A stretch of DNA of 64,000 bases from Terriglobales bacterium. GTDB taxonomy: Bacteria; Acidobacteriota; Terriglobia; Terriglobales; Acidobacteriaceae. Within the stretch, counting starts at the first letter, position 1. Each line of letters opens with the position of its first letter. Location: NCBI GenBank assembly GCA_035651995.1, contig DASRER010000043.1:62001-126000 (forward strand), given 5' to 3'. The position numbers and the translations under genes were made by a program. The notes beneath the pieces were generated by a model. That model saw only the letters and a list, made by a program, of their open reading frames with translations, made no database searches and had not been told where the DNA came from. Below are positions 1 through 64,000 of the stretch, one piece after another.

Positions 1-983
1 GCTCTCTGCACGATCAACTCAATGCCGCGATTGACGCCATCCTGGCGCGGCGCAGCGCCGCTCCGCTCGCGCCCGAGCTCGCGGCCCTGGCCGCGCTCGC
101 GGTGGACCTGCGCGGCCTGCCGCGTCCTGAGTTCAAGCGGCGCTTGAAAGAAGAATTGGAAAAGGAGGCAAACGAAATGCCGGCGCTCGAGATCGCATCC
201 GAGACAAAGAAGGCGAAATTCCGCGAGGGTTTCACGACCGTGACGCCCTACCTCTCCATCGACCACTTCGAAGAGGCGATGAACTTCATGAAGCAGGCCT
301 TCGGCGCCGTCGAACTTTTCCGCGGCGGCCCTGGCTCGGCCGGCGGATACCACGCCGAAGTCCGCATCGGCGATTCCATCCTGATGATCGGCGGCGGCGG
401 CAACTTCAAGGGCCCGTACACGCCCACTTCGCTGCATCTCTACGTCCCCGATGCAGACGCCGTGTACCACCGGGCGATCGCAGCGGGCGCCACCTCGCTG
501 CACGAGCCAACCGACCAGTTCTACGGCGATCGCGAAGCGGGTGTGCGCGACGTGGCCGGCAACGAGTGGTGGATCGCCACCCACAAAGGCGCGAGCTATC
601 GCCGCGAAGGCTTGCGCGCCGTGACAACTTTCCTGCGCGTGCACGGCGCAGGCCGCATGCTGGACTTCATCACCGAGGCGCTGGGCGGCGAAGTGGTTGA
701 GCGCCACTCCTCGCCCGACGGCGTGGTGCACTATTCGCAGGCGCGCATCGGCAACGGCATCCTCGAGGTGAACGAAGCGCACGGCCCCTGGCAGCCGATG
801 CCGACCATGTTCTACCTCTATGTCCCCGACCCGGATGCGCTCTACGCCCGCGCCGTCGCCGCCGGCGCCCAATCAATGTTCCCGCCCCAGGACCAGCCCT
901 ACGGCGACCGCGTCGCCGCCGTCAAAGACGAGTGGGGCAACCAGTGGTACATGGGAACGCCGACGGAGAAGCCCGGAGCTTGA
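1..983 (+). CDS. Double VOC (glyoxalase/PhnB-like) domain protein, 5' partial
   Basis: The reading frame is already open at the left edge (first full codon at base 3), so the N-terminus lies outside the window. About the first 60 visible residues form a charged helical segment containing LPRPEFKRRLKEEL. Two vicinal-oxygen-chelate repeats follow: one starting near TVTPYLSIDHFEEAMNF, the second near TTFLRVHGAGRMLDFI. Both carry the PhnB-like signature of an LYVPD strand and a GDR...D..GN.W end (YGDREAGVRDVAGNEWW and YGDRVAAVKDEWGNQWY). Such tandem VOC proteins are soluble and can be metal-dependent enzymes or binding proteins; the substrate cannot be told. The internal ATG at 102 or 178 could be mistaken for the start, but the frame upstream is clearly coding. 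Confidence 0.85.
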   Translation, partial: SLHDQLNAAIDAILARRSAAPLAPELAALAALAVDLRGLPRPEFKRRLKEELEKEANEMPALEIASETKKAKFREGFTTVTPYLSIDHFEEAMNFMKQAFGAVELFRGGPGSAGGYHAEVRIGDSILMIGGGGNFKGPYTPTSLHLYVPDADAVYHRAIAAGATSLHEPTDQFYGDREAGVRDVAGNEWWIATHKGASYRREGLRAVTTFLRVHGAGRMLDFITEALGGEVVERHSSPDGVVHYSQARIGNGILEVNEAHGPWQPMPTMFYLYVPDPDALYARAVAAGAQSMFPPQDQPYGDRVAAVKDEWGNQWYMGTPTEKPGA

Positions 984-987
984 GTCT

Positions 988-1120
988 GTCATCCTGAGCG
1001 AGCGCGATCCCGCCAAGCGGGAGAGCCGGAGTCGAAGGGTCCCTGCCGCAACTGTGCTTTCAGGGTCGAAGTGGGATGCTTCGACTCGGCCCGCAAGGCG
1101 CGGGCCTCGCTCAGCATGAC
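988..1120. repeat. REP-like inverted-repeat element (copy A)
   Basis: The ends are near-perfect inverted repeats: GTCATCCTGAGCG at 988-1000 and CGCTCAGCATGAC at 1108-1120. Inside are further palindromic parts (CCCGCCAAGCGGG near 1010; GGCCCGCAAGGCGCGGGCC near 1088) and the words GTCGAAGGGTCCCTGC and GGGATGCTTCGACTCGGCC. The same arrangement recurs in inverse orientation at 40462-40592, and partial copies lie at 6118-6176 and 10724-10770. The 984-1290 gap holds nothing else that looks coding. Confidence 0.75.
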
Positions 1121-1150
1121 CAGGGAGTGCTGGAGACGTGGGCGCGCCGC

Positions 1151-1175
1151 TCACCTCACCTCACCTCACCTCACC
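1151..1175. repeat. Pentanucleotide microsatellite (TCACC)x5
   Basis: Five perfect tandem copies of TCACC occur in the gap between the VOC gene and uppP. It is followed by a copy of the dispersed GTGGCGCGGACGCCC core at about 1204-1235. No gene overlaps it. Confidence 0.9.
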
Positions 1176-1290
1176 TCGCACCGTCGTGGTCAGCGCGAAC
1201 CATGTGGCGCGGACGCCCCCGTGCGCGCGGCTTCTGCGACACCGTTTGTCCTGGGAAAGCTTTCAGGGGCTGACCGCTGACTGTTGATCG

Positions 1291-2160
1291 CTAACTCCGC
1301 ATCCACAACCACGCCGCCAGGCCCGCGCCCAGCACGATCCGATAGATCGCGAACGGCACAAACCCGCCGCGCCGCACCCAGCGCATGAACCACGCCACGA
1401 CTGCGTAGGCGACGACGAAAGAAACCACGAAGCCGGTCGCCAGCAGCATCCACTCCTGCGCGTTCACCGGCGCGGCGCCCACCGCGGTGCCGGCCGCTCC
1501 GTGGCGCATTGACTTGAGCAGGTCATAGAGCGTAGCCGTGACCATGGTTGGAATCGAAAGCAGGAAGCTGAACTCCAGCGCCGTGGCGCGCGTCATCCCG
1601 GCAATCTGACCGCTGGCAATCGTGGCCATCGAGCGAGACGTCCCGGGAAACACGGCGGAAAGGACCTGGCACGCGCCAACCCACAGCGCCTGCGGCAGCG
1701 AGGTCTGCTCCACATCGTCGGTGCGCGCCGCCAGAATACGCGCGTCGTAAAGCGCCTCCACCACCCACATCACGATGCCGCCGGCCAGCAGCGACATGGC
1801 CATGACCCACAGGCTTTCCAGGTTCTTGCCGATCACTTTGGTCAGCGCCCACGCCGGGCCGGCCGTGACCACGAACGCGATCAGCACCAGCGTGAGCGGA
1901 TGGGTGAAAAGCGTCTTCTCGCCGCGATGTCCGCGCGGAAACGTTCGCAGGAAATCGGCAATGCGTTTGCGGAAGTAAATCGGCAGGCAGAGAATGGCGC
2001 CCAGCTGGATGACGATGCTGAACATCTTCCAGTAGCCGCTGGCCAGGTCCACGCCGAGCGCGGCTTCCACGATGCGCAGGTGCGCAGTCGAACTGACGGG
2101 CAGGAACTCCGTTAGCCCTTCCACCACGCCGAGAAGGATGGCGAGCGCGTACGGGTTCAA
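1291..2160 (-). CDS. uppP: Undecaprenyl-diphosphatase UppP (BacA)
   Basis: This integral membrane enzyme removes a phosphate from undecaprenyl pyrophosphate, recycling the lipid carrier for peptidoglycan and other envelope polymers. The N-terminus has the signature EGLTEFLPVSSTAHL (about residues 14-28), and the second motif PGTSRSMATIASGQIAG lies mid-protein; both hold the family's catalytic Glu, Ser and Arg residues. At 289 residues with several hydrophobic segments it has the normal family size. The start is TTG at 2160, whose bases overlap the TGA stop of the upstream SH3-protein gene (TTGA), indicating translational coupling. Overproduction of this family gives bacitracin tolerance in other bacteria. 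Confidence 0.96.
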   Translation of the reverse strand: MNPYALAILLGVVEGLTEFLPVSSTAHLRIVEAALGVDLASGYWKMFSIVIQLGAILCLPIYFRKRIADFLRTFPRGHRGEKTLFTHPLTLVLIAFVVTAGPAWALTKVIGKNLESLWVMAMSLLAGGIVMWVVEALYDARILAARTDDVEQTSLPQALWVGACQVLSAVFPGTSRSMATIASGQIAGMTRATALEFSFLLSIPTMVTATLYDLLKSMRHGAAGTAVGAAPVNAQEWMLLATGFVVSFVVAYAVVAWFMRWVRRGGFVPFAIYRIVLGAGLAAWLWMRS

Positions 2161-3089
2161 TCGTTCGTGTTCCCGTACGTCGGAATGTTCTGCTGAACTT
2201 TGTAGAGCAGGGCCTCGGCGCGCGGCGACCAGTCGCTCTGCGCCGCCTCGGCCATGATGCGCTGCAGCAGCGCGATGGCGCGCGTGCGCGATTCCGCCGA
2301 CTTCCCGGGCTGGTTTTCCGTTTTGTAGATCTCGATCAGTGCCGCCCGCCGCCGCGCCGCTTCGTACAGCGCCTCGGCGACCTTGGGCGACTGCGGATGG
2401 TCCTTTGCGTAGTCCTCGTAGATGCTGGCTTCTCTATCGGGACACTTCGACATGCCATTCCAGTCGCCGCACGTCTTGTTGTCGATCAGGTCGAACGCCG
2501 CCAGGTCCGCCCACTTTGTGCCCTTGAACTTCTTCTGCACCTGCCTCAGGTGCTCTTCGTCGATTTGCGGCTTCATCAGCGGATCGGCCGCGCGCGCCGA
2601 AGGACGCGTGCGCGCATCCGCCAGCTCGAGCTGCCAGCGGATATCGGCGCCGCGCCACATCGCCTCCCCCGCCAGCGGCGAGTTGGGAAAATACTCGGCC
2701 GTGCGATCGTAAAGCCGCAGCGCGTCTTCGGCGGCGCCGCGGCGCCCGCGCCGCTTCTGTGCCTCGGCCTCCGAGTCCACCGCCTCGCCGAACAGGATTC
2801 GGTCGCCGTTGGGCATGGTGGTGCGGATCACGCCGCGGTCCTGGATCCAGCCCGTGACCTGCCGCTCCGCCTCCTGGTTGGCCATCACGTGCAGCCACCC
2901 AGGGTTCCCCTGTTCCAGGATCACGATCTCGCGCCCGCGCCCTACCGGCCCGAGCTTCGATGACGTGGCGTCCGGGGAAAGATAAATCGTTGCCTCGCGA
3001 ATCATCACCGCGCGAACCACGTCGGCGGCGTGCAAGGGAAGAACGGAGAGCGCTACGAAAACAAGATTGAAGACGCGATGCCGTGCCAC
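2157..3089 (-). CDS. Exported SH3-like / tetratricopeptide-type protein
   Basis: The 310-residue product starts with a hydrophobic signal peptide ending near LPLHAAD, so it is probably periplasmic. Residues 25-95 look like a bacterial SH3 (SH3b) fold: ATIYLSPDATSSKLGPVGRG, then EIVILEQGNPGWLHV and VTGWIQDRGVI. The remainder is helical with repeated A/L/Y patterns (LYDRTAEYFPNSPLAGEAM, YEDYAKDHPQSPKVAEALY) like outer-membrane TPR proteins. GTG at 3089 is preceded by GAGG at close spacing, supporting this start. It overlaps uppP by 4 nt, so a role in envelope or cell-wall maintenance is a reasonable inference, but no specific function can be assigned. Confidence 0.8.
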   Translation of the reverse strand: MARHRVFNLVFVALSVLPLHAADVVRAVMIREATIYLSPDATSSKLGPVGRGREIVILEQGNPGWLHVMANQEAERQVTGWIQDRGVIRTTMPNGDRILFGEAVDSEAEAQKRRGRRGAAEDALRLYDRTAEYFPNSPLAGEAMWRGADIRWQLELADARTRPSARAADPLMKPQIDEEHLRQVQKKFKGTKWADLAAFDLIDNKTCGDWNGMSKCPDREASIYEDYAKDHPQSPKVAEALYEAARRRAALIEIYKTENQPGKSAESRTRAIALLQRIMAEAAQSDWSPRAEALLYKVQQNIPTYGNTND

Positions 3090-3104
3090 ATAATCCTCAA
3101 ACGG

Positions 3105-3180
3105 CTTACCCCGGATGAACTCCGATCAACACGGACTTGACCCAAGGTTCGTATGGATCCCTGTCCATCCGTGGTGAGAC
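3105..3180. repeat. Intergenic word-repeat hairpin (CGGATGAAC words)
   Basis: Degenerate words CCGGATGAACTCCGATCAAC and ACGGAC at 3113-3136 face the loosely complementary CCCTGTCCATCCGTGGTGAG at about 3160-3179. The same words appear in the dapA-dapB gap (CGCGGATGAACGCGGATGAA near 11710). Confidence 0.5.
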
Positions 3181-3210
3181 TTGCCTCGGATTCTACACGG
3201 GACGAAGAAC

Positions 3211-4191
3211 TCATCCCAGAACCTGCCGCAGCAAATCGGGTTCCACGTTTCCGCCGCTCACCACGGCGGCCGTCCGCCGCGCTCGCGGCAGTTCGCTCTG
3301 ATGGAACCAATACGCCGCCGCAGTCACCGCGCCACTTGGCTCTGCCACCACGTGTCCGGTCCACGCCAGCCGCCGCATGGCCTCGCGAATCTCGTCTTCG
3401 CTCACCGTGACCACGTCGTCCACGAACTTGCGAATGTGCTGGAACGGAATCGGCCCCACGCTCTGCGTGCGCAGCCCGTCGGCCAGCGTGCGCGTGGTCT
3501 GCTCGGCGGGAAGCTCCACCAGGCGCCCGGCGCGGAAGCTGGCTTGAGCGTCGGCGGCCAGCGCCGGCTCCACGCCCACCACCTTCGCCTTCGATCCGGA
3601 AAGCTTGATGGCGGCGGAAATGCCGCTCACCAGTCCGCCGCCGCCGATCGGGGCAAGCACCAGCTCGACGTCGGCGAGGTCTTCGAGGATCTCCAGGCCA
3701 ATCGTGCCCTGGCCGGCGATGATGCGCTCGTCGTTGAACGGCGGCACCACGCAAAGGCCGCGCTCGGCCGCGAGTTGCTCGGCGCGCCGCTGGCGCTCCA
3801 GGCTACCCGGGCCCACCAGGACGATCTCCGCTCCGAGACTCTCGGTGCGCGCGATCTTCACCTTCGGCGCGGTCCGCGGCATGACCACCGTTGCCTTCAC
3901 CCCCAGCGCCTGCGCCGCGTACGACACGCCCTGGGCGTGGTTGCCGCTGGAATACGTGATGACCCCGCGGGCGCGCTCCGCGTCGGAGAGCGAAGCAATC
4001 TTGTTGTACGCCCCGCGCAGCTTGAACGAGCCGATGGGCTGCAGGCTCTCCAGCTTCAGGTGCAATCCGTCGCACGACGGGAAGTGGTAGAGCGGCGTGC
4101 GCGTGGCCACGCCGCGAATGCGCTCACGCGCCTGCTGAATGTCAGGAAGGGTAACGATGTCGCTCGTCTCCAGGATTCCAGTGCTAACCAT
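3211..4191 (-). CDS. Threonine/serine dehydratase-like PLP enzyme (fold type II)
   Basis: The protein belongs to the family that deaminates threonine to 2-oxobutyrate (or serine to pyruvate). The PLP lysine is in PIGSFKLRGAYNK (Lys57 from the chosen start), the phosphate/carboxylate loop is SSGNHAQG, and the glycine-rich PLP phosphate loop is APIGGGGLVSG. At about 326 residues it lacks the C-terminal ACT-like regulatory domain of biosynthetic IlvA, so it is the short, non-feedback type; serine racemase-type activity is also possible. The longer open frame to 4278 has no plausible coding character; ATG at 4191 gives the usual family N-terminus, although no clear Shine-Dalgarno precedes it. Confidence 0.88.
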   Translation of the reverse strand: MVSTGILETSDIVTLPDIQQARERIRGVATRTPLYHFPSCDGLHLKLESLQPIGSFKLRGAYNKIASLSDAERARGVITYSSGNHAQGVSYAAQALGVKATVVMPRTAPKVKIARTESLGAEIVLVGPGSLERQRRAEQLAAERGLCVVPPFNDERIIAGQGTIGLEILEDLADVELVLAPIGGGGLVSGISAAIKLSGSKAKVVGVEPALAADAQASFRAGRLVELPAEQTTRTLADGLRTQSVGPIPFQHIRKFVDDVVTVSEDEIREAMRRLAWTGHVVAEPSGAVTAAAYWFHQSELPRARRTAAVVSGGNVEPDLLRQVLG

Positions 4192-4279
4192 ATCAAGGAG
4201 CGAGGCGGCGCGGGAGTGCTGCAGGAATAGACACCGCTGCATGGGCCAGAGCTCCCACGTCCAGAAGCAACGGTCCAAG

Positions 4280-4335
4280 CTAAACGCTGCAGGCCAAGGG
4301 CCAGGAGCCAGTGGCGAGCCGCCGGCAGCTGGCCG
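4280..4335. repeat. Short intergenic word repeat (CCAGGAGCCAGTGGC type)
   Basis: The gap between the dehydratase and rnj carries degenerate copies of a GCCAGT/GGCAGCTGGC word (GGCCAAGGGCCAGGAGCCAG, then GCCGGCAGCTGGCC). Similar words occur near 6270 and 19230-19340. Confidence 0.45.
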
Positions 4336-6000
4336 CTAAATCTCCAGAATCACCGGCATGATCAGCGGCCTGCGCTGCGTGCTCTTCACGATGAACCGCT
4401 TCAGGTCGGCGCGGATCTTCTCCTTGATCACGCCGTAATCGCTCTTTTCCTCTTCGCTCGACGACTCCAGCGTGCCCATGACGAGGTCGCGCGCGCTGCT
4501 CAGGAATCCGTCTTCGCCCGGCGCGAAGCCCCGCGTCACGATCTCCGGCGCGCTCTCCACCTTGCCCGTCAGCTTGTTGATCGCGATGATGGGCAGCACG
4601 ATGCCGTCTTCGCTCAGGTGGCGCCGGTCGCGGATCACAAGGTCTTCCACCACTTCGCCCATCGAGCCCGAGTCGATGCACACGCGGCCCACGTTGATCT
4701 TGCCCGCCTTGCGCGCGCCCAGTTCGTCGAACTCCATGATCTCGCCGCTCTCCAGCATCAGCGCCTGCCCGACCGCGCCGTGCATCGCGGCCGCCAGTTC
4801 GGCGTGACGCGAGAGCTGCCGGTACTCGCCGTGAATCGGAATGAAGTAGCGCGGCTTGACCAGGTTGATGATCAGCCGCAGCTCCTCCTGGCTGGCGTGT
4901 CCTGAAACGTGCACCGGCGGCGACGAGCCGTCTTCATAGATCACGTGCGCCTGCCGCCGGAACAGGTGGTCAATCACGCGGTAGATCGCCTTCTCGTTCC
5001 CCGGAATGATTCGCGAGGAAAGGACCACCGTGTCGCCGGTTTCGATCTTGGCGTGCTTGTGGTTGTCCACCGCCGCGCGCGACAGCGCCGACATCGGTTC
5101 GCCCTGCGTGCCGCTGATCAGCACACAAACTTTTTCCGCCGGGAAATTCTTGATCTCACCGGGATGGATCAGCAGGCCGTCGGGAATGTCCACGTAGCCC
5201 AGGTCCTGCGCGATCTCGGTCGAGTCGGTCATCGAGCGCCCGACCAGCGCCACCTTGCGCCCGTACTCGAATGCCAGGTCAATGGCCAGCTTGATCCGAT
5301 GGATGGAAGACGAAAAGCAAGAAATGAACAGCCGCCCGTCGGTATTGCGGAACACGTCGTCGAACTTGCGCCGCACCGCGCGCTCGCTCGGCGTGTATCC
5401 CGGACGCTCCACGTTGGTCGAATCCTGCAGCAGCGCCAGCACGCCTTCCTTGCCGTACTCGGCGAACGTGTGCAGATCGAAAAGCCGGTTGTCTGTCGGC
5501 GTGGGGTCCACCTTGAAGTCGCCGGTGTGGATCACCACGCCCAGCGGCGTGTGGATTGCCAGCGACACGCAGTCCACCAGGCTGTGCGTCACCTGGATGG
5601 GATGGATGGTGAACGCGCCAATGCGAAAGCGCTCGCCGGCGCGAATCTCGTTCAGCGTGGCGTCGTCGAGCAGTTCGTGCTCTTCCAGCTTGTTCTCGAC
5701 GTAGGCCAGCGTGAACTCGGTGCCGTACACCGGCACGTTCAGCTCGCTCAGGATCCACGGCAGGGCGCCGATATGGTCCTCGTGACCGTGCGTGAGCACG
5801 ATGCCGCGCACCTGCGCGCGGTTTTCCAGCAGGAAGCTGATGTCGGGAACGACGATGTCGACGCCCAGCAGCTCCGACTCGGGAAACATCAGACCGGCGT
5901 CGATGACGATGATGTCGTCACCCCAGCGCACGGCCATGCAGTTCATGCCGAATTCGCCGAGCCCGCCTAGCGGGATGATCTGGAGCTTGCCTGAGGGCAT
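4336..6000 (-). CDS. rnj: Ribonuclease J
   Basis: RNase J is a metallo-beta-lactamase/beta-CASP nuclease with 5'-3' exo- and endonuclease activity in RNA processing and decay. Residues 71-76 (HGHEDH) are the zinc motif; further metal ligands lie in VTHSLVD and HTGDFKVD. Beta-CASP motifs are present (DSTNVERPGYTPSE, ISCFSSSIHRI, SGTQGEPMSAL, and PPVHVSGHASQEEL, with IHGEYRQL). At 554 residues, from ATG at 6000 (MPSGKLQIIPLGGLGEFG), it matches family size. The open frame extends to 6285 but that part crosses repeat sequence, so the shorter start is preferred. It reads as a stand-alone minus-strand gene. Confidence 0.96.
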   Translation of the reverse strand: MPSGKLQIIPLGGLGEFGMNCMAVRWGDDIIVIDAGLMFPESELLGVDIVVPDISFLLENRAQVRGIVLTHGHEDHIGALPWILSELNVPVYGTEFTLAYVENKLEEHELLDDATLNEIRAGERFRIGAFTIHPIQVTHSLVDCVSLAIHTPLGVVIHTGDFKVDPTPTDNRLFDLHTFAEYGKEGVLALLQDSTNVERPGYTPSERAVRRKFDDVFRNTDGRLFISCFSSSIHRIKLAIDLAFEYGRKVALVGRSMTDSTEIAQDLGYVDIPDGLLIHPGEIKNFPAEKVCVLISGTQGEPMSALSRAAVDNHKHAKIETGDTVVLSSRIIPGNEKAIYRVIDHLFRRQAHVIYEDGSSPPVHVSGHASQEELRLIINLVKPRYFIPIHGEYRQLSRHAELAAAMHGAVGQALMLESGEIMEFDELGARKAGKINVGRVCIDSGSMGEVVEDLVIRDRRHLSEDGIVLPIIAINKLTGKVESAPEIVTRGFAPGEDGFLSSARDLVMGTLESSSEEEKSDYGVIKEKIRADLKRFIVKSTQRRPLIMPVILEI

Positions 6001-6067
6001 TGAGGAGAGAGAACGATAGCTTGATGCTAGCACAATGCTTCCGCGCCTGTTCTGGCGGCGAGCCGCT

Positions 6068-6176
6068 AAGGAAGGCAAAAGCAAAAAGGCAAAGCAAAAG
6101 GCAAAAGCGCAACCGAGCCATCCTGGGCGAGGCGGGTGCTGCGCTCGGCGCAGTACCCGCGCGGTCGAAGGACCCC
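6068..6176. repeat. Word repeat (AGGCAAA) followed by partial REP-like element (copy B)
   Basis: Bases 6068-6108 are degenerate tandem copies of AGGCAAAAGCAAA. They abut CCATCCTGGGCGAGGCGGGT (6118 on), a palindrome GGTGCTGCGC/GCGCAGTACC, and GCGGTCGAAGGACCCC, which match the left half of the REP-like element at 988-1120. The remainder of 6177-6296 holds short CCACTGGCTACTG-type words. Confidence 0.6.
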
Positions 6177-6296
6177 GGCGCCGAGAGCGGCATCCCCATC
6201 GCGCCGGGCCATCTACCTGACTCGACTTTGGGCAGGGAAGACGCGGCGAAGCCGCCTCCACAACCCGGTACCCGCTACTCGCCACTGGCTACTGCG

Positions 6297-7697
6297 TTAC
6301 TCCAGGGCAGCGGCCACCGCCTCGCTCGGCTGCTCCTTGCCAAACTCGCCCTCCCAGCGCGCCACCACCACCGTCGCCAGGCAGTTGCCGACCACGTTGA
6401 CCGAAGTCCGCGCCATGTCCATGAGCTGGTCCACGGCCAGCAGCGCGAACACCGGTTCGGTCGGCAGCCCGAACGAGCCCACGGTCGCGAACAGCAGAAC
6501 AATCGACGCGCGTGAAACGCCGGCCACGCCTTTGCTGGTGAGCATGAGCGTGAGCATCATCATCACCTGCTGACCCACCGTGAGCGGAATGCCGGCCGCC
6601 TGCGCCACGAAGATGGACGCCATCGAGAGATACAGCGTCGACCCGTCGAGATTGAAGCTGTAGCCGGTCGGCGTGACGAACGCCACCACCGGGCGCGGCA
6701 CGCCGATGGCCTCCATCGCTTCCATCGCGCGCGGCAGCGCCGCCTCCGAACTCGCCGTTCCGAACGCAATCGAAGCCGGCTCAGCGACCGCGCGCACGAA
6801 CCTGCGCAGCGGAACGCGCGCCAGCAGCGCGATCGGCAGCAGCACACCGAACAGAAACACCAGCAGCGCCGTGTACAGCGTGGCCAGGAGCTTGGCCAGG
6901 TTGAACAGCACGCCCATGCCCGACGTGCCCACCGTGTACGCAATCGCCGCGCCCACGCCGAGCGGCGCCATCAGCATCACGATGTTGGTGAACTTGAACA
7001 TCACCTCGGCCAGGCCCTCGCAGAACTGGAGCATCGGCCGGCGCTTTTCCTCGCACACCTGTGCCAGCGCAATGCCGAACAGGATGCTGAACACCACAAC
7101 TTGCAGAATTTCGTTGTCGGCAACCGACTTCGCGATGTTCTCGGGAAACGTATGCAGAATGATTTCCGCCGGCGCGCGTTTGGCCGAGACAATCTGCTCG
7201 CCCGGCGCCGGCGGCGGCAACTTCGCGCCCACGCCGGCTTTGCTGATGTTGATGGCCGTCAGGCCGATGATCAGCGCCAGCGTGGTCACTACCTCGAAGT
7301 AGATCAGCGCCTTCAGCCCCATGCGGCCGATCTTCTTCAAGTTCGCGTGCGCCGCGATACCGCTGACCAGCGTGGCAAACAGCAGCGGCGCGATGATCAC
7401 CTTGATCAGACGCAGAAAAATCTGCCCAACCACCCGCAGGTTCGCCGCCGCGGCAGGGAGGTCGTAACCAAACTCGCCGCCGGCGAGCATGAAGGTGAAA
7501 ATCCACGGAGTAAGCGCGCGCCGCCGCGCCGAATACGCGGCCATGACGGCGATCGCCAGCCAGCGCGAGCCCGCCAGCAGCCACCGCGGCGCGTTCGATC
7601 CGTGATGATGTGCGAGAAATGCGGCCAGCGCCGCCGCGATGGCGAACGCAAACAGCAGCCGGCGGGCGACCACGTCCTGCGTTTCCGCCGCGCTCAC
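6297..7697 (-). CDS. Dicarboxylate/amino acid:cation symporter (DAACS family)
   Basis: This inner-membrane protein resembles GltP/DctA sodium- or proton-coupled carriers for C4-dicarboxylates, glutamate or aspartate. Diagnostic segments are the re-entrant serine motif [12 protein letters not shown], the transport core [19 protein letters not shown], and the second hairpin [12 protein letters not shown], with a [16 protein letters not shown] helix near the C-terminus. It has 466 residues and many hydrophobic segments. The first ~75 residues are an extended hydrophobic N-terminus before the family's usual start. GTG at 7697 overlaps the dapD stop (GTGA), so it is probably co-translated with dapD and could supply aspartate or succinate to the pathway; that link is inference. 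Confidence 0.9.
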
Positions 7698-8527
7698 CGC
7701 AACGCCTCTTCCAGTGCCGCCGCCGCGTCGGTCTTGGCGTCACGATACTTGACGATGACGGGCGCGTAGAGCGAAAGCCCCCAGTCTTTGTCCTGCGCCT
7801 TGCCGCGCTCCAGCTTGCGCGAGCCGGGCACGACCACCGCGTTTTCCGGCACGACGAGCGGCTCTGTTTCGCTTGCGCGATGCACCTCGCCGCGCACCAC
7901 GTCGTAAAGTGGCGTGGATCGCGTAAGGATCACGCCCGCCCCCAGCACCGCGCGCGAGCGCACCTGCGTGCCCTCGTAAACGCCGCAGTTGCCGCCCACC
8001 AGCACATCGTCCTCGATGATGACCGGCGACGCGTTCACCGGCTCGAGCACGCCGCCAATCTGCGCCGCCGCGCTCAGGTGCACGCGCCTGCCGATCTGCG
8101 CGCAAGTGCCCACCAGCGCGTGCGAATCCACCAGCGAGCCCTCGTCCACGTACGCGCCCACGTTCACGTACATCGGCGGCATGCACACCACTCCGGGCGC
8201 GATGTACGCGCCTTCGCGAATGGACGACCCGCCTGTTGGAATGCGCACGCGGTCGCTCACGTGGAATCGCCTCGCCGGGAAGGTGTCCTTGTCCACGAAC
8301 GACAGATCGCTGCCGCTCGCCGCCAGCTCGCCGATGCGAAATCCCAGCAGGATGCCCTGCTTCACCCACGCGTTCACGTGCCAGCGGCCGTCGCTCTTTT
8401 CGGCGGCGCGAATCGTGCCCGCGGTCAGCGCGGCGCGGAATTCGGTGAACGCGGAGCGGGCGGCGGCGCGATCCAGGCGGTCGCCGGCGGCGGCGAGCCG
8501 CTCAATTTCGCCCTGAAGTGGGTGCAT
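7694..8527 (-). CDS. dapD: Tetrahydrodipicolinate N-succinyltransferase DapD
   Basis: DapD transfers succinyl from succinyl-CoA to tetrahydrodipicolinate in the succinylase branch of diaminopimelate/lysine synthesis. The sequence has the N-terminal helical domain, then a left-handed beta-helix with isoleucine-patch hexapeptides. Family hallmarks are [60 protein letters not shown] and [16 protein letters not shown] at 8527 ([11 protein letters not shown]) gives 277 residues, the family's usual length. Its presence with dapA, dapB, asd and lysC indicates the DapD/DapC/DapE route rather than the DapL or dehydrogenase routes; dapC, dapE, dapF and lysA are not in this window. Confidence 0.97.
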
Positions 8528-8568
8528 CGCGCCGCAGTATATCGCACACGTCCGGCAGACCTCGGATG

Positions 8569-8690
8569 CGGCGGTCAGCACTCAGAATTCAGCGTCCGCC
8601 CTAGCGCGTGACGGGCGAAGGTGCGCAGTCTCGCCGAAGCCGCGCGTACGAGGGCGTCCGCGCCACGCGGTTCCAGGCCGCCTGGGAACG
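8569..8690. repeat. Repeat cluster: TCAGCACTCAG words plus dispersed GTGGCGCGGACGCC core (minus)
   Basis: GCGGTCAGCACTCAGAATTC at 8570-8589 belongs to the CAGCACTCAG word family. The following GCGAAGGTGCGCA (about 8616-8628) matches the middle of the element between dapB and lysC. Bases 8632-8672 are a reverse-strand copy of the core found at 1204-1235 and 37709-37735. The gap 8528-8749 holds no gene. Confidence 0.6.
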
Positions 8691-8749
8691 AGCTGATTGC
8701 GGCGCCACGCGGCGACACGGTACTCACAATCCGCATCACAAGCTGTTGT

Positions 8750-9571
8750 ATGCAGACGCCGGCCCCTTTGCTGCGGCGCACACTCGTGCTCGTTGCGCAT
8801 TTCGACGATGAGGCGGCGGGCTGCGGCGGTGTGTTGCAGCGCATGCGCGATCCCGTGGTGGTTTTCGGCACCGACGGCGCGCCGCGCGACGACTTCTTCT
8901 GGCGCCGCTTCGGCTCGCGCGACGCCTACGCCGCTCACCGCCGCGGAGAGGCCAGGCGCGCGCTCGCTCACGCCGGCATCACCGGCTGGGAGTCGCTGCG
9001 AGACGCCGCCGGTCACGACATCGTGGACCAGGAGCTGCTTCGCCATCTCCGCGCTGCTGCCGCGCAGCTCACGCGCCTGTGCCGCCGGCAGGGAATTGAA
9101 ACTATCCTCACGCTGGCGTATGAAGGCGGACACCCCGACCACGACTGTTGCAGCGCGCTCGCCGCGGTTGTGGGGCGCGAGCTGCGCCTCGACGTTTGGG
9201 AGATGCCGCTTTATCACCGCTCGGCTGACGGCGTGGGCGTGCGCCAGCAATTTCTCTCGGGCGACTCCGGCATCGCGCTTCAGCTCACCGCCGCCGAACT
9301 CGACTGCAAGCGCGCCATGTGGGCAGCCTATGCCTCGCAGGGACTCACGCTCTCCAGCTTCGATCCCGCCATCGAGCGGCTTCGCCCGCAGGCGGCCTAC
9401 GACTATACGAATCCGCCGCATCCCGGTGTCCTCAATTACGAAGCCTGGCAGTGGCCCGTCACCGGCTCGGAGGTGTGCGCCGCCTTTGCCGACCTGATGG
9501 GCGATGGTCACGCCGCCAGGGAGCCTTCCGTTGGCACACATGGGTCGCCGAGCCGGACAGGTGTGCGATGA
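8750..9571 (+). CDS. PIG-L/LmbE family deacetylase
   Basis: These zinc-dependent enzymes remove N-acetyl groups from sugars or sugar conjugates. The metal motif is AHFDDEAAGCGG near the N-terminus (family consensus AHPDDE with Phe instead of Pro), and the third ligand is in EGGHPDHD. ATG at 8750 gives 273 residues, starting just before the LVLVAHFDDE strand; the frame is open further upstream but only through repeat sequence. The stop overlaps the ATG of the next gene (ATGA), so the two are co-translated. Together with the glycosyltransferase this looks like a small glycoconjugate pathway. It does not look like BshB of bacillithiol synthesis. Confidence 0.88.
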   Translation: MQTPAPLLRRTLVLVAHFDDEAAGCGGVLQRMRDPVVVFGTDGAPRDDFFWRRFGSRDAYAAHRRGEARRALAHAGITGWESLRDAAGHDIVDQELLRHLRAAAAQLTRLCRRQGIETILTLAYEGGHPDHDCCSALAAVVGRELRLDVWEMPLYHRSADGVGVRQQFLSGDSGIALQLTAAELDCKRAMWAAYASQGLTLSSFDPAIERLRPQAAYDYTNPPHPGVLNYEAWQWPVTGSEVCAAFADLMGDGHAAREPSVGTHGSPSRTGVR

Positions 9572-10959
9572 TCCGCGGCCCCGGCCTGCGCATCCTCTAC
9601 GTCGCCTATCCGCTGCTGCCCGTCAGCGCCGCCAGCGCCGGCGGCGCCGAGCAGATGCTGGTCACGCTGGAAGACGCGATCGCCGCCCGCGGACACGCCA
9701 CCACGGTCGCCGCCTGCGCCGGCTCGCAGGTGCGCGGTGAATTGTTCAGCACCATGCCGCCGCCGGCCTCCGGCGATCCATTCGAACCGCATGTTGGGGA
9801 GCACAATCGCCGCGTGCTGCAGCTCATTGCCCGCGAGCGCGCCGCCGGACGCCCCTTTGACCTCGTTCACGACGAAGGCGGATCGTTCTGGCGCGTTGCT
9901 TCGGAAGTCCCGGGGCCCGTCCTGCTCACCGCGCATCTTTCGCGCGAGTACTACGGCCGCGAACTGGCGCAGGCCGCCGCCAACGTCGCGGTCAACTGCG
10001 TCTCGGCTTCGCAGCGCCGCTCTTTCGCCGACGTTAACTTGCGCGCCACCGTGCGCAACGGCATTGACCTCGATCGCTTCGCCTTCCAGCCGCGCAAAGA
10101 ACGATACGTGCTCTGGCTGGGACGCATTTGCCGCGAGAAGGCGCCGCACCTGGCCATCGCCGCCGCGCAGCGCGCCGGCGTTCCCCTGGTCCTCGCCGGC
10201 GAGATTTATCCCTTCGCCTGCCACCGCGAATTCTTCGAGCAGGCGGTGCGGCCCCTCATCGGCGGCACGGTGCGCCTGGTGGAGCGCCCCTCGCTCGACC
10301 AGAAGCTCCGGCTGCTCCAGCACGCCGGCGCCGTGCTCATCCCCAGCCTGGTGGACGAAACCAGCTCGCTCGTCGCCATGGAAGCTGCCGCCTGCGGCAC
10401 GCCGGTCATCGCCTTCCGGCGCGGCGCGCTGCCCGAGGTGATCGTGGAAGGCCGGACGGGGTTCCTGGGGGACACCTGGGAAGAAATGGCGGAGCAGATC
10501 ACGCGCCTGCGCGAACTCGATCCCGCCGCCTGCCGCCGCCGCGCCGAGCACCACTTCGACGCGCGCCGCATGGCCGCCGAATACGAGCGCCTCTACGCAG
10601 CTGTAGTTGAGGGTTGCCGCGAAGAGCGCTGCGCTCAGCAACCCGGCACTCAGTGCTCGCCACTCGGTACTGTTTCCTGGCCGAGCACCGAGTACAGCCC
10701 CTTCAATCAGTCATCTCAAGCGAGTCATCCTGAGCCAAGCGGGTGCTGCGCTTTGCGCAGCAGCCGCGAGACGCTCGCCACTCGGTGCTGCTTTACGACG
10801 CCGCCCGCTCCGCCGCGATCAATCCCGCATCCGCCGCAACCCGCGCCAGCTTCGCGCGCGTGTCCTTTTTCACGGGCAGCATCGGCAGGCGGTAAACCTC
10901 CTGGATGCGCCCCATCATCGCCAGCACCGCCTTCACCGGCATCGGGTTCGACTCAATGA
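9568..10959 (+). CDS. GT4-family glycosyltransferase with read-through C-terminus
   Basis: This GT-B glycosyltransferase has an N-terminal Rossmann domain (RILYVAYPLLPVSAASAGGAEQML) and a GT4 C-terminal domain with YVLWLGRICREKAPHLAI and the donor-binding SLVAMEAAACGTPVIAF followed by RGALPEVIVEGRTGFL. The donor and acceptor are unknown. ATG at 9568 overlaps the deacetylase stop. The recognisable domain ends near ARRMAAEYERLYAAVVEG (about base 10615). Beyond that the frame runs through intergenic repeat words and then antisense through the 3' end of dapA to a stop at 10957. The last ~110 residues are therefore probably not ancestral; a repeat appears to have displaced the native stop. Confidence 0.85.
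   Translation: MIRGPGLRILYVAYPLLPVSAASAGGAEQMLVTLEDAIAARGHATTVAACAGSQVRGELFSTMPPPASGDPFEPHVGEHNRRVLQLIARERAAGRPFDLVHDEGGSFWRVASEVPGPVLLTAHLSREYYGRELAQAAANVAVNCVSASQRRSFADVNLRATVRNGIDLDRFAFQPRKERYVLWLGRICREKAPHLAIAAAQRAGVPLVLAGEIYPFACHREFFEQAVRPLIGGTVRLVERPSLDQKLRLLQHAGAVLIPSLVDETSSLVAMEAAACGTPVIAFRRGALPEVIVEGRTGFLGDTWEEMAEQITRLRELDPAACRRRAEHHFDARRMAAEYERLYAAVVEGCREERCAQQPGTQCSPLGTVSWPSTEYSPFNQSSQASHPEPSGCCALRSSRETLATRCCFTTPPAPPRSIPHPPQPAPASRACPFSRAASAGGKPPGCAPSSPAPPSPASGSTQ
10640..10795. repeat. Word repeats and partial REP-like element (copy C)
   Basis: CACTCAGTGCTCGCCACTCG and CACTCGGTACTG words face CCGAGCACCGAGTACAG, forming an imperfect hairpin. Bases 10724-10770 then match the REP-like left half (GTCATCCTGAGCCAAGCGGG, then GTGCTGCGC/GCGCAGCAGC palindrome). 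The glycosyltransferase frame reads straight through this block. Confidence 0.6.
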
Positions 10960-11695
10960 AGTTGGCCTGCATCAGCGGCAGATACTTGCGATGAATCCGC
11001 CGCGCTTCGTCCCACCTGCCGGCCAGCGCCGCGCGCGTCATGGCCGACATCTCCGCGGGAATCTCGTTCGACGCGACGGAAACAATTCCCACGCCGCCCA
11101 GCGCGATTACCGGCAGCGTGATCGCGTCGTCGCCCGAGAACACCAGAAAATCCGGCGGCACGGCGTTAAACACTTCGGCAATCTGCGACATGTTGCCGCT
11201 GGCTTCCTTCACCGCGACGATGTTCCTGATCTCCGCCAGCCGCCCCAGCGTTGCCGGCTCGATGTTCGCGCCCGTTCGCCCGGGCACGTTGTAGAGCACC
11301 AGCGGCTTGTCCACCGCTTCGGCGATGGCCTTGAAGTGCTGGTACTGGCCCTCCTGCGTCGGCTTGTTGTAGTAGGGAGACGCCGTGAGGATCGCGTCCA
11401 CGCCCTTGCGCGCGGCCACTTCCTTGGCGCGCTGCACCGCTTCGCGGGTGGCATTCGACGTCGCGCCCGCCACGATCGGCACGCGCCCGTCGGCGACCTC
11501 GATCGTGACGTCAATCACGCGCAGCCATTCGTCGTGGCTCAGCGTCGGCGTCTCGCCCGTAGTCCCGCAGGGGACCAGGAACCCAATCCCCGACTCCACC
11601 TGCCACGCGACCAGCGAACGCAGCGCTGCCTCATCGAGCGAGCCATCCTGTTTGAACGGCGTGACCAGCGCCGTACCGCAACCTTGAAGTCTCAT
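10793..11695 (-). CDS. dapA: 4-hydroxy-tetrahydrodipicolinate synthase DapA
   Basis: DapA condenses pyruvate with aspartate semialdehyde, the first committed step to lysine. It is a class I aldolase-type TIM barrel. The pyruvate-binding loop is PCGTTGETPTL (Thr45, Thr46), the catalytic Tyr135 and Arg140 are in LYNVPGRTG, and the Schiff-base Lys163 is in AVKEASGN. At 300 residues it has the standard length. It lies downstream of dapB on the same strand, 185 nt away with a repeat between. Its last 167 nt are overlapped on the opposite strand by the extended glycosyltransferase frame. Confidence 0.97.
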   Translation of the reverse strand: MRLQGCGTALVTPFKQDGSLDEAALRSLVAWQVESGIGFLVPCGTTGETPTLSHDEWLRVIDVTIEVADGRVPIVAGATSNATREAVQRAKEVAARKGVDAILTASPYYNKPTQEGQYQHFKAIAEAVDKPLVLYNVPGRTGANIEPATLGRLAEIRNIVAVKEASGNMSQIAEVFNAVPPDFLVFSGDDAITLPVIALGGVGIVSVASNEIPAEMSAMTRAALAGRWDEARRIHRKYLPLMQANFIESNPMPVKAVLAMMGRIQEVYRLPMLPVKKDTRAKLARVAADAGLIAAERAAS

Positions 11696-11699
11696 GCAA

Positions 11700-11745
11700 G
11701 AAGATTACCGCGGATGAACGCGGATGAACACGGATTCATCTGGCC
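11700..11745. repeat. Short word repeat in dapB-dapA gap
   Basis: CGCGGATGAA, CGCGGATGAA and CACGGATTCATC are degenerate tandem words, the same family as 3113-3136. The remaining 11746-11880 gap shows no ORF of convincing character. Confidence 0.5.
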
Positions 11746-11880
11746 AGCGCGGTGCGGCCCGCGTCTGCCCGGTTTTGGCCGGCGTGGGCGCCGCCGGCAC
11801 GACCTCATGCGACCGGCAACCACCCGTGTGGCGCCGGGCCCTGGTCCGCGCACCGCTTGCGCCAGCCTGCGGCCCTGCCA

Positions 11881-12564
11881 TCACCCGAGCTGCCGAAACA
11901 CTTCGCGGAAATCGTAGAAGCCTTGCTTCCCCTGCAACCACTCGGCCGCCAGCACTGCGCCCTGCCCGAACCCGCGCCGCGACTTGGCGTCGTGACACAC
12001 GTAAATCGTGTCGTCCGGCGAATCCAGCACCAGTTCGTGCAGGCCGACCACCTCGCCCTCGCGGAACGAGATGACCTCCAGTTCCTGCCCCGACGCCGAC
12101 TTCACCACTCCCTGCAGCGAAACCGCCGTGCCAGAAGGCGCGTCCTTCTTGTGCACGTGGTGCCGCTCGAAAATCTGTCCGTGATAGCCGTGCCGCAGCG
12201 CCTGGGCCGCCGTCCGCGCCGCCTCGAAGAAAAAATTCACGCCGAGCGAGAAGTTGCTCGCCCACAGCAGCGCGCCTTTGCTCGACTCCGCCAGCTTGCG
12301 CAACCGCGCCATCTCGCCGTACCAGCCGGTGGTTCCAACCACGATGCGCGCACCTCCGCCCAGGCAGGCTTCAATATTGGGAACCACGGCGTAGGGCGTG
12401 GTGAAGTCAATGACGGCGTCTGTTTTCGCCAGTGCGTCCGGCGTCAGCGCCCGCCCGCCGGGGTTGTCGGCCGACTCCAGCACGCGGACCTCGTGTCCGC
12501 GTGCGCGCGCAATTTCGGCAACCATCGCGCCCGTCTTGCCGTGGCCGAGCAGGAGGACCTTCAC
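11881..12564 (-). CDS. dapB: 4-hydroxy-tetrahydrodipicolinate reductase DapB
   Basis: DapB reduces the DapA product with NAD(P)H. The N-terminus MKVLLLGHGKTGAMVAEIA is the nucleotide-binding Rossmann start (a GHGKTG variant of GxxGxMG). VVGTTGW is the conserved GTTG loop, and FERHHVHKKDAPSGTA holds the catalytic His-His pair, Lys140 and the SGT substrate motif (144-146). GTG at 12564 gives 227 residues, typical of short DapB forms. The open frame continues to 13350 across lysC and is an artefact. The gene follows lysC with a 131-nt repeat-bearing gap. Confidence 0.95.
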   Translation of the reverse strand: MKVLLLGHGKTGAMVAEIARARGHEVRVLESADNPGGRALTPDALAKTDAVIDFTTPYAVVPNIEACLGGGARIVVGTTGWYGEMARLRKLAESSKGALLWASNFSLGVNFFFEAARTAAQALRHGYHGQIFERHHVHKKDAPSGTAVSLQGVVKSASGQELEVISFREGEVVGLHELVLDSPDDTIYVCHDAKSRRGFGQGAVLAAEWLQGKQGFYDFREVFRQLG

Positions 12565-12565
12565 G

Positions 12566-12692
12566 CGATTAGCGTAGCACCGCAGCCAGCATTCAGCACT
12601 TGGCACAAGGCCCTGAACGGCTTCCGCGAAGGTGCGCACGCTTCGCCGGCATGTTGAAGGACTGACCGCAGAGGGCCGACTGCCGAGTGCCG
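12566..12692. repeat. Intergenic repeat element between lysC and dapB
   Basis: CAGCATTCAGCACTTGGCAC words at 12586-12605 are followed by ACGGCTTCCGCGAAGGTGCG and then GGCCGACTGCCGAGTGCCGG. The middle matches the element at 14088-14200 (ACGGCTTCAGCGAAGCTGCG), so both are copies of one family. Confidence 0.65.
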
Positions 12693-12695
12693 GTG

Positions 12696-14069
12696 TTACG
12701 CAAACACCGCCGGATCCAGCTCTGCAAAGAATGCCGCGTGCAGCCGCCGCACCACTTCCGGCACCACGTCCTCCTCCACTACAAAGGTAATGTTGATTTC
12801 CGACGCGCCCTGCGAGATCATCCGCACCGGAATATCGCCAATCGCGCCGAACACCTTCGCGGCAATCCCCGGACGCCGGCGAATGTTCTCCCCCACCAGG
12901 CACACGATGGCCTTTCGACCCTCGTATTTGACGTCGGCCAACCGCGCCAGCTCCTGTGCAATGTCGGGGATCGCCTGGTTCGAGTCCACCGTCAGCGAGA
13001 CGCTGACCTCCGACGTCGAAACCACGTCCACCGGGCAGCGGAAGCGGTCGAACACTTCGAAGATGGATTTCAGAAATCCGTGCGCCATCAGCATGCGCGC
13101 GGCCACCACGTCCACGATGGTGATGCGCGTTTTTGCCGCGATCGCTTTGAACACGTTCGTGCACGGCGCCGCGCGCGCCGTAATGCACGTGCCCTCGCAC
13201 TTCGGGTTGCGCGAGTTCAGCACGTACACCGGAATGTTTTTCTGGACGGCCGGCAGCAGCGTGGCCGGATGCAGCACCTTCGCGCCGAAGTACGCCAACT
13301 CGGCCGCCTCGTTGAAGCTGATGACCTTGATCCGCCGCGCGCCGGCGCACAGGTTCGGGTCGGTGGTCATCATGCCGTCCACGTCGGTCCAGATTTCGAT
13401 GCGCTCGGCGTCCAGCCCGGCGCCCACGATCGCCGCGGAAAAATCCGATCCGCCGCGCCCGATGGTGGTTGGCACGCCCGCCCGCGTCGCGCCCACGAAT
13501 CCGCCCATCACCGGCACACGTTTGTTCTTCACCAGCGGCGCCACGCGCCGGCGCAGGCGTTCGTTGGTGTCGTCGAACAGCGGCGCCGCCTGCATGTGGT
13601 GCGCGTCGGTCACGATGACTTCCCGCGCGTCCACCAGCGCGGCATCGAGGCCGCGCGCGGAAAACGCCGCCGCCGCCAGCTTGCTGGAGAGCAGTTCGCC
13701 GAAGCCGGCCACCGTGTCCGTCGTCCGCGGCGTGATCTCGCCCACCGCCGCGATGCCGCGCAGGAGTTCATCGAGGAGGTCGAAGTCGGCTTCGAGTTCG
13801 GCGTGAATCCGCGTAAACACGCCGGTTCCGAGCAGCTCGCCCGCGGCGTCGTAGTGGCGCTCGCGCAATTCGCGCGAGATGCGCTGCGCTTCCACCCGGT
13901 CGCCCGACCCGGCTGCGCGTCCGGCGGCCAGCAACTGGTCGGTGACCTTGGCCATGGCGCTGACGACCACGACCGGGCTCTGCGCCGCGCGCGAGCGCAC
14001 AATCTCCGCCGCGGCGTTGATCGCCTTCGCGTCCTGCACCGACGTGCCGCCGAATTTCAGGACAACCAT
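12696..14069 (-). CDS. lysC: Aspartate kinase
   Basis: Aspartate kinase phosphorylates aspartate at the entry to lysine, threonine and methionine synthesis. The N-terminal VLKFGGTSVQDA (about residues 3-14) is the amino-acid kinase signature; VGEITPRTTDTVAGFGELLS, GRGGSDFSAA and WTDVDGMMTTDP are further active-site segments. The C-terminal ~140 residues form tandem ACT domains (ITIVDVVAARMLMAHGF; AIVCLVGENIRRRPGIAAKVF), the usual site of feedback by lysine or threonine. At 457 residues it is a monofunctional enzyme without a homoserine dehydrogenase domain. It lies between asd and dapB on the same strand. Confidence 0.97.
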   Translation of the reverse strand: MVVLKFGGTSVQDAKAINAAAEIVRSRAAQSPVVVVSAMAKVTDQLLAAGRAAGSGDRVEAQRISRELRERHYDAAGELLGTGVFTRIHAELEADFDLLDELLRGIAAVGEITPRTTDTVAGFGELLSSKLAAAAFSARGLDAALVDAREVIVTDAHHMQAAPLFDDTNERLRRRVAPLVKNKRVPVMGGFVGATRAGVPTTIGRGGSDFSAAIVGAGLDAERIEIWTDVDGMMTTDPNLCAGARRIKVISFNEAAELAYFGAKVLHPATLLPAVQKNIPVYVLNSRNPKCEGTCITARAAPCTNVFKAIAAKTRITIVDVVAARMLMAHGFLKSIFEVFDRFRCPVDVVSTSEVSVSLTVDSNQAIPDIAQELARLADVKYEGRKAIVCLVGENIRRRPGIAAKVFGAIGDIPVRMISQGASEINITFVVEEDVVPEVVRRLHAAFFAELDPAVFA

Positions 14070-14087
14070 AGCTTTCTAGGTGAACAA

Positions 14088-14203
14088 GCACTCAGCAGTC
14101 AGCCTTCAGCACTCAGCCCCCGCACGGCTTCAGCGAAGCTGCGCATTCTGGGCCGGGATGTACAAGGGCTGAATGCTGACTACGGAATGCTGATTGCTGC
14201 TAT
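14088..14203. repeat. Intergenic hairpin element with CAGCACTCAGC words
   Basis: The left arm (14088-14119) is tandem TCAGCAGTCAGCCTTCAGCA-type words. The right arm (14166-14200) is GGCTGAATGCTGACTACGGA then ATGCTGATTGCTGC, roughly complementary. The right arm runs into the asd stop codon at 14200-14202. Very similar elements are at 21873-21980 and, as a half-copy, 41948-41980. Confidence 0.7.
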
Positions 14204-15255
14204 CCCAAGTACCCCTTCGCCTTCAGCATTTCCGCATTCAGAATCGTTGCGCCGGCGGCACCGCGCACCGTGTTGTGCGAGAGGCAAGTGAATTTCCAGT
14301 CCAGCAGCCCGCAGCGCCGCAGACGCCCCACGCTGGTCGTCATCCCATCGCCCAGATCGCGATCGAGACGCGGCTGTGGCCTGTCGCGCTGATTCAAGTA
14401 CTCCACGGCGTGCAGCGGGGCGCTGGGAAGCTTCAGCTCCTGCGGCGCGCCGCTGAACTCGCGCCATGCGGCGACGATCTGGTCCTGGCTTGCCGGTTTC
14501 CGCAGCTTGATCGAAACCGACTCGGTGTGGCCATCCACCACCGGCACGCGATTGCAGTGCGCGCTCAGCCGCAGCGATGCCGGCTCGATCTTCGATCCGG
14601 CGAGCCGGCCCAGCATCTTCTGCGGCTCGGTCTCCATTTTCTCTTCTTCGCTGCCGATGTAGGGAATCACATTGTCCACAATGTCGAGCGACGCCACGCC
14701 CGGATACCCCGCGCCACTCACCGCCTGCATCGTCACCACGAATACTTGTTCCACGCCGAACGCGCGCTCGAGCGGCGCCAGCGCCATCGTGAGCCCGGTC
14801 GCCGAACAGTTGGGATTGGTCACGATAAACCCGCCCGAGTTTCGCCGCCATGCCTGGCACTCCAGCAGCTTCAGGTGGTCGGCATTCACTTCCGGAATCA
14901 CCAGCGGCACGTCCGCCTGCATGCGGAATGCGCTGGAATTCGACACCACGGCGCAGCCCGCGTCGGCAAAGCGCGGCTCAAGTTCCAGGGCAATCTTGCT
15001 GTCGAGGGAGGCGAAGATCAGCTTCGGCGCGCCCTCAGGCGTCGCCGGCGATACGTTCATCTTCGCGATGCCCTCGGGAATCGGCGTCGCCAGCCGCCAG
15101 TTGGCCGCCTGCGCGTAGGCCTGTCCCGCGCTGCGGTCCGACGCCGCGAGCCACACCACTTCAAACCAGGGATGACGTTCCAGGCGCTGGATCAGGCGTT
15201 GTCCCACCACGCCCGTTGCGCCAAGAATTCCGACCGGGATGCGTTCTGAAGCCAT
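14200..15255 (-). CDS. asd: Aspartate-semialdehyde dehydrogenase
   Basis: Asd reduces aspartyl phosphate to aspartate semialdehyde with NADPH. The N-terminal nucleotide loop is ILGATGVVGQRL. The catalytic cysteine is Cys150 in TNPNCSATGL, and the glycine motif VSGAGYPG follows. The length (351 residues) and the TNPNCSATGL form match the archaeal/fungal-type Asd branch, which also occurs in Acidobacteriota and relatives. It is the first gene of the asd-lysC-dapB-dapA run, which together makes tetrahydrodipicolinate from aspartate. Confidence 0.96.
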   Translation of the reverse strand: MASERIPVGILGATGVVGQRLIQRLERHPWFEVVWLAASDRSAGQAYAQAANWRLATPIPEGIAKMNVSPATPEGAPKLIFASLDSKIALELEPRFADAGCAVVSNSSAFRMQADVPLVIPEVNADHLKLLECQAWRRNSGGFIVTNPNCSATGLTMALAPLERAFGVEQVFVVTMQAVSGAGYPGVASLDIVDNVIPYIGSEEEKMETEPQKMLGRLAGSKIEPASLRLSAHCNRVPVVDGHTESVSIKLRKPASQDQIVAAWREFSGAPQELKLPSAPLHAVEYLNQRDRPQPRLDRDLGDGMTTSVGRLRRCGLLDWKFTCLSHNTVRGAAGATILNAEMLKAKGYLG

Positions 15256-15326
15256 GCAGGATTATTTCGGAAACAGACGATTCTAGCAATCGCGTCTCGG
15301 ATTGCGGAAAAGGTACTTTCAGCCCA

Positions 15327-15374
15327 GCGCAGAGACACGGAGAATGCGCCCTTTTTTTCTGCGCCTCGGTGTCC
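15327..15374. repeat. Inverted repeat (GCGCAGAGACACGGAG) upstream of asd
   Basis: GCGCAGAGACACGGAGA at 15327-15343 is imperfectly complementary to CTGCGCCTCGGTGTCC at 15359-15374, with a T-tract in the loop. The same CGCAGAG/CTCCGTGTCTCCGCGG words recur near 31160-31345 and 44970. It could act as a hairpin between 15421 and asd; no terminator T-run follows a stem on either strand. Confidence 0.45.
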
Positions 15375-15420
15375 AGGTGGTGGGTGTTGGCCTTTCGCGG
15401 AAGCCCGGGAATCGGCCCGG

Positions 15421-16161
15421 CTAGTCGCGCACGGCTTCCGTGTTGCTGTCGGCGATTACGATGCGCACAACCTTGTTGTTGTCGTCGAGCCAGAGCGACC
15501 AGTCGGAGGTGTTTTCGCTCTTGAGGTTGATGCGGTTCATCGGCTGGTCGGCGCCCTTGTATTTGATGGTTTCGCGGCCGCCGTACTCCAGCGCCACAAT
15601 GCCGGAAACCTGCTGTTGCGGCACCAAAATGCCGAACTGCGTGCGGCTCAGCTTGCACTCAACCTTGCCCTGCGTCGGCGTGCATGAGGAGCCCAGGTAT
15701 CTCCACGCCAGGATCTGCCGGTGCATGAAGAAGTTGTCGTCGAGGATGACGGTGGAATGCGGCAGCAGGAAAGGAACGTCTCTCGGCTTGTCCGTCGGGG
15801 CCAGCAGCACGTGCTCGATCAGGAACTCGTTGTTGGGCTCGACCACGGTCTGCGCTGTGCCGGGCTTGTTCTCGCGCCACTCGTAGCGCATCAGGTCGCC
15901 GGCGGCGTTGAGCTGCATCTCCGACGTTTGCCCGCCCTTGGTGCCGTCTTCCACCTTCAGCTCAGACCTGGCGGTGCTGGCGCCGTCGCGCTGCTCGATC
16001 TGGAACGTCTCGGTGGCCACGCGGCGCCCGTTCACGAAGATGCCGAACGAGCCGGCGTCCACCAGTTGTCCGGCGGCGGGCTTCTTGCTGGCGGCGCGCG
16101 CCCCAAGCGCGGCGAACGCGAGCACGGCGATGAACAGGAACGCGAGCCAGCGAGACTTCAT
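15421..16161 (-). CDS. Conserved exported protein of unknown function
   Basis: The 246-residue product has a signal peptide (SRWLAFLFIAVLAFAALGARA) followed by a beta-rich domain with no motif I can name (FGIFVNGRRVATETFQIEQR; LAWRYLGSSCTPTQGK; TSDWSLWLDDNNKVVRIVI). The repeated edge-strand pattern and modest size suggest a secreted or periplasmic beta-barrel/lipocalin-like fold, but this is only an impression. ATG at 16161 overlaps the aroK stop (ATGA), so the two genes are co-translated although no functional link to shikimate kinase is evident. Confidence 0.75.
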   Translation of the reverse strand: MKSRWLAFLFIAVLAFAALGARAASKKPAAGQLVDAGSFGIFVNGRRVATETFQIEQRDGASTARSELKVEDGTKGGQTSEMQLNAAGDLMRYEWRENKPGTAQTVVEPNNEFLIEHVLLAPTDKPRDVPFLLPHSTVILDDNFFMHRQILAWRYLGSSCTPTQGKVECKLSRTQFGILVPQQQVSGIVALEYGGRETIKYKGADQPMNRINLKSENTSDWSLWLDDNNKVVRIVIADSNTEAVRD

Positions 16162-16793
16162 CAGCGGACCTCCGGCGCCACGTTGCGGCTTCGCACGGTG
16201 CGCGCCACCTCGGCGGCGACCTGGGCAATGCTACGCCCGGAAGTAGAAACGTGGAACTCTGCCTCCAAGTATCGCAGCCGGCGTTCCTCGTACAATTGCC
16301 GAAATTGGTTCTGATCGCGCAGCAGCGGACGCACCGGCGCCGGCCTGCCGTCCGCGGCCGCAGCCGCCTGCGCCTTGCATCGCGCCAGCAGTTCGTCGGC
16401 CGAAGCCTGAAGGAACACCACCGGAGCGCCGCTGGCGCGCAGCAGCGCGCGAATGCCGGGCTGAATGAAGGCGCCGCCGCCCACCGCGATCACCGCCGTT
16501 TGGCGTGGGCCCAGCTCGTGCAGCAGGCGGCGCAGCGCCGCCGTTTCCGCGCGGCGGAATGCGGCTTCGCCCTGTTCGGAGAAGATCTGCGCAATGCTGC
16601 GCCGCGCACGCGCCACGATCAGGTCGTCGAGATCGAAGAAGCGGCACTTCAGCCGGCGCGCCAGCGCGCGGCCCACGCTGGTTTTGCCCGCGCCCATGAA
16701 GCCGGCCAGGAAGATGAGGCGTGAGGAGCGTCTTGCGGGGTCACGCGCGGCGCGCGTGGAGAGGGCGCGCTGCCGGGCGCCGAGCTCTTTCAT
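16161..16793 (-). CDS. aroK: Shikimate kinase
   Basis: AroK phosphorylates shikimate in aromatic amino-acid synthesis. The P-loop is GFMGAGKTS (residues 31-39 from the chosen start), the shikimate-binding Asp pair is in FFDLDDLI, and the family motifs FRRAETAALRRL and IAVGGGAF follow; PVRPLLRD corresponds to the adenine/lid arginine region. ATG at 16793 gives 210 residues; an ATG at 16853 in the same frame would add 20 residues and overlap the DUF4097 gene. The N-terminal ~25 residues before RLIFLAGFMGAGK are a basic extension. It overlaps the next gene by 3-4 nt. Confidence 0.93.
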   Translation of the reverse strand: MKELGARQRALSTRAARDPARRSSRLIFLAGFMGAGKTSVGRALARRLKCRFFDLDDLIVARARRSIAQIFSEQGEAAFRRAETAALRRLLHELGPRQTAVIAVGGGAFIQPGIRALLRASGAPVVFLQASADELLARCKAQAAAAADGRPAPVRPLLRDQNQFRQLYEERRLRYLEAEFHVSTSGRSIAQVAAEVARTVRSRNVAPEVR

Positions 16794-16824
16794 CAGAGGG
16801 AAATCCGGAGTCGAAGCGCCGCGT

Positions 16825-17673
16825 TCAGCGCTTTCTGACGCGGATTGTACCACTCAGCGAGCTCAGGTGGACGCTCGACGATCCGCTCGCCGACATGCCC
16901 GCAAACGACCGCGGACTCGAGTCGAACGCCGTGTGCTGCTTCGCCACCATCGGAAACTGGTTGTCCACCGAGCCGGTGGCGCTCCGCGCTGTTAGGTCAA
17001 CGCTGGCCGAAGCCGGCAGCGTGACCTCGATGTTGCCCGTGCCATTGATGAGCTGGTATTCGCCGCCGCCGCTGGGGTCGCCGTCGTAACGGATGGTCCC
17101 CTTGGTCGAGCTCACGTAAACCTTCGGTCCCGAGACGTTGGTCAGCGTCACCCCGCCGCCCAGTGCGGTGACCTCCACGTGTCCGCCGGTGATGTTGCTC
17201 AGCGTTACCGGGCCGCCGACCGCACGCACGTGCACATGCGCATTCTGGACCTGCGAAACGTCAATCGAGGCGGCCTCGCCATTCAGCGTCAGGTCGCCGG
17301 CCAGCCGCTCCACGCGGATCGGCCCGGTCCCGGCGCGGACGGTCACGTTGGCGTCGGCCGGCGCCAGGATCTCGTAGTCCACCGTGCAGTCAGCCGCCGA
17401 TGCCTGTTGCAGCATGTGGCTGCGCACCTCCACGCGGTTCTCCACCTGCGCCGCGTCCACTTCCACTTTGTTGGACTTCGCCGTGGCGCTGATCACGATC
17501 TGGTGTCCGGTGGCCGGCTTGATCACCACCGCGCCAAACGGGTTGGTGACGTTCAGGTTCGAATCAGCGCTGACGTTGTACTTGAATTCTTTTGTGCTTT
17601 GCCCCGGGGCGACGCCAGCCAGCAGGACGCATAGTCCCGCCGCCAGCACCGCGGTGCGTGCGCTCTTCTGCAT
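16825..17673 (-). CDS. Exported DUF4097-type beta-helix protein
   Basis: The 282-residue protein has a signal peptide (TAVLAAGLCVLLAGVAPGQS) and then successive short strands typical of DUF4097/putative adhesin domains: VTNPFGAVVIKPATG, VRAGTGPIRVERLAGDLTL, VRAVGGPVTLSNITGG, VTALGGGVTLTNVSG and ISSTKGTIRYDG-like repeats. ATG at 17673 is preceded by AGGAGAGAAGG. It follows the anti-sigma gene on the same strand 55 nt downstream, making it the likely third gene of the ECF sigma operon. Such proteins commonly accompany ECF/anti-sigma pairs, probably as envelope-stress outputs; its molecular role is unknown. Confidence 0.82.
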   Translation of the reverse strand: MQKSARTAVLAAGLCVLLAGVAPGQSTKEFKYNVSADSNLNVTNPFGAVVIKPATGHQIVISATAKSNKVEVDAAQVENRVEVRSHMLQQASAADCTVDYEILAPADANVTVRAGTGPIRVERLAGDLTLNGEAASIDVSQVQNAHVHVRAVGGPVTLSNITGGHVEVTALGGGVTLTNVSGPKVYVSSTKGTIRYDGDPSGGGEYQLINGTGNIEVTLPASASVDLTARSATGSVDNQFPMVAKQHTAFDSSPRSFAGMSASGSSSVHLSSLSGTIRVRKR

Positions 17674-17728
17674 ACCTTCTCTCCTGCCATGACCCGGCCT
17701 GCCTCTGGCGGGCTTCGCCGGGAGCGCT

Positions 17729-18340
17729 TTACCGCTGCGAGAGCGCCATCTCGTAAAGCACGGCCTTCTGATCGTATGCCTCCATCAGGTGCGCCTGGGC
17801 ATCTTCGTCGCCGGGGTTGCGCTCCGCCGTGGCGCGCGCCTGGCGGATGTAATCGTTCACCTGCCCAAGGTTCGCTTCATACGTCGACCGCAACTCCGGT
17901 TGCAGCGACGCGATCTGCGCCAGCAACTGCTGGTCGTCGGAGTCTTCGCTGGCGGCGGCTGCATTCTGGGCCACGGGGGAAGCGGCCGTACCGGGTGGGC
18001 TCACCTCGGCGCGACGCGCCAGGATCACCAGCGCGAGAACTGCCATGGCCGCCAGAGCGCCCACCCGCAGCGCGACCCCCCAGGTCGGCGCGGCTCCACG
18101 GGCGAGCGGGCTAGGGCGGCGGCGCAGTCCTTCGCGCTCCAGCGATGCCTGGATGCCCTGCCATACCTTCGGACTGGGATCGTGCATGGGCACCAGCAGC
18201 TTCGCCTGTTCGGCGATGTAGCGCAGGTCACGCACCAGGTCGGAGCACACCGGACACGTGCTCAGGTGCGCTTCCTCCTCCGCGTTGCCCCCCGTCTCGA
18301 TGATGTAGGGCAGCGATTTTTGAAATTCGTTGCAGTTCAT
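17729..18340 (-). CDS. Zinc-finger anti-sigma factor (zf-HC2 type)
   Basis: The N-terminus carries the anti-sigma zinc-binding signature: Cys3 and His25-x3-Cys29-x2-Cys32 (EEEAHLSTCPVC). One membrane segment follows near residues 90-110 (VGALAAMAVLALVILA), then a helical periplasmic tail of ~90 residues with heptad-like spacing (QQLLAQIASLQPELRSTYEANL). This is the normal layout of a membrane anti-sigma factor that holds an ECF sigma. It lies immediately downstream of the sigma gene at 18402-19064. A Shine-Dalgarno-like GAGAGGAAC precedes ATG at 18340. Confidence 0.9.
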   Translation of the reverse strand: MNCNEFQKSLPYIIETGGNAEEEAHLSTCPVCSDLVRDLRYIAEQAKLLVPMHDPSPKVWQGIQASLEREGLRRRPSPLARGAAPTWGVALRVGALAAMAVLALVILARRAEVSPPGTAASPVAQNAAAASEDSDDQQLLAQIASLQPELRSTYEANLGQVNDYIRQARATAERNPGDEDAQAHLMEAYDQKAVLYEMALSQR

Positions 18341-18401
18341 TTGGTTCCTCTCCCCAGAAACTCGGCGCCCATGCCGCTTCCTCTCCTCCGAGCGCGTGCG
18401 G

Positions 18402-19064
18402 CTATCGCCGCGTGGCCTTTTCGGCTCTGTTGGCCTTGAGGAGATCGCGCAGCTTCATTCTTGCCTTGTGCAGCTGCGACTTGCTGTTGCCGATCGAGCA
18501 ACCCATCATCTCGGCAATCTCGTTGTGCTCGTAACCCTCCACGTCGTGCAGCACGAAGATGATCCGGTAGCCCGGCGGCAGGCTCTCAATCGCCCGCTCC
18601 AGGTTCACCCGGTCGATCGAGCCGGCGAGCACCGTGTCGCGCACGCCGATGTCCTTCTTCGGGCCGTCTTCCTGCTGCGGCTCCATGCTTTCTTCCAGCG
18701 AAACCTCGGGCAGTCCCTTCTTGCGCAGGTGCATCAGCACCACGTTCACCGCCAGGCGATGCAGCCAGGTGGAGAACGCCGATTCGCCGCGGAAGGTGGC
18801 GATCTTGCGATACAGCTGCAGGAACGCCTCCTGCGTCAGGTCCTCGGCCTCGGCGGTGTTGCCGGTCATGCGCAGGCACAGCGAATACACACGCCGCTTG
18901 TGCAGCGCGTAGAGCGCCTCAAACGCTTCCGCATCACCCCGCTGCGCCCGCGAAATCGCCTCTGCTTCCGTGAGCCCGGGAATGCTGGTTTTCTTCGCTT
19001 GGGTCAATTCGCCTTTTGCAGGCCGCAGGTGAGTAGATGCGGCCAACACCGTATTTCGTTGCAT
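18402..19064 (-). CDS. ECF-type RNA polymerase sigma factor
   Basis: The 220-residue protein has sigma region 2 ([19 protein letters not shown], then [20 protein letters not shown] and [12 protein letters not shown]) and region 4 ([40 protein letters not shown]). Region 3 is absent, as in ECF sigmas. The unusually long N-terminal ~35 residues precede region 2. It is the first gene of a sigma/anti-sigma/DUF4097 set and probably autoregulates it. The signal sensed by the partner anti-sigma cannot be inferred. Confidence 0.94.
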
Positions 19065-19221
19065 TTACGGGCCTTTGCCGGCGCAGTTTGGCTTCGCCGC
19101 GTCCCGCAGCCGCCCCCTGGCCCCGACTAGATACGCGAATTAGATGCGCTGAACTGGAGCGCTATCGGCCGGCGGCGCCGTTTTTCCTTCCCTGGGTCTG
19201 AACACCAACATCCCCGCCCAG

Positions 19222-19348
19222 GTGGCGTCAGTAAGGATACCCCCGGCAGCAGCTTTGGTTGCCTCGAAACCGCTGCCGGCTACTGGCCAAAGCAGTAATT
19301 CCACAAGGCTTTTGGCCGGTAGCTGGAAGCCAGCAGCCCGCAGCGCAT
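19222..19348. repeat. Intergenic word repeats (GGCTACTGGCC/TTGGCCGGTAGC)
   Basis: CCGGCTACTGGCCAAAGCAG near 19274 and CTTTTGGCCGGTAGCTGGAA near 19310 are inverted copies of one word, with CAGCAGCTTTGG and CCAGCAGCCCGCAG nearby. They sit downstream of the APC permease stop. The rest of 19065-19221 shows no gene. Confidence 0.55.
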
Positions 19349-20833
19349 TCAGTTCTTCGCCCTCGCCCCCCGCCAGAACAGCACCAGGCCCACCGCCACC
19401 GCGATTACCGTTCCGCCAATCACCTTCAGCTCGAAGCCGAGCACGTCCTGCACGTCTTCGGTCGGCGCCAGCGACACCGCCATGGCCAGCGCCGTGATCA
19501 CGAATCCCAGCAGTCCCGCCGCCCACACGCCGAACTTCCCGCCGGGGATGAGCACCGCTCCCGAGCCGGCGCGGTCGCGCCGGTACGCCAGCTTGATCAC
19601 CGAGGCATACATGTACAGAAACGGAATGAAGTAGATGATGATGGTCGCGTCCACCAGCACCTGGTAGGCGCCCAGCGCCGATTCGTTCAGGTGCGAGACG
19701 ACCAGCACTGCGCCGGAAACCAGGGCCTGCACCAGCATGGCGACGTACGGCGTCCGCCAGCGCCGATGCAGCTTGCCGAACGCCTCCGGCAGATAGCGAT
19801 CGATGCCGGCCACGAACGGCACGCGCGCCACGCCCGCAACCGTCGTTCCGACTCCGCCCGCGTTGCCCACCGTGACCAGCAGGGCCGCCAGCACGCCCAG
19901 CCACGCCATGCCGATCACCGCCGCTCCGCTGCTGATGGCCTGGAACACCCCGGCGCGCGTGTCCGCTTCCGGCGCGGGCAGCAGCGCCAGCACCGCGATC
20001 GTGCCCACGATGTAGACCAGCGCGATCAGGAAAGCGCTCGCGTAGATCGAGCGCGGCAGCGTGCGCTGCGGATCGCGTATCTCCTCCGTCATCGAGCACA
20101 CCAGCTCCAGGCCAGTGAAGGCGAAGGCAATGTTCGACCAGAAGTTGATCGTGCCCCAGTTGACGCTCGGCATCATGTTGCCCAGAGTGAACGCTGTCAC
20201 CGGGCCTTGCTTCCACGCGACGATTGCCGCCACCGCCACCAGCATCATCAGCGGCACGTACGTTCCCACGCCGCCGGCGTTCTGCAGCCACTTGCCGATG
20301 TTCAGCCCGACGATGTTCAGTCCCAGCGCAATCGTGAGCAGTATCAGCGAGGCCGAAACCAGGTAGGTATTGTTGTGCGTCAGCCACGCGTACTTGGGCC
20401 CGGCGATGTACACCGACATCGCCACGCTGGCGGTCAGCAGTCCAGGGAAGTAGAAGACGGTATAGACCCAGTAGCACCAGCCGGCCATGAAACCGTGGAA
20501 GTCGCCGAACGCCTCCTTGCTCCACGCGTACAGTCCGCCTTCGCGCGGGTAGCGCGTGGAAAGTTCAACGATCACCAGCGCGCTGGGCACAAAGAACAGC
20601 GCCGCGGCCAGCAGCCACAGACTGACCGATGATGTGCCGTTGTGCGCCGCCGCCGCGATCCAGCGCGGCCCCAGCACCGCCGCGATGTTGAACAGCAGGA
20701 CGTCCCAGAAGCCCATCTCGCGCCGCAACTGCGGCGGCGAGCCCGATGTGGAAGAGCTGCTTGAAGGTGAAGAACTGCTTGAGCCGGAAATAACGGTCCT
20801 CCCCGAGCGACCGTTGAGATTAGCAGAAACCAA
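19349..20833 (-). CDS. APC-superfamily amino acid permease
   Basis: This inner-membrane transporter has about twelve hydrophobic segments over 494 residues. The start of TM1 (RREMGFWDVLLFNIAAVLGP), the STRYPREGGLYAWSKEAFGD loop and FTGLELVCSMTEEIRDP are typical of the APC family (amino acid/polyamine permeases). The N-terminal ~38 residues are an unusual low-complexity Ser tract (SSSSSPSSSSSTSGS). The start is uncertain: TTG at 20833 includes this tract, whereas ATG at 20716 would cut into the conserved RRE-M segment. No clear ribosome site precedes either. It stands alone, so the substrate is unknown. Confidence 0.9.
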   Translation of the reverse strand: MVSANLNGRSGRTVISGSSSSSPSSSSSTSGSPPQLRREMGFWDVLLFNIAAVLGPRWIAAAAHNGTSSVSLWLLAAALFFVPSALVIVELSTRYPREGGLYAWSKEAFGDFHGFMAGWCYWVYTVFYFPGLLTASVAMSVYIAGPKYAWLTHNNTYLVSASLILLTIALGLNIVGLNIGKWLQNAGGVGTYVPLMMLVAVAAIVAWKQGPVTAFTLGNMMPSVNWGTINFWSNIAFAFTGLELVCSMTEEIRDPQRTLPRSIYASAFLIALVYIVGTIAVLALLPAPEADTRAGVFQAISSGAAVIGMAWLGVLAALLVTVGNAGGVGTTVAGVARVPFVAGIDRYLPEAFGKLHRRWRTPYVAMLVQALVSGAVLVVSHLNESALGAYQVLVDATIIIYFIPFLYMYASVIKLAYRRDRAGSGAVLIPGGKFGVWAAGLLGFVITALAMAVSLAPTEDVQDVLGFELKVIGGTVIAVAVGLVLFWRGARAKN

Positions 20834-21090
20834 ACTTTGTCGCGGAGGCCTTCACGTAGCGGCGCGGACCCCCTCGTCGGTGCGTTGGCGCGATCACTGG
20901 ACTTCACGTGGTAGCGACGGGACGTTGTAGCGACGGGCGCGCCCGCCCGTCGGCCCTCACCACGGACTGTGTGGACGCGGGCAACCCCGCCCGCGCCTCC
21001 CTCTCCCGCCACTCTTCCCAAATCGGGAACACTTTTCCTCAGCTATCCGTTTGGACGACTGAGCGCGTGCGAGGGATCCCCCGGTCAGCC
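20834..21090. repeat. Intergenic region with GTAGCGACGGGCGCGCC repeats
   Basis: GGTAGCGACGGGACGTTGTA then GCGACGGGCGCGCCCGCCCG near 20910-20950 are tandem words with an internal CGGGCGCGCCCG palindrome. GCGGCGCGGACCCCCTCGTC near 20860 is a degenerate copy of the dispersed GTGGCGCGGACGCCC core. No coding sequence is evident. Confidence 0.5.
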
Positions 21091-21789
21091 TTACTTCGGC
21101 CCGGCGAATGGGCTGGGCTTCGGTTTTGGCTGCGGCTGCTGCTGCGGCTGCGCCTGCGGATTGGTGGACGCCGGCGCGCCGGGCGCCGCCAGCCCCGGGG
21201 GCAGCACCCCGCCCGTACTCCCTTGGTCCGATGCCGGCATGTTTGCGCCGGGCGCGTTGTTCGCGCCGGTCTGCTGGTTGAGCCGCGCGATGTCGTCATT
21301 GGTGTAGGTGCGGGTGGCGTGCTGCGGATGCGCGCGGTTTTCGCGCGCGATCTCGCCCAGACTGCGGTCCAGCGCAGTCGCGCTGACCCGGTAAGGGCTG
21401 TTGCTCATCATCTTGGCCGCTCCCCAATCGAAGCCGCGCGATTGCCCCGGACCCGCGTTCGCCGCGGGCGCGACGCTCCCCGCCGTTGCCGCCGCCGTTG
21501 CCGCCGCCGTTATCGCCGACGGCTCCGCGATGACCGTGGGCGTGTTGCTCACCACGGCGGCGTTCGGCGTATACGCCACGCTGGGCGGTGTGACCAGCGG
21601 CGGGCCAATCGGACCCGTGGTGGCGTATCCGCCCTGCACAATAATTCCGCCGGCGTACGGCGCGGGAACGACCATGGGTTGCACTACCACCGGCGCGCCG
21701 CTGGCCGGCATGGTGCTGCCCTGCATGCCGGTTTGGGCCATCGCGATCGCCGAAAGCAGGATTCCTACCAAACAAACGTACACTCGCAT
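21091..21789 (-). CDS. Secreted Pro/Ala/Gln-rich low-complexity protein
   Basis: ATG at 21789 is preceded by a strong GGAGG at ideal spacing (CCTGGAGGTCTTT-ATG). The 232-residue product has a signal peptide (VYVCLVGILLSAIAMAQ) and then a low-complexity chain rich in Pro, Val, Ala and Gly (APVVVQPMVVPAPYAGG; TAAATAAATAGSVAPAANAG). A central island, ARGFDW-like then MMSNSPYRVSATALDRSLGE and IARENRAHPQHATRTYTNDD, looks more ordered. The C-terminus ends in a PQAQPQQQPQPKPKPSP tail. The function is unknown; a cell-wall or surface-associated spacer protein is a guess. Confidence 0.75.
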   Translation of the reverse strand: MRVYVCLVGILLSAIAMAQTGMQGSTMPASGAPVVVQPMVVPAPYAGGIIVQGGYATTGPIGPPLVTPPSVAYTPNAAVVSNTPTVIAEPSAITAAATAAATAGSVAPAANAGPGQSRGFDWGAAKMMSNSPYRVSATALDRSLGEIARENRAHPQHATRTYTNDDIARLNQQTGANNAPGANMPASDQGSTGGVLPPGLAAPGAPASTNPQAQPQQQPQPKPKPSPFAGPK

Positions 21790-21872
21790 AAAGACCTCCA
21801 GGGCCGGACCGAGCCGCGCCAGCACTAGAGACTTGGATTAACTATTTGGATAACCGGATGCCAGGAGGAACA

Positions 21873-21980
21873 CAGCCTTCAGCTCTCAGCATTCAGCCCT
21901 TGCACATCCCGACTCCGGGTGTGCATCCTCGCCGACGCCGTTCGGGGGCTGAATGCTGATTGCTGAGTGCTGACTGCTGC
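21873..21980. repeat. Intergenic hairpin element with CAGCATTCAGC words
   Basis: The left arm (CAGCCTTCAGCTCTCAGCAT at 21873 on) faces the right arm GGCTGAATGCTGATTGCTGA then GTGCTGACTGCTGC (21947-21980). The right arm abuts the stop codon of the ThiF/MoeB gene. It is the same family as the 14088-14203 element. Confidence 0.7.
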
Positions 21981-21981
21981 T

Positions 21982-23004
21982 TTACGACCCGACATACCGC
22001 GCATACAGGCTGCGCGCGACGGCGGTGTCGGTTGTGCCCTTGATGATGGCGCGCCCGTCGGGAAACAGCGTCATCTCATAGGGCTCGCGCCAGAACCTGA
22101 GCACGAACTCGTTGTGACGCACGGCGCCGTGCGGGCGCAGGCGGCCTTCCATCTCGTCGAAGTCCACCGGACGCGAGCGCTCGTGGATCTGCACCGAGTT
22201 GCGGCCGCAGAGCGTGATGTGCGCGCGCCCCTCACCCGCCAGGTGGACGAATTCGCGCTCGGCGCAGCATCGGCAATCGGCGCGCCGCACCGACGCCGAG
22301 ACCGATCCATAGGTGTTTTTCCAGACGTCGAGCGAGACGAGCGTGTTGCGAAGCTGGTCGCGGGCCCCTACCAGCAGCTTCAGGGCCTCGGTGCCGGCGA
22401 TCGAAGCGATCATGCTCACCACCGAGCCGAGAATGCCCGCCGTGTCGCACGTCTCCAGCGGACCGCCCGGCGGATCGGGGAACAGGCAAACCAGGCACGC
22501 GGTCTGGTACGGGAGCACGTTCATGGTCACTCCGTAGCTGCCGACCCCGGCGGCGTAAATCCACGGCACACGCTCGCGCACGGCGTAGTCGTTGATCAGG
22601 TAGCGCGTCTCGAAGTTGTCGGTGCCGTCAAGGATCAGGTCAACTCCGCCCAGCAGCTCTTCGGCGTTTTCAGGGGTAAGGTCGGCGACGCGCGCGTCCA
22701 CCGCGATCTGGGAGTTGAAGCGCGCGATCTGGCGCGCGGCGGCGATTGCCTTGGGCAGCGCTTCGGCGGCATCGGCTTCGTCGAACAGCGACTGCCGCTG
22801 CAGGTTGCTGGCCTCCACGTAGTCGCGATCGATGATGCGCAGCGTGCCCACGCCGGCGCGCGCCAGCAGCGCAGCCAGCGCCGAACCGGTGGCGCCGCAG
22901 CCCGCCAGCGCAACCCGTCCCTGCGCGAGCCGGCGCTGGCCCTCGGGGCCGATGCCGGGGAACAAGATCTGCCGCGAATAGCGTTCTTCTGAAGGTAACG
23001 GCAT
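21982..23004 (-). CDS. ThiF/MoeB-family sulfur-carrier adenylyltransferase
   Basis: These E1-like enzymes adenylate the C-terminal glycine of small sulfur-carrier proteins (ThiS, MoaD and similar) for thiamine, molybdopterin or cysteine synthesis. The ATP loop is GCGATGS (about residues 35-41), followed by the R-finger region SNLQRQSLF and DGTDNFETRYLIN. Zinc ligands Cys170/Cys173 (CLVC) and Cys244/Cys247 (CRCC) are present, as is the conserved Cys186 (ETCDTAG). A ~90-residue C-terminal part resembles a degenerate carrier or ubiquitin-like segment rather than a rhodanese domain. Which pathway it serves is open, as no thi or moa gene is adjacent. Confidence 0.9.
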   Translation of the reverse strand: MPLPSEERYSRQILFPGIGPEGQRRLAQGRVALAGCGATGSALAALLARAGVGTLRIIDRDYVEASNLQRQSLFDEADAAEALPKAIAAARQIARFNSQIAVDARVADLTPENAEELLGGVDLILDGTDNFETRYLINDYAVRERVPWIYAAGVGSYGVTMNVLPYQTACLVCLFPDPPGGPLETCDTAGILGSVVSMIASIAGTEALKLLVGARDQLRNTLVSLDVWKNTYGSVSASVRRADCRCCAEREFVHLAGEGRAHITLCGRNSVQIHERSRPVDFDEMEGRLRPHGAVRHNEFVLRFWREPYEMTLFPDGRAIIKGTTDTAVARSLYARYVGS

Positions 23005-23216
23005 TGCCGCGTCCAGCAGTTATTATAGGTGCCGCTCGCGGCCGAGAGACCTCTGACGCGCCGCCGGAGATGCCGCGGGCGTGAGCTGTTGCCCGCCAGA
23101 GTTGACGGGCAGGCAAGTGCAACAGCGTGAAAGCGAAGCTTCATCGAATCAAGCAGTCCTTGAGTCCTTGAACCCGGACCAGACCGGGTCTGTCTTCGCG
23201 GGCGGAGTCTCTTAGA

Positions 23217-26200
23217 TTGCGTTTTCGGATCAACGCGCTAAAGCTCTGCGCGGCAGCCATCCTGTCGCTGGCATGGTGTGCGGCGCAGACCACGGCGAAC
23301 GGGGCCGCCGCACAGGTCCCGGCGCGGAACGCGCTTCCGCCCGGCTCGCGCGCCGCCGACCCGCCACGCGCGGCGCCGCCGGTCCCGCCTCCGGCGGGGA
23401 ATCCGCTCAGCTATTTCGGCCTCAAGGTTGCCGCCATTGAGGTGCGCAGCAACGCCACGGTCTCAGCTGACGAAGTGCTGCGGCTCCCGCAGAAGGTGAA
23501 CGAGCCGCTGGACAAGAACAAGCTGCGCCGCAGCATCCAGCAGCTGTTCGCCACGGGCAAATTCGCCGACATCCAGGTGGAAGCCGACCGCACGCAGAAG
23601 AACGAGGTCGCGCTGGTCTTCATCGCGGAAGAGAACTATTTCGTCGGCTTCATGACCATGACGGGAGCGCCGCGCCCGCCCACGGCCGAGCAGCTCATCA
23701 ACGCCACCAAGTTGCAGCTCGGCGAGCTGTACACGGAGGAGAAGCTGCAGGCGGCAATTCGCGGAATCCAGCGCGTGATGGCCGACAACGGCTACTACCA
23801 ATCCAGCGCGGACGTGCGCAAGGAGCCGCATTCCGACACCCAGCAGATCGACCTGCACTTCACCGTGCACCCCGGCAAGGTGGCGCGCATCGGCCAAATC
23901 AAGGTTGAGGGCCAGGCCGGCTATCCCCCGGAGCAAGTCGCCCACATCGCAAAGCTGAAGCCTGGCGAGAAGGTGAGTGTTGACCGGCTGAACAAGGCGC
24001 TGCAGCGCCTGCGCAAAAAGTACCAGAAGCAGGGACGGCTGGAAGCGCAGGTTGCGCTGGTGGACCGGGTCTATCACCCGGAGAGCAACGCGCTCGACTA
24101 CGCGTTCAGCATCCATCGCGGTCCCAAGGTCGAGGTGCGCCTGGAAGGCGCCCGCCTGAGCGGCCGCAAACTGAAAAAGTACGTCCCGGTGTACGAAGAA
24201 AGCGCTGTGGACGACGACCTGCTGAACGAAGGCCGCCGAAACCTGCGCGATTACTTCCAGACGAAAGGCTATTTCGACGTCCAGGTGGACTTCAGCCACA
24301 AGGACGACCCCGCCAGCGACCGCGCGTTCGTTATCTACACCGTGAATCTTGGCCCGCAATACGATCTTGACGCGGTGCTCTTCCAGGGCAACAACTACTT
24401 CAACGACGACGTGCTCCGCGAGCGCATCCAGGTGCAGCCCTCCGGCGGATTGCTCGCTCATGGCCGCTTCAGCGAAACCATGCTGGTGCGCGACAAGGAA
24501 TCCATCGAAGCGGTGTACAAGGCGAACGGCTTCTCCAAGGTGCAGGTGCAGCCGATGGTGCAGAAGGACTACCGCGGAAAGGCCGGACACCTGGCGGTGT
24601 CGTTCCACGTCGTCGAGGGCCCGCAGCAGCGGGTGGAGTCGCTCAACATCGTCGGCAATCGCAGCATTCCGGTCGAGGAACTGAAGGCCCTCATCAACAC
24701 CCTTCCGGGACAGCCCTATTCGGAATTCACCGTCGCCGGCGACCGCGACTCGGTGCAGAACTACTACTTCAATCATGGATTCCTGAACGTGCGGGTTGAG
24801 GCGACGGCGCAGCCCGATCCGAAAGACCCGGCGCAGGCCGCGGTGACCTACACCATCCATGAAGGCGCGCAGGTGTTCGTGGACCGCGTTCTCTTCTCCG
24901 GGCTGCACTACACGCGGCCCTCAACCGTCGGACACCAGTTCGAGCTCTGGAACGGCGATCCGCTCAGCCAGAGCCGGATGCTCGACACGCAGCGCAAGCT
25001 TTATGACCTTGGCCTGTTCAACCAGGTGAACATGGCCGTGCAGAATCCCGACGGCGCGGCGCAGCGCAAGAACTTGCTGACGCAGTTCGACGAGGCGCGC
25101 CGCTGGACCATCACCTACGGCCTTGGACTGGAAATTCAGACCGGCACTGGCGCGCTCCCGAACTGCGACACGGCGATTCCGGCGTGCGTCGCCGAGCGCC
25201 AGGCGGCAGCCAGCGGTGAGAACACCGGCGTGAGCCCGCGCGTGTCGCTCGACATCACGCGCACGAACTTCCGCGGGCGCGACCACAGCATCGTGTTCAA
25301 GTCGAACTATGGCCGGTTGCAGAAGCGCGCCTCGCTGGCCTACGAAGCGCCCCGGTTCTGGGACGTGGACAAGCTGAAGTTCACCGGCACCATCTTTTAC
25401 GACAACTCGCGCGACGTTTCCACCTTCGCCTCCGAGCGGCTGGAGGGGTCGCTGCAGGTGCAGCAAAAGCTCAATCGCGCCGACTACCTCCTCTATCGGA
25501 TGACGTACCGCCGGGTGAAGGTCGACCCGACCACGCTGGTCATCAGCCCCGACCAGATTCCGCTGTTGTCACAGCCCGTGCGGGTGGGGATCCCGAGCTT
25601 CTCATACATCCGCGACCGTCGCGACGATCCGATTGACACGCACAAGGGGTACTACAACACGTTCGACTTCGGCGTTGCCTCCGGCGTCTTCGGATCGGAA
25701 GCGAATTTCAGCCGCCTGCTGGTGCAGAACAGCAGCTACTGGCAGCTTGGCCGGCGCAAGTTTGTGCTGGCGCGGACCACCCAGATCGGGTTCGCAGAGC
25801 CGTTCAGCGGCCCGGTGAAGGACCAGAACGGCAACCTGGTGCCTCCGTTCATCCCCCTGCCGGAGCGCTTCTTCGCCGGCGGCGGGAACACACACCGCGG
25901 ATTCGCGCTGAACCAGGCGGGCCCGCGTGATCCGGGCACCGGCGCGCCGCTGGGAGGCGGCGGGCTGTTGCTCAACAGCGTGGAATTGCGCCTGCCGCCG
26001 CCCACGCTGCCCTTCCTGGAAAACAACCTGAGCTTCGTGATCTTCGAGGACGCCGGAAACGTGTTCAACGATCCGGGCGACATTCCGCACAGCGTGTTTC
26101 GCCTTCAGCAGCCGAACAGGAGCCAGTGCGAAACGCTCGATCCGAACGCGAATTGCAGCTTCAACTACCTGTCGCACGCAGTGGGACTGGGCGTCCGATA

Positions 26201-26336
26201 CAAGACGCCGATCGGGCCCCTCCGGTTTGACTTTGGCTACAACCTGAATCCGCCCACGTTCCCCGAGCGCCAGGGCAGCCTGATCAAGACGCTTTCGCAC
26301 TTCAACTTCTATTTCAGCATTGGGCAGTCCTTCTGA
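23217..26336 (+). CDS. bamA: Outer membrane protein assembly factor BamA (Omp85)
   Basis: The 1039-residue product has a signal peptide, a Pro/Ala-rich linker, and then a chain of POTRA domains (beginning KVAAIEVRSNATVSADEVLR; further starts at RIGQIKVEGQAGYPPEQVA, DAVLFQGNNYFNDDVLRERI, ESLNIVGNRSIPVEELKALI and VDRVLFSGLHYTRPSTV). A C-terminal Omp85 barrel starts around residue 600 and includes the lid motif region GGGNTHRGFALNQAGPRD and the final PIGPLRFDFGYNLNP and FYFSIGQSF. It inserts beta-barrel proteins in the outer membrane. TTG at 23217 is the first start, with GGCGGAG upstream. The next gene starts inside its stop (TGATG). Confidence 0.93.
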   Translation: MRFRINALKLCAAAILSLAWCAAQTTANGAAAQVPARNALPPGSRAADPPRAAPPVPPPAGNPLSYFGLKVAAIEVRSNATVSADEVLRLPQKVNEPLDKNKLRRSIQQLFATGKFADIQVEADRTQKNEVALVFIAEENYFVGFMTMTGAPRPPTAEQLINATKLQLGELYTEEKLQAAIRGIQRVMADNGYYQSSADVRKEPHSDTQQIDLHFTVHPGKVARIGQIKVEGQAGYPPEQVAHIAKLKPGEKVSVDRLNKALQRLRKKYQKQGRLEAQVALVDRVYHPESNALDYAFSIHRGPKVEVRLEGARLSGRKLKKYVPVYEESAVDDDLLNEGRRNLRDYFQTKGYFDVQVDFSHKDDPASDRAFVIYTVNLGPQYDLDAVLFQGNNYFNDDVLRERIQVQPSGGLLAHGRFSETMLVRDKESIEAVYKANGFSKVQVQPMVQKDYRGKAGHLAVSFHVVEGPQQRVESLNIVGNRSIPVEELKALINTLPGQPYSEFTVAGDRDSVQNYYFNHGFLNVRVEATAQPDPKDPAQAAVTYTIHEGAQVFVDRVLFSGLHYTRPSTVGHQFELWNGDPLSQSRMLDTQRKLYDLGLFNQVNMAVQNPDGAAQRKNLLTQFDEARRWTITYGLGLEIQTGTGALPNCDTAIPACVAERQAAASGENTGVSPRVSLDITRTNFRGRDHSIVFKSNYGRLQKRASLAYEAPRFWDVDKLKFTGTIFYDNSRDVSTFASERLEGSLQVQQKLNRADYLLYRMTYRRVKVDPTTLVISPDQIPLLSQPVRVGIPSFSYIRDRRDDPIDTHKGYYNTFDFGVASGVFGSEANFSRLLVQNSSYWQLGRRKFVLARTTQIGFAEPFSGPVKDQNGNLVPPFIPLPERFFAGGGNTHRGFALNQAGPRDPGTGAPLGGGGLLLNSVELRLPPPTLPFLENNLSFVIFEDAGNVFNDPGDIPHSVFRLQQPNRSQCETLDPNANCSFNYLSHAVGLGVRYKTPIGPLRFDFGYNLNPPTFPERQGSLIKTLSHFNFYFSIGQSF

Positions 26337-27073
26337 TGAGGGTGCGCCGTCTCCAACTCGCCTTCGCCGTGGCCGTGGCGCTGTGGTGTGTGCGCGTGCC
26401 GCTCGCGGCCGAAGCGGGCGAGATCATCGAGCGCATCGTGGTGACGGTCAACAATCGCCCCATCCTGCAGAGCGACCTCGATGACGAAGTGCGCCTGGAG
26501 GCGTTCCTCGACGCCCGGCCGCTGGGGAGCATCTCTGACGCCGATCGCAGCGCGGCGCTGGGCCGTTTGATTGACCGCGCGCTGATCGATCAGCAGGCGG
26601 ATGAGGTGAACCTGCGCCGCGCCACCGACCAGGAAGTGGCGCAGCAGGTGCGGCAGGTCCGCTCACAGCATCCTGCCGGCGCGCGTGACGATACCTGGCA
26701 GCAGGCGCTGCGCAGCTATGGACTGGAGGAGTCGGACCTGGCCGCGCGCGTACGCTCGCAACTGGATGAACTGCGCTTCATCGATCAGCGCTTCCGTCCG
26801 GCGGTGCGCATCAGCCTGGGTGAGGTGCAGCGCTACTACCGGGACCAGTTTCTGCCGGAGTTGCAGAAAGCCGGCGCCGAGCCGCGTCCACTGAAGGAAG
26901 TGCAGCCGCAGATCGAGGAGGTGCTGACGCAAGAGCGGCTGACCAACATGCTCTCCAACTGGCTGCAAACCCTGCGTGGGCAGGCAAGCATCAACTACCG
27001 CGGCGTTCCGCCGCCGCCGGCAGCGTCGGCGCAATCGGCGCCGCCCTTGTCGCGCGCCGACGGAGCACACTGA
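26336..27073 (+). CDS. SurA-like periplasmic chaperone without PPIase domain
   Basis: The 245-residue protein has a signal peptide (LQLAFAVAVALWCVRVPLAA) followed by the SurA N-terminal signature IIERIVVTVNNRPILQSDLDD. The helical core (LIDRALIDQQADEVNLRR; VRSQLDELRFIDQRF) matches the SurA chaperone module, and a C-terminal helix returns (IEEVLTQERLTNMLSNWLQT). No parvulin PPIase repeat is present. In SurA the N- and C-terminal helices form the outer-membrane-protein-binding core, so a chaperone for the adjacent BamA/TamB machinery is likely. The gene overlaps the bamA stop by 1 nt and precedes tamB by 8 nt. Confidence 0.85.
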   Translation: MRVRRLQLAFAVAVALWCVRVPLAAEAGEIIERIVVTVNNRPILQSDLDDEVRLEAFLDARPLGSISDADRSAALGRLIDRALIDQQADEVNLRRATDQEVAQQVRQVRSQHPAGARDDTWQQALRSYGLEESDLAARVRSQLDELRFIDQRFRPAVRISLGEVQRYYRDQFLPELQKAGAEPRPLKEVQPQIEEVLTQERLTNMLSNWLQTLRGQASINYRGVPPPPAASAQSAPPLSRADGAH

Positions 27074-27081
27074 GTCGCAGC

Positions 27082-30000
27082 ATGGCTGACGAAGACATCA
27101 GTCCGCAGGCGGCGCCGAAGAGGAGCAGCAACGCGCTGCGCCTGGGCATTGGTGTGTTGCTGATCGGGATGGTGGTGTTTGGCGCGTGGTATCTGACCAG
27201 CCCGCGGTTCGCCAGCTATGTGACGGGCAGGGTGGTCGCGACGATTGACCAAGCCACCGGCGGACACGCCAGCATCGGGCAACTGCGCTGGAACCTGTCG
27301 AAGCTGGAAGTCGAGGTCCGTGACTTCACGATTCGCGGCCGCGAGGCGGCAGGGGAAAAGCCGCTGGCGCACGCCGGCCGGCTCTTCGTCCGGCTCAAGG
27401 TGTATTCGATTTTCGGCGGCGACTTCGGCATTCGCTTTCTCAGCCTGGAACAGCCCGTCATCCACCTGATCACCTATCCCGACGGCACAACAAACCTGCC
27501 CACACCCAGGCGCAAAGGCGCGAGCAAGCGCACGCCGATCGAAGAGGTGTTTCACCTGGCGATTGACCGCGCCGAGATTCACGACGGCCTGCTGCTCTAC
27601 AACAACCAGGCCCTGCCGCTCGACTTCAGCGCCAACAACATGCAGGCGGCCATGACGTATGCGCCCGCCGACAATTGCTACCACGGCCAAATCAACCTCG
27701 GCAAACTGGACGCCAAGTTCCAAGACATGCGGCCGGTGTCGGCCGTTTCTGAGATTGACTTCAGCCTGTTTCCGACACGGGTGGAACTGCGCGCCTTCCG
27801 CCTGACGAGCGGCAAGTCGAAGCTGGAGGCGAGCGGCGAGCTGGTGAACTTCAACGATCCGCGCATCGCCCTGGCGTATCGCGCCACGCTCGACCTGGCC
27901 GAGGCGGGCGCGATCACCCGCAATCCAAGGCTGCGCGGCGGCGTGGCCGACCTGAACGGCAAGGGCTCGATGTCACGTGCCGGGTTCAACTCCGACGGCC
28001 GCCTGCAACTGCGCAACGGCGTCGTGGAAATGGACGGTTCACGCCTTGCCGGGCTCGATGGTGGCGCGAATTTCATCATCAATCCGGAGAAGGTGCAGCT
28101 CACGAGCCTGTTCCTCAAGCTGCTTGGCGGCGCCCTGACCGGCAACGCCAGCGTGCTGAACTGGTCGGCCAAGCCGGGCGTGGAGAAGCCGCAGCAGGGA
28201 AGCGCGCTGCTGGAAATCCGCAATTTGCAGGTCGAGGCCGCGGCCGCGACCCTGGCCGGCGAATCGCGTCCGCTGAACAAGGTGAAACCGGCGGGATCGC
28301 TGAGCGGCGTAGTCTCGGCGCACTGGACGGGCTCGCCCGCCAATGTGGTGGCGCAACTGAGCCTGGAGTCGGTGCCTCCGGCACAGCCGGCCGGCGACCA
28401 GGTCCCGCTCACGGCCCGACTCGAGGCCACCTACAACGCGCCGCACCAAACGCTCGACGTTCAGCAGCTCAACGCTGCCACGCGGGCCACCAACGTGGAA
28501 GGCGCCGGATCCATTGGCCGCGCCAATGCGAACCTGCGCTTCCGGCTGAACACCACCAACCTGGTCGAGTTCGAGCCGGCCCTGGCTGCTTTCGGCATGC
28601 GCCGCCTGCCGGTGGAGCTGGGCGGCAGCGCGACCTTCAACGGCGCCGTTTCCGGCAAGCTGAAGACGCCAACTTTGTTCGGACACCTTGAAGTTTCAAA
28701 TTTCAACTCAATCTTCTGGTTGCCGGAAAATCCTCAAGCACAACTTCAACCCGTGGCCCAGCCGCAATCGGGGGCCAGCCCTGCCACGCCAGCGAAGACG
28801 CGCGAGGTGAAATTGCACTGGGACCACCTGGGCGCTGACCTGCTGTACGCGCCTGCGCGGGCCAGCGCCGAGCAGATTGTTCTGCGGCACGGGAAGACGC
28901 AGATCACGGGCGCGGCCCAAATCGGCCTGCAGCAGGGAAGGACAACCGACGCGAGCCCGATCGGCGGATCCATCCGGCTGAGCGATGGCGACCTGGCCGA
29001 GTTGCAGCAGATTGCCGGCTACAACTACCCGCTGCGCGGCACGGTGAACGCCGCGATGAATGCGTCGGGCACGCTGGCGAACCCGCGCGCCAACGCCACG
29101 CTGGCGATCACCAGGGCGAAAGCGGGCAGCGAGCCGATTGACTCGCTCACCCTCGAGGTGTCGCTCGCCGACCGCAACCTCGATGTCAGCAGCTTCGCGG
29201 TGGCGAATCCCGCCGGACGCATTGCCGGCACGGCGGGCTACAACCTGAACGCAAGAACATTCCGCTTCAACCTGCGCGGGACCGGCATTGACCTGGCGAA
29301 GCTGCAACTGCTCCAGACGGTGCGCACTCAGGTGACCGGCCGGGCCACGCTGGTGGCGCAGGGTTCGGGCGCCCCCGGCGCGCCGTCGCTGAACGGCAGC
29401 CTGCAGATGCAGAACGTGGTGGTGAACGGCGAGAACGTCGGCAACATCTCGCTGGCGGCGGTGACGCAAGGCTCCGATCTGCGCCTGACCGGCAGCGCCA
29501 ACTTCGAGACGGCGACGCTCAACGTGGATGGCAGCGTGCGCCTGCGCGGCGATTTTCCCGGACGCGTGACCCTGCACTTCGCCAACCTCGACGTGGATTC
29601 CGCGCTCCGCGCTTACCTGCAAGGCCGCGTGACCGGGCACTCCTCCATCAACGGCGACATCCGCGCTGAGGGTCCGTTGCGGCGTCCGGCGGACCTGAAC
29701 GTGGTCGGCGAGATTCGCCAGTTCTCGATGGAACTGGAGCGCGTGCGGCTGCGCAACGACGGGCCGGTCCGCTTCACCCTCGCGCAGGAACAGGTGCGGC
29801 TGGAGCAGTTGCGCATCGTGGGCGATGAAACCGAGTTCTCCGCCGCCGGCGCCATGCGGCTGGACGCGGGCAAATCGCTCGACGTGAAGGCGAATGGGCA
29901 CGTCAACATGCGCCTCATCGAGAGCGTGAATCCGGCGTTCAACTCCAGCGGGCAACTCACGATGGAAATCGCCGCCACCGGCAGCATGGCGAGGCCGGTG

Positions 30001-31146
30001 CTGAACGGCCAGATTCAAATCCAGAATGCCTCCATCTCCTACATCGACCTGCCGAACGGACTGAGCAACGTGAACGGCAGACTGGTGTTCGACCAGGGCC
30101 GCCTGGAGGTGCAGCGCCTGACGGGCTACACCGGCGGCGGCGCGCTGAACATCACAGGCTTCATCACGTATACGAACGGAATCGGCTTCAATTTGCGGGC
30201 GCGCGCGAAAGAGATACGGCTGCGCTATCCGCCGGGAGTGAGCTCTGGAGCCGACGCCGACCTGCGCCTCACCGGCACGCCGCAAAACTCGCTGCTGGCC
30301 GGCGACGTGACCGTGACCAAGTTTGCGCTCGACACCCACTTCGACTTCTCGCTCTACCTGGCGCGCGCCAAGCAGCCGCCCTCGCTGCCCAGCCCCGATT
30401 CGCCGCTCAACACCCTGCGGCTCGACATTCACGTGGTCTCCACGCCCGAGCTGCAGGTGCAGACCTCGATGGCCAAGCTCTCGGGCGACGTGGACCTGCA
30501 TCTGCGCGGCGCCGCGAGCCGCCCAGTCGTGCTGGGCCGCGTGAACATCGTGGAAGGGAACATCTTCTTCAATGGCACCACCTACCAGTTGGAGCGCGGC
30601 GACGTCACGTTCACCAACCCGGTGCGGATCGAGCCGGTGCTGAATGTGGAGGCCTCGGCGCGTGTGCGCGACTATGACATCACCATCGGCCTGCACGGAC
30701 CGATCGACCGTCTTTCGACCACCTACCGCTCCGATCCGCCGCTGGCCTCGGCCGACATCATCGCGCTGCTCGCCTTCGGACGCACCCGCGAGGAGTCCGT
30801 CTACGCGCAGAACACGGCCACCTTCACCGAGACGGCGTCAAACGCCATCCTCGGGCAGGCGCTGAATTCGGTGGTGAGCAACCGGGTGGAAAAGCTGTTC
30901 GGCGTCAGCCGCATCAAGATCGATCCCCAGGTGGGCACGGCGACGTCGAACCCGACGGCGCGGCTGACCATCGAGCAAACCGTGTCGAACAAGATCACCA
31001 TGACCTACATCACGGACGTGACGCAGTCGTCGCAGCAGGTAGTGCAGCTGGAATACAGCGTGAACCGCAACTTTTCCGTGATCGCCGTGCGCGACCAGTA
31101 TGGCGTGGTCTCGTTCAACATCCGCTACCGGCAGCGGAAGCGGTAG
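27082..31146 (+). CDS. tamB: TamB-family translocation and assembly module protein
   Basis: At 1354 residues with one N-terminal membrane anchor (LRLGIGVLLIGMVVFGAWYL), this is an AsmA/TamB-type bridge protein that spans the periplasm and is implicated in outer-membrane assembly and lipid transport. The N-terminal part has AsmA-like strands (SIGQLRWNLSKLEVEVRDF), the middle is a very long repeating beta-taco (GTVNAAMNASGTLANPRANA; NGSLQMQNVVVNGENVGNIS), and the C-terminus is a DUF490/TamB domain (VLGRVNIVEGNIFFNGTTYQ, ADIIALLAFGRTREESVY, SSQQVVQLEYSVNRNFSVIA). It completes a bamA-surA-like-tamB operon. Confidence 0.93.
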   Translation: MADEDISPQAAPKRSSNALRLGIGVLLIGMVVFGAWYLTSPRFASYVTGRVVATIDQATGGHASIGQLRWNLSKLEVEVRDFTIRGREAAGEKPLAHAGRLFVRLKVYSIFGGDFGIRFLSLEQPVIHLITYPDGTTNLPTPRRKGASKRTPIEEVFHLAIDRAEIHDGLLLYNNQALPLDFSANNMQAAMTYAPADNCYHGQINLGKLDAKFQDMRPVSAVSEIDFSLFPTRVELRAFRLTSGKSKLEASGELVNFNDPRIALAYRATLDLAEAGAITRNPRLRGGVADLNGKGSMSRAGFNSDGRLQLRNGVVEMDGSRLAGLDGGANFIINPEKVQLTSLFLKLLGGALTGNASVLNWSAKPGVEKPQQGSALLEIRNLQVEAAAATLAGESRPLNKVKPAGSLSGVVSAHWTGSPANVVAQLSLESVPPAQPAGDQVPLTARLEATYNAPHQTLDVQQLNAATRATNVEGAGSIGRANANLRFRLNTTNLVEFEPALAAFGMRRLPVELGGSATFNGAVSGKLKTPTLFGHLEVSNFNSIFWLPENPQAQLQPVAQPQSGASPATPAKTREVKLHWDHLGADLLYAPARASAEQIVLRHGKTQITGAAQIGLQQGRTTDASPIGGSIRLSDGDLAELQQIAGYNYPLRGTVNAAMNASGTLANPRANATLAITRAKAGSEPIDSLTLEVSLADRNLDVSSFAVANPAGRIAGTAGYNLNARTFRFNLRGTGIDLAKLQLLQTVRTQVTGRATLVAQGSGAPGAPSLNGSLQMQNVVVNGENVGNISLAAVTQGSDLRLTGSANFETATLNVDGSVRLRGDFPGRVTLHFANLDVDSALRAYLQGRVTGHSSINGDIRAEGPLRRPADLNVVGEIRQFSMELERVRLRNDGPVRFTLAQEQVRLEQLRIVGDETEFSAAGAMRLDAGKSLDVKANGHVNMRLIESVNPAFNSSGQLTMEIAATGSMARPVLNGQIQIQNASISYIDLPNGLSNVNGRLVFDQGRLEVQRLTGYTGGGALNITGFITYTNGIGFNLRARAKEIRLRYPPGVSSGADADLRLTGTPQNSLLAGDVTVTKFALDTHFDFSLYLARAKQPPSLPSPDSPLNTLRLDIHVVSTPELQVQTSMAKLSGDVDLHLRGAASRPVVLGRVNIVEGNIFFNGTTYQLERGDVTFTNPVRIEPVLNVEASARVRDYDITIGLHGPIDRLSTTYRSDPPLASADIIALLAFGRTREESVYAQNTATFTETASNAILGQALNSVVSNRVEKLFGVSRIKIDPQVGTATSNPTARLTIEQTVSNKITMTYITDVTQSSQQVVQLEYSVNRNFSVIAVRDQYGVVSFNIRYRQRKR

Positions 31147-31180
31147 CGCCCTTCACCACAGAGAGCGCGGAACGCAGAGC

Positions 31181-31320
31181 CAAAAAGGCAAGAGCACAAA
31201 GGCAAAAAGGCACAAAGGCAAAAGGCAAAAGGCAAAAGGCACAAAGGCAAAAAAAACAAGGTCGCTTCGCAGCTCGGTTTACTTTTGCCTTTTTACTTTT
31301 TCCGTTTGCCTTGTTGTTTC
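31181..31320. repeat. Intergenic hairpin element with AGGCAAA words
   Basis: Degenerate tandem CAAAGGCAAAAAGGCACAAA words fill 31181-31262. A complementary arm of TTTTGCCTTTTTACTTTTTC and CGTTTGCC words follows at about 31280-31312. It separates tamB and the prenyltransferase gene. The AGGCAAA word is shared with 6068-6108. Confidence 0.7.
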
Positions 31321-31356
31321 TCCGCCTCTCCGTGTCTCCGCGGGTAGAATTGCGTC

Positions 31357-32235
31357 GTGCCAGGAATCTTCCGCAACGTCGCCACCACACTGGAAATGAT
31401 CAAGTGGGAGCACTCCATCTTTGCGCTGCCGTTTGCCCTGTGTGGAGTGATGCTGGCGTCGGCGGGCGGCGAGCTGCCCTGGCGCAAGATTGGATGGGTC
31501 GTCGTGGCGATGGTGGCGGCGCGCTCGGCCGCGATGGCCTTCAACCGGCTGGCCGACGCTGAGATTGACGCCGCCAATCCGCGGACGCGCACGCGCGCTT
31601 TGCCGGCGGGGACGCTCTCGCGCGGCTTCGTCGGCGGTTTCGTGCTGGCGTCATGCGCGGTGTTTGCCCTCGCCGCCGCCCGGCTCAACCCGCTGGCATT
31701 CGCGCTGTCGCCCGTCGCGCTGGTTGTCCTGCTGGCGTACTCCTACACCAAGCGCTTCACGCGCTGGTCGCACCTGGTGCTGGGATTCGCGCTCGGCATG
31801 GCGCCGGCGGCGGCATGGATCGCCGTGCGCGGCTCGCTCGATCCGCGCATCCTGCTGCTGACGGCGGCTGTAACGTTCTGGGTGGCGGGCTTCGACGTGC
31901 TCTACGCCTGCCAGGATTACGACTTCGACCGCGCGACAGGCCTGCACTCCATTCCGCGCGCGTTCGGCATTCGCGCCGCGCTGGTAACGGCGAGAGCGTT
32001 CCACGTCATCATGCTCGTGCTGCTCGCTCTGCTGGTGAACTGGTTCCATCTCGGCCCGGTGGCGATGGCGGGAGTCGCCGTGGTCGGGCTGCTGCTGGCG
32101 TGGGAGCACTCCCTGGTGCGCGCCAACGACCTGAGCCGGCTCAACGCCGCGTTCTTCACCATGAACGGCGTGATCTCGGTGGTGTTCTTCCTTTTTGTGG
32201 CGGCCGACCTGGTGTTGCAACCGGGACGGCCTTGA
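31357..32235 (+). CDS. mqnP: UbiA-family prenyltransferase, probable MqnP
   Basis: This integral membrane prenyltransferase attaches a polyprenyl chain to an aromatic acceptor. The two metal/diphosphate motifs are NRLADAEID and YACQDYDFDRATGLHSIP, both UbiA-type. GTG at 31357 (MPGIFRNVATTLEMIKWEH) gives 292 residues with about eight hydrophobic segments. Because mqnE lies 1.8 kb downstream on the same strand, the likely substrate is dihydroxynaphthoate-type from the futalosine menaquinone route (MqnP) rather than 4-hydroxybenzoate. The pair is separated by the lower-GC island at 32408-33936. Confidence 0.82.
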   Translation: MPGIFRNVATTLEMIKWEHSIFALPFALCGVMLASAGGELPWRKIGWVVVAMVAARSAAMAFNRLADAEIDAANPRTRTRALPAGTLSRGFVGGFVLASCAVFALAAARLNPLAFALSPVALVVLLAYSYTKRFTRWSHLVLGFALGMAPAAAWIAVRGSLDPRILLLTAAVTFWVAGFDVLYACQDYDFDRATGLHSIPRAFGIRAALVTARAFHVIMLVLLALLVNWFHLGPVAMAGVAVVGLLLAWEHSLVRANDLSRLNAAFFTMNGVISVVFFLFVAADLVLQPGRP

Positions 32236-32357
32236 GCCGCGAGCAAACGCCGCTCCGGCAGAACGCAACAGGGTTTCGCACGGTGGAGCAGGCCGGAAAA
32301 ATTGGCTGACAGGCTATGAAACAGGTGCGTCATGATACGTCATCCCTTTAGATAGTC

Positions 32358-32384
32358 TTGACTAGTTGGTCGCCCGCGTCTAAG
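32358..32384 (+). promoter_or_regulatory. Possible promoter of the cysteine-rich/propeller pair
   Basis: TTGACT at 32358-32363 is followed by TCTAAG at 32379-32384 (15 bp apart, imperfect). A strong AGGAGGTGAACG ribosome site precedes ATG at 32408. The -10 is weak, so this is tentative. Confidence 0.3.
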
Positions 32385-32407
32385 GATGCCCGCACAGGAG
32401 GTGAACG

Positions 32408-32824
32408 ATGAGGAGAAACATTCTCGGAATCGCCGTTTTGTGTGTTCTTCTTACGGTGGGCGCTGAGGCGAACACGTGTGGACACGCTGACGATGTCTTT
32501 TATAACGACTGCAACAGCTGCGGTGGTGGGTCGCCCGACAGCCCCTCTGTCTCGGGGCATTGTTGCGAGTGGTTCCCGCAGATGGACTGTTGTGGAGTGT
32601 GGATCGAGAAAGTTGGTGATGGTGTTTGCCACATTGCTGAACTGAGGTCACCGGAGACAAGAGCGCAGGTCCTCTTAGCCGCTGAGCAGTCTGACCTACT
32701 CTTGCCCGACTGCAACGGTGCATTTGTTCCGGCAGAGTGGCTGCTCGCGAAGGAATTCAAAGCGCTAAGACTTCATCGTAGCACTCCGTCGCGTCTGATG
32801 CCGAGTGCGAGGAAGCGGTCGTGA
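32408..32824 (+). CDS. Small secreted cysteine-rich protein, unknown
   Basis: The 138-residue product has a signal peptide (NILGIAVLCVLLTVGAEA) and eight cysteines packed between residues 24 and 74: Cys24, 35, 38, 52, 53, 61, 62 and 74, including two Cys-Cys pairs. This predicts a disulfide-bonded exported domain; the C-terminal half is not cysteine-rich. I recognise no family. A consensus AGGAGGTG precedes the ATG, stronger than at most genes here. Base composition is visibly lower in GC than the flanking menaquinone genes, suggesting transfer. It overlaps the next gene (GTGA), so the two products are made together. Confidence 0.7.
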   Translation: MRRNILGIAVLCVLLTVGAEANTCGHADDVFYNDCNSCGGGSPDSPSVSGHCCEWFPQMDCCGVWIEKVGDGVCHIAELRSPETRAQVLLAAEQSDLLLPDCNGAFVPAEWLLAKEFKALRLHRSTPSRLMPSARKRS

Positions 32825-33936
32825 TTGGCTCAGCCCTCGTTCTCGCATTGGCGACAGTCCTCGGCTCGACGCAACTCAAAACTGCGGCGGAGTCCGTGCC
32901 GACTGTAGAACTCGGTGTCACTAAGAGGACAAAGATAAGGCTTAATGCGACTGGGGTCTTGCTGGGGCTACCCGTTCAGTGTGACGGCGAGGGGCGGATT
33001 TTAGGGCGACCAATGGGTACTGCCGCGCAAGGCGATGCCGTATTGGTCGAAGCGAGTGGCAAGGAACCAGTAGCCTTTTCAGTCTCCCGAATCAACGACG
33101 TCGAGGAACCACGGTTTGGCCGATTCTTCATTGGGGGGAATCGTGTGTATCTGCTTGTATCGGGTACGGAGAACGGTCAACGCAAACAAGCTACGATACG
33201 GGCACCGGACGGCTCGGTCTCAGTCGCAGCTGAGACTTTGGGCAGGCAACGTCAATATATTGCTCAATTTGACCTAGACGGAAACTATCTCCGGAGCGTC
33301 AAGCTCGATCTTCCTTTTCGAGTTACGCAAATAGCTGCTTTTGATGACGGTACCTTTGTGGCGGCTGGGTTCGATGAGGAGCGGCATGCAGCGACGACCG
33401 CGCTGCTGGACTCATCCGGCCAGTTTCTTCACTCTGTTGAGATGGAGTCGGACGTAAGGATGGAAGACGGCTGGCTCAAGGAGCGCGCCGATACGGCTGG
33501 AGTGTCGCCTGAAGTAGCGTTTGAGAGGGCAGTGATGGCGTCGGAGTTCATCCCGGACGGAAACTCCATTTTGCTCTTTCGCCGCAGGCAGCCCGTTCCC
33601 GTATTTGCGGTGCAGAGGACGGCGCAGGCGACGGCGAGACGCCTTGGCCTGCCGGAGGGGTGGTTGGCGCTGACGCTGAAGTCAGGAAAGGATGGCTGGC
33701 TTGTATCGGCGACGAAGCAAGCCAGCGACGGTGCTGGCCAAGACCTCACCCTGTTTCTCGTTAGCCGGACGGACGGCTCGGTTATTCGCCGATACAAATA
33801 CCCGCCGACTGTCGGTGTTGGGTTGGCGTGCTTCGACAACGAGGTGATGACCTTTGTCCGGCGCGATCCGATTAATGGATTCGAGCTCGTAGAACTCGCA
33901 CCAGAGCTCAAGGGTTCTCCGGCAGAGGCAAGATAG
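32821..33936 (+). CDS. Exported beta-propeller-like protein, unknown
   Basis: The 371-residue product starts at GTG 32821 inside the previous stop. A hydrophobic N-terminus (SALVLALATVLGSTQ) suggests export. The body has repeated strand-turn patterns of a six-bladed propeller type (RQYIAQFDLDGNYLRSVKL; ATTALLDSSGQFLHSVEM; DLTLFLVSRTDGSVIRRYKY), as in the many acidobacterial propeller proteins. Its composition is also lower in GC than neighbours. The partner cysteine-rich protein makes a secreted two-component unit likely, but no function can be assigned from sequence. Confidence 0.65.
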   Translation: MIGSALVLALATVLGSTQLKTAAESVPTVELGVTKRTKIRLNATGVLLGLPVQCDGEGRILGRPMGTAAQGDAVLVEASGKEPVAFSVSRINDVEEPRFGRFFIGGNRVYLLVSGTENGQRKQATIRAPDGSVSVAAETLGRQRQYIAQFDLDGNYLRSVKLDLPFRVTQIAAFDDGTFVAAGFDEERHAATTALLDSSGQFLHSVEMESDVRMEDGWLKERADTAGVSPEVAFERAVMASEFIPDGNSILLFRRRQPVPVFAVQRTAQATARRLGLPEGWLALTLKSGKDGWLVSATKQASDGAGQDLTLFLVSRTDGSVIRRYKYPPTVGVGLACFDNEVMTFVRRDPINGFELVELAPELKGSPAEAR

Positions 33937-34047
33937 GAGCGCCGGTTTTAGACTGCCCGGTCGCCCAAGAGGCAGGTCAGCCATAACAAGCACCGGCGAC
34001 GCCCCTTACCACTGGCCACGCGCGCTTTCGCGCCTGTATCATCAAAC

Positions 34048-35187
34048 GTGATGCGCTCCGCCGCCAGGCATGCATTCCAGACCAGCGACCCGGCGCTGAC
34101 GCCCATTGCCGGCAAAGTCCTCGCCGGCGAGCGGCTGTCGGCCGACGACGCGCTGGTGCTGTATCGCTCCGGCGACGTGCTGGCGATTGGCTGGCTGGCC
34201 AACCACGTCCGCGAGCGGATGCATGGCGACCGCACGTACTTCAACGTCAACCGGCACATCAATCCCACGAATGTGTGCGTGGCGGCGTGCCGGCTGTGCG
34301 CCTTCGGCCGCAAGAAGGACGCGCCCGGCGCCTACACCATGGCGCTGGAAGAAGCGTTCCAGACGGCCGCCTCGGGATACAGCGAGGCGGTCACCGAGTT
34401 TCACATTGTCGGCGGCCTGCACGCCGACCTGCCGTTCCAGTATTTCCTCGACCTGATCTCCGGGTTGAAGGAGCGTTTTCCGGGCGTCCACCTGAAAGCG
34501 TTCACCATGGTGGAGATCGGCTTCTTCGCCAAGCTCTACAAGATGAGCGAGCGCGACGTGCTGCTGCAGCTCAAGGCCGCCGGCCTCGATTCGCTGCCCG
34601 GCGGCGGCGCGGAAATTTTTGCCGACCGCGTGCGCCACATCATTTGCGATCACAAGATTGACGGCGACCAGTGGCTGGCCACGGCCAAGCTGGCGCACGA
34701 GCTGGGGCTGAAGTCGAACGCCACCATGCTCTACGGCCACGTGGAGAACGACGAAGACCGCGTGGACCATCTGCTCAAGCTGCGCGCGCTGCAGGACCAG
34801 ACCCACGGCTTCCAGACGTTCATCCCGCTGGCCTTCCACCCCGAGAACACCGCGCTCCGCCATCTGCCGAAAACGACCGGCTTCGACGACATCAAGAACA
34901 TCGCCGTGGGCCGCCTGGTGCTCGACAATTTCCCGCACATCAAGGCCTACTGGCAGATGATGTCGGCCAAGGTGGCGCAGATCTCGCTGCGCTTCGGCGC
35001 CGACGACCTCGACGGCACCGTGATCGAAGAGAAGATCTACCACGACGCCGGCGCCACCACCCCGCAAGGCCTCCGCCGCCAGGAGCTGGAGCGCCTCATC
35101 CGCGAAGCCGGACGCGATCCGGTCGAGCGCGACACGCTGTATCGGCCGGTCACGCGGACGGAGACGACGGTCAGCATCGGCGTGTAA
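34048..35187 (+). CDS. mqnE: Aminodeoxyfutalosine synthase MqnE
   Basis: MqnE is a radical SAM enzyme that joins 3-enolpyruvyl-benzoate to a SAM-derived radical in the futalosine menaquinone pathway. The iron-sulfur motif is Cys77-x3-Cys81-x2-Cys84 (CVAACRLCAF), preceded by RTYFNVNRHINPTN. GGLHADLPFQYFLDLI and GLDSLPGGGAEIFADRVR are characteristic of MqnE rather than MqnC. GTG at 34048 and ATG at 34051 are adjacent alternative starts. At ~379 residues the length is normal. With mqnP-like 31357-32235 it implies menaquinone by the futalosine route, in which classical MenC is not needed. Confidence 0.92.
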   Translation: MMRSAARHAFQTSDPALTPIAGKVLAGERLSADDALVLYRSGDVLAIGWLANHVRERMHGDRTYFNVNRHINPTNVCVAACRLCAFGRKKDAPGAYTMALEEAFQTAASGYSEAVTEFHIVGGLHADLPFQYFLDLISGLKERFPGVHLKAFTMVEIGFFAKLYKMSERDVLLQLKAAGLDSLPGGGAEIFADRVRHIICDHKIDGDQWLATAKLAHELGLKSNATMLYGHVENDEDRVDHLLKLRALQDQTHGFQTFIPLAFHPENTALRHLPKTTGFDDIKNIAVGRLVLDNFPHIKAYWQMMSAKVAQISLRFGADDLDGTVIEEKIYHDAGATTPQGLRRQELERLIREAGRDPVERDTLYRPVTRTETTVSIGV

Positions 35188-35194
35188 CGCGTTT

Positions 35195-35317
35195 GCCGAA
35201 TTGCCGAACGGCGGAACTCCCGAAGTTAGAACCTCAAAAGTGTCCTAGCCGTCACCAATTCCTTGAAGGAGGTTGAATTTCAATTCGGCAATTCGGCAGT
35301 TCCGCAGTTCCGCAATC
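35195..35317. repeat. Intergenic hairpin element with GCCGAATT words
   Basis: GCCGAATTGCCGAACGGCGG AACTCC (35195-35220) faces CAATTCGGCAATTCGGCAG then TTCCGCAGTTCCGC (35281-35313), which is its near complement built of the same words. It fills the convergent gap between mqnE and the ECF42-type sigma and could serve as a two-way transcription stop. Confidence 0.7.
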
Positions 35318-36620
35318 AGAGGCACTCTCCAAGCTTCCTCTTCAGAAACCTCCTCTCCGGCTCCGAGCACGGCAGCTCCAGTGCACGCCGATACGACTCC
35401 GCGGCAGCGGCGCGGTCGCCGGCGTCGAGCAGCAGGCGCGCGCGCACGGAAAAAAACAGGTAGTACTTGTTCATCCATGGTGAGGTGCCGAGGGGTTCGA
35501 GTTCCGTCAGCGCCGCGCGCGGGCCGCGGACTTTGCTGACGGCCACGGCGCGGTTCAGCGCGACCACCGGCGACGGATTCAGCGCGAGGAGCTGGTCGTA
35601 GAGCGCCAGGATCGCCTTCCAGTCAGTGGCACTCGGGTCCTTGGCGCGGGCGTGGACGGACGCGATCGCTGCCTGCACGTGGTACTCGGAAATCACATCG
35701 CCGGCTGCGCACTGAGTGAAGTGGTGGAAACCGAGCGAGACCAGGCGCTCGTCCCAGCGGGCGCGGTCCTGGTCATCGAGCAGGACCAGGTCGCCGCGCT
35801 CGTCGGTGCGCGCGGGCAGGCGCGCGGCCTGGAAGGCCATGAGCGCGACCAGCGCGTGCGCCGTGGGCGGTCCCAGCGCGGACGCCGCCACCAGCCGGCC
35901 AAGCCGTAGCGCTTCGCGGCAGAGATCCTGTCGCACCAGGTCTTCGCCCTCGTGCGCGGCGTAGCCCTCGTTGAACATCAGGTAGATCACTTCCAGTACC
36001 GAATCGAGGCGCTCGGCGAGTTCCGGGCCGCGTGGCAGCTCGAAGCTGAGCTGAAGCTGCTTGATCTGCTTCTTGGCGCGCACCAGGCGCTGCGCGATGG
36101 TGGGTTCTTCGGCGAGGAACGCGCGCGCCACCTCGCGCACGCTGAAGCCGCCCACGGTTTTCAGGCTGAGGGCGACGCGGGCGTCGCGCGGCAGCGCGGG
36201 ATGGCAGCACATGAAGACCATGCGCAGCTCATCGTCGCGAAGGTCGGTGCTCATAGCGGGCTCGCTGCGCGACTTGCTCCGCTCGAGTTCGGCGGCAATG
36301 GCCGCAGACTTCTGGGCGAAGACCGAGTTGCGCCGCACGACGTCGAGCGCGGCGTTGCGCGCGGCCTGGAAGAGCCATCCGGCGGGATTTTCCGGGATGC
36401 CGCTGTAAGGCCACTTCTGCAGCGCCTTGAGCAGCGCCTCCTGCACCACTTCTTCGGCCAGTTCCAGGTGCTCGGGGCCGAGAAGCCGTGTGAGGTAGGC
36501 GACCATCTGTCCCGCGCGGCTCCGAAACAGATGGTCCACCATGCCGGCGACCTGGGGCTCGGAGCCCGCGGTCGCGGGTCGGGCATTGCTCAGGGCCGCC
36601 GCTTCGCCTGCGAGATCCAT
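35316..36620 (-). CDS. ECF42-type sigma factor with C-terminal TPR-like domain
   Basis: The 434-residue protein has sigma region 2 (LLGPEHLELAEEVVQEALLK, then WLFQAARNAALDVVRRNS) and region 4 (KTVGGFSVREVARAFLAEEP), then a long helical extension (VLEVIYLMFNEGYAAHEGED and TDWKAILALYDQLLALNPSP) typical of the DUF6596-bearing ECF42 group. Members have no classical anti-sigma and are instead encoded beside YCII/DGPF proteins, exactly as here: the ATG at 36620 overlaps the stop of the YCII gene (TGATG). GGGAGG precedes the start. What the extension senses is unknown in general. Confidence 0.93.
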   Translation of the reverse strand: MDLAGEAAALSNARPATAGSEPQVAGMVDHLFRSRAGQMVAYLTRLLGPEHLELAEEVVQEALLKALQKWPYSGIPENPAGWLFQAARNAALDVVRRNSVFAQKSAAIAAELERSKSRSEPAMSTDLRDDELRMVFMCCHPALPRDARVALSLKTVGGFSVREVARAFLAEEPTIAQRLVRAKKQIKQLQLSFELPRGPELAERLDSVLEVIYLMFNEGYAAHEGEDLVRQDLCREALRLGRLVAASALGPPTAHALVALMAFQAARLPARTDERGDLVLLDDQDRARWDERLVSLGFHHFTQCAAGDVISEYHVQAAIASVHARAKDPSATDWKAILALYDQLLALNPSPVVALNRAVAVSKVRGPRAALTELEPLGTSPWMNKYYLFFSVRARLLLDAGDRAAAAESYRRALELPCSEPERRFLKRKLGECL

Positions 36621-36973
36621 CAGCCTCCCAGGTTGTCCACCTCGCGGACTTCGATGGTGCCGCCGAAGCCGAGGTGCGGATGGTCCTTGGAGCGTTCCAC
36701 CGCCTGGTTGTAGTCGGAGGCCTCAATCAGGTAGTAGCCGCCGAGCACTTCCTTGGTCTCGCTGTAGGGACCGTCGGTGACGCGGGCGTTGGTCTTGCCG
36801 CGAAGCACCTTGCCCACGTCGTTGGTGAGTTTGTGGCTGCCTTTCAGGAAGCCGGACTGGCTGGCCTTCATGCCCCAGGCCACGTATTTCTCGATGGCCT
36901 TCTGCATTTCTTCCGGGCTGAACTTCATCCAGTCGGCCGGGTTGGCGTAGAGCAATAGAAGATATTGCGCCAT
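36620..36973 (-). CDS. YCII/DGPF-domain protein, partner of ECF42 sigma
   Basis: The 117-residue protein opens with AQYLLLLYANPADWMKF and contains the family signature DGPYSETKEVLGGYYLIEA. YCII-related proteins are small ferredoxin-like dimers; in ECF42 operons they are thought to act with the sigma, but the reaction is unknown. AAGGAG sits 10 nt before ATG at 36973. It overlaps the sigma start by 1 nt and follows the 173-residue exported-protein gene by 18 nt, so the three genes probably form one operon. Confidence 0.93.
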   Translation of the reverse strand: MAQYLLLLYANPADWMKFSPEEMQKAIEKYVAWGMKASQSGFLKGSHKLTNDVGKVLRGKTNARVTDGPYSETKEVLGGYYLIEASDYNQAVERSKDHPHLGFGGTIEVREVDNLGG

Positions 36974-36991
36974 CAGTTTTTCTCTCCTTGA

Positions 36992-37513
36992 TTATCGGAC
37001 GCGAGTGTACGTCACGTCTTCGGTGAACTTGGTTTTGCCGGCCTCGACGAACTGCCAGTTGCTGGAGAAGTGGTCGGGGTCGGTGAATTTGAATCTGGCG
37101 GTGTGCATGTGTCCGGCGCCGGGGGCGATGTTGGAGCCGCCGGCGAAGTCGAACGCCAGGTCGCCGGTTGCGGGCGAGAAGCGGCGCGCCGTCATGCGCG
37201 GCTGGTTGCCGGCCATGCAGTAGTGCGTGAGCACCAGGTTGCCGTTTTCCAGCGTGTACATGGTCACCATCTCCTGCTCGGGATGGTTCACGAAGTTGAA
37301 GCGTTCGAGCACAGCCGACCCGCTGGCGATCACCTTGTAGCTGATGGTGGCGTCGCCCTGCGGCGTGCCCTTGCTCTCCCAGTTGCCTTCCAACGACTTG
37401 ATGCGCTGGAAGGCCGCGGTGGCCGCGTCCTTGCTCAGGGCGGGCTTTTCCGCTGCCATCGCGCAGACCGGCAGCAGAAGCGCAATTGCCGCCGGAATCC
37501 AATGCTTTCTCAT
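36992..37513 (-). CDS. Exported DUF1579-like protein
   Basis: ATG at 37513 follows GGGAGAGGACG and gives a 173-residue protein with a signal peptide (KHWIPAAIALLLPVCAMAA). The mature part, starting FQRIKSLEGNWESKGTPQGD, resembles the DUF1579/lipocalin-like proteins that often open with LEGxWxG. The strand ATISYKVIASGSAVLERFNF and the end KTKFTEDVTYTRVR fit a small beta-barrel. The frame stays open to 37738 but that extension crosses repeat sequence. It is the first gene of the run with YCII and ECF42, so it may be a target or sensor of that regulon; this is inference. Confidence 0.82.
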   Translation of the reverse strand: MRKHWIPAAIALLLPVCAMAAEKPALSKDAATAAFQRIKSLEGNWESKGTPQGDATISYKVIASGSAVLERFNFVNHPEQEMVTMYTLENGNLVLTHYCMAGNQPRMTARRFSPATGDLAFDFAGGSNIAPGAGHMHTARFKFTDPDHFSSNWQFVEAGKTKFTEDVTYTRVR

Positions 37514-37689
37514 CGTCCTCTCCCGGGGAGCTGCCCTTCGGAAGCAGGCGCTCCGTTCCTTTCGCCCGGTAAACGAAGGAAAGACGTGGGAATCGACACG
37601 ACGGCTCAACTTTATTTGGGGATTAAGACGTGCGCTGGGTGTCCGCCAGGTGCCTGCAGAGGAACAAATGCCGGCCCTCGCTCCGGGGT

Positions 37690-37745
37690 CGTGGCGGACC
37701 CTGGACTGCGTGGCGCGGACGCCCTCGTCGGCGCCCACCCGGCTT
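37690..37745. repeat. Copy of dispersed GTGGCGCGGACGCC core
   Basis: GACTGCGTGGCGCGGACGCC at 37704-37723 matches the copies at about 1202-1220 (plus) and 8653-8672 (minus). The surrounding 37514-37750 segment has no gene of convincing character. Confidence 0.6.
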
Positions 37746-37752
37746 GAAGACG

Positions 37753-38040
37753 GACCCTGACAGCGACCGGCGCCGGTTGCCGCGCCTTCGGCGCCCGACA
37801 GAACCGCTGTTCGTCACATTTCACACACTCGGATGTGCGGAGCTTCCCCCGGATGCTCGCGACGTGCGCTCCAATGCGTCCTGCGCGAGCACGCCTTCAG
37901 GGTGCATCTGCACGCTGCGGTGGTGATGCGGGAGCATTTGCATCTTCTCTTCAGTCCGCAGCGGAATGCTGACGGGAACGCCCACAGCCTGCGAACGATC
38001 ATGCAGGCCATCCCGAGCGTCTCGGCCCGCCAGGAGGATG
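37753..38040 (+). pseudogene. Frameshifted remnant of a REP-associated tyrosine transposase (RAYT/Y1)
   Basis: One frame reads PTEPLFVTFHTLGCAELPPDARD (about 37795-37863), like the start of Y1/RAYT transposases (xYFVTFxT). A +1 frame then reads LQCVLREHAFRVHLHAAVVM and MREHLHLLFSP, the position of the HUH-type metal motif (here H-x-H after HL; family consensus is MPNHVHLL). SLRTIMQAIPSVSAR follows, matching the SLxxIMQxxKxxSA helix of the family. The downstream catalytic tyrosine region is not recognisable. A single-base shift near 37862-37875 and missing ends make it a pseudogene. Confidence 0.7.
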
Positions 38041-38224
38041 CCTTGGCAAGGCAAATCGTGAGCTGCTGCGGGCTGGAAAATGCAACCGTTGTTCACGCTT
38101 GCGCTTCTATGGACAAGACGGATGTACAATCCCTGCAACTTCCGTCCCCGGAGTCGGCTGTTTTGCTCCTGGGGACGGCTGCCACGCGGAACTGGCGGGA
38201 TCTCTTGTTTCCCCCGAGGCTCCC

Positions 38225-39265
38225 ATGAACGTGCATATCAGCTACAAGGTCCCGAAGTCGCCCGACATCGAGCACGTCTTCCGTCAAAACATCGAGAAGT
38301 TGCGGCGTCGCTTGCAGGTGTTCAAGCCTGAGCTGGTGCATCTGCATGCGGTGCTGGAACAGAGCTCGGCGCGCGAAGGGTTCGTGGTGTCGCTGAATCT
38401 GCGTTTGCCTTCCGGGCAGATGGCCGCCCGGGAAGCGGCGAACGGCGCGGTGCCGGTGATCAAGTCGGGATTCGAGCACCTGCTCGACGAGGTCTCGAAG
38501 CACAAGGACTTGCTGCGCAGCGAGCAGAAGTGGGTTCGCCGGCGGCGCGTGGGCCGCGCGCTCTCGCCGCAGGTGCCGTTCGAACAGACGCTGGCGGCGG
38601 TCCATCCGCCGCAAGCCACGGTGGAAGACATCAGCTCGTGGCTGAACACGAATCTGCCGCGGCTGCGGCGTTACCTGGAGCGCGAACTGCGCTTCCGGCG
38701 CAACAGCGGCCAATGGGTGCCGCTGGACGTCACGCCGGCGGAGGTCCTGGACCAGCTCGTCGCCATGGCCCTCGACGATCGGCATCGTCCCGAGGCGCTG
38801 GCGCTGGAGCCCTGGCTGTTCCGGCTGGCGCAGAAGGCGATTGCCGAAGTGGTGCGCGGCGCGCATGAGCCCGCCGAGACCATTCCGTTGGAGGAGTCGG
38901 CGCGCCGGCAGAACGTGAACGGCAGCGACGAGCCGCACCTGCAGTTCCATCAGCCCGATGAGCGGCTGACGCGCGAAGATGTGATTCCCAACGGCGGCGC
39001 CAGTCCGGAGCAGATCGCCGCCTCCGACGAAATCATTGACCAGATCGAGGCGGCGCTGAAGGATGCTTCGCCCCTGGAACGCAACGCCTTTATCCTGTTC
39101 GCCATCGAAGGCTTCACGCCGGAAGAGATTGCCTCCATCAGCGACCACAAGGTCGAGGAAGTGAAGGCATCGGTTGAGTCCGCCCGCGAGAGGCTGCGAA
39201 AATCGGTGGTGAACGCCAGCAGCAAGTTCATCAGCAAGCTGCTCGAACACTCACGCATCGCCTGA
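38225..39265 (+). CDS. HPF/RaiA-like ribosome-hibernation domain fused to sigma-factor-like regions
   Basis: ATG at 38225 (GAGG 6 nt upstream) gives 346 residues. Residues 1-105 look like the ribosome hibernation-promoting factor/RaiA fold: MNVHISYKVPKSPDIEHVF, then VHLHAVLEQSSAREGFVVSL and LRLPSGQMAAREAANGAVPV, ending GFEHLLDEVSKHKDLLRSE. After a basic linker, residues 130-225 resemble a degenerate sigma region 2 (RPEALALEPWLFRLAQKAIA). Residues ~270-335 resemble sigma region 4: QIEAALKDASPLERNAFILF, EGFTPEEIASISDHKVEEVK. A single protein could therefore bind ribosomes and also core polymerase or DNA. The next gene encodes a release-factor-like protein 23 nt away, in one operon. Confidence 0.8.
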   Translation: MNVHISYKVPKSPDIEHVFRQNIEKLRRRLQVFKPELVHLHAVLEQSSAREGFVVSLNLRLPSGQMAAREAANGAVPVIKSGFEHLLDEVSKHKDLLRSEQKWVRRRRVGRALSPQVPFEQTLAAVHPPQATVEDISSWLNTNLPRLRRYLERELRFRRNSGQWVPLDVTPAEVLDQLVAMALDDRHRPEALALEPWLFRLAQKAIAEVVRGAHEPAETIPLEESARRQNVNGSDEPHLQFHQPDERLTREDVIPNGGASPEQIAASDEIIDQIEAALKDASPLERNAFILFAIEGFTPEEIASISDHKVEEVKASVESARERLRKSVVNASSKFISKLLEHSRIA

Positions 39266-39288
39266 TTTCCCCAACAGGAGCCGGCCGC

Positions 39289-40455
39289 ATGATGACGCGC
39301 GAAGAGCTTCGTACGTTGGCTGCTTTTGAGTCGCCGGAACACGGCGCCATTTCCTTCTACTTCCAGCCGTGGAAGCCGCGCGACCAGTCGCATCGCGACG
39401 AGAGCATCCTCGTCCGCGACCTGGTGCGCGCCGCCGAGCGGAGTGCGGACGGCCGCAAATCGCCGTCACGCGCCGACTTCGACCGGATCATGGCGCTTTC
39501 CGAGACACTGAAAAGCAATCACTCGCAGGCCAAGGCGGTGTTTGCCTGCGAGAGGGCGGGCCTTTGGCGTGAACTGGATTTGCCGGCCCGCCTGCCCCGC
39601 ACGGAACTGTTCGTGAACCGGCGGCTGCATCTTCGTCCGCTGGCGGCGCTGCTCGACTCGGTGCCCCGGGCGGCGGTGGCGATCGTGGACCGCAAGCGCG
39701 CTCGCCTTTTCGACTTCTGCATGGACGAGATTACCGAGTTCGCTGATTTCCAGAGTGACATGCCGCGAATGGGCCGCAGCAGCTACGGCTACCAGGGCTA
39801 CAACGCCGGGCACGTGGAGCGGCACGCCGAATATCACGCGATGCAGCACTTCAAGTACGTGGCCGACCGCTTGCTCGAGCGCTACGGCAACGGCAACGGC
39901 TTCGAGAAGCTGATCGTGGGATGCCGCGACGAAGTGTGGCCTGAGATCGAGGCCCAGCTCCATCCTTACCTGCGGAATGCGCTGGTGGGCCGGTTCTCGA
40001 TGGACGTGGCTACGGCCGTGACCGAAGACGTCCGGCGGCAGGCGGCGCGCATCCTGGAAGCTGACCTGGCAAACCATCGCAGCGGGCTGGTGCGCGAGGT
40101 GCTCGGGCAGGCGCGGCGCAACGGCGCCGGCTCGGTCGGCCTGCGGCACGTGCTGGCGTCGCTGGAGCGCGCCGAGGTGCAGGCGCTGCTGGTTGGGTCG
40201 CGCTTCACGGCGGCGGCGGTGGAGTGCTCCAACTGCGGCCACGTGGACACGCGCATGGTGCGCGAATGCGCCGTCTGCGCGCATCCCACGCGCGAACTCG
40301 ACGACGTGGTCGACGCCCTGGTGTCCCTGGCGCTGCGCAACAGCGCCGAGATTCTCTACGTGAGTGACGACGCCGAATTTGAGCGCGCCGGAAACGTTGG
40401 CGCGCTGCTCCGCTTCCGCGCCGACCAGAGGACTGCCGACAAGGTGGCAAGTTAG
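39289..40455 (+). CDS. Archaeo-eukaryotic release factor 1-like protein (Balon/Rv2629 group)
   Basis: The 388-residue product has the three-domain layout of bacterial aRF1/Pelota-like proteins. Domain 1 opens LRTLAAFESPEHGAISFYFQ. The middle domain starts AVAIVDRKRARLFDF (about 129-143), and its loop GYQGYNAGHVERHAE (167-181) sits where release factors carry GGQ; GGQ itself is absent. VADRLLERYGNGNGFEKLIV follows. The C-terminal L7Ae-like domain has a zinc ribbon with Cys313, Cys316, Cys327 and Cys330, and ends GNVGALLRFRADQ as in Rv2629-type proteins. This predicts A-site binding without peptide release, i.e. hibernation or rescue. AGGAG lies 9 nt before ATG. Confidence 0.82.
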   Translation: MMTREELRTLAAFESPEHGAISFYFQPWKPRDQSHRDESILVRDLVRAAERSADGRKSPSRADFDRIMALSETLKSNHSQAKAVFACERAGLWRELDLPARLPRTELFVNRRLHLRPLAALLDSVPRAAVAIVDRKRARLFDFCMDEITEFADFQSDMPRMGRSSYGYQGYNAGHVERHAEYHAMQHFKYVADRLLERYGNGNGFEKLIVGCRDEVWPEIEAQLHPYLRNALVGRFSMDVATAVTEDVRRQAARILEADLANHRSGLVREVLGQARRNGAGSVGLRHVLASLERAEVQALLVGSRFTAAAVECSNCGHVDTRMVRECAVCAHPTRELDDVVDALVSLALRNSAEILYVSDDAEFERAGNVGALLRFRADQRTADKVAS

Positions 40456-40461
40456 TTGATT

Positions 40462-40592
40462 CTCATGCTGGGCGAGGCCCGCGTCTTCCTGCGGGCCGAG
40501 CCGAAGCATCCCTGCTCCACCTGCTCTGCGGGGCACGGCAGGGGGTCCTTCGACTCGCCCGCGCGGAGCCCGCTGGCTTCGTTCAGGATGAC
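40462..40592. repeat. REP-like inverted-repeat element (copy D)
   Basis: Read on the minus strand it begins GTCATCCTGAACGAAGCCAG, continues with GAGTCGAAGGACCCCCTGCC and AGCAGGGATGCTTCGGCTCG, and ends CGGGCCTCGCCCAGCATGAG, matching copy A (988-1120) block for block. It lies downstream of the release-factor-like gene. Confidence 0.75.
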
Positions 40593-40669
40593 TTCCCAAG
40601 GGATTTTCGTCCGTTCCCCCTCGCCCTCCTCCGGGTGTTATGCTTTCCAGTTTTCCTGGAGCAGAACTC

Positions 40670-41908
40670 ATGAAATTTTCTCGCCGCGATTTTATCGGCA
40701 GCGCTGCCCTCGGCTCAGCTTCGCTCGCGTTCGGACTGGAGGCGCAGGAACGCAAAGAAACCGACCACAAGCCGGCGCAGTCGAAGACCGAGGCCGTTGC
40801 GCCGTCGGGGAAGCGTCCGGTGGTGATCTGCGCCAACAACGGGCGCAACTACATCGAGCGCGGATACGAGATCGTGAGCAAGGGCGGCGACACCCTCGAA
40901 GCGGTCATGTCCGTCATCCGCGGCCCGGAAGACGACCCCAACGACACCAGTGTGGGCCTGGGCGGGCTTCCGAATGAAGAAGGCGTGGTGGAGCTGGATT
41001 CATGCTGCATGCACGGGCCTACTCGGCGTGCCGGCTCGGTCGGCGGCGTGCGCAACATCAAGAACGTCTCCCTGCTCGCCAAGGCCGTGATGGAGCACAC
41101 CGGCCACGTGATGCTCGTGGGAGAAGGCGCCGAGCGCTTCGCGTACGCCATGGGCTTTCCCAAGGAGAACTTGCTGACCGAACACTCGCGCAAGGTCTGG
41201 CTGCTGTGGAAGGAGATGCGCTCGAACCAGGACTGGTGGGGTCCGGGCATTGCCGATCCCAATTGGAAGCCGCCCACCACGCCGCCCGCGGCGCCAGCGT
41301 CGGAGCAGTGGCGCGAGCGCATAAAGAAGATGGAAGAGATGGCGGCCGGCCTGGGCATCGCGCCGGAACTGCGCTTGGCGGCAATCGAGGCGGTGCTCTA
41401 TCCGCCGCACGGAACGATCAATTGTTCGGTCGTCAACGAAAAGGGCGAGATGAGCAGCGCCACCACCACCAGCGGCCTGGCGTGGAAGCTGCCGGGGCGC
41501 TGCGGCGATTCGCCGATCCTCGGCGCCGGCTGCTGGTGCGACCAGGACGTGGGCTCGGCGGGCGCGACCGGCAGCGGGGAAGAGAACATCAAGGTGGCGG
41601 GCGCGCACACCATCGTGGAGAACATGCGCCACGGCATGTCGCCGCGCGAGGCCGGCCTGGACGCGCTCAAGCGCATTGCCCGCAATCACAACAACGACAT
41701 GACCCGGCTGCGCTATCTCGACATGGTGTACTACATCCTGCGCAAGGACGGCGCGTACGCGGGCGTCTCGCTGTGGAGCGGCAGCGCGGAGCGTCCGCGG
41801 CGCTTTGCCGTGCACGACGGCACGGCGCGGTCGGAAGACTGCGTGCCGCTGTTCCAGGGCGCGCCCATCGCCTGGCCGCCCACGCCGAGGCTGCCGAAAG
41901 AGAGCTAG
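40670..41908 (+). CDS. Tat-exported N4-glycosylasparaginase/isoaspartyl peptidase family protein
   Basis: The N-terminus MKFSRRDFIGSAALGSASLA is a twin-arginine signal, so the enzyme is exported folded. The body is an Ntn-hydrolase of the asparaginase-2 family: GGDTLEAVMSVIRGPEDDP, GLGGLPNEEGVVELDSCCM, then the autocleavage site PPHGTINCSVVNEKGEMSSA, where the Thr of HGTI would be the nucleophile. TSGLAWKLPGRCGDSPILG and CWCDQDVGSAGATGSGEENI form the substrate site. ATG at 40670 is preceded by CTGGAG. It may remove N-linked asparagine or isoaspartyl groups in the periplasm; the substrate is not certain. Confidence 0.9.
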   Translation: MKFSRRDFIGSAALGSASLAFGLEAQERKETDHKPAQSKTEAVAPSGKRPVVICANNGRNYIERGYEIVSKGGDTLEAVMSVIRGPEDDPNDTSVGLGGLPNEEGVVELDSCCMHGPTRRAGSVGGVRNIKNVSLLAKAVMEHTGHVMLVGEGAERFAYAMGFPKENLLTEHSRKVWLLWKEMRSNQDWWGPGIADPNWKPPTTPPAAPASEQWRERIKKMEEMAAGLGIAPELRLAAIEAVLYPPHGTINCSVVNEKGEMSSATTTSGLAWKLPGRCGDSPILGAGCWCDQDVGSAGATGSGEENIKVAGAHTIVENMRHGMSPREAGLDALKRIARNHNNDMTRLRYLDMVYYILRKDGAYAGVSLWSGSAERPRRFAVHDGTARSEDCVPLFQGAPIAWPPTPRLPKES

Positions 41909-41944
41909 CTGCTGCGTCCTCCATTTGGTCCGCAAGGATGTTCC

Positions 41945-41981
41945 AAGGCTGAATGCTGATTGCTGGGTGCTGATTGCTGCG
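41945..41981. repeat. Half-copy of the GGCTGAATGCTGATT repeat
   Basis: AAGGCTGAATGCTGATTGCT and GGGTGCTGATTGCTGC at 41945-41980 match the right arm of the elements at 14166-14200 and 21947-21980. The left arm is missing. The copy abuts the recR stop codon. Confidence 0.65.
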
Positions 41982-42581
41982 CTACAGCTCCCGCCGTCCC
42001 TCGATCGCCTTCTGCATGGTGACTTCGTCGGTGTACTCGATGTCGGCGCCGGCGGGGATGCCGGTGGCGATCCGCGTGATGCGCACGCCGGAGCGCTTGA
42101 GCAGCTTGGAAAGATAAACGGCGGTCGCCTCGCCTTCGACGGTTGGGTTCGTGGCCAGGATCACCTCGTCAACGTCGCCTGATTCAATGCGGCGCACCAG
42201 CGCCGACGTCCGCAACTGCTCCGGGCCGACGCCCTGCAGCGGCGAGATGGCTCCGTGCAGCACGTGATAGACGCCGTTGTAGTGCCGCGTCTTTTCAACC
42301 GACGCAATATTGGTGGGCTCTTCGACCACGCACACCACGCGCTGGTTGCGCGTGGCCGAGCTGCAGTACACGCACGGGTCCACGTCGGTGATGTTGTTGC
42401 ACTGCGAGCACAGGTGCAGGCGCGCCTTCACGTCGCGGATGGCGCCGGCGAGGGCCTCGGCGTCGTCGGCGTTGGAGCGCAGGATGTGGAAGGCCAGCCG
42501 CTGCGCGCTCTTTCCACCCACGCCGGGCAGCTTCTTCAGCTCGTCAATCAGGCGAGCCATGGGCTCGGCAAATTTGCTCAT
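41982..42581 (-). CDS. recR: Recombination protein RecR
   Basis: RecR works with RecF and RecO to load RecA at single-strand gaps. The N-terminal helix-hairpin-helix ([20 protein letters not shown]) is followed by a zinc finger (Cys58, Cys61, Cys70, Cys73 in [16 protein letters not shown]) and a Toprim domain ([20 protein letters not shown], then [14 protein letters not shown]). At 199 residues it is standard. It is the last gene of dnaX-ybaB-recR, a widely conserved order. A short repeat fills the 78-nt ybaB-recR gap. Confidence 0.97.
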
Positions 42582-42582
42582 G

Positions 42583-42678
42583 GAATCGGGTAAGTGCGTA
42601 ATCGGGTAATCGGGTAAATGGAAACAACGACGGTTGAATTTACCCGATTACCGGATTTCTCAATGTCCCGATTGTCCG
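42583..42678. repeat. Intergenic hairpin element with CGGGTAAT words
   Basis: GAATCGGGTAAGTGCGTAAT then CGGGTAATCGGGTAAATGG (42584-42620) faces AATTTACCCGATTACCGGAT then TCCCGATTGTCCG. The right arm extends into ybaB: the stop codon at 42660-42662 and the last codons (FGQSGH) lie in it. Confidence 0.7.
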
Positions 42679-42983
42679 AACATTCCTCCCAGTCCGCCCA
42701 GCATTCCACCGAGCGAACTCTGCAATTCCTGCTCGACCTTGCGACCGGCCTCGTTGACGGCGGCCATGACCAGGTCCTGGAGCATCTCGACGTCGCCCGA
42801 CTTCACCGCCTCGGGCTCGATGCGCACTTCCAGCACCCGCTTCTGTCCGTTCATCTTCACCGTGACGCTGCCGCCGCCGGAGGACGCTTCGACCACTGTC
42901 TCGGCCATGCGCTTCTGCAGCGATTCATACTGCTGCTTGGCCTGCGCCATCAGGTCGCGGAGCTGATTGGGGTTGAAGCCCAT
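42660..42983 (-). CDS. ybaB: YbaB/EbfC nucleoid-associated protein
   Basis: This small DNA-binding protein (107 residues) is usually encoded between dnaX and recR, as here. It opens MGFNPNQLRDLMAQAKQQYE, continues AETVVEASSGGGSVTVKMNG and KRVLEVRIEPEAVKSGDVEM, the family core. It binds DNA as a dimer and affects gene expression or recombination. The C-terminal glycine-rich tail GGMLGGLGGMFGQSGH ends inside a repeat arm. The start is ATG at 42983. Confidence 0.95.
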   Translation of the reverse strand: MGFNPNQLRDLMAQAKQQYESLQKRMAETVVEASSGGGSVTVKMNGQKRVLEVRIEPEAVKSGDVEMLQDLVMAAVNEAGRKVEQELQSSLGGMLGGLGGMFGQSGH

Positions 42984-42988
42984 AAAAA

Positions 42989-43101
42989 CGGTTTCGAGTT
43001 TCCAGTTTCCGGTTTCTGGTTTTTGTGATGCCGATTTGCATCGTCACGCCAGACGTCGCCGGGGCGTCCGCGCAAAAAACTGGAAACGAGAAACGAGAAA
43101 C
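42989..43101. repeat. Intergenic hairpin element with GTTTCCAG words
   Basis: GGTTTCGAGTTTCCAGTTTC and CGGTTTCTGGTTTTT (42989-43024) face AAAAAACTGGAAACGAGAAA and CGAGAAACT (43075-43102). The arms are built of the same word on opposite strands. It occupies the dnaX-ybaB gap, within an otherwise tight operon. Confidence 0.7.
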
Positions 43102-44945
43102 TATTTCTTCTGATCAATCACCGTCCGTATCTCGGCCCCGAACTTCTCCTGCAGGCGCCGGACCACCGGGTCGTCGGCGGCGCGGGCGCGGGCGCTGCCG
43201 ATGGATGCGGTGCGAGGCGCTTGGGCGCCGCCACTCGCGCCGTTGGGCGCGGCGCCGGGGACGACTTTGATCGTGAGTGCGCGACCGGCAGCGGCCTGCG
43301 CAGCGATGTTCACCACGCGACGCGCGTCGGCGCCCATCACCATGTCAATCATCGCTGCCGATTGCGACACCTTGATGACGAGGTCGTTGCCCTCGAGGCT
43401 CCACTGGCCGTCCTCGAGAAAACTGGCGGTTGCGCCCTGGCTGCCGGCTTCGAGATCGCCGAGGACGCGCGCGCGAAGAGCATCGATGCTGACGCGGGAC
43501 GCGGGCGCCGGCAGAAGCGACGCTTCGACGCGTGCTTCCCGGGCCGGCTCGGCTACGGAAACGGCGCGTACTGCCGTAAGGCCGGCCGGCTGCGCACCCG
43601 ACGCCGCAAGCGACAGCGCCGACGTCCCATCGCTCATCTCCCGGCGAAACGGATTGGGCGGCTCCGGCGCGTCGCCGCTCTTGCGCGCCCGATCGGCCTG
43701 GAAGGGCGACGAGCCCCCGCGCTGCGGCCCTGCCGGTTCGCTCGCGCCGCGCCCAGCGGAGGGCCTTGGTCCGCCAGGACGCGGAGGGACCGCCGCCGCG
43801 CGCGCACTCTCTCCCCCGGCCTGGCTGAGCAACTCTTCGACGGGCAGCAGCCGTTGCGCATGCACGAGCTTCAGCAGCCCGAGTTCGAGGTGAAAGCGCT
43901 GCTCCTGCTTCCAGCCGAGTTCGCTGTGCGTGCGCAGCATGATTTGCAGAAAGCGGGTCAGGTCTTCTTCGCTGAACTGTTCGGCCACACGCGCCACTCG
44001 CGCGCGTTCATCGGCAGAAATCTGCAGCAGCGGCGATTCGGCGCCGGCGACCTTGGCCACCACCGCGTTGCGCAGGAAGCGGACCAGTTGGCGCGCGAAG
44101 TGCGCCGGGCTCTCGCCCTCGGTAACGAGGCGATCGACCAGGCGGAGCACGTCTTCGCTGGAGTTGCGCGCCACCGCGCCGAGCATCTCCTCGAGCGTCT
44201 CGGAGGGGACCGCGCCGGCCAGCCGGCGCACGGTCTCCGCGGTGATCTTGCCGGTGGACGAGGCGATGGCCTGGTCCATGATGCTGAGCGCGTCGCGCAG
44301 GGAGCCGTCGCCGGCCTCGGCGAGCATGGCGAGGGCGGCGTCGTCAGCCGAGATTGTTTCGCGTCCGGCGATGTCGCGCAACTGGCGCACGATTTCGTCG
44401 AACTTCACGGCGTGGAAGCTGAAGTTCTGCGTGCGCGAGCGGATGGTCTGGGGAATGTCTTCCGGCTGCGTGGTGGCCATCATGAAGACAATGTGGCCGG
44501 GCGGCTCCTCGAGCGTTTTCAGCAACGCGTTGAAGGCGGCGTCGGTGATCTGGTGCGCCTCGTCGAGGATGTAGACCTTGTAGCGGTCGCGCGCCGGGCG
44601 GTATCGGGCCGCGTCCCGCAGCTCGCGGATTTCGTCGATGCCGCGGTTGGTGGCGGCGTCGATTTCGATCACGTCCACCGAACGGCTTTCGCGGATCTCG
44701 ACGCACGATTCGCACTCGCCGCAAGGCTCCGGGACTGGTTTGTCACTCGACCGGCAGTTCAGCGCCATCGCCAAAATGCGCGCCACCGTCGTCTTGCCGA
44801 TGCCGCGATGTCCGCTGAAGATATAGCCGTGCGCGATGCGCTGCTGGGTGAGCGCGTTCCTGAGCGTCTGGGTGACGTGCGGCTGGCCGATGACGTCGGC
44901 AAATTTCTGTGGGCGGTACTTCCGGGCCAGCACCTGGTAGCTCAT
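43101..44945 (-). CDS. dnaX: DNA polymerase III subunit gamma/tau
   Basis: DnaX is the clamp-loader ATPase. From ATG at 44945 (MSYQVLARKYRPQKFADVIG) the 614-residue protein has Walker A at residues 45-52 (GHRGIGKT), zinc ligands Cys64, Cys75, Cys78 and Cys81, and the DEAH-type Walker B (VYILDEAHQ). The C-terminal third is Pro/Arg/Ala-rich and then has the tau domain for polymerase contact (SIDALRARVLGDLEAGSQGA). The open frame to 45047 is not needed. A TATAAT lies just before the ATG, so the transcript leader may be very short. It heads dnaX-ybaB-recR. Confidence 0.96.
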   Translation of the reverse strand: MSYQVLARKYRPQKFADVIGQPHVTQTLRNALTQQRIAHGYIFSGHRGIGKTTVARILAMALNCRSSDKPVPEPCGECESCVEIRESRSVDVIEIDAATNRGIDEIRELRDAARYRPARDRYKVYILDEAHQITDAAFNALLKTLEEPPGHIVFMMATTQPEDIPQTIRSRTQNFSFHAVKFDEIVRQLRDIAGRETISADDAALAMLAEAGDGSLRDALSIMDQAIASSTGKITAETVRRLAGAVPSETLEEMLGAVARNSSEDVLRLVDRLVTEGESPAHFARQLVRFLRNAVVAKVAGAESPLLQISADERARVARVAEQFSEEDLTRFLQIMLRTHSELGWKQEQRFHLELGLLKLVHAQRLLPVEELLSQAGGESARAAAVPPRPGGPRPSAGRGASEPAGPQRGGSSPFQADRARKSGDAPEPPNPFRREMSDGTSALSLAASGAQPAGLTAVRAVSVAEPAREARVEASLLPAPASRVSIDALRARVLGDLEAGSQGATASFLEDGQWSLEGNDLVIKVSQSAAMIDMVMGADARRVVNIAAQAAAGRALTIKVVPGAAPNGASGGAQAPRTASIGSARARAADDPVVRRLQEKFGAEIRTVIDQKK

Positions 44946-44958
44946 CGAAGGAAACTTG

Positions 44959-44964
44959 ATTATA
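44959..44964 (-). promoter_or_regulatory. Possible -10 box upstream of dnaX
   Basis: ATTATA on the plus strand reads TATAAT on the minus strand, ending about 13 nt before the dnaX ATG. No convincing -35 is visible 17 bp further up. A transcript from here would have a leader of only a few bases, which fits the absence of a Shine-Dalgarno. Confidence 0.35.
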
Positions 44965-45122
44965 AGCGCTTCACCGCAGCGACGCAGAGGGCGCCGGGGA
45001 ATTCGCCCCTGGCATGTGGCGCTTGGCATCTGGCGCCGGGGTTGCATTTATGCGGCGCAAAGCATTATCGTTTTGCGCTCGAAAACGCGGCGGTCGAGGT
45101 GTCTGCCGCCAGGGAGGTCGCT

Positions 45123-45482
45123 ATGCCATTGAAGCTCAGCAGCCGTTCGGTCCGGGGCGTGATTGTGGTGGACTGTGCCGGCCGGATCGTTTTTGGCGAC
45201 GAGGCGGCCATCCTGCGCGAAGAGCTGAAGAAGCTGCTCCAGCACAACCGCTCGATCGTGCTCAACCTCAGCAACGTCGGCTACATCGATAGCGGCGGAC
45301 TGGGCACCCTGGTGGGAATCTACACTTCGGCGCGCAACCTGGGCGGACAGATCAAGCTGGCCGGGCTGAACAGCCGCGTGATCGACCTGCTCCAGATCAC
45401 CAAGCTGGTGACGGTGTTTGAAACCTTCAAGACCGTCGACCAGGCCACCGATTCCTTCAGCGGCGCTGCCGGCGCGGCTTAG
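45123..45482 (+). CDS. STAS-domain anti-sigma factor antagonist
   Basis: The 119-residue protein is a single STAS domain like SpoIIAA/RsbV. The conserved phosphoacceptor serine is in YIDSGGLGTLVGIYT (DSGGL motif), after RSIVLNLSNVGY. KLAGLNSRVIDLLQITKLVT and FETFKTVDQATDSF are the usual C-terminal helices. Such proteins bind an anti-sigma kinase, and phosphorylation of the serine breaks the complex. AGGGAGG precedes ATG at 45123. No kinase partner lies next to it. Its 3' end overlaps the convergent acetyltransferase gene by 4 nt. Confidence 0.93.
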   Translation: MPLKLSSRSVRGVIVVDCAGRIVFGDEAAILREELKKLLQHNRSIVLNLSNVGYIDSGGLGTLVGIYTSARNLGGQIKLAGLNSRVIDLLQITKLVTVFETFKTVDQATDSFSGAAGAA

Positions 45483-46042
45483 CCTTCTCCACGCAGCCTG
45501 GCGTAAATCTTCACGTCGAGCGATTTGCCGTTCTTGTACATCCGCGAGCGCAGCACTGCCTCGAAGCGCATGCCGATTTTCAGCAGCACCTTTTCCGACG
45601 CCGTGTTTTCCACCGCGCAGTGCGCTTCCACGCGCTGCATCCCCAGCGGCCCCAGGCCGAACTCGAGCACGGCGCGCGCGGCCTCGGTGCCGAACCCCTG
45701 TCCCCACTGATCGCGCGCCAGGAAGTATCCCATGGCGGCGTAGCGATGCGCGCGGTTCACGTCGCCGAAGCCGCAGGTGCCGATCACCACATGATTGTCA
45801 CGGCGCTCGATGATCCACGGGCCCAGGCCGAACTCCGCGTATTGCTTGAAGCAGTTGTCCACGAACTCCTGCGTGTCGGAGAGCGTCTGGTGCGCGTCCC
45901 AGCCGCCGTAGCGCGTGACGTCGGGGTCTTTGGCCCAGGCGAAGATCGCGTCAACGTCGGCGCCCTTGGCCCGGCGCAGGAGGAGGCGCGGCGTCTCCAG
46001 GGAGAACATCGGGTACAGGCCGCTGGTGACGATGTCGTTCAT
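45479..46042 (-). CDS. GNAT acetyltransferase, RimJ/RimL type
   Basis: The 187-residue protein starts SLETPRLLLRRAKGADVDAI, the hallmark of RimJ/RimL-type N-acetyltransferases. The acetyl-CoA loop region is AMGYFLARDQWGQGFGTEAA, with QGFGTEA the Q/RxxGxG/A motif, and the end GMQRVEAHCAVENTASEKVL is family-typical. Substrates may be ribosomal-protein termini, other N-termini or small molecules. Its ATG overlaps the stop of the esterase gene (ATGA), so it is co-expressed with it. Confidence 0.92.
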   Translation of the reverse strand: MNDIVTSGLYPMFSLETPRLLLRRAKGADVDAIFAWAKDPDVTRYGGWDAHQTLSDTQEFVDNCFKQYAEFGLGPWIIERRDNHVVIGTCGFGDVNRAHRYAAMGYFLARDQWGQGFGTEAARAVLEFGLGPLGMQRVEAHCAVENTASEKVLLKIGMRFEAVLRSRMYKNGKSLDVKIYARLRGEG

Positions 46043-47643
46043 GGACGCGCCGGCGTGCCATTGCCCTGCGAGGCCGGCGCCTTGGCCGCCGGTTTGGCGG
46101 CTACCTTTTCGCCTGGGCGAGCGACGGCGGCCATCTCGCGGCCAATCTGCTCGGTCAGCCCGTCGCGGTACAGGTCAAAGTGCGAGCGCCCGGCGAGGAA
46201 CGTGAAGTCGGCGCGGATGCCGGCTTCTTTGAATGTCTGCTCCAGCAGGCGCGCCGATTCGTCGAGATGAAACGTGTCGGCGGTGCCGACGGTGAGGTGA
46301 ATCTTGCCGTCGAGCAGCGGCTTGAGCCTGGCCGCGTTCTTGCGCACAATTTCGGCGATGTCGTACTTCTCCCACGCCTCGGCGACGGCGCGATTGATGA
46401 TGCCGGTGTCGCGGTCGAAAAGCGGCGCTGGCCGCCCGTCGCCGCCGCGCGGGCTGAAGACCCAGTCGAACGACGAAATCTGGCCGCCGTAGTCGCCGAG
46501 CACGGCCTCCTGGCGGGCGTACTCCTCAAAGCTCATCACTTCTTCGCCGTTCATCCGCACCAGCTGATACGGCGTGCCGTCCGGCTTGCGATAAATGTTC
46601 GTCGCCTTGCGCAGGTCGGGACCGGTGAAGTTGCGGAAGTCCGAGGGATCAGGCGACGTGGGCCAGCTCCCGCCGAACACCTGCGGATACGTCACCTGGA
46701 GCCACAGCACGGCCCATCCGCCGGAGGAGTGTCCGGTCAGCAGGCGGCCTGAGGGCCTGGCGTCCATGCGATAGGTTTTTTCCAGGTGCGGAATCAGCTC
46801 GCTGGTGAGCGCCTTGCCCCACGGGCCGTTGTTCACCGAGTCGGCAAACTCGTGCGTTCCTCCGGAACAGGATTCGTCCAGCAGGACATAGATCATCTCC
46901 GGCAGCTTGCCCTCGCTCATCAGCCGCTGATAGCTGGCGGCGACCCGCGGAAAGTAGCGCAGTTCGGCGCCGAAGCCGTGCGTCCAGTACACGGTGGGAT
47001 AATGCCGCGTCAGCGACGACTCGTAGCCGGGCGGCAGGACCACGAGCCCGCGCATGTGGATGGGGCGTCCCCAGAACGCACTCAGCGATGGGCTCACGAA
47101 GTCTACCAGTTCGGTTCCAGGCAGCGGCTTGATCGGCTCTTCCGGATACCGCTGGGTGAGCGTGAGCGCCACGGTGCCGCCCGCGGGAGTAAACCCGGGC
47201 AGCGGCACGACCACGCTGCGCAAATCGCCGGGATGCGCGCCGTTGTAGGCGTAGTGGTGGTTCACGTCCAGCAGCGCCATGGCCTGGTAGTCGCCCGGGG
47301 GCGCGGTGTTCAGCGGAGCGGGGAAAGCGGGAGCGTTGGGCCCGATCTCGATTTCCTGGCCGGGCGAGAGCCGCACTTCCTGCGAGGTGATCCAGACGGA
47401 CTTCGCTTCTTTACCTTCCTCCTGGCTGAGTTCCTTCCGCGGCTCTTTCTGGCTGGAAAGAAACACGATCAGCCGGCCGGATGCGTCGTCTCTTGCCAGT
47501 TCCGGCGAGAGCCGCACGCGAAGGTGGATCGGCGGGGGCGCGGTCTGCGCGCAACACACTGCCGCCAGAGCAACCGCGGCAAGAAATGACCCGGCGGTTT
47601 TCCGCAGGTCCCGCGGCGAGCAAGAGAACAGGCGTAAGTTCAT
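46039..47643 (-). CDS. Exported esterase-family alpha/beta hydrolase
   Basis: ATG at 47643 gives a 534-residue protein with a signal peptide (KTAGSFLAAVALAAVCCAQT). An N-terminal domain of ~200 residues (LRVRLSPELARDDASGRLIV) precedes the putative-esterase domain (PF00756-like): GLVVLPPGYESSLTRHYPTV, nucleophile Ser in LLTGHSSGGWAVLWLQ, acid in GTADTFHLDES and the His in LAGRSHFDLY. It probably acts on an ester in the periplasm. The C-terminus is a short Ala/Lys/Pro tail (KVAAKPAAKAPASQGNG). GTG/ATG choices upstream (47655) add four residues. Confidence 0.88.
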   Translation of the reverse strand: MNLRLFSCSPRDLRKTAGSFLAAVALAAVCCAQTAPPPIHLRVRLSPELARDDASGRLIVFLSSQKEPRKELSQEEGKEAKSVWITSQEVRLSPGQEIEIGPNAPAFPAPLNTAPPGDYQAMALLDVNHHYAYNGAHPGDLRSVVVPLPGFTPAGGTVALTLTQRYPEEPIKPLPGTELVDFVSPSLSAFWGRPIHMRGLVVLPPGYESSLTRHYPTVYWTHGFGAELRYFPRVAASYQRLMSEGKLPEMIYVLLDESCSGGTHEFADSVNNGPWGKALTSELIPHLEKTYRMDARPSGRLLTGHSSGGWAVLWLQVTYPQVFGGSWPTSPDPSDFRNFTGPDLRKATNIYRKPDGTPYQLVRMNGEEVMSFEEYARQEAVLGDYGGQISSFDWVFSPRGGDGRPAPLFDRDTGIINRAVAEAWEKYDIAEIVRKNAARLKPLLDGKIHLTVGTADTFHLDESARLLEQTFKEAGIRADFTFLAGRSHFDLYRDGLTEQIGREMAAVARPGEKVAAKPAAKAPASQGNGTPARP

Positions 47644-47765
47644 TCGTAACCCCAATCGTCAAATTTGAAGTTCTTACTCTACCAAAGCGCCACATTCCGG
47701 CTTTGCGGCGGGCCGGTGTTGTGTTACACCTCCATGTCCCAAAACCCAGGCCAGGAGCCGCTTCC

Positions 47766-48842
47766 GTGCGAACCCGCGTGTTGTTGTGTTTCGTCGTTCT
47801 CGCCAGTCTCACCGTGGCTGCACAGTCCAAACGCAAGATTATCATCGACCAGGACGCGCGCGGCCCCGCCACCACCGACCAGAACGCCATCCTGCTGCTG
47901 CTGCAGTCGCCGCAGGTCGATCCGCTCGGCATCACGATTGTGAGCGGCGATCAATGGCGCGACGAAGAAGTGGCGCACACGCTCCGCATGCTGGAGCTGA
48001 CCGAGCATCGCGGCGTGAAGGTATATCCCGGTGCGGTGTTTCCTCTCATCAACAGCAGGGAAGAGATTGCGCGCTGGTCCAGGCTTTACGGGCGAGTGGG
48101 ATACCAGGGCGCGTGGAACGAGCGCGGCACCACGCAGCGGGTGCGCACCCCGTATCACGAGCCGTTTGTCGTGCCCGATCTGCCCGAGGGCAATCCGGCG
48201 CTGAAACCGGAGACGGAAGACGCGGCGCACTTCATCATTCGCATGCTGCGCCAGTATCCCGGCGAGGTGACAATCTACGCCGGCGGGCCGCTCACCAACC
48301 TGGCGCAGGTGGTGAGCCTCGATCCGAAGGCGCCCGAACTGGCGCAGGAGCTGGTGATCATGGGCGGCAGCGTAGGGCCGGAGAATGCCGACATCGCGCG
48401 CAAGACGGCGAATCGCCGCGAGTTCAACTTCTGGTGGGATCCGGAAGCGGTGCACATGGTTTTGCGCGCGCCCTGGAAGAAGATCACGGTCACGACGGTG
48501 GACATCTCGGTGAAGACCCGGATGACGCCGGCCATGATCGCCGAGATCGGCAAGTCAGGCACGCCGGCGGGCAAATACATCGGCCAGTACGCCGGCGAAG
48601 AGTTGCTGTGGGATGAACTCGCGGCGGCGGCGTGGCTCGACCCTAGCATCATCACCAAGCAGGCGCAGCTCTACATGGACATGGACATCTCCCACACCGC
48701 CGGCTACGGCAACACGCTCGTCTGGAACCCGAACGACGCACCCGGGCTCGGCGAGCGGCTGGTGTACGTGCACACCGACCTGGACCTGGAGAAGTTCAAC
48801 CGGATGGTGGTGGATTTGTTGTCGCGGGGGCCGGGGAAGTAG
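47766..48842 (+). CDS. Exported nucleoside hydrolase-family protein with altered metal motif
   Basis: The family (inosine-uridine preferring nucleoside hydrolases) splits ribonucleosides to base and ribose using a calcium held by an N-terminal DTDPGxDD. Here the chosen GTG start at 47766 gives 358 residues with a signal peptide (TRVLLCFVVLASLTVAAQ). The motif reads IIIDQDARGPATTDQNAILL: Asp28 and Asp30 remain, but spacing is longer and the last pair is Asp38-Gln39. TIYAGGPLTNLAQVV and LVIMGGSVG are the normal family core, and the C-terminal part has LAAAAWLDPSIITK. AGGAG precedes the GTG. The activity may differ from standard nucleoside hydrolases. Confidence 0.85.
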   Translation: MRTRVLLCFVVLASLTVAAQSKRKIIIDQDARGPATTDQNAILLLLQSPQVDPLGITIVSGDQWRDEEVAHTLRMLELTEHRGVKVYPGAVFPLINSREEIARWSRLYGRVGYQGAWNERGTTQRVRTPYHEPFVVPDLPEGNPALKPETEDAAHFIIRMLRQYPGEVTIYAGGPLTNLAQVVSLDPKAPELAQELVIMGGSVGPENADIARKTANRREFNFWWDPEAVHMVLRAPWKKITVTTVDISVKTRMTPAMIAEIGKSGTPAGKYIGQYAGEELLWDELAAAAWLDPSIITKQAQLYMDMDISHTAGYGNTLVWNPNDAPGLGERLVYVHTDLDLEKFNRMVVDLLSRGPGK

Positions 48843-48887
48843 GCGGAGTTGGACGCTGTTTCGCCGCCGATGATGACCCATTTCGTA

Positions 48888-48950
48888 GAGACGCGGCTTG
48901 CTGTGTCTCGCTGTTGTTTACGCGCGCGGAGACGTTGCACGCAACGTCTC
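48888..48950. repeat. Two palindromic hairpins between convergent genes
   Basis: GAGACGCGGC/GCTGTGTCTC at 48888-48909 forms a 10-bp stem with two G-U pairs and a 2-nt loop. GAGACGTTGC/GCAACGTCTC at 48929-48950 is a perfect 10-bp stem with a 2-nt AC loop. They lie between the stops of the nucleoside hydrolase and racemase-family genes, where they may stop transcription from both sides. No T-run follows. Confidence 0.75.
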
Positions 48951-48975
48951 TCCGGGAGGTTAAGCGCTCGCTTCG

Positions 48976-50103
48976 TTACCCGCTGACCGCCGCGGCAGGC
49001 CGGATCGTTTCCTTGCGGACCGTGAGCTTCTCGATGAGGTCGGTGCGGATCGCGTATCCGGCGCCGGCTTCGTTGCTGACGGCGATGAAGCCCTCGGGCG
49101 AAACGGTGACCGGCGGCTCGATGATGTCGTCTTTCCAGTAGCGCTTCGAGGCGGAAACGTCGCCGGGCAGCGTGAAGTTCGGCAGCGTGGAAAGGGCCAC
49201 GTTGTGCGCGCGTCCAATGCCCGACTCCAGCATGCCGCCGCACCACACGGGGACCTGGGCTTTCTGCGCCACGTCGTGGACCGCAATGGCCTCGCTGAAT
49301 CCGCCCACGCGTCCCACCTTGATGTTGACGATGCGGCAAGCGCCGGCCTCGATGGCGGCTTCGGCGTCGCGCGCGTTGCGAATCGCTTCGTCGAGGCAGA
49401 TGGCGGTCTGCAGTTGCTTCTGCAGCCGCGAGTGGAAGTAGAAGTCGTCGTTCCACAGCGGCTGCTCGATCATCAGCAGCTTGAACTGGTCGAACTTTTT
49501 CAGGTGGTCGGCGTCGGCGAGCGTGTAGGCCGAGTTGGCGTCACAGCTCAGCAGGACCTTCGGCCAGCGCGCGCGCACTTTCTCCAGAATGTTGACGTCC
49601 CAGCCCGGTTTTACCTTCAGCTTGATGCGGCGATACCCGGCGGCGAGTTCACCGGCGACCTTGTCGAGCAAGTGCTCGACCGTGTCCTGGATACCAATTG
49701 AAACGCCGCACGCGATGGCGCTCTGCGTGCCGCCCAGCAGCTTCCACAGCGGCATCTTCCTGATGCGCGCCTCGGCGTCCCAGAGCGCATTCTCCAGCGC
49801 GGCCTTCGCCATGCGGTTGGCGCGGACGCGCGCGAAAACAGCAGGCGCGTCGGCGCCGCGCGCGATTTCTTTCCCGGCGAGCGCGGGCGCAAGATATTTG
49901 CTGATGACGTACCACGCCGTGTCGATCGACTCCTCGTTGTAGAACGGGTGTTCACCCGCAACGCACTCGCCCCAGGCGTCGAGCCCCTGACAATGCAGCG
50001 TGACCAGCGCAATGCGCCGCTCGGTAGTGCGGCTGAAGCTGGTCTCGAAGAAGTGGACCAGCGGCATGCGGATTTCGCGGAGCGTGATGGCTTCAATCTT
50101 CAT
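48976..50103 (-). CDS. N-succinylamino-acid racemase / o-succinylbenzoate synthase-family enzyme
   Basis: This enolase-superfamily member (375 residues) has the muconate-lactonizing-subgroup residues: Lys pair in RRIKLKVKPGWD, metal ligands in LSCDANSAYT, MIEQPLWNDD and ICLDEAIRN, and the second Lys in IVNIKVGRVGGFSEA. The fold family includes MenC (OSBS) and NSAR. In this genome mqnE implies the futalosine route to menaquinone, where OSBS is not required. The ATG overlaps the stop of a GNAT gene, the arrangement known for NSAR with a D-amino-acid N-succinyltransferase. NSAR or promiscuous function is therefore preferred. Confidence 0.85.
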   Translation of the reverse strand: MKIEAITLREIRMPLVHFFETSFSRTTERRIALVTLHCQGLDAWGECVAGEHPFYNEESIDTAWYVISKYLAPALAGKEIARGADAPAVFARVRANRMAKAALENALWDAEARIRKMPLWKLLGGTQSAIACGVSIGIQDTVEHLLDKVAGELAAGYRRIKLKVKPGWDVNILEKVRARWPKVLLSCDANSAYTLADADHLKKFDQFKLLMIEQPLWNDDFYFHSRLQKQLQTAICLDEAIRNARDAEAAIEAGACRIVNIKVGRVGGFSEAIAVHDVAQKAQVPVWCGGMLESGIGRAHNVALSTLPNFTLPGDVSASKRYWKDDIIEPPVTVSPEGFIAVSNEAGAGYAIRTDLIEKLTVRKETIRPAAAVSG

Positions 50104-50927
50104 GCTTCACTCGCATACGACCACGGCTCGTCCCATTTGCCCAGAAGAAATTTCCCGTTTCCCGCCTCGTCGCGCTCGTAGGCCAGCACGCTCAGGCCCC
50201 GGGCGAAGGCCTGCTGAAACAGCTCGCGGTTGCGCGTTTGGACCTCCGCCGCTTTGGCGCGCGTTTCGGGAGCGGCCTTCCAGGCGTAGATTTCGGCCGG
50301 CACGCTGATCGTCAGTTCGGGCGTGACATTGGGGGCGACGCCCCGATCGAGCACGTCCGAGACGCGGCGTGACTTGAGCCACCACTCGGCCACGAGACGG
50401 TCAGTCGGCAGCCCGCCCTGCAGCGCCGACGACGACACGCCGTACTGGTTCATGTTGTAGCGCCGCGCAATCGCGCCCAGGCGCGTTATGTTCAGGTGCG
50501 AGTTCTTGATCTCCAGCGGATCGAAGGTCCATTCGATGAGTTCGAAGCCGCGCGGCACGGCGTCATCGCGCTGCGCCAGCTTCATGCGGCGTCCCAGGCC
50601 GTGGTTGCGATAGCTTTCGCGCACGGCCAGCATGTGCGAGTGCAGGTAAGGATGCCCGGCGCGCGTACCCGGAATCGAAAGCGCGTAGCCGACCAGTTCC
50701 GGGCCGTCGAAGCTGCCGATGATCTGCCCGCCAATTTTTTCCGCGACCACGAACATGCGCAGCGGCACCAGGTCGGCGTCAGAAAAGTTCCACACCTCTT
50801 TTTGCAGGCGGACGCAGGCTTCCAGTTCCGCAAAGCCTCGGCAGGGCCGGATGACGACGCTGTCGCCCGTCACTTCGCGCCGTCCTGCGGCGCGTTGGCT
50901 TTCTCCAGGCGCTTCGACTGTTGCCAT
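50100..50927 (-). CDS. GNAT acyltransferase coupled to NSAR/OSBS-family enzyme
   Basis: ATG at 50927 has GGAG 6-7 nt upstream and gives 275 residues. VVIRPCRGFAELEACVRLQK opens a GNAT fold; MLAVRESYRNHGLGRRMKLA holds the acyl-CoA loop (Q/RxxGxG/A as RNHGLG). FELIEWTFDPLEIKNSHLNI and ARRYNMNQYGVSSSALQGGL are family features of the larger GNATs found beside NSAR/OSBS-type genes. The start lies 58 nt inside the mazG 3' end, in another frame. In Geobacillus such a GNAT succinylates D-amino acids for racemization; whether that holds here is inference. Confidence 0.85.
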   Translation of the reverse strand: MATVEAPGESQRAAGRREVTGDSVVIRPCRGFAELEACVRLQKEVWNFSDADLVPLRMFVVAEKIGGQIIGSFDGPELVGYALSIPGTRAGHPYLHSHMLAVRESYRNHGLGRRMKLAQRDDAVPRGFELIEWTFDPLEIKNSHLNITRLGAIARRYNMNQYGVSSSALQGGLPTDRLVAEWWLKSRRVSDVLDRGVAPNVTPELTISVPAEIYAWKAAPETRAKAAEVQTRNRELFQQAFARGLSVLAYERDEAGNGKFLLGKWDEPWSYASEA

Positions 50928-51811
50928 AGCAACTCCATTTCCTCCAGCGTGGCGTCTTCGAGCCTGCGGCCGGCGGCCCGCAGTTGCTGTTCCATCCATT
51001 GGAAGCGCTGCTTGAACTTGCGATTGGTCTTCTTCAGCGCCGATTCCGGGTCCAGCGAAAGATATCGCGCCACGTTCACCAGCACAAAGAAAAGATCACC
51101 GACTTCGTCTTCCAGGCGCGCGCGCAGGTCGTCGGCGATCGCGGCGCCGCTGGCGCCGGCCACGCCGCGCTGCGCCGGCCGCGGCCCGGGAGCAGGGAAG
51201 CGCTTCAGCTCCTCGCGCAGCTCGGCGGTTTCTTCCGCCAGCTTGTCGAACAGGCCTTCGATCTCGGGCCACTCGAAGCCGGCGTGCGCCGCTCGCGAGC
51301 TGAGCTTGTGCGCCTCCAGCAGCGCCGGCATGGCATGCGAAACGCCGGCGAGGACCGAATCCTTCTTGTCTTCGGACTTCGCCGCCTTCCCGCCGCCGCC
51401 TTCGAGCCGCTTCTTCTTTTCTTCCGCCTTCAGCGCCTCCCAGTTGCGGAGCACGTCGCCCGCGGTTTCCGCTTTAACGTCGCCGAAAACGTGCGGATGC
51501 CGATCAACCAGCTTGCCGCTGAGCCGGTCGAGCACGTCGTCAATCGAGAAGTAGCCCGCCTCGCGCGCCATCTCGGAGTAGAAGAGAACTTGCAGCAACA
51601 AATCGCCCAGTTCGCCGGTGAGTTCGGGCCAGTCGCGATTGTCAATCGCTTCCAGTACTTCGTAGGTTTCCTCGAGGGTGAACGGCTTGATCGAGTCGAA
51701 GGTCTGCTCGCGGTCCCAGGGACATCCGCCGGGCGCGCGCAGCCGGGCCATGATCTGGACAGCGCGCTCGAAGCGATCGCCGGTGGTCGGTTTGGAAGCA
51801 TCCGACGGCAT
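50870..51811 (-). CDS. mazG: Nucleoside triphosphate pyrophosphohydrolase MazG
   Basis: MazG hydrolyses (d)NTPs to NMP and pyrophosphate, a housecleaning and stress function. Two all-alpha NTP-pyrophosphatase repeats are present: the first with GGCPWDREQTFDSIKPFTLE and ELGDLLLQVLFYSEMAREAG, the second with FDKLAEETAELREELKRF and LEDEVGDLFFVLVNVARYL, both with the EExxE..ExxD metal motifs. ATG at 51811 gives 313 residues; the frame continues upstream to 51958 without coding character. A Gly/Lys-rich linker (EGGGGKAAKSEDKKDS) and a Pro-rich insert are unusual. Its 3' end overlaps the GNAT gene by 58 nt. Confidence 0.93.
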   Translation of the reverse strand: MPSDASKPTTGDRFERAVQIMARLRAPGGCPWDREQTFDSIKPFTLEETYEVLEAIDNRDWPELTGELGDLLLQVLFYSEMAREAGYFSIDDVLDRLSGKLVDRHPHVFGDVKAETAGDVLRNWEALKAEEKKKRLEGGGGKAAKSEDKKDSVLAGVSHAMPALLEAHKLSSRAAHAGFEWPEIEGLFDKLAEETAELREELKRFPAPGPRPAQRGVAGASGAAIADDLRARLEDEVGDLFFVLVNVARYLSLDPESALKKTNRKFKQRFQWMEQQLRAAGRRLEDATLEEMELLWQQSKRLEKANAPQDGAK

Positions 51812-51963
51812 CCCACTAATGTAACGGACGCAGTCGCTGGTACCAACGCCCGCGGGGCACGGCGTCGCCCGCGGCGCTGGTGTAAAATTTCTGTTTCCGC
51901 GCCCGCGTCGCGACCAGACCGTCAGCCGCCCATCACTCGAACCAGGAAGGCGGAACACGCACG

Positions 51964-53673
51964 ATGAATGCCGGCAAGCCCATCTCGGGATACGTGACCT
52001 TTGTCCTGCACGCGCACCTGCCCTACGTGGTGCATCACGGCACCTGGCCGCACGGGCAGGACTGGCTGCACGAGGCGGCGGCGGAAACCTATGTGCCGCT
52101 GCTGCGCGTGTTCGCGGAGCTGGAAGGGCGCCGCACTCCCCTCAAGTGCAACTTGAACCTTTCGCCGGTCCTGCTGGAGCAGATGGCGCTTCCGGACTTC
52201 AAGGCTGGGTTCGAAAGCTACCTGCGCCAGAAAATCGAGGCGGCCCGCAAAGACCGCAGGCACTTCGAAGCCAAGGGCCAGGGACACTTCACAAGGCTGG
52301 CGCAGTTCTGGGCCGATTTCTACGAAGGCGTTGCGCGCGACTTCGCCGCGCTGGGCGGCGACCTGATCGCCGGCTTTAAGCGCTACTACGACTCCGGCTC
52401 GATCGAGATCATCACCTGCGGCGCCACCCACGGCTATTTCGCGCTGCTCGGCGCCGACGCCTCCATCCGCGCGCAGGTGCGCGTCGGCGTGGAGACCCAC
52501 CAGCGCTTCTTCGGCCGCAGGCCGCGCGGCATTTGGCTGCCCGAGTGCGCCTACCGGCCCGCGGGACCATGGCGGTATCCGGTGCCGGTGGATGGATTGC
52601 GCGGCCCGTTCCAGCGTTCGGGCGTGGAGCAGGTCCTGGCCGAGTACGGCATCGAGTTCTTCTTCGTCGACACGCACCTGGTCGAGAAGAACGTGCGCTT
52701 CACGCCGTACGAGGTCCTCGCCGGCGACGTGCCCGTGGCTGTCGAGGAACAGGCGCGCGACGGCGGCCCGTCGGTCTATCTCCCGTACTACGCCGATACG
52801 CCCACGCGCGACCGCGCGCGCGTCGCGTTTTTCACCCGCGACGCCCGCACCGGCATTCAGGTGTGGAGCGGCATGCACGGATATCCCGGCGATCCGGTGT
52901 ATCTGGAATTTCACAAGAAGCACTGGCCGGGCGGCCATCGCTACTGGCAGGTCACGCAGTCGCAGCTCGACCTGGGCGCCAAGACGCCGTACTTTCCCGA
53001 GATCGCGCAGCAGCAGACGCAGGTGCACGGCCGCCACTTCGTGGAAACCACGCGCAACGTGCTGGAATACGACGCGCCGCACAGCGAGGGCGTTCCGCCT
53101 GTTCTCTGCGCTCCATTCGACGCCGAACTGTTCGGCCACTGGTGGTTCGAAGGCCCGTCGTGGCTGAAGCATGTCGCCATCGAAGCGCACCGGCCGGATT
53201 CGGGCATCGAGCTGGTCACCGCGCCCGAGTACCTGGCGCGGCAGAAGCCGGCGGGATTTGTGCCGCTGCCTGAAGGTTCCTGGGGACGCAACGGGACGCA
53301 CGAAGTCTGGCTGAATCGTGACACCGAGTGGACGTGGAAGCACATCTACCAGGCGGAGCTGGCGGTGCAGCAGTTGGTGCAGAGCGGCCGCTGGCGCGAG
53401 TCGGAGGAGGCGCGCCGGCTGGCCACGCAGATTGTCCGCGAGCTGCTGCTGCTGGAGTCGAGCGACTGGCAATTCCTCATCACCACCGAACACGCCCGCG
53501 ACTACGCCGAGAAGCGCTTCAACGAACACCTCACCGGCTTCAACGAGCTGCTCGGGGGCTGGCGCCAGTTCGAGGCGGCCGGGAAGGTTCCCGAGCAGAC
53601 GCGTCGCAGGCTGGAAGAGCTGGAGCGCGTGGATTCCGTCTTCCCCGAGATCACGCCTGAGGTCTTCGCCTAG
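51964..53673 (+). CDS. GH57 family 1,4-alpha-glucan branching enzyme-type protein
   Basis: The 569-residue protein has the GH57 signatures: FVLHAHLPYVVHHG (motif 1), GIWLPECAYRPAG with the catalytic glutamate, and APFDAELFGHWWFEGP with the acid aspartate. EIITCGATHGYFALL and FFFVDTHLVEKN are further conserved segments. A helical C-terminal domain (ELLLLESSDWQFLITTEHA, ARDYAEKRFNEHLTGFNELL) matches the GH57 branching-enzyme type (DUF1957). It probably makes alpha-1,6 branches in glycogen-like storage polymers. It is divergent from mazG and lies 64 nt upstream of glpD on the same strand. Confidence 0.93.
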   Translation: MNAGKPISGYVTFVLHAHLPYVVHHGTWPHGQDWLHEAAAETYVPLLRVFAELEGRRTPLKCNLNLSPVLLEQMALPDFKAGFESYLRQKIEAARKDRRHFEAKGQGHFTRLAQFWADFYEGVARDFAALGGDLIAGFKRYYDSGSIEIITCGATHGYFALLGADASIRAQVRVGVETHQRFFGRRPRGIWLPECAYRPAGPWRYPVPVDGLRGPFQRSGVEQVLAEYGIEFFFVDTHLVEKNVRFTPYEVLAGDVPVAVEEQARDGGPSVYLPYYADTPTRDRARVAFFTRDARTGIQVWSGMHGYPGDPVYLEFHKKHWPGGHRYWQVTQSQLDLGAKTPYFPEIAQQQTQVHGRHFVETTRNVLEYDAPHSEGVPPVLCAPFDAELFGHWWFEGPSWLKHVAIEAHRPDSGIELVTAPEYLARQKPAGFVPLPEGSWGRNGTHEVWLNRDTEWTWKHIYQAELAVQQLVQSGRWRESEEARRLATQIVRELLLLESSDWQFLITTEHARDYAEKRFNEHLTGFNELLGGWRQFEAAGKVPEQTRRRLEELERVDSVFPEITPEVFA

Positions 53674-53737
53674 CAAACTTGCTTCCGGCCGCGCGCGCGT
53701 AGAAGCTCACCCGAGTACCCGCGCATCTGAATAGAAG

Positions 53738-55387
53738 ATGAACCGCGAATTTTCGCAGCGCCCGCCGCTGGCCGGCCAGTGGTTCGACGTGGCCGTGATC
53801 GGCGGCGGCGTCAACGGCGTGGCCATCGCGCGCGAGTGCGCGCGCGCCGGTGCCGCCGTGCTGCTGGCCGAACAGCACGACTTCGCTTCCGGTACCACCA
53901 GCCGCTCCACGCGCATCATCCACGGCGGGCTGCGCTACCTGGAGCACGGCGAAATCGGCCTGGTGCGCGAGTCGGTGGCCGAGCGCGAGCGTTTGCTGCG
54001 CCAGCGGCCGCACCTGGTGCGCTCGCTCAATTTTCTGCTCGCCATGCCGCCCGGCCGCGGGCGCCGCAGCGCGCTCGGCATCCGTGCTGGGTTGTGGCTT
54101 TATCGCAGATTCGGCGACGGCGCGCCGCACCGCGGTCCCGGCGACGGCGAAGCGCGCAGGCGCTTCGAGCAGGCCCTCGACTCGGGCCGGCGGCTGGCTC
54201 TGTTCTCCTACGACGACGCACAGTGCGAATTTCCCGAGCGGCTGGTCGCCGAATGGCTGCGCGAGGCGGTCGCGGCGGGCGCGGAGGTCCGCAATCACAC
54301 GCGCGCGCTGCGTATCCAGACGTCCGGCGGGCGGGTGCAGGGCGTGCTGTTGCGCGACCAACTCAGCGGCGCCGAGTTCGCCATCGAGTGCCGGCTGGTG
54401 GTCAACGCCGGCGGTCCGTGGGCCGACCAGGTGGCTGCTGCCGCCGGCCTGCGCCAAGGCGCGCGGCTTGTCGGCGGGACGCGCGGCTCGCACATCGTGC
54501 TGGGCCGGCTTCCCGGCGTTTCGTCGTCGGCCATCTACGCGCCGGCCGCCGACGGCCGGCCCGTCTTCATGGTTCCGTGGAACGGCCAGGTGCTGGTGGG
54601 CACAACCGATATTCCCGATCAGGGCGACCCCGGGCGCACCCTGCCGACCACCGATGAGATCGCGTATCTGCTGGCCGCGGTGAACGCCATGTTTCCGGCC
54701 GCGCGGTTGGGCCTTGCAGACATCGCGTACGCGTTTGCCGGCGTGCGCCCGCTGCCTTATGCGCCGGGCGAGGCGCCGGCGGCAATTTCACGGCGCCACT
54801 TTCTCCACAATCACGGCGCCGACGGCGCGGCCGGCATGGTCAGCGTGATCGGCGGCAAGCTCACGACCGCCGCCAGCCTGGCGCGCCAGTGCGCGCGCAA
54901 GCTGGGATACGGCGTCGCCGAGCCGGCCGGCGCCGTCGCCATGGCCGACGACGGCCCAGACGCCGCATTGCTGGAGTGGCAGCGCCGCGTAGCTTCCTCG
55001 GCGGGCATCGGCAAGCGCACGGCGCACGCGCTGGTGGACTGGCACGGCGAGCACGCGCTCAAGCTGGCGCGCGCAGCGGCGCGCGACGCCCGTCTGCGTG
55101 CCCCGTTGTGCGAGCATACGGCGCACATCGCCGTCGAGGCGCTCAGTGCCGTTCAGGATGAATACGCCGCCACGCTGGCCGATGTCCTGCTGCGCCGCGT
55201 TCCCGTGGCGCTGCATGCGTCATGGTCGGCCGCGTGCACGCGGACGGCTGCAAATAGCGTGGGCGCCGCACTGGGATGGACCGAACGCCGCCGCGAGGAA
55301 GAGATCGAGCGCTTCCAGCAGGAGCGCGCCGCATTCCTGGTGAAGCCCGTCCCCGCGGCGCGCGCCCTAGCGCCAGAGACTGCCTAA
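53738..55387 (+). CDS. glpD: Glycerol-3-phosphate dehydrogenase
   Basis: GlpD oxidizes glycerol-3-phosphate to dihydroxyacetone phosphate at the membrane with FAD, passing electrons to quinone. The FAD site is VAVIGGGVNGVAIARECARA (about 18-37), followed by DFASGTTSRSTRIIHGGLRY and RYLEHGEIGLVRESVAERE, all diagnostic. YAFAGVRPLPYAPGEAP and VSVIGGKLTTAASLARQ are further motifs. At 549 residues with the C-terminal ~100-residue cap it is full length. Its last 21 nt overlap the convergent glycerophosphodiesterase gene, whose product would supply glycerol-3-phosphate. Confidence 0.96.
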   Translation: MNREFSQRPPLAGQWFDVAVIGGGVNGVAIARECARAGAAVLLAEQHDFASGTTSRSTRIIHGGLRYLEHGEIGLVRESVAERERLLRQRPHLVRSLNFLLAMPPGRGRRSALGIRAGLWLYRRFGDGAPHRGPGDGEARRRFEQALDSGRRLALFSYDDAQCEFPERLVAEWLREAVAAGAEVRNHTRALRIQTSGGRVQGVLLRDQLSGAEFAIECRLVVNAGGPWADQVAAAAGLRQGARLVGGTRGSHIVLGRLPGVSSSAIYAPAADGRPVFMVPWNGQVLVGTTDIPDQGDPGRTLPTTDEIAYLLAAVNAMFPAARLGLADIAYAFAGVRPLPYAPGEAPAAISRRHFLHNHGADGAAGMVSVIGGKLTTAASLARQCARKLGYGVAEPAGAVAMADDGPDAALLEWQRRVASSAGIGKRTAHALVDWHGEHALKLARAAARDARLRAPLCEHTAHIAVEALSAVQDEYAATLADVLLRRVPVALHASWSAACTRTAANSVGAALGWTERRREEEIERFQQERAAFLVKPVPAARALAPETA

Positions 55388-56035
55388 CAGTTCCGTGTCA
55401 TCGGAGATGATCGCGTCCACGCCCATCTCGGCGAAGCGCAACATGTCGTCGCGCCGATTCACGGTCCACACAAAAACCTGGCGGCCGCGGGCGTGAAAAC
55501 GATCGAGCATCGGCCGGTCCAGCAACCTGGCGTTCGGCGCCATTGTTTGGACCGCGGACCCCTCGGCCGCCGCCAGGTGGTCGCGCCGCTCGCTGATGAA
55601 ACCGAGGGGAAGCTTCGCATCGAGCCGGCGCAGCTCGGTCAGCACGTCCGGCTGAAATGACGTGACCACGTAACCGCGCTCGGGCGGCGCCTCGCGCAGC
55701 GCGCGCAACACGCGTTCCTCGCAACCCGCGACCTTGATTTCGATGTCGAGGTACGCGCGCTTGCCATAGCGCGACAGCACGTCTTCCAGGCAGGGAACCA
55801 TGCAGGCGGCCGCCTCGCATAGCCGGTTGTAGCCGCACTCGGCAATGACCGCGCCCTTCAGCTTGGGATCGTGGCAGAGGACCGCGCGGCCGTCGCGGGT
55901 GAAGCGCACATCGAACTCGAACCCGTCGCAGCCGTGCGCCAGCGCGAGGTCGAATGCTTGGAAGGTATTTTCCGGGGCCTGCTTGCGGGCGCCGCGATGT
56001 CCGAGCCGCAGCGGGCGAGTGGGCGCGGCGTTCAC
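55367..56035 (-). CDS. ugpQ: Glycerophosphodiester phosphodiesterase
   Basis: The enzyme hydrolyses glycerophosphodiesters to glycerol-3-phosphate and an alcohol. The 222-residue protein has the cytoplasmic UgpQ-like layout without signal peptide: LGHRGARKQAPENTFQAFD (catalytic His-Arg and Glu-Asn), FEFDVRFTRDGRAVLCHDP (Glu, Asp and His ligands) and DIEIKVAGCEE. VFVWTVNRRDDMLRFAEMG and DAIISDDTELL close the barrel. It is encoded convergently with glpD with a 21-nt overlap, and the products act in successive steps. Confidence 0.95.
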   Translation of the reverse strand: MNAAPTRPLRLGHRGARKQAPENTFQAFDLALAHGCDGFEFDVRFTRDGRAVLCHDPKLKGAVIAECGYNRLCEAAACMVPCLEDVLSRYGKRAYLDIEIKVAGCEERVLRALREAPPERGYVVTSFQPDVLTELRRLDAKLPLGFISERRDHLAAAEGSAVQTMAPNARLLDRPMLDRFHARGRQVFVWTVNRRDDMLRFAEMGVDAIISDDTELLGSLWR

Positions 56036-56041
56036 GCGAGG

Positions 56042-56356
56042 CTAGTCCAGGTCGAAGTCGCGGATGGGCCGCCCGGTATCGGGCGACTCTTTGGCTTTCT
56101 TCAGCGCCTCGCGGAACTTCTTGTCGAGCAGGTCGCCCTTTTGCTTTTCCGCCTCGACCGACTGCCGAAAGATGGAGTCGCGCCGGCTGTCGGCGTCGTG
56201 CATGGCGCGCGCCGCGGCGTCGAGGTCGGCAAACGTCTTGGGACGCACGGCCGGCGTGTGCGCGATGACGGCGCGCGTCTCCACATCAATTTTCAGCAAG
56301 GCGCCGCATTCCGGGCAGGTGACCTCGAACGTCTCGGCCTGGTGCTTCTTGGACAT
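56042..56356 (-). CDS. Small zinc-ribbon-like protein, unknown
   Basis: ATG at 56356 gives about 104 residues (an upstream ATG at 56374 adds six). The N-terminus has one CxxC pair, TCPECGALLKIDVETRAVIA (Cys14, Cys17), like a half zinc ribbon. The rest is highly charged helix (RDSIFRQSVEAEKQKGDLLD, KKFREALKKAKESPDTGRPI) ending RDFDLD. No family name is certain. It lies 6 nt upstream of the glycerophosphodiesterase gene on the same strand, so they may be co-transcribed. Confidence 0.75.
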   Translation of the reverse strand: MSKKHQAETFEVTCPECGALLKIDVETRAVIAHTPAVRPKTFADLDAAARAMHDADSRRDSIFRQSVEAEKQKGDLLDKKFREALKKAKESPDTGRPIRDFDLD

Positions 56357-56390
56357 GAGGAGATGATAGCGCACTGGTGAACGCTCGTGA

Positions 56391-56810
56391 CTATTCCAGC
56401 TCGGGGATGAGTATCTCGACGAACTCCCTGGCGCTCACGACCGCGGTCCCACGCCACGAGCGCGGGAAGTGGCGCTTGTTTCCCGTGATCAGAAATTGGG
56501 CTCTCGCCTCCTCAGCGCACTCAAGGAATTTATTGTCGTCGAGATCGCCAGCCGCGCTCACTCCTTTGCCCGGAGTGACGCGCCGCCCAGCGCGCACAAT
56601 CAGTTCAAGCGACAGCTCGACAAGTGACCTGGTTAAACCGAACTTCGGTCTCAACAGGACGTTACGGTATTCGTGCAGAATCGAGTCGGAGTAGCAGGCA
56701 AGAATCGTTCCGGCGATGGACATATCCAGAACGAACCGCTCGAATCCGTCAAGGTTCAGGTGGGCGGAAACGACGACGTTGGTGTCAAGAACGACGGCCG
56801 GTCTTGGCAC
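56391..56810 (-). CDS. PIN-domain toxin (PIN_3 type)
   Basis: The 139-residue protein is a PIN nuclease: VVLDTNVVVSAH (Asp9), Glu47 in DSILHEYRNVLLRPKF, Asp89-Asp92 in AAGDLDDNKFLECAEE, and FLITGNKRHF at the fourth position, where the acidic residue is replaced by Asn. Toxins of this group cleave RNA under control of a cognate antitoxin. Its ATG at 56810 lies 26 nt inside the antitoxin gene, in another frame, which enforces coupled translation. GGACACGGC-type context gives no Shine-Dalgarno of its own. Confidence 0.92.
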   Translation of the reverse strand: MPRPAVVLDTNVVVSAHLNLDGFERFVLDMSIAGTILACYSDSILHEYRNVLLRPKFGLTRSLVELSLELIVRAGRRVTPGKGVSAAGDLDDNKFLECAEEARAQFLITGNKRHFPRSWRGTAVVSAREFVEILIPELE

Positions 56811-57108
56811 GGCTCAGCTTTTCTTCACGCCGGTACGCCCTAATCTCCTTATCGATCTGGCGCATGCTCATTCGTGACCTGCCGGATTTGACCGATGCGG
56901 CGCGCAGCGCCGCGAGCGGCTTGCTTTCGGGCGCCATCGTCTTAAGGAAGTCGCGCACGCTCATGATGACAACCTGAGGTTCGCCGCGGCGGTCCACCAC
57001 AAAACGTTCCTGCCGCTGGCGGGCCCGGCGCATGATCTGCCCGAACTGGGTGCGAGCGGTAAGCGCCGAGATGATCTTGGGGGCGAGCGGTGTGTCTTTG
57101 GTCGCCAT
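56785..57108 (-). CDS. Phd/YefM-type antitoxin
   Basis: The 107-residue protein has the Phd/YefM dimerization and DNA-binding core: IISALTARTQFGQIMRRARQ, RQERFVVDRRGEPQVVIMS, VRDFLKTMAP. The C-terminal ~45 residues are basic and helical (MSMRQIDKEIRAYRREEKLS) and would wrap the toxin. ATG at 57108 lies 6 nt from an 18-bp palindrome (57115-57132), presumably the autoregulatory operator. It overlaps the toxin gene by 26 nt. Confidence 0.9.
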   Translation of the reverse strand: MATKDTPLAPKIISALTARTQFGQIMRRARQRQERFVVDRRGEPQVVIMSVRDFLKTMAPESKPLAALRAASVKSGRSRMSMRQIDKEIRAYRREEKLSRAKTGRRS

Positions 57109-57114
57109 GACGTT

Positions 57115-57132
57115 GAACTAATTAATTAGTTC
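57115..57132. promoter_or_regulatory. Perfect 18-bp palindromic operator of the toxin-antitoxin pair
   Basis: GAACTAATTAATTAGTTC is its own reverse complement and the only AT-rich stretch in the area. It ends 6 nt before the antitoxin ATG on the minus strand. It likely overlaps the promoter and binds the antitoxin or antitoxin-toxin complex. Confidence 0.75.
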
Positions 57133-57156
57133 GAGGAGATTCTAGCACCACACGCA

Positions 57157-58755
57157 CTACAAATACACCACCTGATGGTCCGGGCACTGCGGCCTGGCCA
57201 CGTCCAGCAGCGCATCGAGCACGTCGGGGCCGTAACGCGCCACGAACGACACGCCTGCAACCACGCGCTCCTGCAAAGTCTTGTTCGGATAGAGCGCCGC
57301 GCTGAGCCGGTCGGCGTGGCGGACTACGTCCTCGTGCCGCCGCATGCCGGCGCGGGCGGCGCGCACGTGCAGGCGCTGGAGCTGGTAGCGCATCTTGGCG
57401 GCAGCGCGGGAGGCGGCCTCGCTCAAGGTGGGATCGAGTTGCAACAGTTCGGTGGAGTAGGCCGCGATGAGCGCGTCGAGCGCGCCGGCGGAGTTGCGGT
57501 AGGTCTCTTCCAGCTTCGACGGCAGGCTGCGGCCGGCGAGCAGTTCGCGCGTATGCTCCACGCCCTTGAACAGGTCGGCGACACGCGCCTGGTAGCGATC
57601 GAGCAGGCGTTTACATCGCGGCTCGACCAGCGTCGCGCTGAAGCGCGGCAGCGCCGGCGTCACCCCGCCGAGCAGCTTGTCTTCCAGCACCGCCACCTGC
57701 GCCCAATACGCGATCTCGGCCGGGCCGGCGATCACTGCGACTGAGGGCAGCAAAAAGTCCTGCATCGCCGGACGCAGCAGCGCGTTGGGGCTGAACTGCT
57801 CCGGCGCGGCCTCCACCTCAGCGGCAAATTCGGCCGCCGTCAGCCTTCGGTCGCCGACCACGAAGTGCGAGTTACTGCGCCGGATTGCCACGCGTCGCCC
57901 GCCCGCGAGCGAAAACAGCAGCGACGACGATGCCGCCACCTTCACCTGCGCGTGGTACCCGGAGGCTTCGAGTTCTTTGCCGCGGGCATCGAGCCCGGCG
58001 TGCAGTTCGTCGGCGCGGCGGGCGGCGTTGCCGAGCAGCGGCGCCGCAAGCTGGTGCAGTTCGCTGTCGAGCGGATCGAGCACGATGAGCCCGAAGCGGC
58101 CAAACAGGCACATGAGGAGCCGGGCGAAGGCTGAACCCAGCGTCTGGCCGGGTGCATACGCCTGCTCGAGAATGCTGGGACCGATCAGGTGCTCGACCTG
58201 GCGGAGCACCGAGTTGATCTCAGCGCCGAGGCGAATGCTTCCCACCGGGGCGTCCGGCGGCGCAGTGGACGCGATCTCGATGCGATGCGGCTCTCCGTGC
58301 TCGTCGGCGAGGAAGGCATGCGACACTTCGGCGAAGTCGTGGTCCTCGGTGGCCAGCCAGAAGATGGGCGCCGATTCGACACCCGCGGCGGTATATTCAG
58401 CCGCAACTTTTACGGCGCTCAGGGCTTTGTAGAAGGAGTACAGCGGCCCGCCCAGCACGCCCACCTGCTGTCCGGTAACCACGGCAAGAGCGCCGTTGCG
58501 CAACCGGCCGAGATTGGAAATGACTTCAGGAGGCGCGTTCCACGCCCGGTTTTGCCGCAGCAGCGCGTTGGCCACGGCTTGGCGCTGCGCCTCGGCATAG
58601 CGCGCGCGGACTTTGGCGGCTTGCTCAGGCAGCCAGTCACGGGTGAGCGGCGGGTGCGCGTAAAAGCGGCGAACACGATCCAGGTTGTACAGGTAGTCGA
58701 GGAACAGGCGCGAGCTGTGCGGTATGCCCGTAAACGGCAGACACTCGGAATACAC
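57157..58755 (-). CDS. bshC: Bacillithiol biosynthesis cysteine-adding enzyme BshC
   Basis: BshC adds cysteine to glucosaminyl-malate, the last step of bacillithiol, a low-molecular-weight thiol. The start of the family core is ECLPFTGIPHSSRLFLDYLY; LAVVTGQQVGVLGGPLYSFY is the nucleotide-binding-like loop, and FWLATEDHDFAEVSHAFL is the conserved HxxH-like ATEDHD segment. EIAYWAQVAVLEDKL and the coiled-coil RAAAKMRYQLQRLHVRAARA are also typical. GTG at 58755 with GGGGAG 9 nt upstream gives 532 residues. The open frame to 58932 crosses the start of the VWFA gene and is not needed. bshA and bshB are not in the window. Confidence 0.93.
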   Translation of the reverse strand: MYSECLPFTGIPHSSRLFLDYLYNLDRVRRFYAHPPLTRDWLPEQAAKVRARYAEAQRQAVANALLRQNRAWNAPPEVISNLGRLRNGALAVVTGQQVGVLGGPLYSFYKALSAVKVAAEYTAAGVESAPIFWLATEDHDFAEVSHAFLADEHGEPHRIEIASTAPPDAPVGSIRLGAEINSVLRQVEHLIGPSILEQAYAPGQTLGSAFARLLMCLFGRFGLIVLDPLDSELHQLAAPLLGNAARRADELHAGLDARGKELEASGYHAQVKVAASSSLLFSLAGGRRVAIRRSNSHFVVGDRRLTAAEFAAEVEAAPEQFSPNALLRPAMQDFLLPSVAVIAGPAEIAYWAQVAVLEDKLLGGVTPALPRFSATLVEPRCKRLLDRYQARVADLFKGVEHTRELLAGRSLPSKLEETYRNSAGALDALIAAYSTELLQLDPTLSEAASRAAAKMRYQLQRLHVRAARAGMRRHEDVVRHADRLSAALYPNKTLQERVVAGVSFVARYGPDVLDALLDVARPQCPDHQVVYL

Positions 58756-58821
58756 TAGCGGCGCTCCCCTCGCCGCTCGCGGCGGCTCCACAGTTGGATT
58801 CGCGGTTGGGAGGTTGGTTTC

Positions 58822-60519
58822 ATGATTTCCACCAAGGTCCTGCGCCGATTCACGGCGGCGCTGCTCGCCGCCTCGCTGCTCACGGCCAGCGGCGCTCAAG
58901 AGCAGAAAAACAGCCCCAAGCCAGACGAGCAACCCGCCGCGCGCTTCACCGCGCGCTCCGAACTGGTGCTGGTGCCGGCCGTGGTCACCGATCGCTCAGG
59001 CGCGCACATTCCCAACCTGACGAAAGACGATTTTATCGTGGAGCAAAACGGGGTTGAGCAGAAAATCGCCGCCTTCGAGGAGATCAAGGCGACGGCGGCC
59101 CCGGTCGTTCGTCCCAGGCTGCCGCAGGGCGTCTTCAGCAATCTTTCGCCGGTCAATTTTCAGCCGCGTCGCATCAACATCATCGTGCTCGACACGATCA
59201 ACACCGAGTTCACCGACCAGGCCTGGGCCAGGCGTGAGCTGCTCAAGTACCTGGCCGAGTCGGTCAACACCGGCGACCTCACGACCCTGCTCACGCTGCA
59301 CCGCGGCGGCATCCGCGTGGTGCACGACTTCACCACCGACCCGGCGGTGCTGGTGGCGGCGCTCAAGCGGGTGCGCGGCGCGCCGGGCATGAGCGAGGGC
59401 GAAAACACCATCGCGGCCGACGATCCCACGGCCGCGCTCAGCTCCGACGCGGTCGCCGCCGAATCCGACCAGCTCCAGGCCATGATTTCGCAGATGGAAG
59501 CGCGCTCGGCGCGCATGATGCGCGGCTTCTCCATCCAGTACACGCTCGACGCCTTTCAGACCATCGCGCGCGCCTACGCCGGCGTCCCCGGCCGCAAGGC
59601 GCTCATCTGGATGACCGGCAGCTTCCCGTTCCCCATGGACCAGCCCGGCGATGTGGATTCGCGCAGCTTCGGCGGCCAGTTCGAGCACGTGTTCCAGTTG
59701 CTGAACGACGCCAACATCGCGCTCTACCCGGTGGACGCGCGCGGGCTGGTGACGCTGGGGCCGAGCGCCGCCAGTTCGCTGCGTCCCAACCCGCGCAATC
59801 CGGGGGCGATGATGGCGAGCCAGGTCAGGACCCACATGAGCACGATCAGTACCATGCAGACGTTTGCCGCCATGACCGGCGGCGAGGCCTTCTACAACAC
59901 CAACGACCTGAATCGAGCCGTGCGGCGCGCGTCGGAAGACTCGTCGGCTTACTACATGCTGGCGTATTACTTGAAGCCGGAGCCGGAAGACGCGAAAAAG
60001 AAACGCGATCCCTGGCGCAAGCTGACCGTGAAGGTGAAGCGCTCGGGCGCCCACGTGCGGGCGCGCAGCGGCTTCTACATTCAGCCGCCGGCCGCCGACG
60101 AGCAAACTGCCCGCACCCGCGACCTGCGCTCAGCAGTCACCTCGCCGCTCGACTACACCGCCCTGCCGCTGCAGTTGCGCTTCGGCGCCCAAAGGCCGGC
60201 AGGGAAGAAGCGCGCGGTTGAGTTCGAAATCAACGTGGCCGCCAACGCCGTGAGCATCGACGTCGCCGACAACAACCACCTGAGCCTCGAGGTTGTCGCC
60301 ATGGTGAGCACGCCCGAGTCCAGCCTGGCCGACAATTTCAGGGAAACCATCGAGGGCCACGTCAAGCCGGAGAACCGCCAGAAGATCATGAGCAGCGGCA
60401 TCACCTACCGCAACCTGCTCAACGTCGCCCCCGGCGAGTACTCGGTGAAGCTCGTCGTCCGCGACAACCTGAGCGGCCGCATGGGCAGCCTGCAGGCCCC
60501 GCTGACGGTCAGTCCCTGA
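58822..60519 (+). CDS. Exported VWFA-domain protein of acidobacterial type
   Basis: The 565-residue protein has a signal peptide (FTAALLAASLLTASGA) and then ELVLVPAVVTDRSGAHIPNL, TKDDFIVEQNGVEQKIAAFE, the N-terminal module of the VWFA-related proteins expanded in Acidobacteria. The VWA domain starts RINIIVLDTINTEFTDQAWA with a degenerate MIDAS (Asp-x-x-Asn-Thr). GRKALIWMTGSFPF and ALYPVDARGLVTLG are family-typical. The C-terminus is a beta-rich domain (FYIQPPAADEQ; AVEFEINVAANAVSIDVADN). Function is unknown; it is presumably periplasmic or surface-attached. It is divergent from bshC. Confidence 0.9.
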   Translation: MISTKVLRRFTAALLAASLLTASGAQEQKNSPKPDEQPAARFTARSELVLVPAVVTDRSGAHIPNLTKDDFIVEQNGVEQKIAAFEEIKATAAPVVRPRLPQGVFSNLSPVNFQPRRINIIVLDTINTEFTDQAWARRELLKYLAESVNTGDLTTLLTLHRGGIRVVHDFTTDPAVLVAALKRVRGAPGMSEGENTIAADDPTAALSSDAVAAESDQLQAMISQMEARSARMMRGFSIQYTLDAFQTIARAYAGVPGRKALIWMTGSFPFPMDQPGDVDSRSFGGQFEHVFQLLNDANIALYPVDARGLVTLGPSAASSLRPNPRNPGAMMASQVRTHMSTISTMQTFAAMTGGEAFYNTNDLNRAVRRASEDSSAYYMLAYYLKPEPEDAKKKRDPWRKLTVKVKRSGAHVRARSGFYIQPPAADEQTARTRDLRSAVTSPLDYTALPLQLRFGAQRPAGKKRAVEFEINVAANAVSIDVADNNHLSLEVVAMVSTPESSLADNFRETIEGHVKPENRQKIMSSGITYRNLLNVAPGEYSVKLVVRDNLSGRMGSLQAPLTVSP

Positions 60520-60520
60520 A

Positions 60521-60542
60521 ATCCCGAAGCGAAGCGCGGGAT
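60521..60542. repeat. Inverted repeat after the VWFA gene
   Basis: ATCCCGAAGCGAAGCGCGGGAT has 6-bp arms ATCCCG and CGGGAT. It directly follows the VWFA stop codon. No T-run follows, so a terminator role is uncertain. Bases 60543-60650 hold nothing I recognise. Confidence 0.45.
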
Positions 60543-60654
60543 CCATACTTGACCTCCGCAGTTGGGTAGCGGTATGGCTCCCTCGCTGCGCTCGCCATGT
60601 CGCGCCAAGGCCGCGCTGAATCGGTTCCGCTGCATGCAACATCCAATGACCACG

Positions 60655-60683
60655 TTGACTTCCAATCATCTCCACCCTAGATT
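60655..60683 (+). promoter_or_regulatory. Probable ssrA promoter
   Basis: TTGACT at 60655-60660 and TAGATT at 60678-60683 are 17 bp apart, a fair sigma-70 match (5/6 and 4/6). Transcription would start near 60690, giving a precursor about 55 nt longer than mature tmRNA at its 5' end, as is normal before RNase P trimming. Confidence 0.5.
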
Positions 60684-60745
60684 GGAAGCAGTTCTTTGAG
60701 CATTGCAGCCAGCGTCTCGCGCGCCAGCGCGAGCGCCACCCGAGT

Positions 60746-61115
60746 GGGGGCGTCACGGCTTCGACGGAAGCGCTTGCGGCTGAGAGGCATACCGGGGTGC
60801 ACACGCCCGTAACTGTGGCAAGAACAACAATTGCCAATTCAAACCTGGCATACGCTGCTTAATTAACTAAGTGGCCGTCCTCCGCGGCTTTGCCTGTGGG
60901 CTGCGGAAGGGCGTCGCACAGCAGGCTGGCTTGTGGCCCCCGGTCCGAGGGCCGCCGGCAAGATCATCGGACTAGCTGACCGCGTTTCTTGTCCGTTCTG
61001 AGCGCGCTCGGCGAAAGTTTCCGGCGAAGGCCGGAAGCGGGAACGCGACTAAGTATGTAGTTCTCTCCGCCTGTGACGTTTTCGGACGCGGGTTCAACTC
61101 CCGCCGCCTCCACCA
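60746..61115 (+). ncRNA. ssrA: Transfer-messenger RNA (tmRNA)
   Basis: tmRNA frees stalled ribosomes and tags the nascent chain for proteolysis. The 5' end GGGGGCGTCACGGCTTCGAC is the conserved tRNA-like start; GGGGGCG (60746-60752) pairs with CGCCTCC (61105-61111), followed by the discriminator A and an encoded CCA at 61113-61115. The T-arm is CGGGTTCAACTCCCG (about 61089-61103). The tag frame starts at GCA 60818 and ends at TAA 60860-60862, encoding ARTTIANSNLAYAA, with the usual hydrophobic AA end. Total length is about 370 nt. It is a single-piece tmRNA and lies alone between two protein genes. Confidence 0.96.
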
Positions 61116-61206
61116 GAATCCGCGAAGCAGATTTTGGTCTCCCGGGCCTCGCGCCTCAGCTGCGACAGCACGGTTCTTGAGCATGCCCATCACCAGGGGA
61201 AATTGA

Positions 61207-62319
<1,113 letters not shown>

Positions 62320-62387
62320 TGCTCTCTCCGCATCCGGCCGGGCATCCAAATTCGGGCAGGGACGATCAACACCCGCTGAGGCGCAAG

Positions 62388-62750
62388 ATGCCGCTACGCA
62401 ACGACGCCCTCAAAGACCGCCTCTCACGCTATCGCGAAATCACGCTCCGCGTGACCGGCCGCAAATCGGGACGGGCCATCTCGGTCCCGGTGTGGTTCGT
62501 CTTCGAAGACCCCACTCTCTACCTGCTGCCGGTGAAGGGCTCTGAGACACAGTGGTATCGGAACGTGCTCGCCAATCCGGCGCTCCGGGTGGAAGCGCGC
62601 GGCGCCGAAGCCGAATTGCAGGCAGCCCCGGTTACCGCTCGCGACCGCGTGCTCCCGGTCGTGGAGAAATTCCGCCAGAAGTATGGCGACGGCGACGTGA
62701 ACAAGTACTATTCCAGGTTCGACGTTGCCGTCGTTGCCCGGTTGCCCTGA
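62388..62750 (+). CDS. Deazaflavin-type nitroreductase-family (Ddn-like) protein
   Basis: The 120-residue protein matches the small split-barrel Ddn/nitroreductase family by LRVTGRKSGRAISVPVWFVF and YLLPVKGSETQWYRNVLANP, with ALRVEARGAEAELQAAPV closing the barrel. Members use F420 or other flavins, or bind no cofactor. ATG at 62388 has GAGG nearby. An earlier ATG at 62319 overlaps the aldo/keto reductase stop and would add 23 residues of low-conservation type, so coupling from there is possible. Confidence 0.82.
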   Translation: MPLRNDALKDRLSRYREITLRVTGRKSGRAISVPVWFVFEDPTLYLLPVKGSETQWYRNVLANPALRVEARGAEAELQAAPVTARDRVLPVVEKFRQKYGDGDVNKYYSRFDVAVVARLP

Positions 62751-62842
62751 TCGCGTCTCCCGGGCTGCCGGGGTCGCGCGCGTCACGCCATCGAAGCATC
62801 GGCAAACTTGGGGGGGGCGAAACAAAGCGCCTGTTCCCGCGG

Positions 62843-63661
62843 TCAAGCCCGGAACATTTCGTTCAACTCGGCGCCTCTCGTTGCTTTTTCCGTGAAGTGG
62901 AAGGTGCCGTGCTCCTTCATCTCCCGCGCGGCGCTCAGGAACGCGCCCCAGGCCGCGCGCGCCAGCGAACTGCCCACGCTGATGCGCTTGACGCCGAGCG
63001 CCGACAGGTCGGCCACGCTCATCTGCATGCCGGGGATGATGATCACGTTGACCGGGCGGTCCACCGATCGCACGACCGTGGCGATTTCGTCCTTGGTCCG
63101 CAGGCCGGGAGCGAAGAGCACGTCCGCGCCGGCCTCCTGGAAGGCCTGCAGGCGCGCGATCGTGTCGTCCAGGTCTTCGCGTCCCACCAGATAATTCTCC
63201 GTGCGCGCGCTCAGCGTGAACGGAAAGGGAAGCGAGTGCGCCGCCTCCGCCGCTGCTCGAACTCGCTCGGCGGCAAGCGGCAGATCGTAGGGCACGCGGC
63301 GGGTGCCCGATGGAGTGTCTTCGATGGAGCAGCCGGCCAGTCCGGTGGCCGCCGCCAGGCGGACAGTCTCGGCGACAAACTTGGGATCATCGCCGTAACC
63401 ATTCTCCAGGTCGGCGCTGACGGGCAGATCGGTGGCGGCCACAAGTTCGGCGGCGTGCGCCAGCATCGCGTCCCGTCCCACGCCGCCGTCGGGCTTGGCG
63501 ACAGAGAACGCGTACCCGGCGCTGGTGGTCGCCAGGGCTTCGAAGCCGAGCACTTGCAGCGCGCGCGCCGACCCCGGGTCCCAGGGATTAGGGATGATAA
63601 ACGTCCCCGCGCGCTGGTGAAGCGCTCGGAATGTCATGCCTTTTTCTGTTTGCGTTGCCAT
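62843..63661 (-). CDS. Isocitrate lyase/PEP mutase-family protein
   Basis: The 272-residue protein is a PEP-mutase/isocitrate-lyase-type TIM barrel. It opens FRALHQRAGTFIIPNPWDPG, then SARALQVLGFEALATTSAGY, and has the metal-binding segment LPVSADLENGYGDDPKFVAE and the loop GLAGCSIEDTPSGTRRVPYD (the family's catalytic Cys loop is changed here). ALGVKRISVGSSLARAAWGA is the typical C-terminal part. Such proteins in small genomes often act on 2-methylisocitrate-like or phosphonate-type substrates; the reaction here is unknown. The start may be ATG 63661 or 63637. Confidence 0.88.
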   Translation of the reverse strand: MATQTEKGMTFRALHQRAGTFIIPNPWDPGSARALQVLGFEALATTSAGYAFSVAKPDGGVGRDAMLAHAAELVAATDLPVSADLENGYGDDPKFVAETVRLAAATGLAGCSIEDTPSGTRRVPYDLPLAAERVRAAAEAAHSLPFPFTLSARTENYLVGREDLDDTIARLQAFQEAGADVLFAPGLRTKDEIATVVRSVDRPVNVIIIPGMQMSVADLSALGVKRISVGSSLARAAWGAFLSAAREMKEHGTFHFTEKATRGAELNEMFRA

Positions 63662-63850
63662 GCGGCAAGAGATTCTGCGGCACGCTGCCGCGACTCAATT
63701 CTTCAAGCCTGGCTAGGTCCTCACTAGACGCGCCGCGCGTGGCCGCGCTGCCGGTGGGCGACTCGCGCGCGATTTGCGGCTCGCGCACGTTGCCGGCCAG
63801 CGCCGCCGCCATCGTTGCCGGATTCCAGGGCAGCCGAATGGGAAGCCGGA
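63662..63850. other. Gap with no supported gene
   Basis: A minus-strand frame is open through part of this stretch but has no motif, codon pattern or ribosome site that I would trust. Nothing else is seen. Confidence 0.5.
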
Positions 63851-64000
63851 CTACTCCCGCGGTCCAGTGGTCCAAATCTCCTGCCTGATCTTCCACTGGC
63901 CAGATTTTTCCCGGTGCAGCACGAGCAGGATTTTTCCGTGGGTCTCAATCGGCGGCTTGCCATCGGGCGGCTGCACCACCTGGAGCGTGGTCCCCCACTC
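63851..64000 (-). CDS. C-terminal end of an NTF2/SnoaL-like (DUF4440-type) protein, 5' partial
   Basis: The minus-strand frame is open from the right edge to TAG at 63853-63851 and has no start in the window, so only the last 49 residues are visible. They read EWGTTLQVVQPPDGKPPIET, then HGKILLVLHREKSGQWKIRQ and EIWTTGPRE. The pattern GK.LLVL.RE..GQWKI..EIW is the closing sheet of DUF4440/SnoaL-like nuclear-transport-factor-2 folds. The function cannot be told from this fragment. Confidence 0.65.
   Translation of the reverse strand, partial: EWGTTLQVVQPPDGKPPIETHGKILLVLHREKSGQWKIRQEIWTTGPRE

Follow-up and report, generated by a model that had tools for sequence, protein, structure and literature searches.

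Two adjoining genes on the forward strand

The window analysed here is the whole stretch of 64,000 nucleotides from a Terriglobales bacterium. When the coordinates were checked on the window, the order and spacing given in the initial annotation were confirmed: gene A is followed by gene B, with 23 nt between the A stop and the B ATG. The features of the locus are listed below.

38120..38130 (+): promoter-like -10 box GGATGTACAAT, the window variant of the CGGGTGTAnAAT box found 5' of the relatives' operons
38225..39265 (+): gene A, ATG to stop, 346 aa; HPF domain, sigma2-like domain, QPDE linker and sigma4-like domain
38225..38539 (+): HPF/RaiA domain of A, residues 1-105; H93, K94 and R98 invariant in 60/60
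38615..38869 (+): sigma region 2-like domain of A, residues 131-215; region 2.2-type acidic motif mostly retained, Asn 204 and basic tail gone
38930..38962 (+): linker motif L-Q-F-H-Q-P-D-E of A, within residues 236-246; predicted order low
38999..39220 (+): sigma region 4-like domain of A, residues 259-332; recognition helix eroded in part
39289..40455 (+): gene B, ATG to stop, 388 aa; Balon-type aeRF1 homologue (Pfam baeRF_family10)
39784..39822 (+): loop of B aligned with the GGQ region of aRF1, residues 166-178; GGQ place without Gln
40225..40278 (+): zinc ribbon of B, Cys 313/316/327/330 (CxxC...CxxC); invariant in 52/52

The gene A family alignment consists of 59 of 78 usable loci, once near copies were removed, and the window (60 rows). 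The gene B alignment has 51 of the 53 kept (67 usable) and the window (52 rows). No relative of A or of B was found in the viral contigs searched.

The pattern G[TA]GTA[CGA]AAT occurs within 130 nt upstream in 59/59 relatives; the window box was fitted with its own variant pattern, and the search pattern itself accounts in part for the invariant box columns. The stricter GGTGTA[CGA]AAT was observed in 54/60 operon upstreams and once elsewhere in 690,964 bases. The distance from box to ATG is 94 nt in the window and 48-77 nt in the relatives. When 41 genomes were searched for GGGTGTASAATC, 18 copies (3 for the reversed pattern) were found in 15 genomes, five at the operon and 13 elsewhere, with 0 copies in the window's own genome. 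Twelve of the 13 non-operon copies are followed, at a distance of 20-150 nt, by an ORF of at least 200 aa (24 % for random positions in the same loci), and in sister genomes three of the 13 stand ahead of members of a single gene family. In G002, G007 and G016, which gave no strong fusion match, the box was also present 5' of unrelated ORFs. CGGGTGTAnAAT was thus rejected as an operon-specific element because of the copies elsewhere, and the box is probably a strong general promoter. The sole extra copy in the window, at 51879, is upstream of an ORF which we take to be a GH57 gene. The labels ECF42/DGPF, rpoN-like, PLP aminotransferase and glycosylasparaginase for other genes met in the analysis are likewise our assumption.

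A sigma-70 consensus scan of 37700-40900 gave no match, and six terminator-like sites were counted in the same region (2.9 in shuffles). An inverted repeat 5' of the ribosome-binding site was seen by eye in many relatives. RNAalifold predicted 0 pairs for one set of 32 leaders; for 21 others it predicted 13 pairs, with no double-sided change. Rfam gave nothing at E<=0.1 over 37500-41000. A structured leader RNA was rejected as evidence due to these results.

Domains of the A and B proteins

When the profile of residues 1-105 was compared with the PDB, 20 of the 22 matches at E<=10 were HPF/RaiA-family chains (best E-value 4.6e-5). At E<=0.01, the S30AE model (PF02482) matched 58 of the 60 fusion sequences and 10/10 diverse fusions, eight of which scored above the Pfam cut-off. 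The window A protein alone gave no S30AE match at E<=1, and a PF02482 search of the window's own genome failed to pick out the fusion. In the AlphaFold model, the HPF half has the order beta-alpha-beta-beta-beta-alpha (block pLDDT 89-98 over residues 1-100) and matches RaiA of 8rd8 (8rd8_D) with a Z-score of 15.3 and an rmsd of 1.3 A over 98 residues. The model has a pTM of 0.53, so that the inter-domain arrangement is unreliable, and the geometry between domains was left unused. A chance HPF match was rejected on the basis of the profile matches, the fold match and the S30AE matches. These results bear out the HPF/RaiA-like N-terminal domain of the initial annotation, including its proposed structural check of residues 1-105. 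The HPF domain of A has a RaiA-type fold, from which binding in the 30S channel and a block of translation are predicted. As an ordinary 198-aa HPF is encoded elsewhere in the same genome, A is an extra HPF.

In the C-terminal half, TIGR02937 spans residues 141-326 of the window protein (43.6 bits; cut-off 42.9). Pfam Sigma70_r4_2 was found in 60/60 fusions and Sigma70_r2 in just 2/60 (E<=0.01), and model residues 132-332 match RpoE (5uxx) with a Z-score of 12.9. The earlier assignment of sigma regions 2 and 4 agrees with the TIGR02937, Sigma70_r4_2 and RpoE matches.

Residues of this half were compared between 60 Terriglobia fusions, 24 other-lineage fusions and 17 control sigma-70/ECF proteins from the same genome, one of which is gapped in region 4. 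We take Asn 204, the basic tail and the recognition-helix Arg to be promoter-DNA-reading positions of ECF sigmas. Asn is present at 204 in 2/60 Terriglobia and 1/24 other-lineage fusions, whereas 11/17 controls have it; the corresponding counts for Arg at 316 are 0/60, 2/24 and 8/17. The net charge of the 12 residues from 203 is -0.44 in fusions (n=25) and +2.06 in control sigmas (n=17). Other DNA-contact features are partly retained (Arg/Lys 314 in 36/60, Arg 321 in 56/60). The region 2.2 motif is mostly kept in the Terriglobia fusions (E/D173 in 60/60, E177 in 57/60), the window protein having Gln, not Glu, at 177; in the other lineages an acidic residue stands at 173 in 14/24 and at 177 in 18/24. 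Position 176 is Gln in 14/17 control sigmas and Asp in 49/60 fusions. The QPDE linker was found in 57/60 Terriglobia fusions; it is retained in most other lineages and degenerate in family f2. Judging from the erosion of promoter-DNA-reading residues in the 60 and 24 fusions, the sigma half of A is probably no ordinary promoter-reading sigma factor.

B was matched by PF18854 (baeRF_family10) with an E-value of 1.4e-21 and 77.7 bits (cut-off 27.1). Its model overlays Balon of Msmeg1130 (Z-score 31.7; rmsd 3.0 A, 360 residues), Balon of P. urativorans (24.9) and aRF1 4af1 (17.7), which is the aeRF1/Pelota three-domain fold. The four zinc-ribbon Cys are invariant in all 52 rows, the GGQ-aligned loop reads G-H in 51/52 and G-R in 1/52, and the NIKS motif occurs in 0/52. 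An aRF1/Pelota-like protein with a zinc ribbon and without GGQ had been described from the sequence, and both the model of 39289-40455 and the alignment are in accordance with this. A GGQ string occurs at residue 126 of one of the 52 rows, off the catalytic loop. B remained below the cut-offs of the NCBIfam Balon equivalogs NF052288 (47.7/480 bits), NF052289 (31.8/320) and NF052287 (27.7/330).

The fusion family and its gene neighbourhoods

The HPF-sigma fusion is a real protein family. In a tree, 39 fusion HPF domains from Acidobacteriota and Pseudomonadota are set apart from 29 ordinary acidobacterial HPFs by a branch with support of 100/100; the 39 comprise 12 of the 60 alignment rows, 8 from f2, 11 from other Acidobacteriota and 8 from Pseudomonadota. 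The tree was drawn from 113 columns, has many unresolved forks and is rooted for drawing only; the canonical HPFs L250 and L255 were dropped due to short flanks. An HPF-only relative in genome G059 groups with the f1/f2 fusions (97/85). As this relative groups there and also pairs with B, HPF and B together look like the lasting core.

B lies directly downstream of the fusion in 75 of 80 named Terriglobia loci, which are the best 80 of 125 relatives; the patterns used to find them came from f1 sequences, and the set is biased to close kin as a result. The A-B gaps in relatives are 21-124 bp, measured from where the A match ends and not from the A stop. Among the five loci without B, two (L073 and L103) end 47 and 370 bp downstream and three (L080, L109 and L126) lack it. 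A strong B match (E<=1e-30) was observed in 18 of 61 genomes, in 17 of them directly 3' of the fusion or of the HPF-only relative; the B gene of G056 is divided between two contig ends, its start adjoining the fusion. Among genomes having a strong fusion match, 6/22 f1 and 13/13 f2 genomes gave no B match, and the pairing is therefore not obligatory. When neighbours were clustered in 38 long loci of the 80 (the three lacking B excluded), the same-strand neighbours shared by more than half were limited to A, B and a single downstream gene. Of the initial proposal, the hibernation gene pair and its co-occurrence in other genomes are borne out: fold, family membership and the conserved gene order lend good support to a conserved pair for ribosome hibernation. 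The suggested range, Acidobacteriota, was right in that fusions are present there but too narrow, since proteobacterial plasmids also carry the fusion.

Of 23 plasmid records, 12 were examined. Ten proteobacterial plasmid loci had usable annotation, and in these the fusion lies among heat-resistance or chaperone genes and is itself annotated only as a sigma factor (sigma-70, sigma-28, sigma-like), FliA or hypothetical protein. Alphaproteobacterial HPF-sigma genes have an AAA ATPase gene 5' and hdeD 3' in plasmid heat-resistance islands, and a homologue is present on the Methylorubrum extorquens AM1 megaplasmid. The tLST gene names given to the annotated plasmid neighbours are our assignment. 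In six plasmid loci, the 8-10 kb around the fusion gave no B-profile match; among the 8 plasmid fusions of the tree, 5 were covered by the profile scan, L227-L232 were judged by annotation, and the statement leaves out L218, L220 and L222, where the gene caller missed the fusion. Alphaproteobacterial fusions sit inside heat-resistance islands, whereas the Terriglobia fusion pairs with B. The available text of one report mentions a 'sigma 24 like' factor in one tLST (PMC8290217).

According to the accessible part of PMC10901736, Balon genes adjoin RaiA most often, Balon and RaiA bind one ribosome, and alternative sigma-70 factors are also listed as Balon neighbours; some of the latter could be the HPF-sigma fusion. 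HPF-Balon gene neighbourhoods are already published, as seen in parts of PMC6514570 and PMC10901736. No report of the HPF-sigma fusion was found in the open-access literature among the matches listed, in line with the initial annotation, which considered it not functionally described. The gene pair is already known, and the fusion would be the new part.

Like Balon (Psychrobacter Balon, Msmeg1130 and Rv2629), B has the fold, lacks NIKS and the GGQ loop and adjoins an HPF-type gene; unlike it, B is far under the equivalog cut-offs, is a baeRF_family10 protein with a four-Cys zinc ribbon and has a partner with a sigma-like half. A shares the fold of HPF/RaiA/YfiA over residues 1-105, with H93, K94 and R98 invariant, but branches apart from ordinary HPFs and ends in a sigma-derived domain. 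From ECF sigmas, whose region 2 and 4 folds and much of whose region 2.2 acidic motif it has, A differs in several eroded DNA-reading positions, the N-terminal HPF and the conserved QPDE linker. The archaeal HibA likewise joins an HPF domain to another module; there it is a CBS module, and ribosome binding was seen by cryo-EM (accessible part of PMC13324472).

Possible roles of the fusion protein

We favour, with a probability of about 0.5, the reading that A is a hibernation factor paired with B, with the sigma-derived domain as a protein-docking module for core RNA polymerase or a sigma regulator. A and B together would form a ribosome-hibernation module. Under stress, the HPF domain would occupy the 30S mRNA/tRNA channel as Psychrobacter RaiA does, and B would fill the ribosomal A site as Psychrobacter Balon does. 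The sigma-derived half has kept much of the region 2.2-type surface and the QPDE linker while losing several promoter-reading residues. In the least certain step, it would dock on core RNA polymerase or a sigma regulator, and idle ribosomes would by this docking restrain or report to transcription, A starting none from promoters of its own. Such a link between ribosome status and transcription, which the initial annotation also suggested, is plausible. Docking on RNA polymerase is weakened by Asp at 176, Gln at 177 in the window and the less acidic 173 and 177 of other lineages, and the module reading by the absence of B in f2, in some f1 genomes and in six plasmid loci. A more far-reaching version is tentative: A as a dual-machine hibernation factor, with HPF on the idle ribosome and a DNA-blind sigma-derived domain on core RNA polymerase, shutting down or coupling both, in a family across Acidobacteriota and the plasmid heat-resistance islands of Pseudomonadota.

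A could instead be a true alternative sigma factor with an HPF domain that senses ribosomes: ribosome binding would either keep it from RNA polymerase or free it for RNA polymerase, and so set the expression of a regulon. The TIGR02937 score above cut-off in the window protein, matches to this model at E<=1e-6 in 51/60 and the mostly retained Arg/Lys 314 and Arg 321 speak for it, and ECF N-terminal extensions are described, with their mechanism called unstudied, in the accessible part of PMC8103513. We consider it unlikely, as Asn 204 and Arg 316 are lost and the charge is reversed; moreover, the operon box looks like a general promoter element, given its occurrence in G002, G007 and G016, and not like A's target, which removes one point in favour of a sigma factor.

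Slightly less probable is a PhyR-like decoy, in which the sigma-like domain binds an anti-sigma and frees another sigma while HPF ties the switch to the ribosome state. PF22233 (PhyR_sigma-like) matches 60/60 fusions and, in the window protein, beats Sigma70_r4_2 (2.1e-8 against 4e-4), PhyR sigma-like chains are among the structural matches (Z-scores 11.1 and 10.4), and the eroded DNA-reading residues, with a degenerate recognition helix as in PhyR, would suit it. Family-wide, however, the best Sigma70_r4_2 E-value (7.1e-11) beats that of PhyR (8e-9), TIGR02937 matches 51/60 members while the PhyR model matches 30/60, and the N-terminus is HPF, the Pfam matches at E<=1 including no receiver domain. 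The neighbours do not help it, since A, B and one downstream gene alone recur in more than half of the 38 long loci, a count that does not cover rarer neighbours. We give the same low weight to a sigma-derived domain without a transcription role, which would replace the long-HPF C-terminal domain and act on the ribosome (rRNA, dimerisation or contact with B). Within A, the HPF domain is the better conserved (mean column entropy: HPF 0.96, sigma2 1.24, sigma4 1.40), the genome's other HPF has long-HPF length, the HPF-only relative still pairs with B, and the CBS module of HibA binds ribosomes (PMC13324472, accessible part). Yet the signatures of sigma4 and a good part of the region 2.2 motif have been retained across two phyla, and a bare spacer needs neither.

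The fusion family is easily overlooked, being annotated as sigma, FliA or hypothetical and missed by the PF02482 search of the window's genome. It is testable in a cultured strain because of the homologue in M. extorquens AM1. Its occurrence inside heat-resistance islands on plasmids suggests that these islands have a ribosome-protection arm. Ribosome and RNA-polymerase hibernation have mostly been studied as separate pathways. A conserved protein with HPF and sigma-derived parts offers a direct way to study how the two might be coordinated in the cell, and in the module of this soil acidobacterium a single protein may link idle ribosomes to transcription.

Conserved pairing of an HPF-fold gene with a Balon-fold gene

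Contig C43, which carries the window, is one of 48 that make up a genome of 3.66 Mb. The two adjoining genes proposed by the initial annotation were borne out by the ORF positions and are 23 nt apart on the same strand:

38225-39265 (+), gene A, ATG to TGA, 346 aa, HPF-sigma fusion
39289-40455 (+), gene B, from ATG, 388 aa, Balon-type protein

Searched on its own, the window protein showed no HPF domain in Pfam, and a genome-wide PF02482 search missed gene A, returning just an ordinary 198-aa HPF encoded elsewhere. Despite this, the assignment became clear when relatives were added. A profile of residues 1-105 (28 sequences) matched 22 PDB chains at E<=10, of which 20 belong to the HPF/RaiA family, and a Pfam search found S30AE in 58 of the 60 Terriglobia fusions and in 10/10 deliberately diverse fusions (eight above the Pfam cut-off). 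The AlphaFold model of gene A has HPF topology; its best structural match is RaiA 8rd8_D (98 residues superposed at rmsd 1.3 A, Z 15.3), the chain observed alongside Balon on the Psychrobacter ribosome. Profile and predicted structure thus both agree with the HPF/RaiA-like N-terminal domain proposed earlier.

Gene B matched Pfam baeRF_family10 with 77.7 bits (cut-off 27.1) and is the only match to this family in its genome at E<=0.001. Three Balon-type NCBIfam models also matched, all far under their cut-offs. The model of gene B (mean pLDDT 89.7) was overlaid on Msmeg1130 Balon with Z 31.7 (3.0 A, 360 residues), on P. urativorans Balon with Z 24.9 and, lower, on aRF1 with Z 17.7. Four cysteines are invariant in 52/52 B sequences, and the loop aligned with the GGQ region of aRF1 has no Gln at that place, closing with G-H in 51 sequences and with G-R in the other; the sole GGQ string among the 52 lies at residue 126. 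The description of an aRF1/Pelota-like protein with a zinc ribbon and without GGQ therefore stands, for predicted structure as well as sequence.

Co-occurrence and distribution of the fusion

The named loci come from 80 relatives (the best 80 of 125), which by their titles are Acidobacteriota/Terriglobia metagenome genomes of a named genome collection. In 75 of them B was found 21-124 bp past where the A match ends; of the other five, two stop at a contig edge and three are without B. A strong B match (E<=1e-30) was present in 18 of 61 genomes, and in 17 of these B immediately follows the fusion or, in genome G059, an HPF-only gene. In genome G056, B is split across two contig ends and its start adjoins the fusion. 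The expected co-occurrence was thus observed, but it is not obligatory. As no B match was found in 6/22 f1 and 13/13 f2 genomes with a strong match to these acidobacterial fusion families, strict co-dependence is unlikely. The more distant acidobacterial fusions mostly had no B within 1.5 kb flanks, some stopped by contig ends; genome G428 has B 302 bp away. At L216, L219 and L224, three of these distant loci, a gene which we take to be PLP-aminotransferase-like adjoins in place of B.

In the window, 40640-41908 (+), 3' of B, presumably encodes a glycosylasparaginase, whose membership of the operon is doubtful; 32/38 long loci have a homologue close by. At 35316-36973 (-), a small DGPF/YCII-type gene lies upstream of an ECF sigma gene, an arrangement like that of ECF42.

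An HPF tree was drawn from 69 domains and 113 columns, with many unresolved forks. A 100/100 branch splits 39 fusions and the HPF-only gene of G059 from 29 ordinary acidobacterial HPFs. At L226:4975-6538 the G059 gene (122 aa) is followed after about 40 bp by a baeRF gene. Because its HPF clusters with the f1/f2 fusions (support 97/85), it has probably lost the sigma half and retained B.

The HPF-sigma fusion is a cross-phylum family. Relatives were found by tblastn on 23 plasmid records, 18 spanning at least 80 % of the query, and those with taxonomy seen are Alpha- or Betaproteobacteria. Twelve of the 23 neighbourhoods were examined, ten with usable annotation and one without annotation, and all ten annotated fusions sit amid stress genes (Hsp20, FtsH, AAA ATPase, HdeD, YfdX or GroEL/DnaK). 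The remaining one of the twelve, in M. extorquens AM1, has yfdX1 within 4 kb. Six plasmid loci (L166, L168, L227, L228, L230 and L231) have the order AAA ATPase gene (presumably ClpK/ClpG-like), fusion, hdeD in proteobacterial heat-resistance-type islands, with the fusion immediately after the ATPase gene, and their fusions are annotated as sigma-70 or FliA. Three Burkholderiaceae plasmids (L167, L171, L229) carry three Hsp20 genes and GroES/GroEL near the fusion, with DnaK in L171 and L229. Islands of this kind go by the name tLST, and one reportedly encodes a 'sigma 24 like' factor (PMC8290217); this factor may or may not be an HPF-sigma fusion.

Upstream region

In 59/59 relatives the ATG is preceded, at a distance of 48-77 nt, by a CGGGTGTAnAAT-type box, and the window has a variant 94 nt upstream:

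38120-38130 (+), promoter-like box (variant), upstream of gene A

The form GGGTGTA[CG]AATC precedes the operon and unrelated ORFs in Terriglobia (the window, its relatives, and loci L172, L174, L179 and L181-L189). Of 18 exact CGGGTGTAnAAT copies in 41 genomes, 13 are away from the operon, which rules out an operon-specific element. Since 12 of these 13 stand just 5' of an ORF of at least 200 aa (24 % for random positions), the box is probably a general strong promoter element, and no tie to the sigma half of A was drawn. No leader RNA structure was supported by RNAalifold on the relatives' leaders or by Rfam over 37500-41000. Within 51879-51964 a related box, GGTGTAAAAT, precedes what we take to be a GH57 gene by about 75 bp and could be chance.

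The sigma-like half and the role of the pair

An ECF sigma-70 superfamily model matched residues 141-326 just above cut-off, and the modelled C-terminal half resembles RpoE (5uxx, Z 12.9), CnrH (11.7) and the PhyR sigma-like domain (11.1). Sigma70_r4_2 and PhyR_sigma-like were each found in 60/60 Terriglobia fusions and Sigma70_r2 in just 2/60. Sigma regions 2 and 4, as initially annotated, are recognizable. By mean column entropy HPF (0.96) is better conserved than sigma2 (1.24) and sigma4 (1.40). The linker motif ending QPDE falls in a stretch left unfolded by the model; it is present in 57/60 Terriglobia fusions and most other lineages, and degenerate in f2.

For comparison, 25 fusions were aligned with 17 sigma-70/ECF family proteins of the window's own genome (controls). 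That gene A encodes a true sigma factor regulated by the ribosome is unlikely. The acidic motif of region 2.2 is mostly retained (E/D at 173 in 60/60, E at 177 in 57/60, with Gln 177 in the window protein; among 24 other-lineage fusions, acidic at 173 in 14 and at 177 in 18), and so are Arg/Lys 314 (36/60) and Arg 321 (56/60); residue 176 is Asp in 49/60 fusions versus Gln in 14/17 controls. Three features which we take, from the ECF sigma literature, as marks of DNA reading are not kept in the aligned sequences: Asn 204 (11/17 controls versus 2/60 Terriglobia and 1/24 other-lineage fusions), Arg 316 (8/17 versus 0/60 and 2/24) and the net charge over a 12-residue stretch beginning at 203 (+2.06 in 17 controls versus -0.44 in 25 fusions). 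A PhyR-like decoy, with which the PhyR_sigma-like matches would agree, is slightly less probable still. A ribosome-only role of the sigma-derived half, against which the retained region 2.2 motif counts, is about as doubtful as the decoy.

The HPF-Balon pairing itself is known. RaiA and Balon bind to one ribosome, and RaiA is the commonest neighbour of Balon genes, with alternative sigma-70 genes among the neighbours too (PMC10901736); baeRF-HPF neighbourhoods were already noted in 2019 (PMC6514570). Archaeal HibA provides a known case of HPF joined to a second module (PMC13324472). Among the matches listed in the open-access literature no description of an HPF-sigma fusion was found.

The products of A and B very probably hibernate ribosomes jointly. 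In the full reading, to which we give a probability of about 0.5, they would do so while the sigma-derived half of A serves as a module docking onto RNA polymerase or a sigma regulator.
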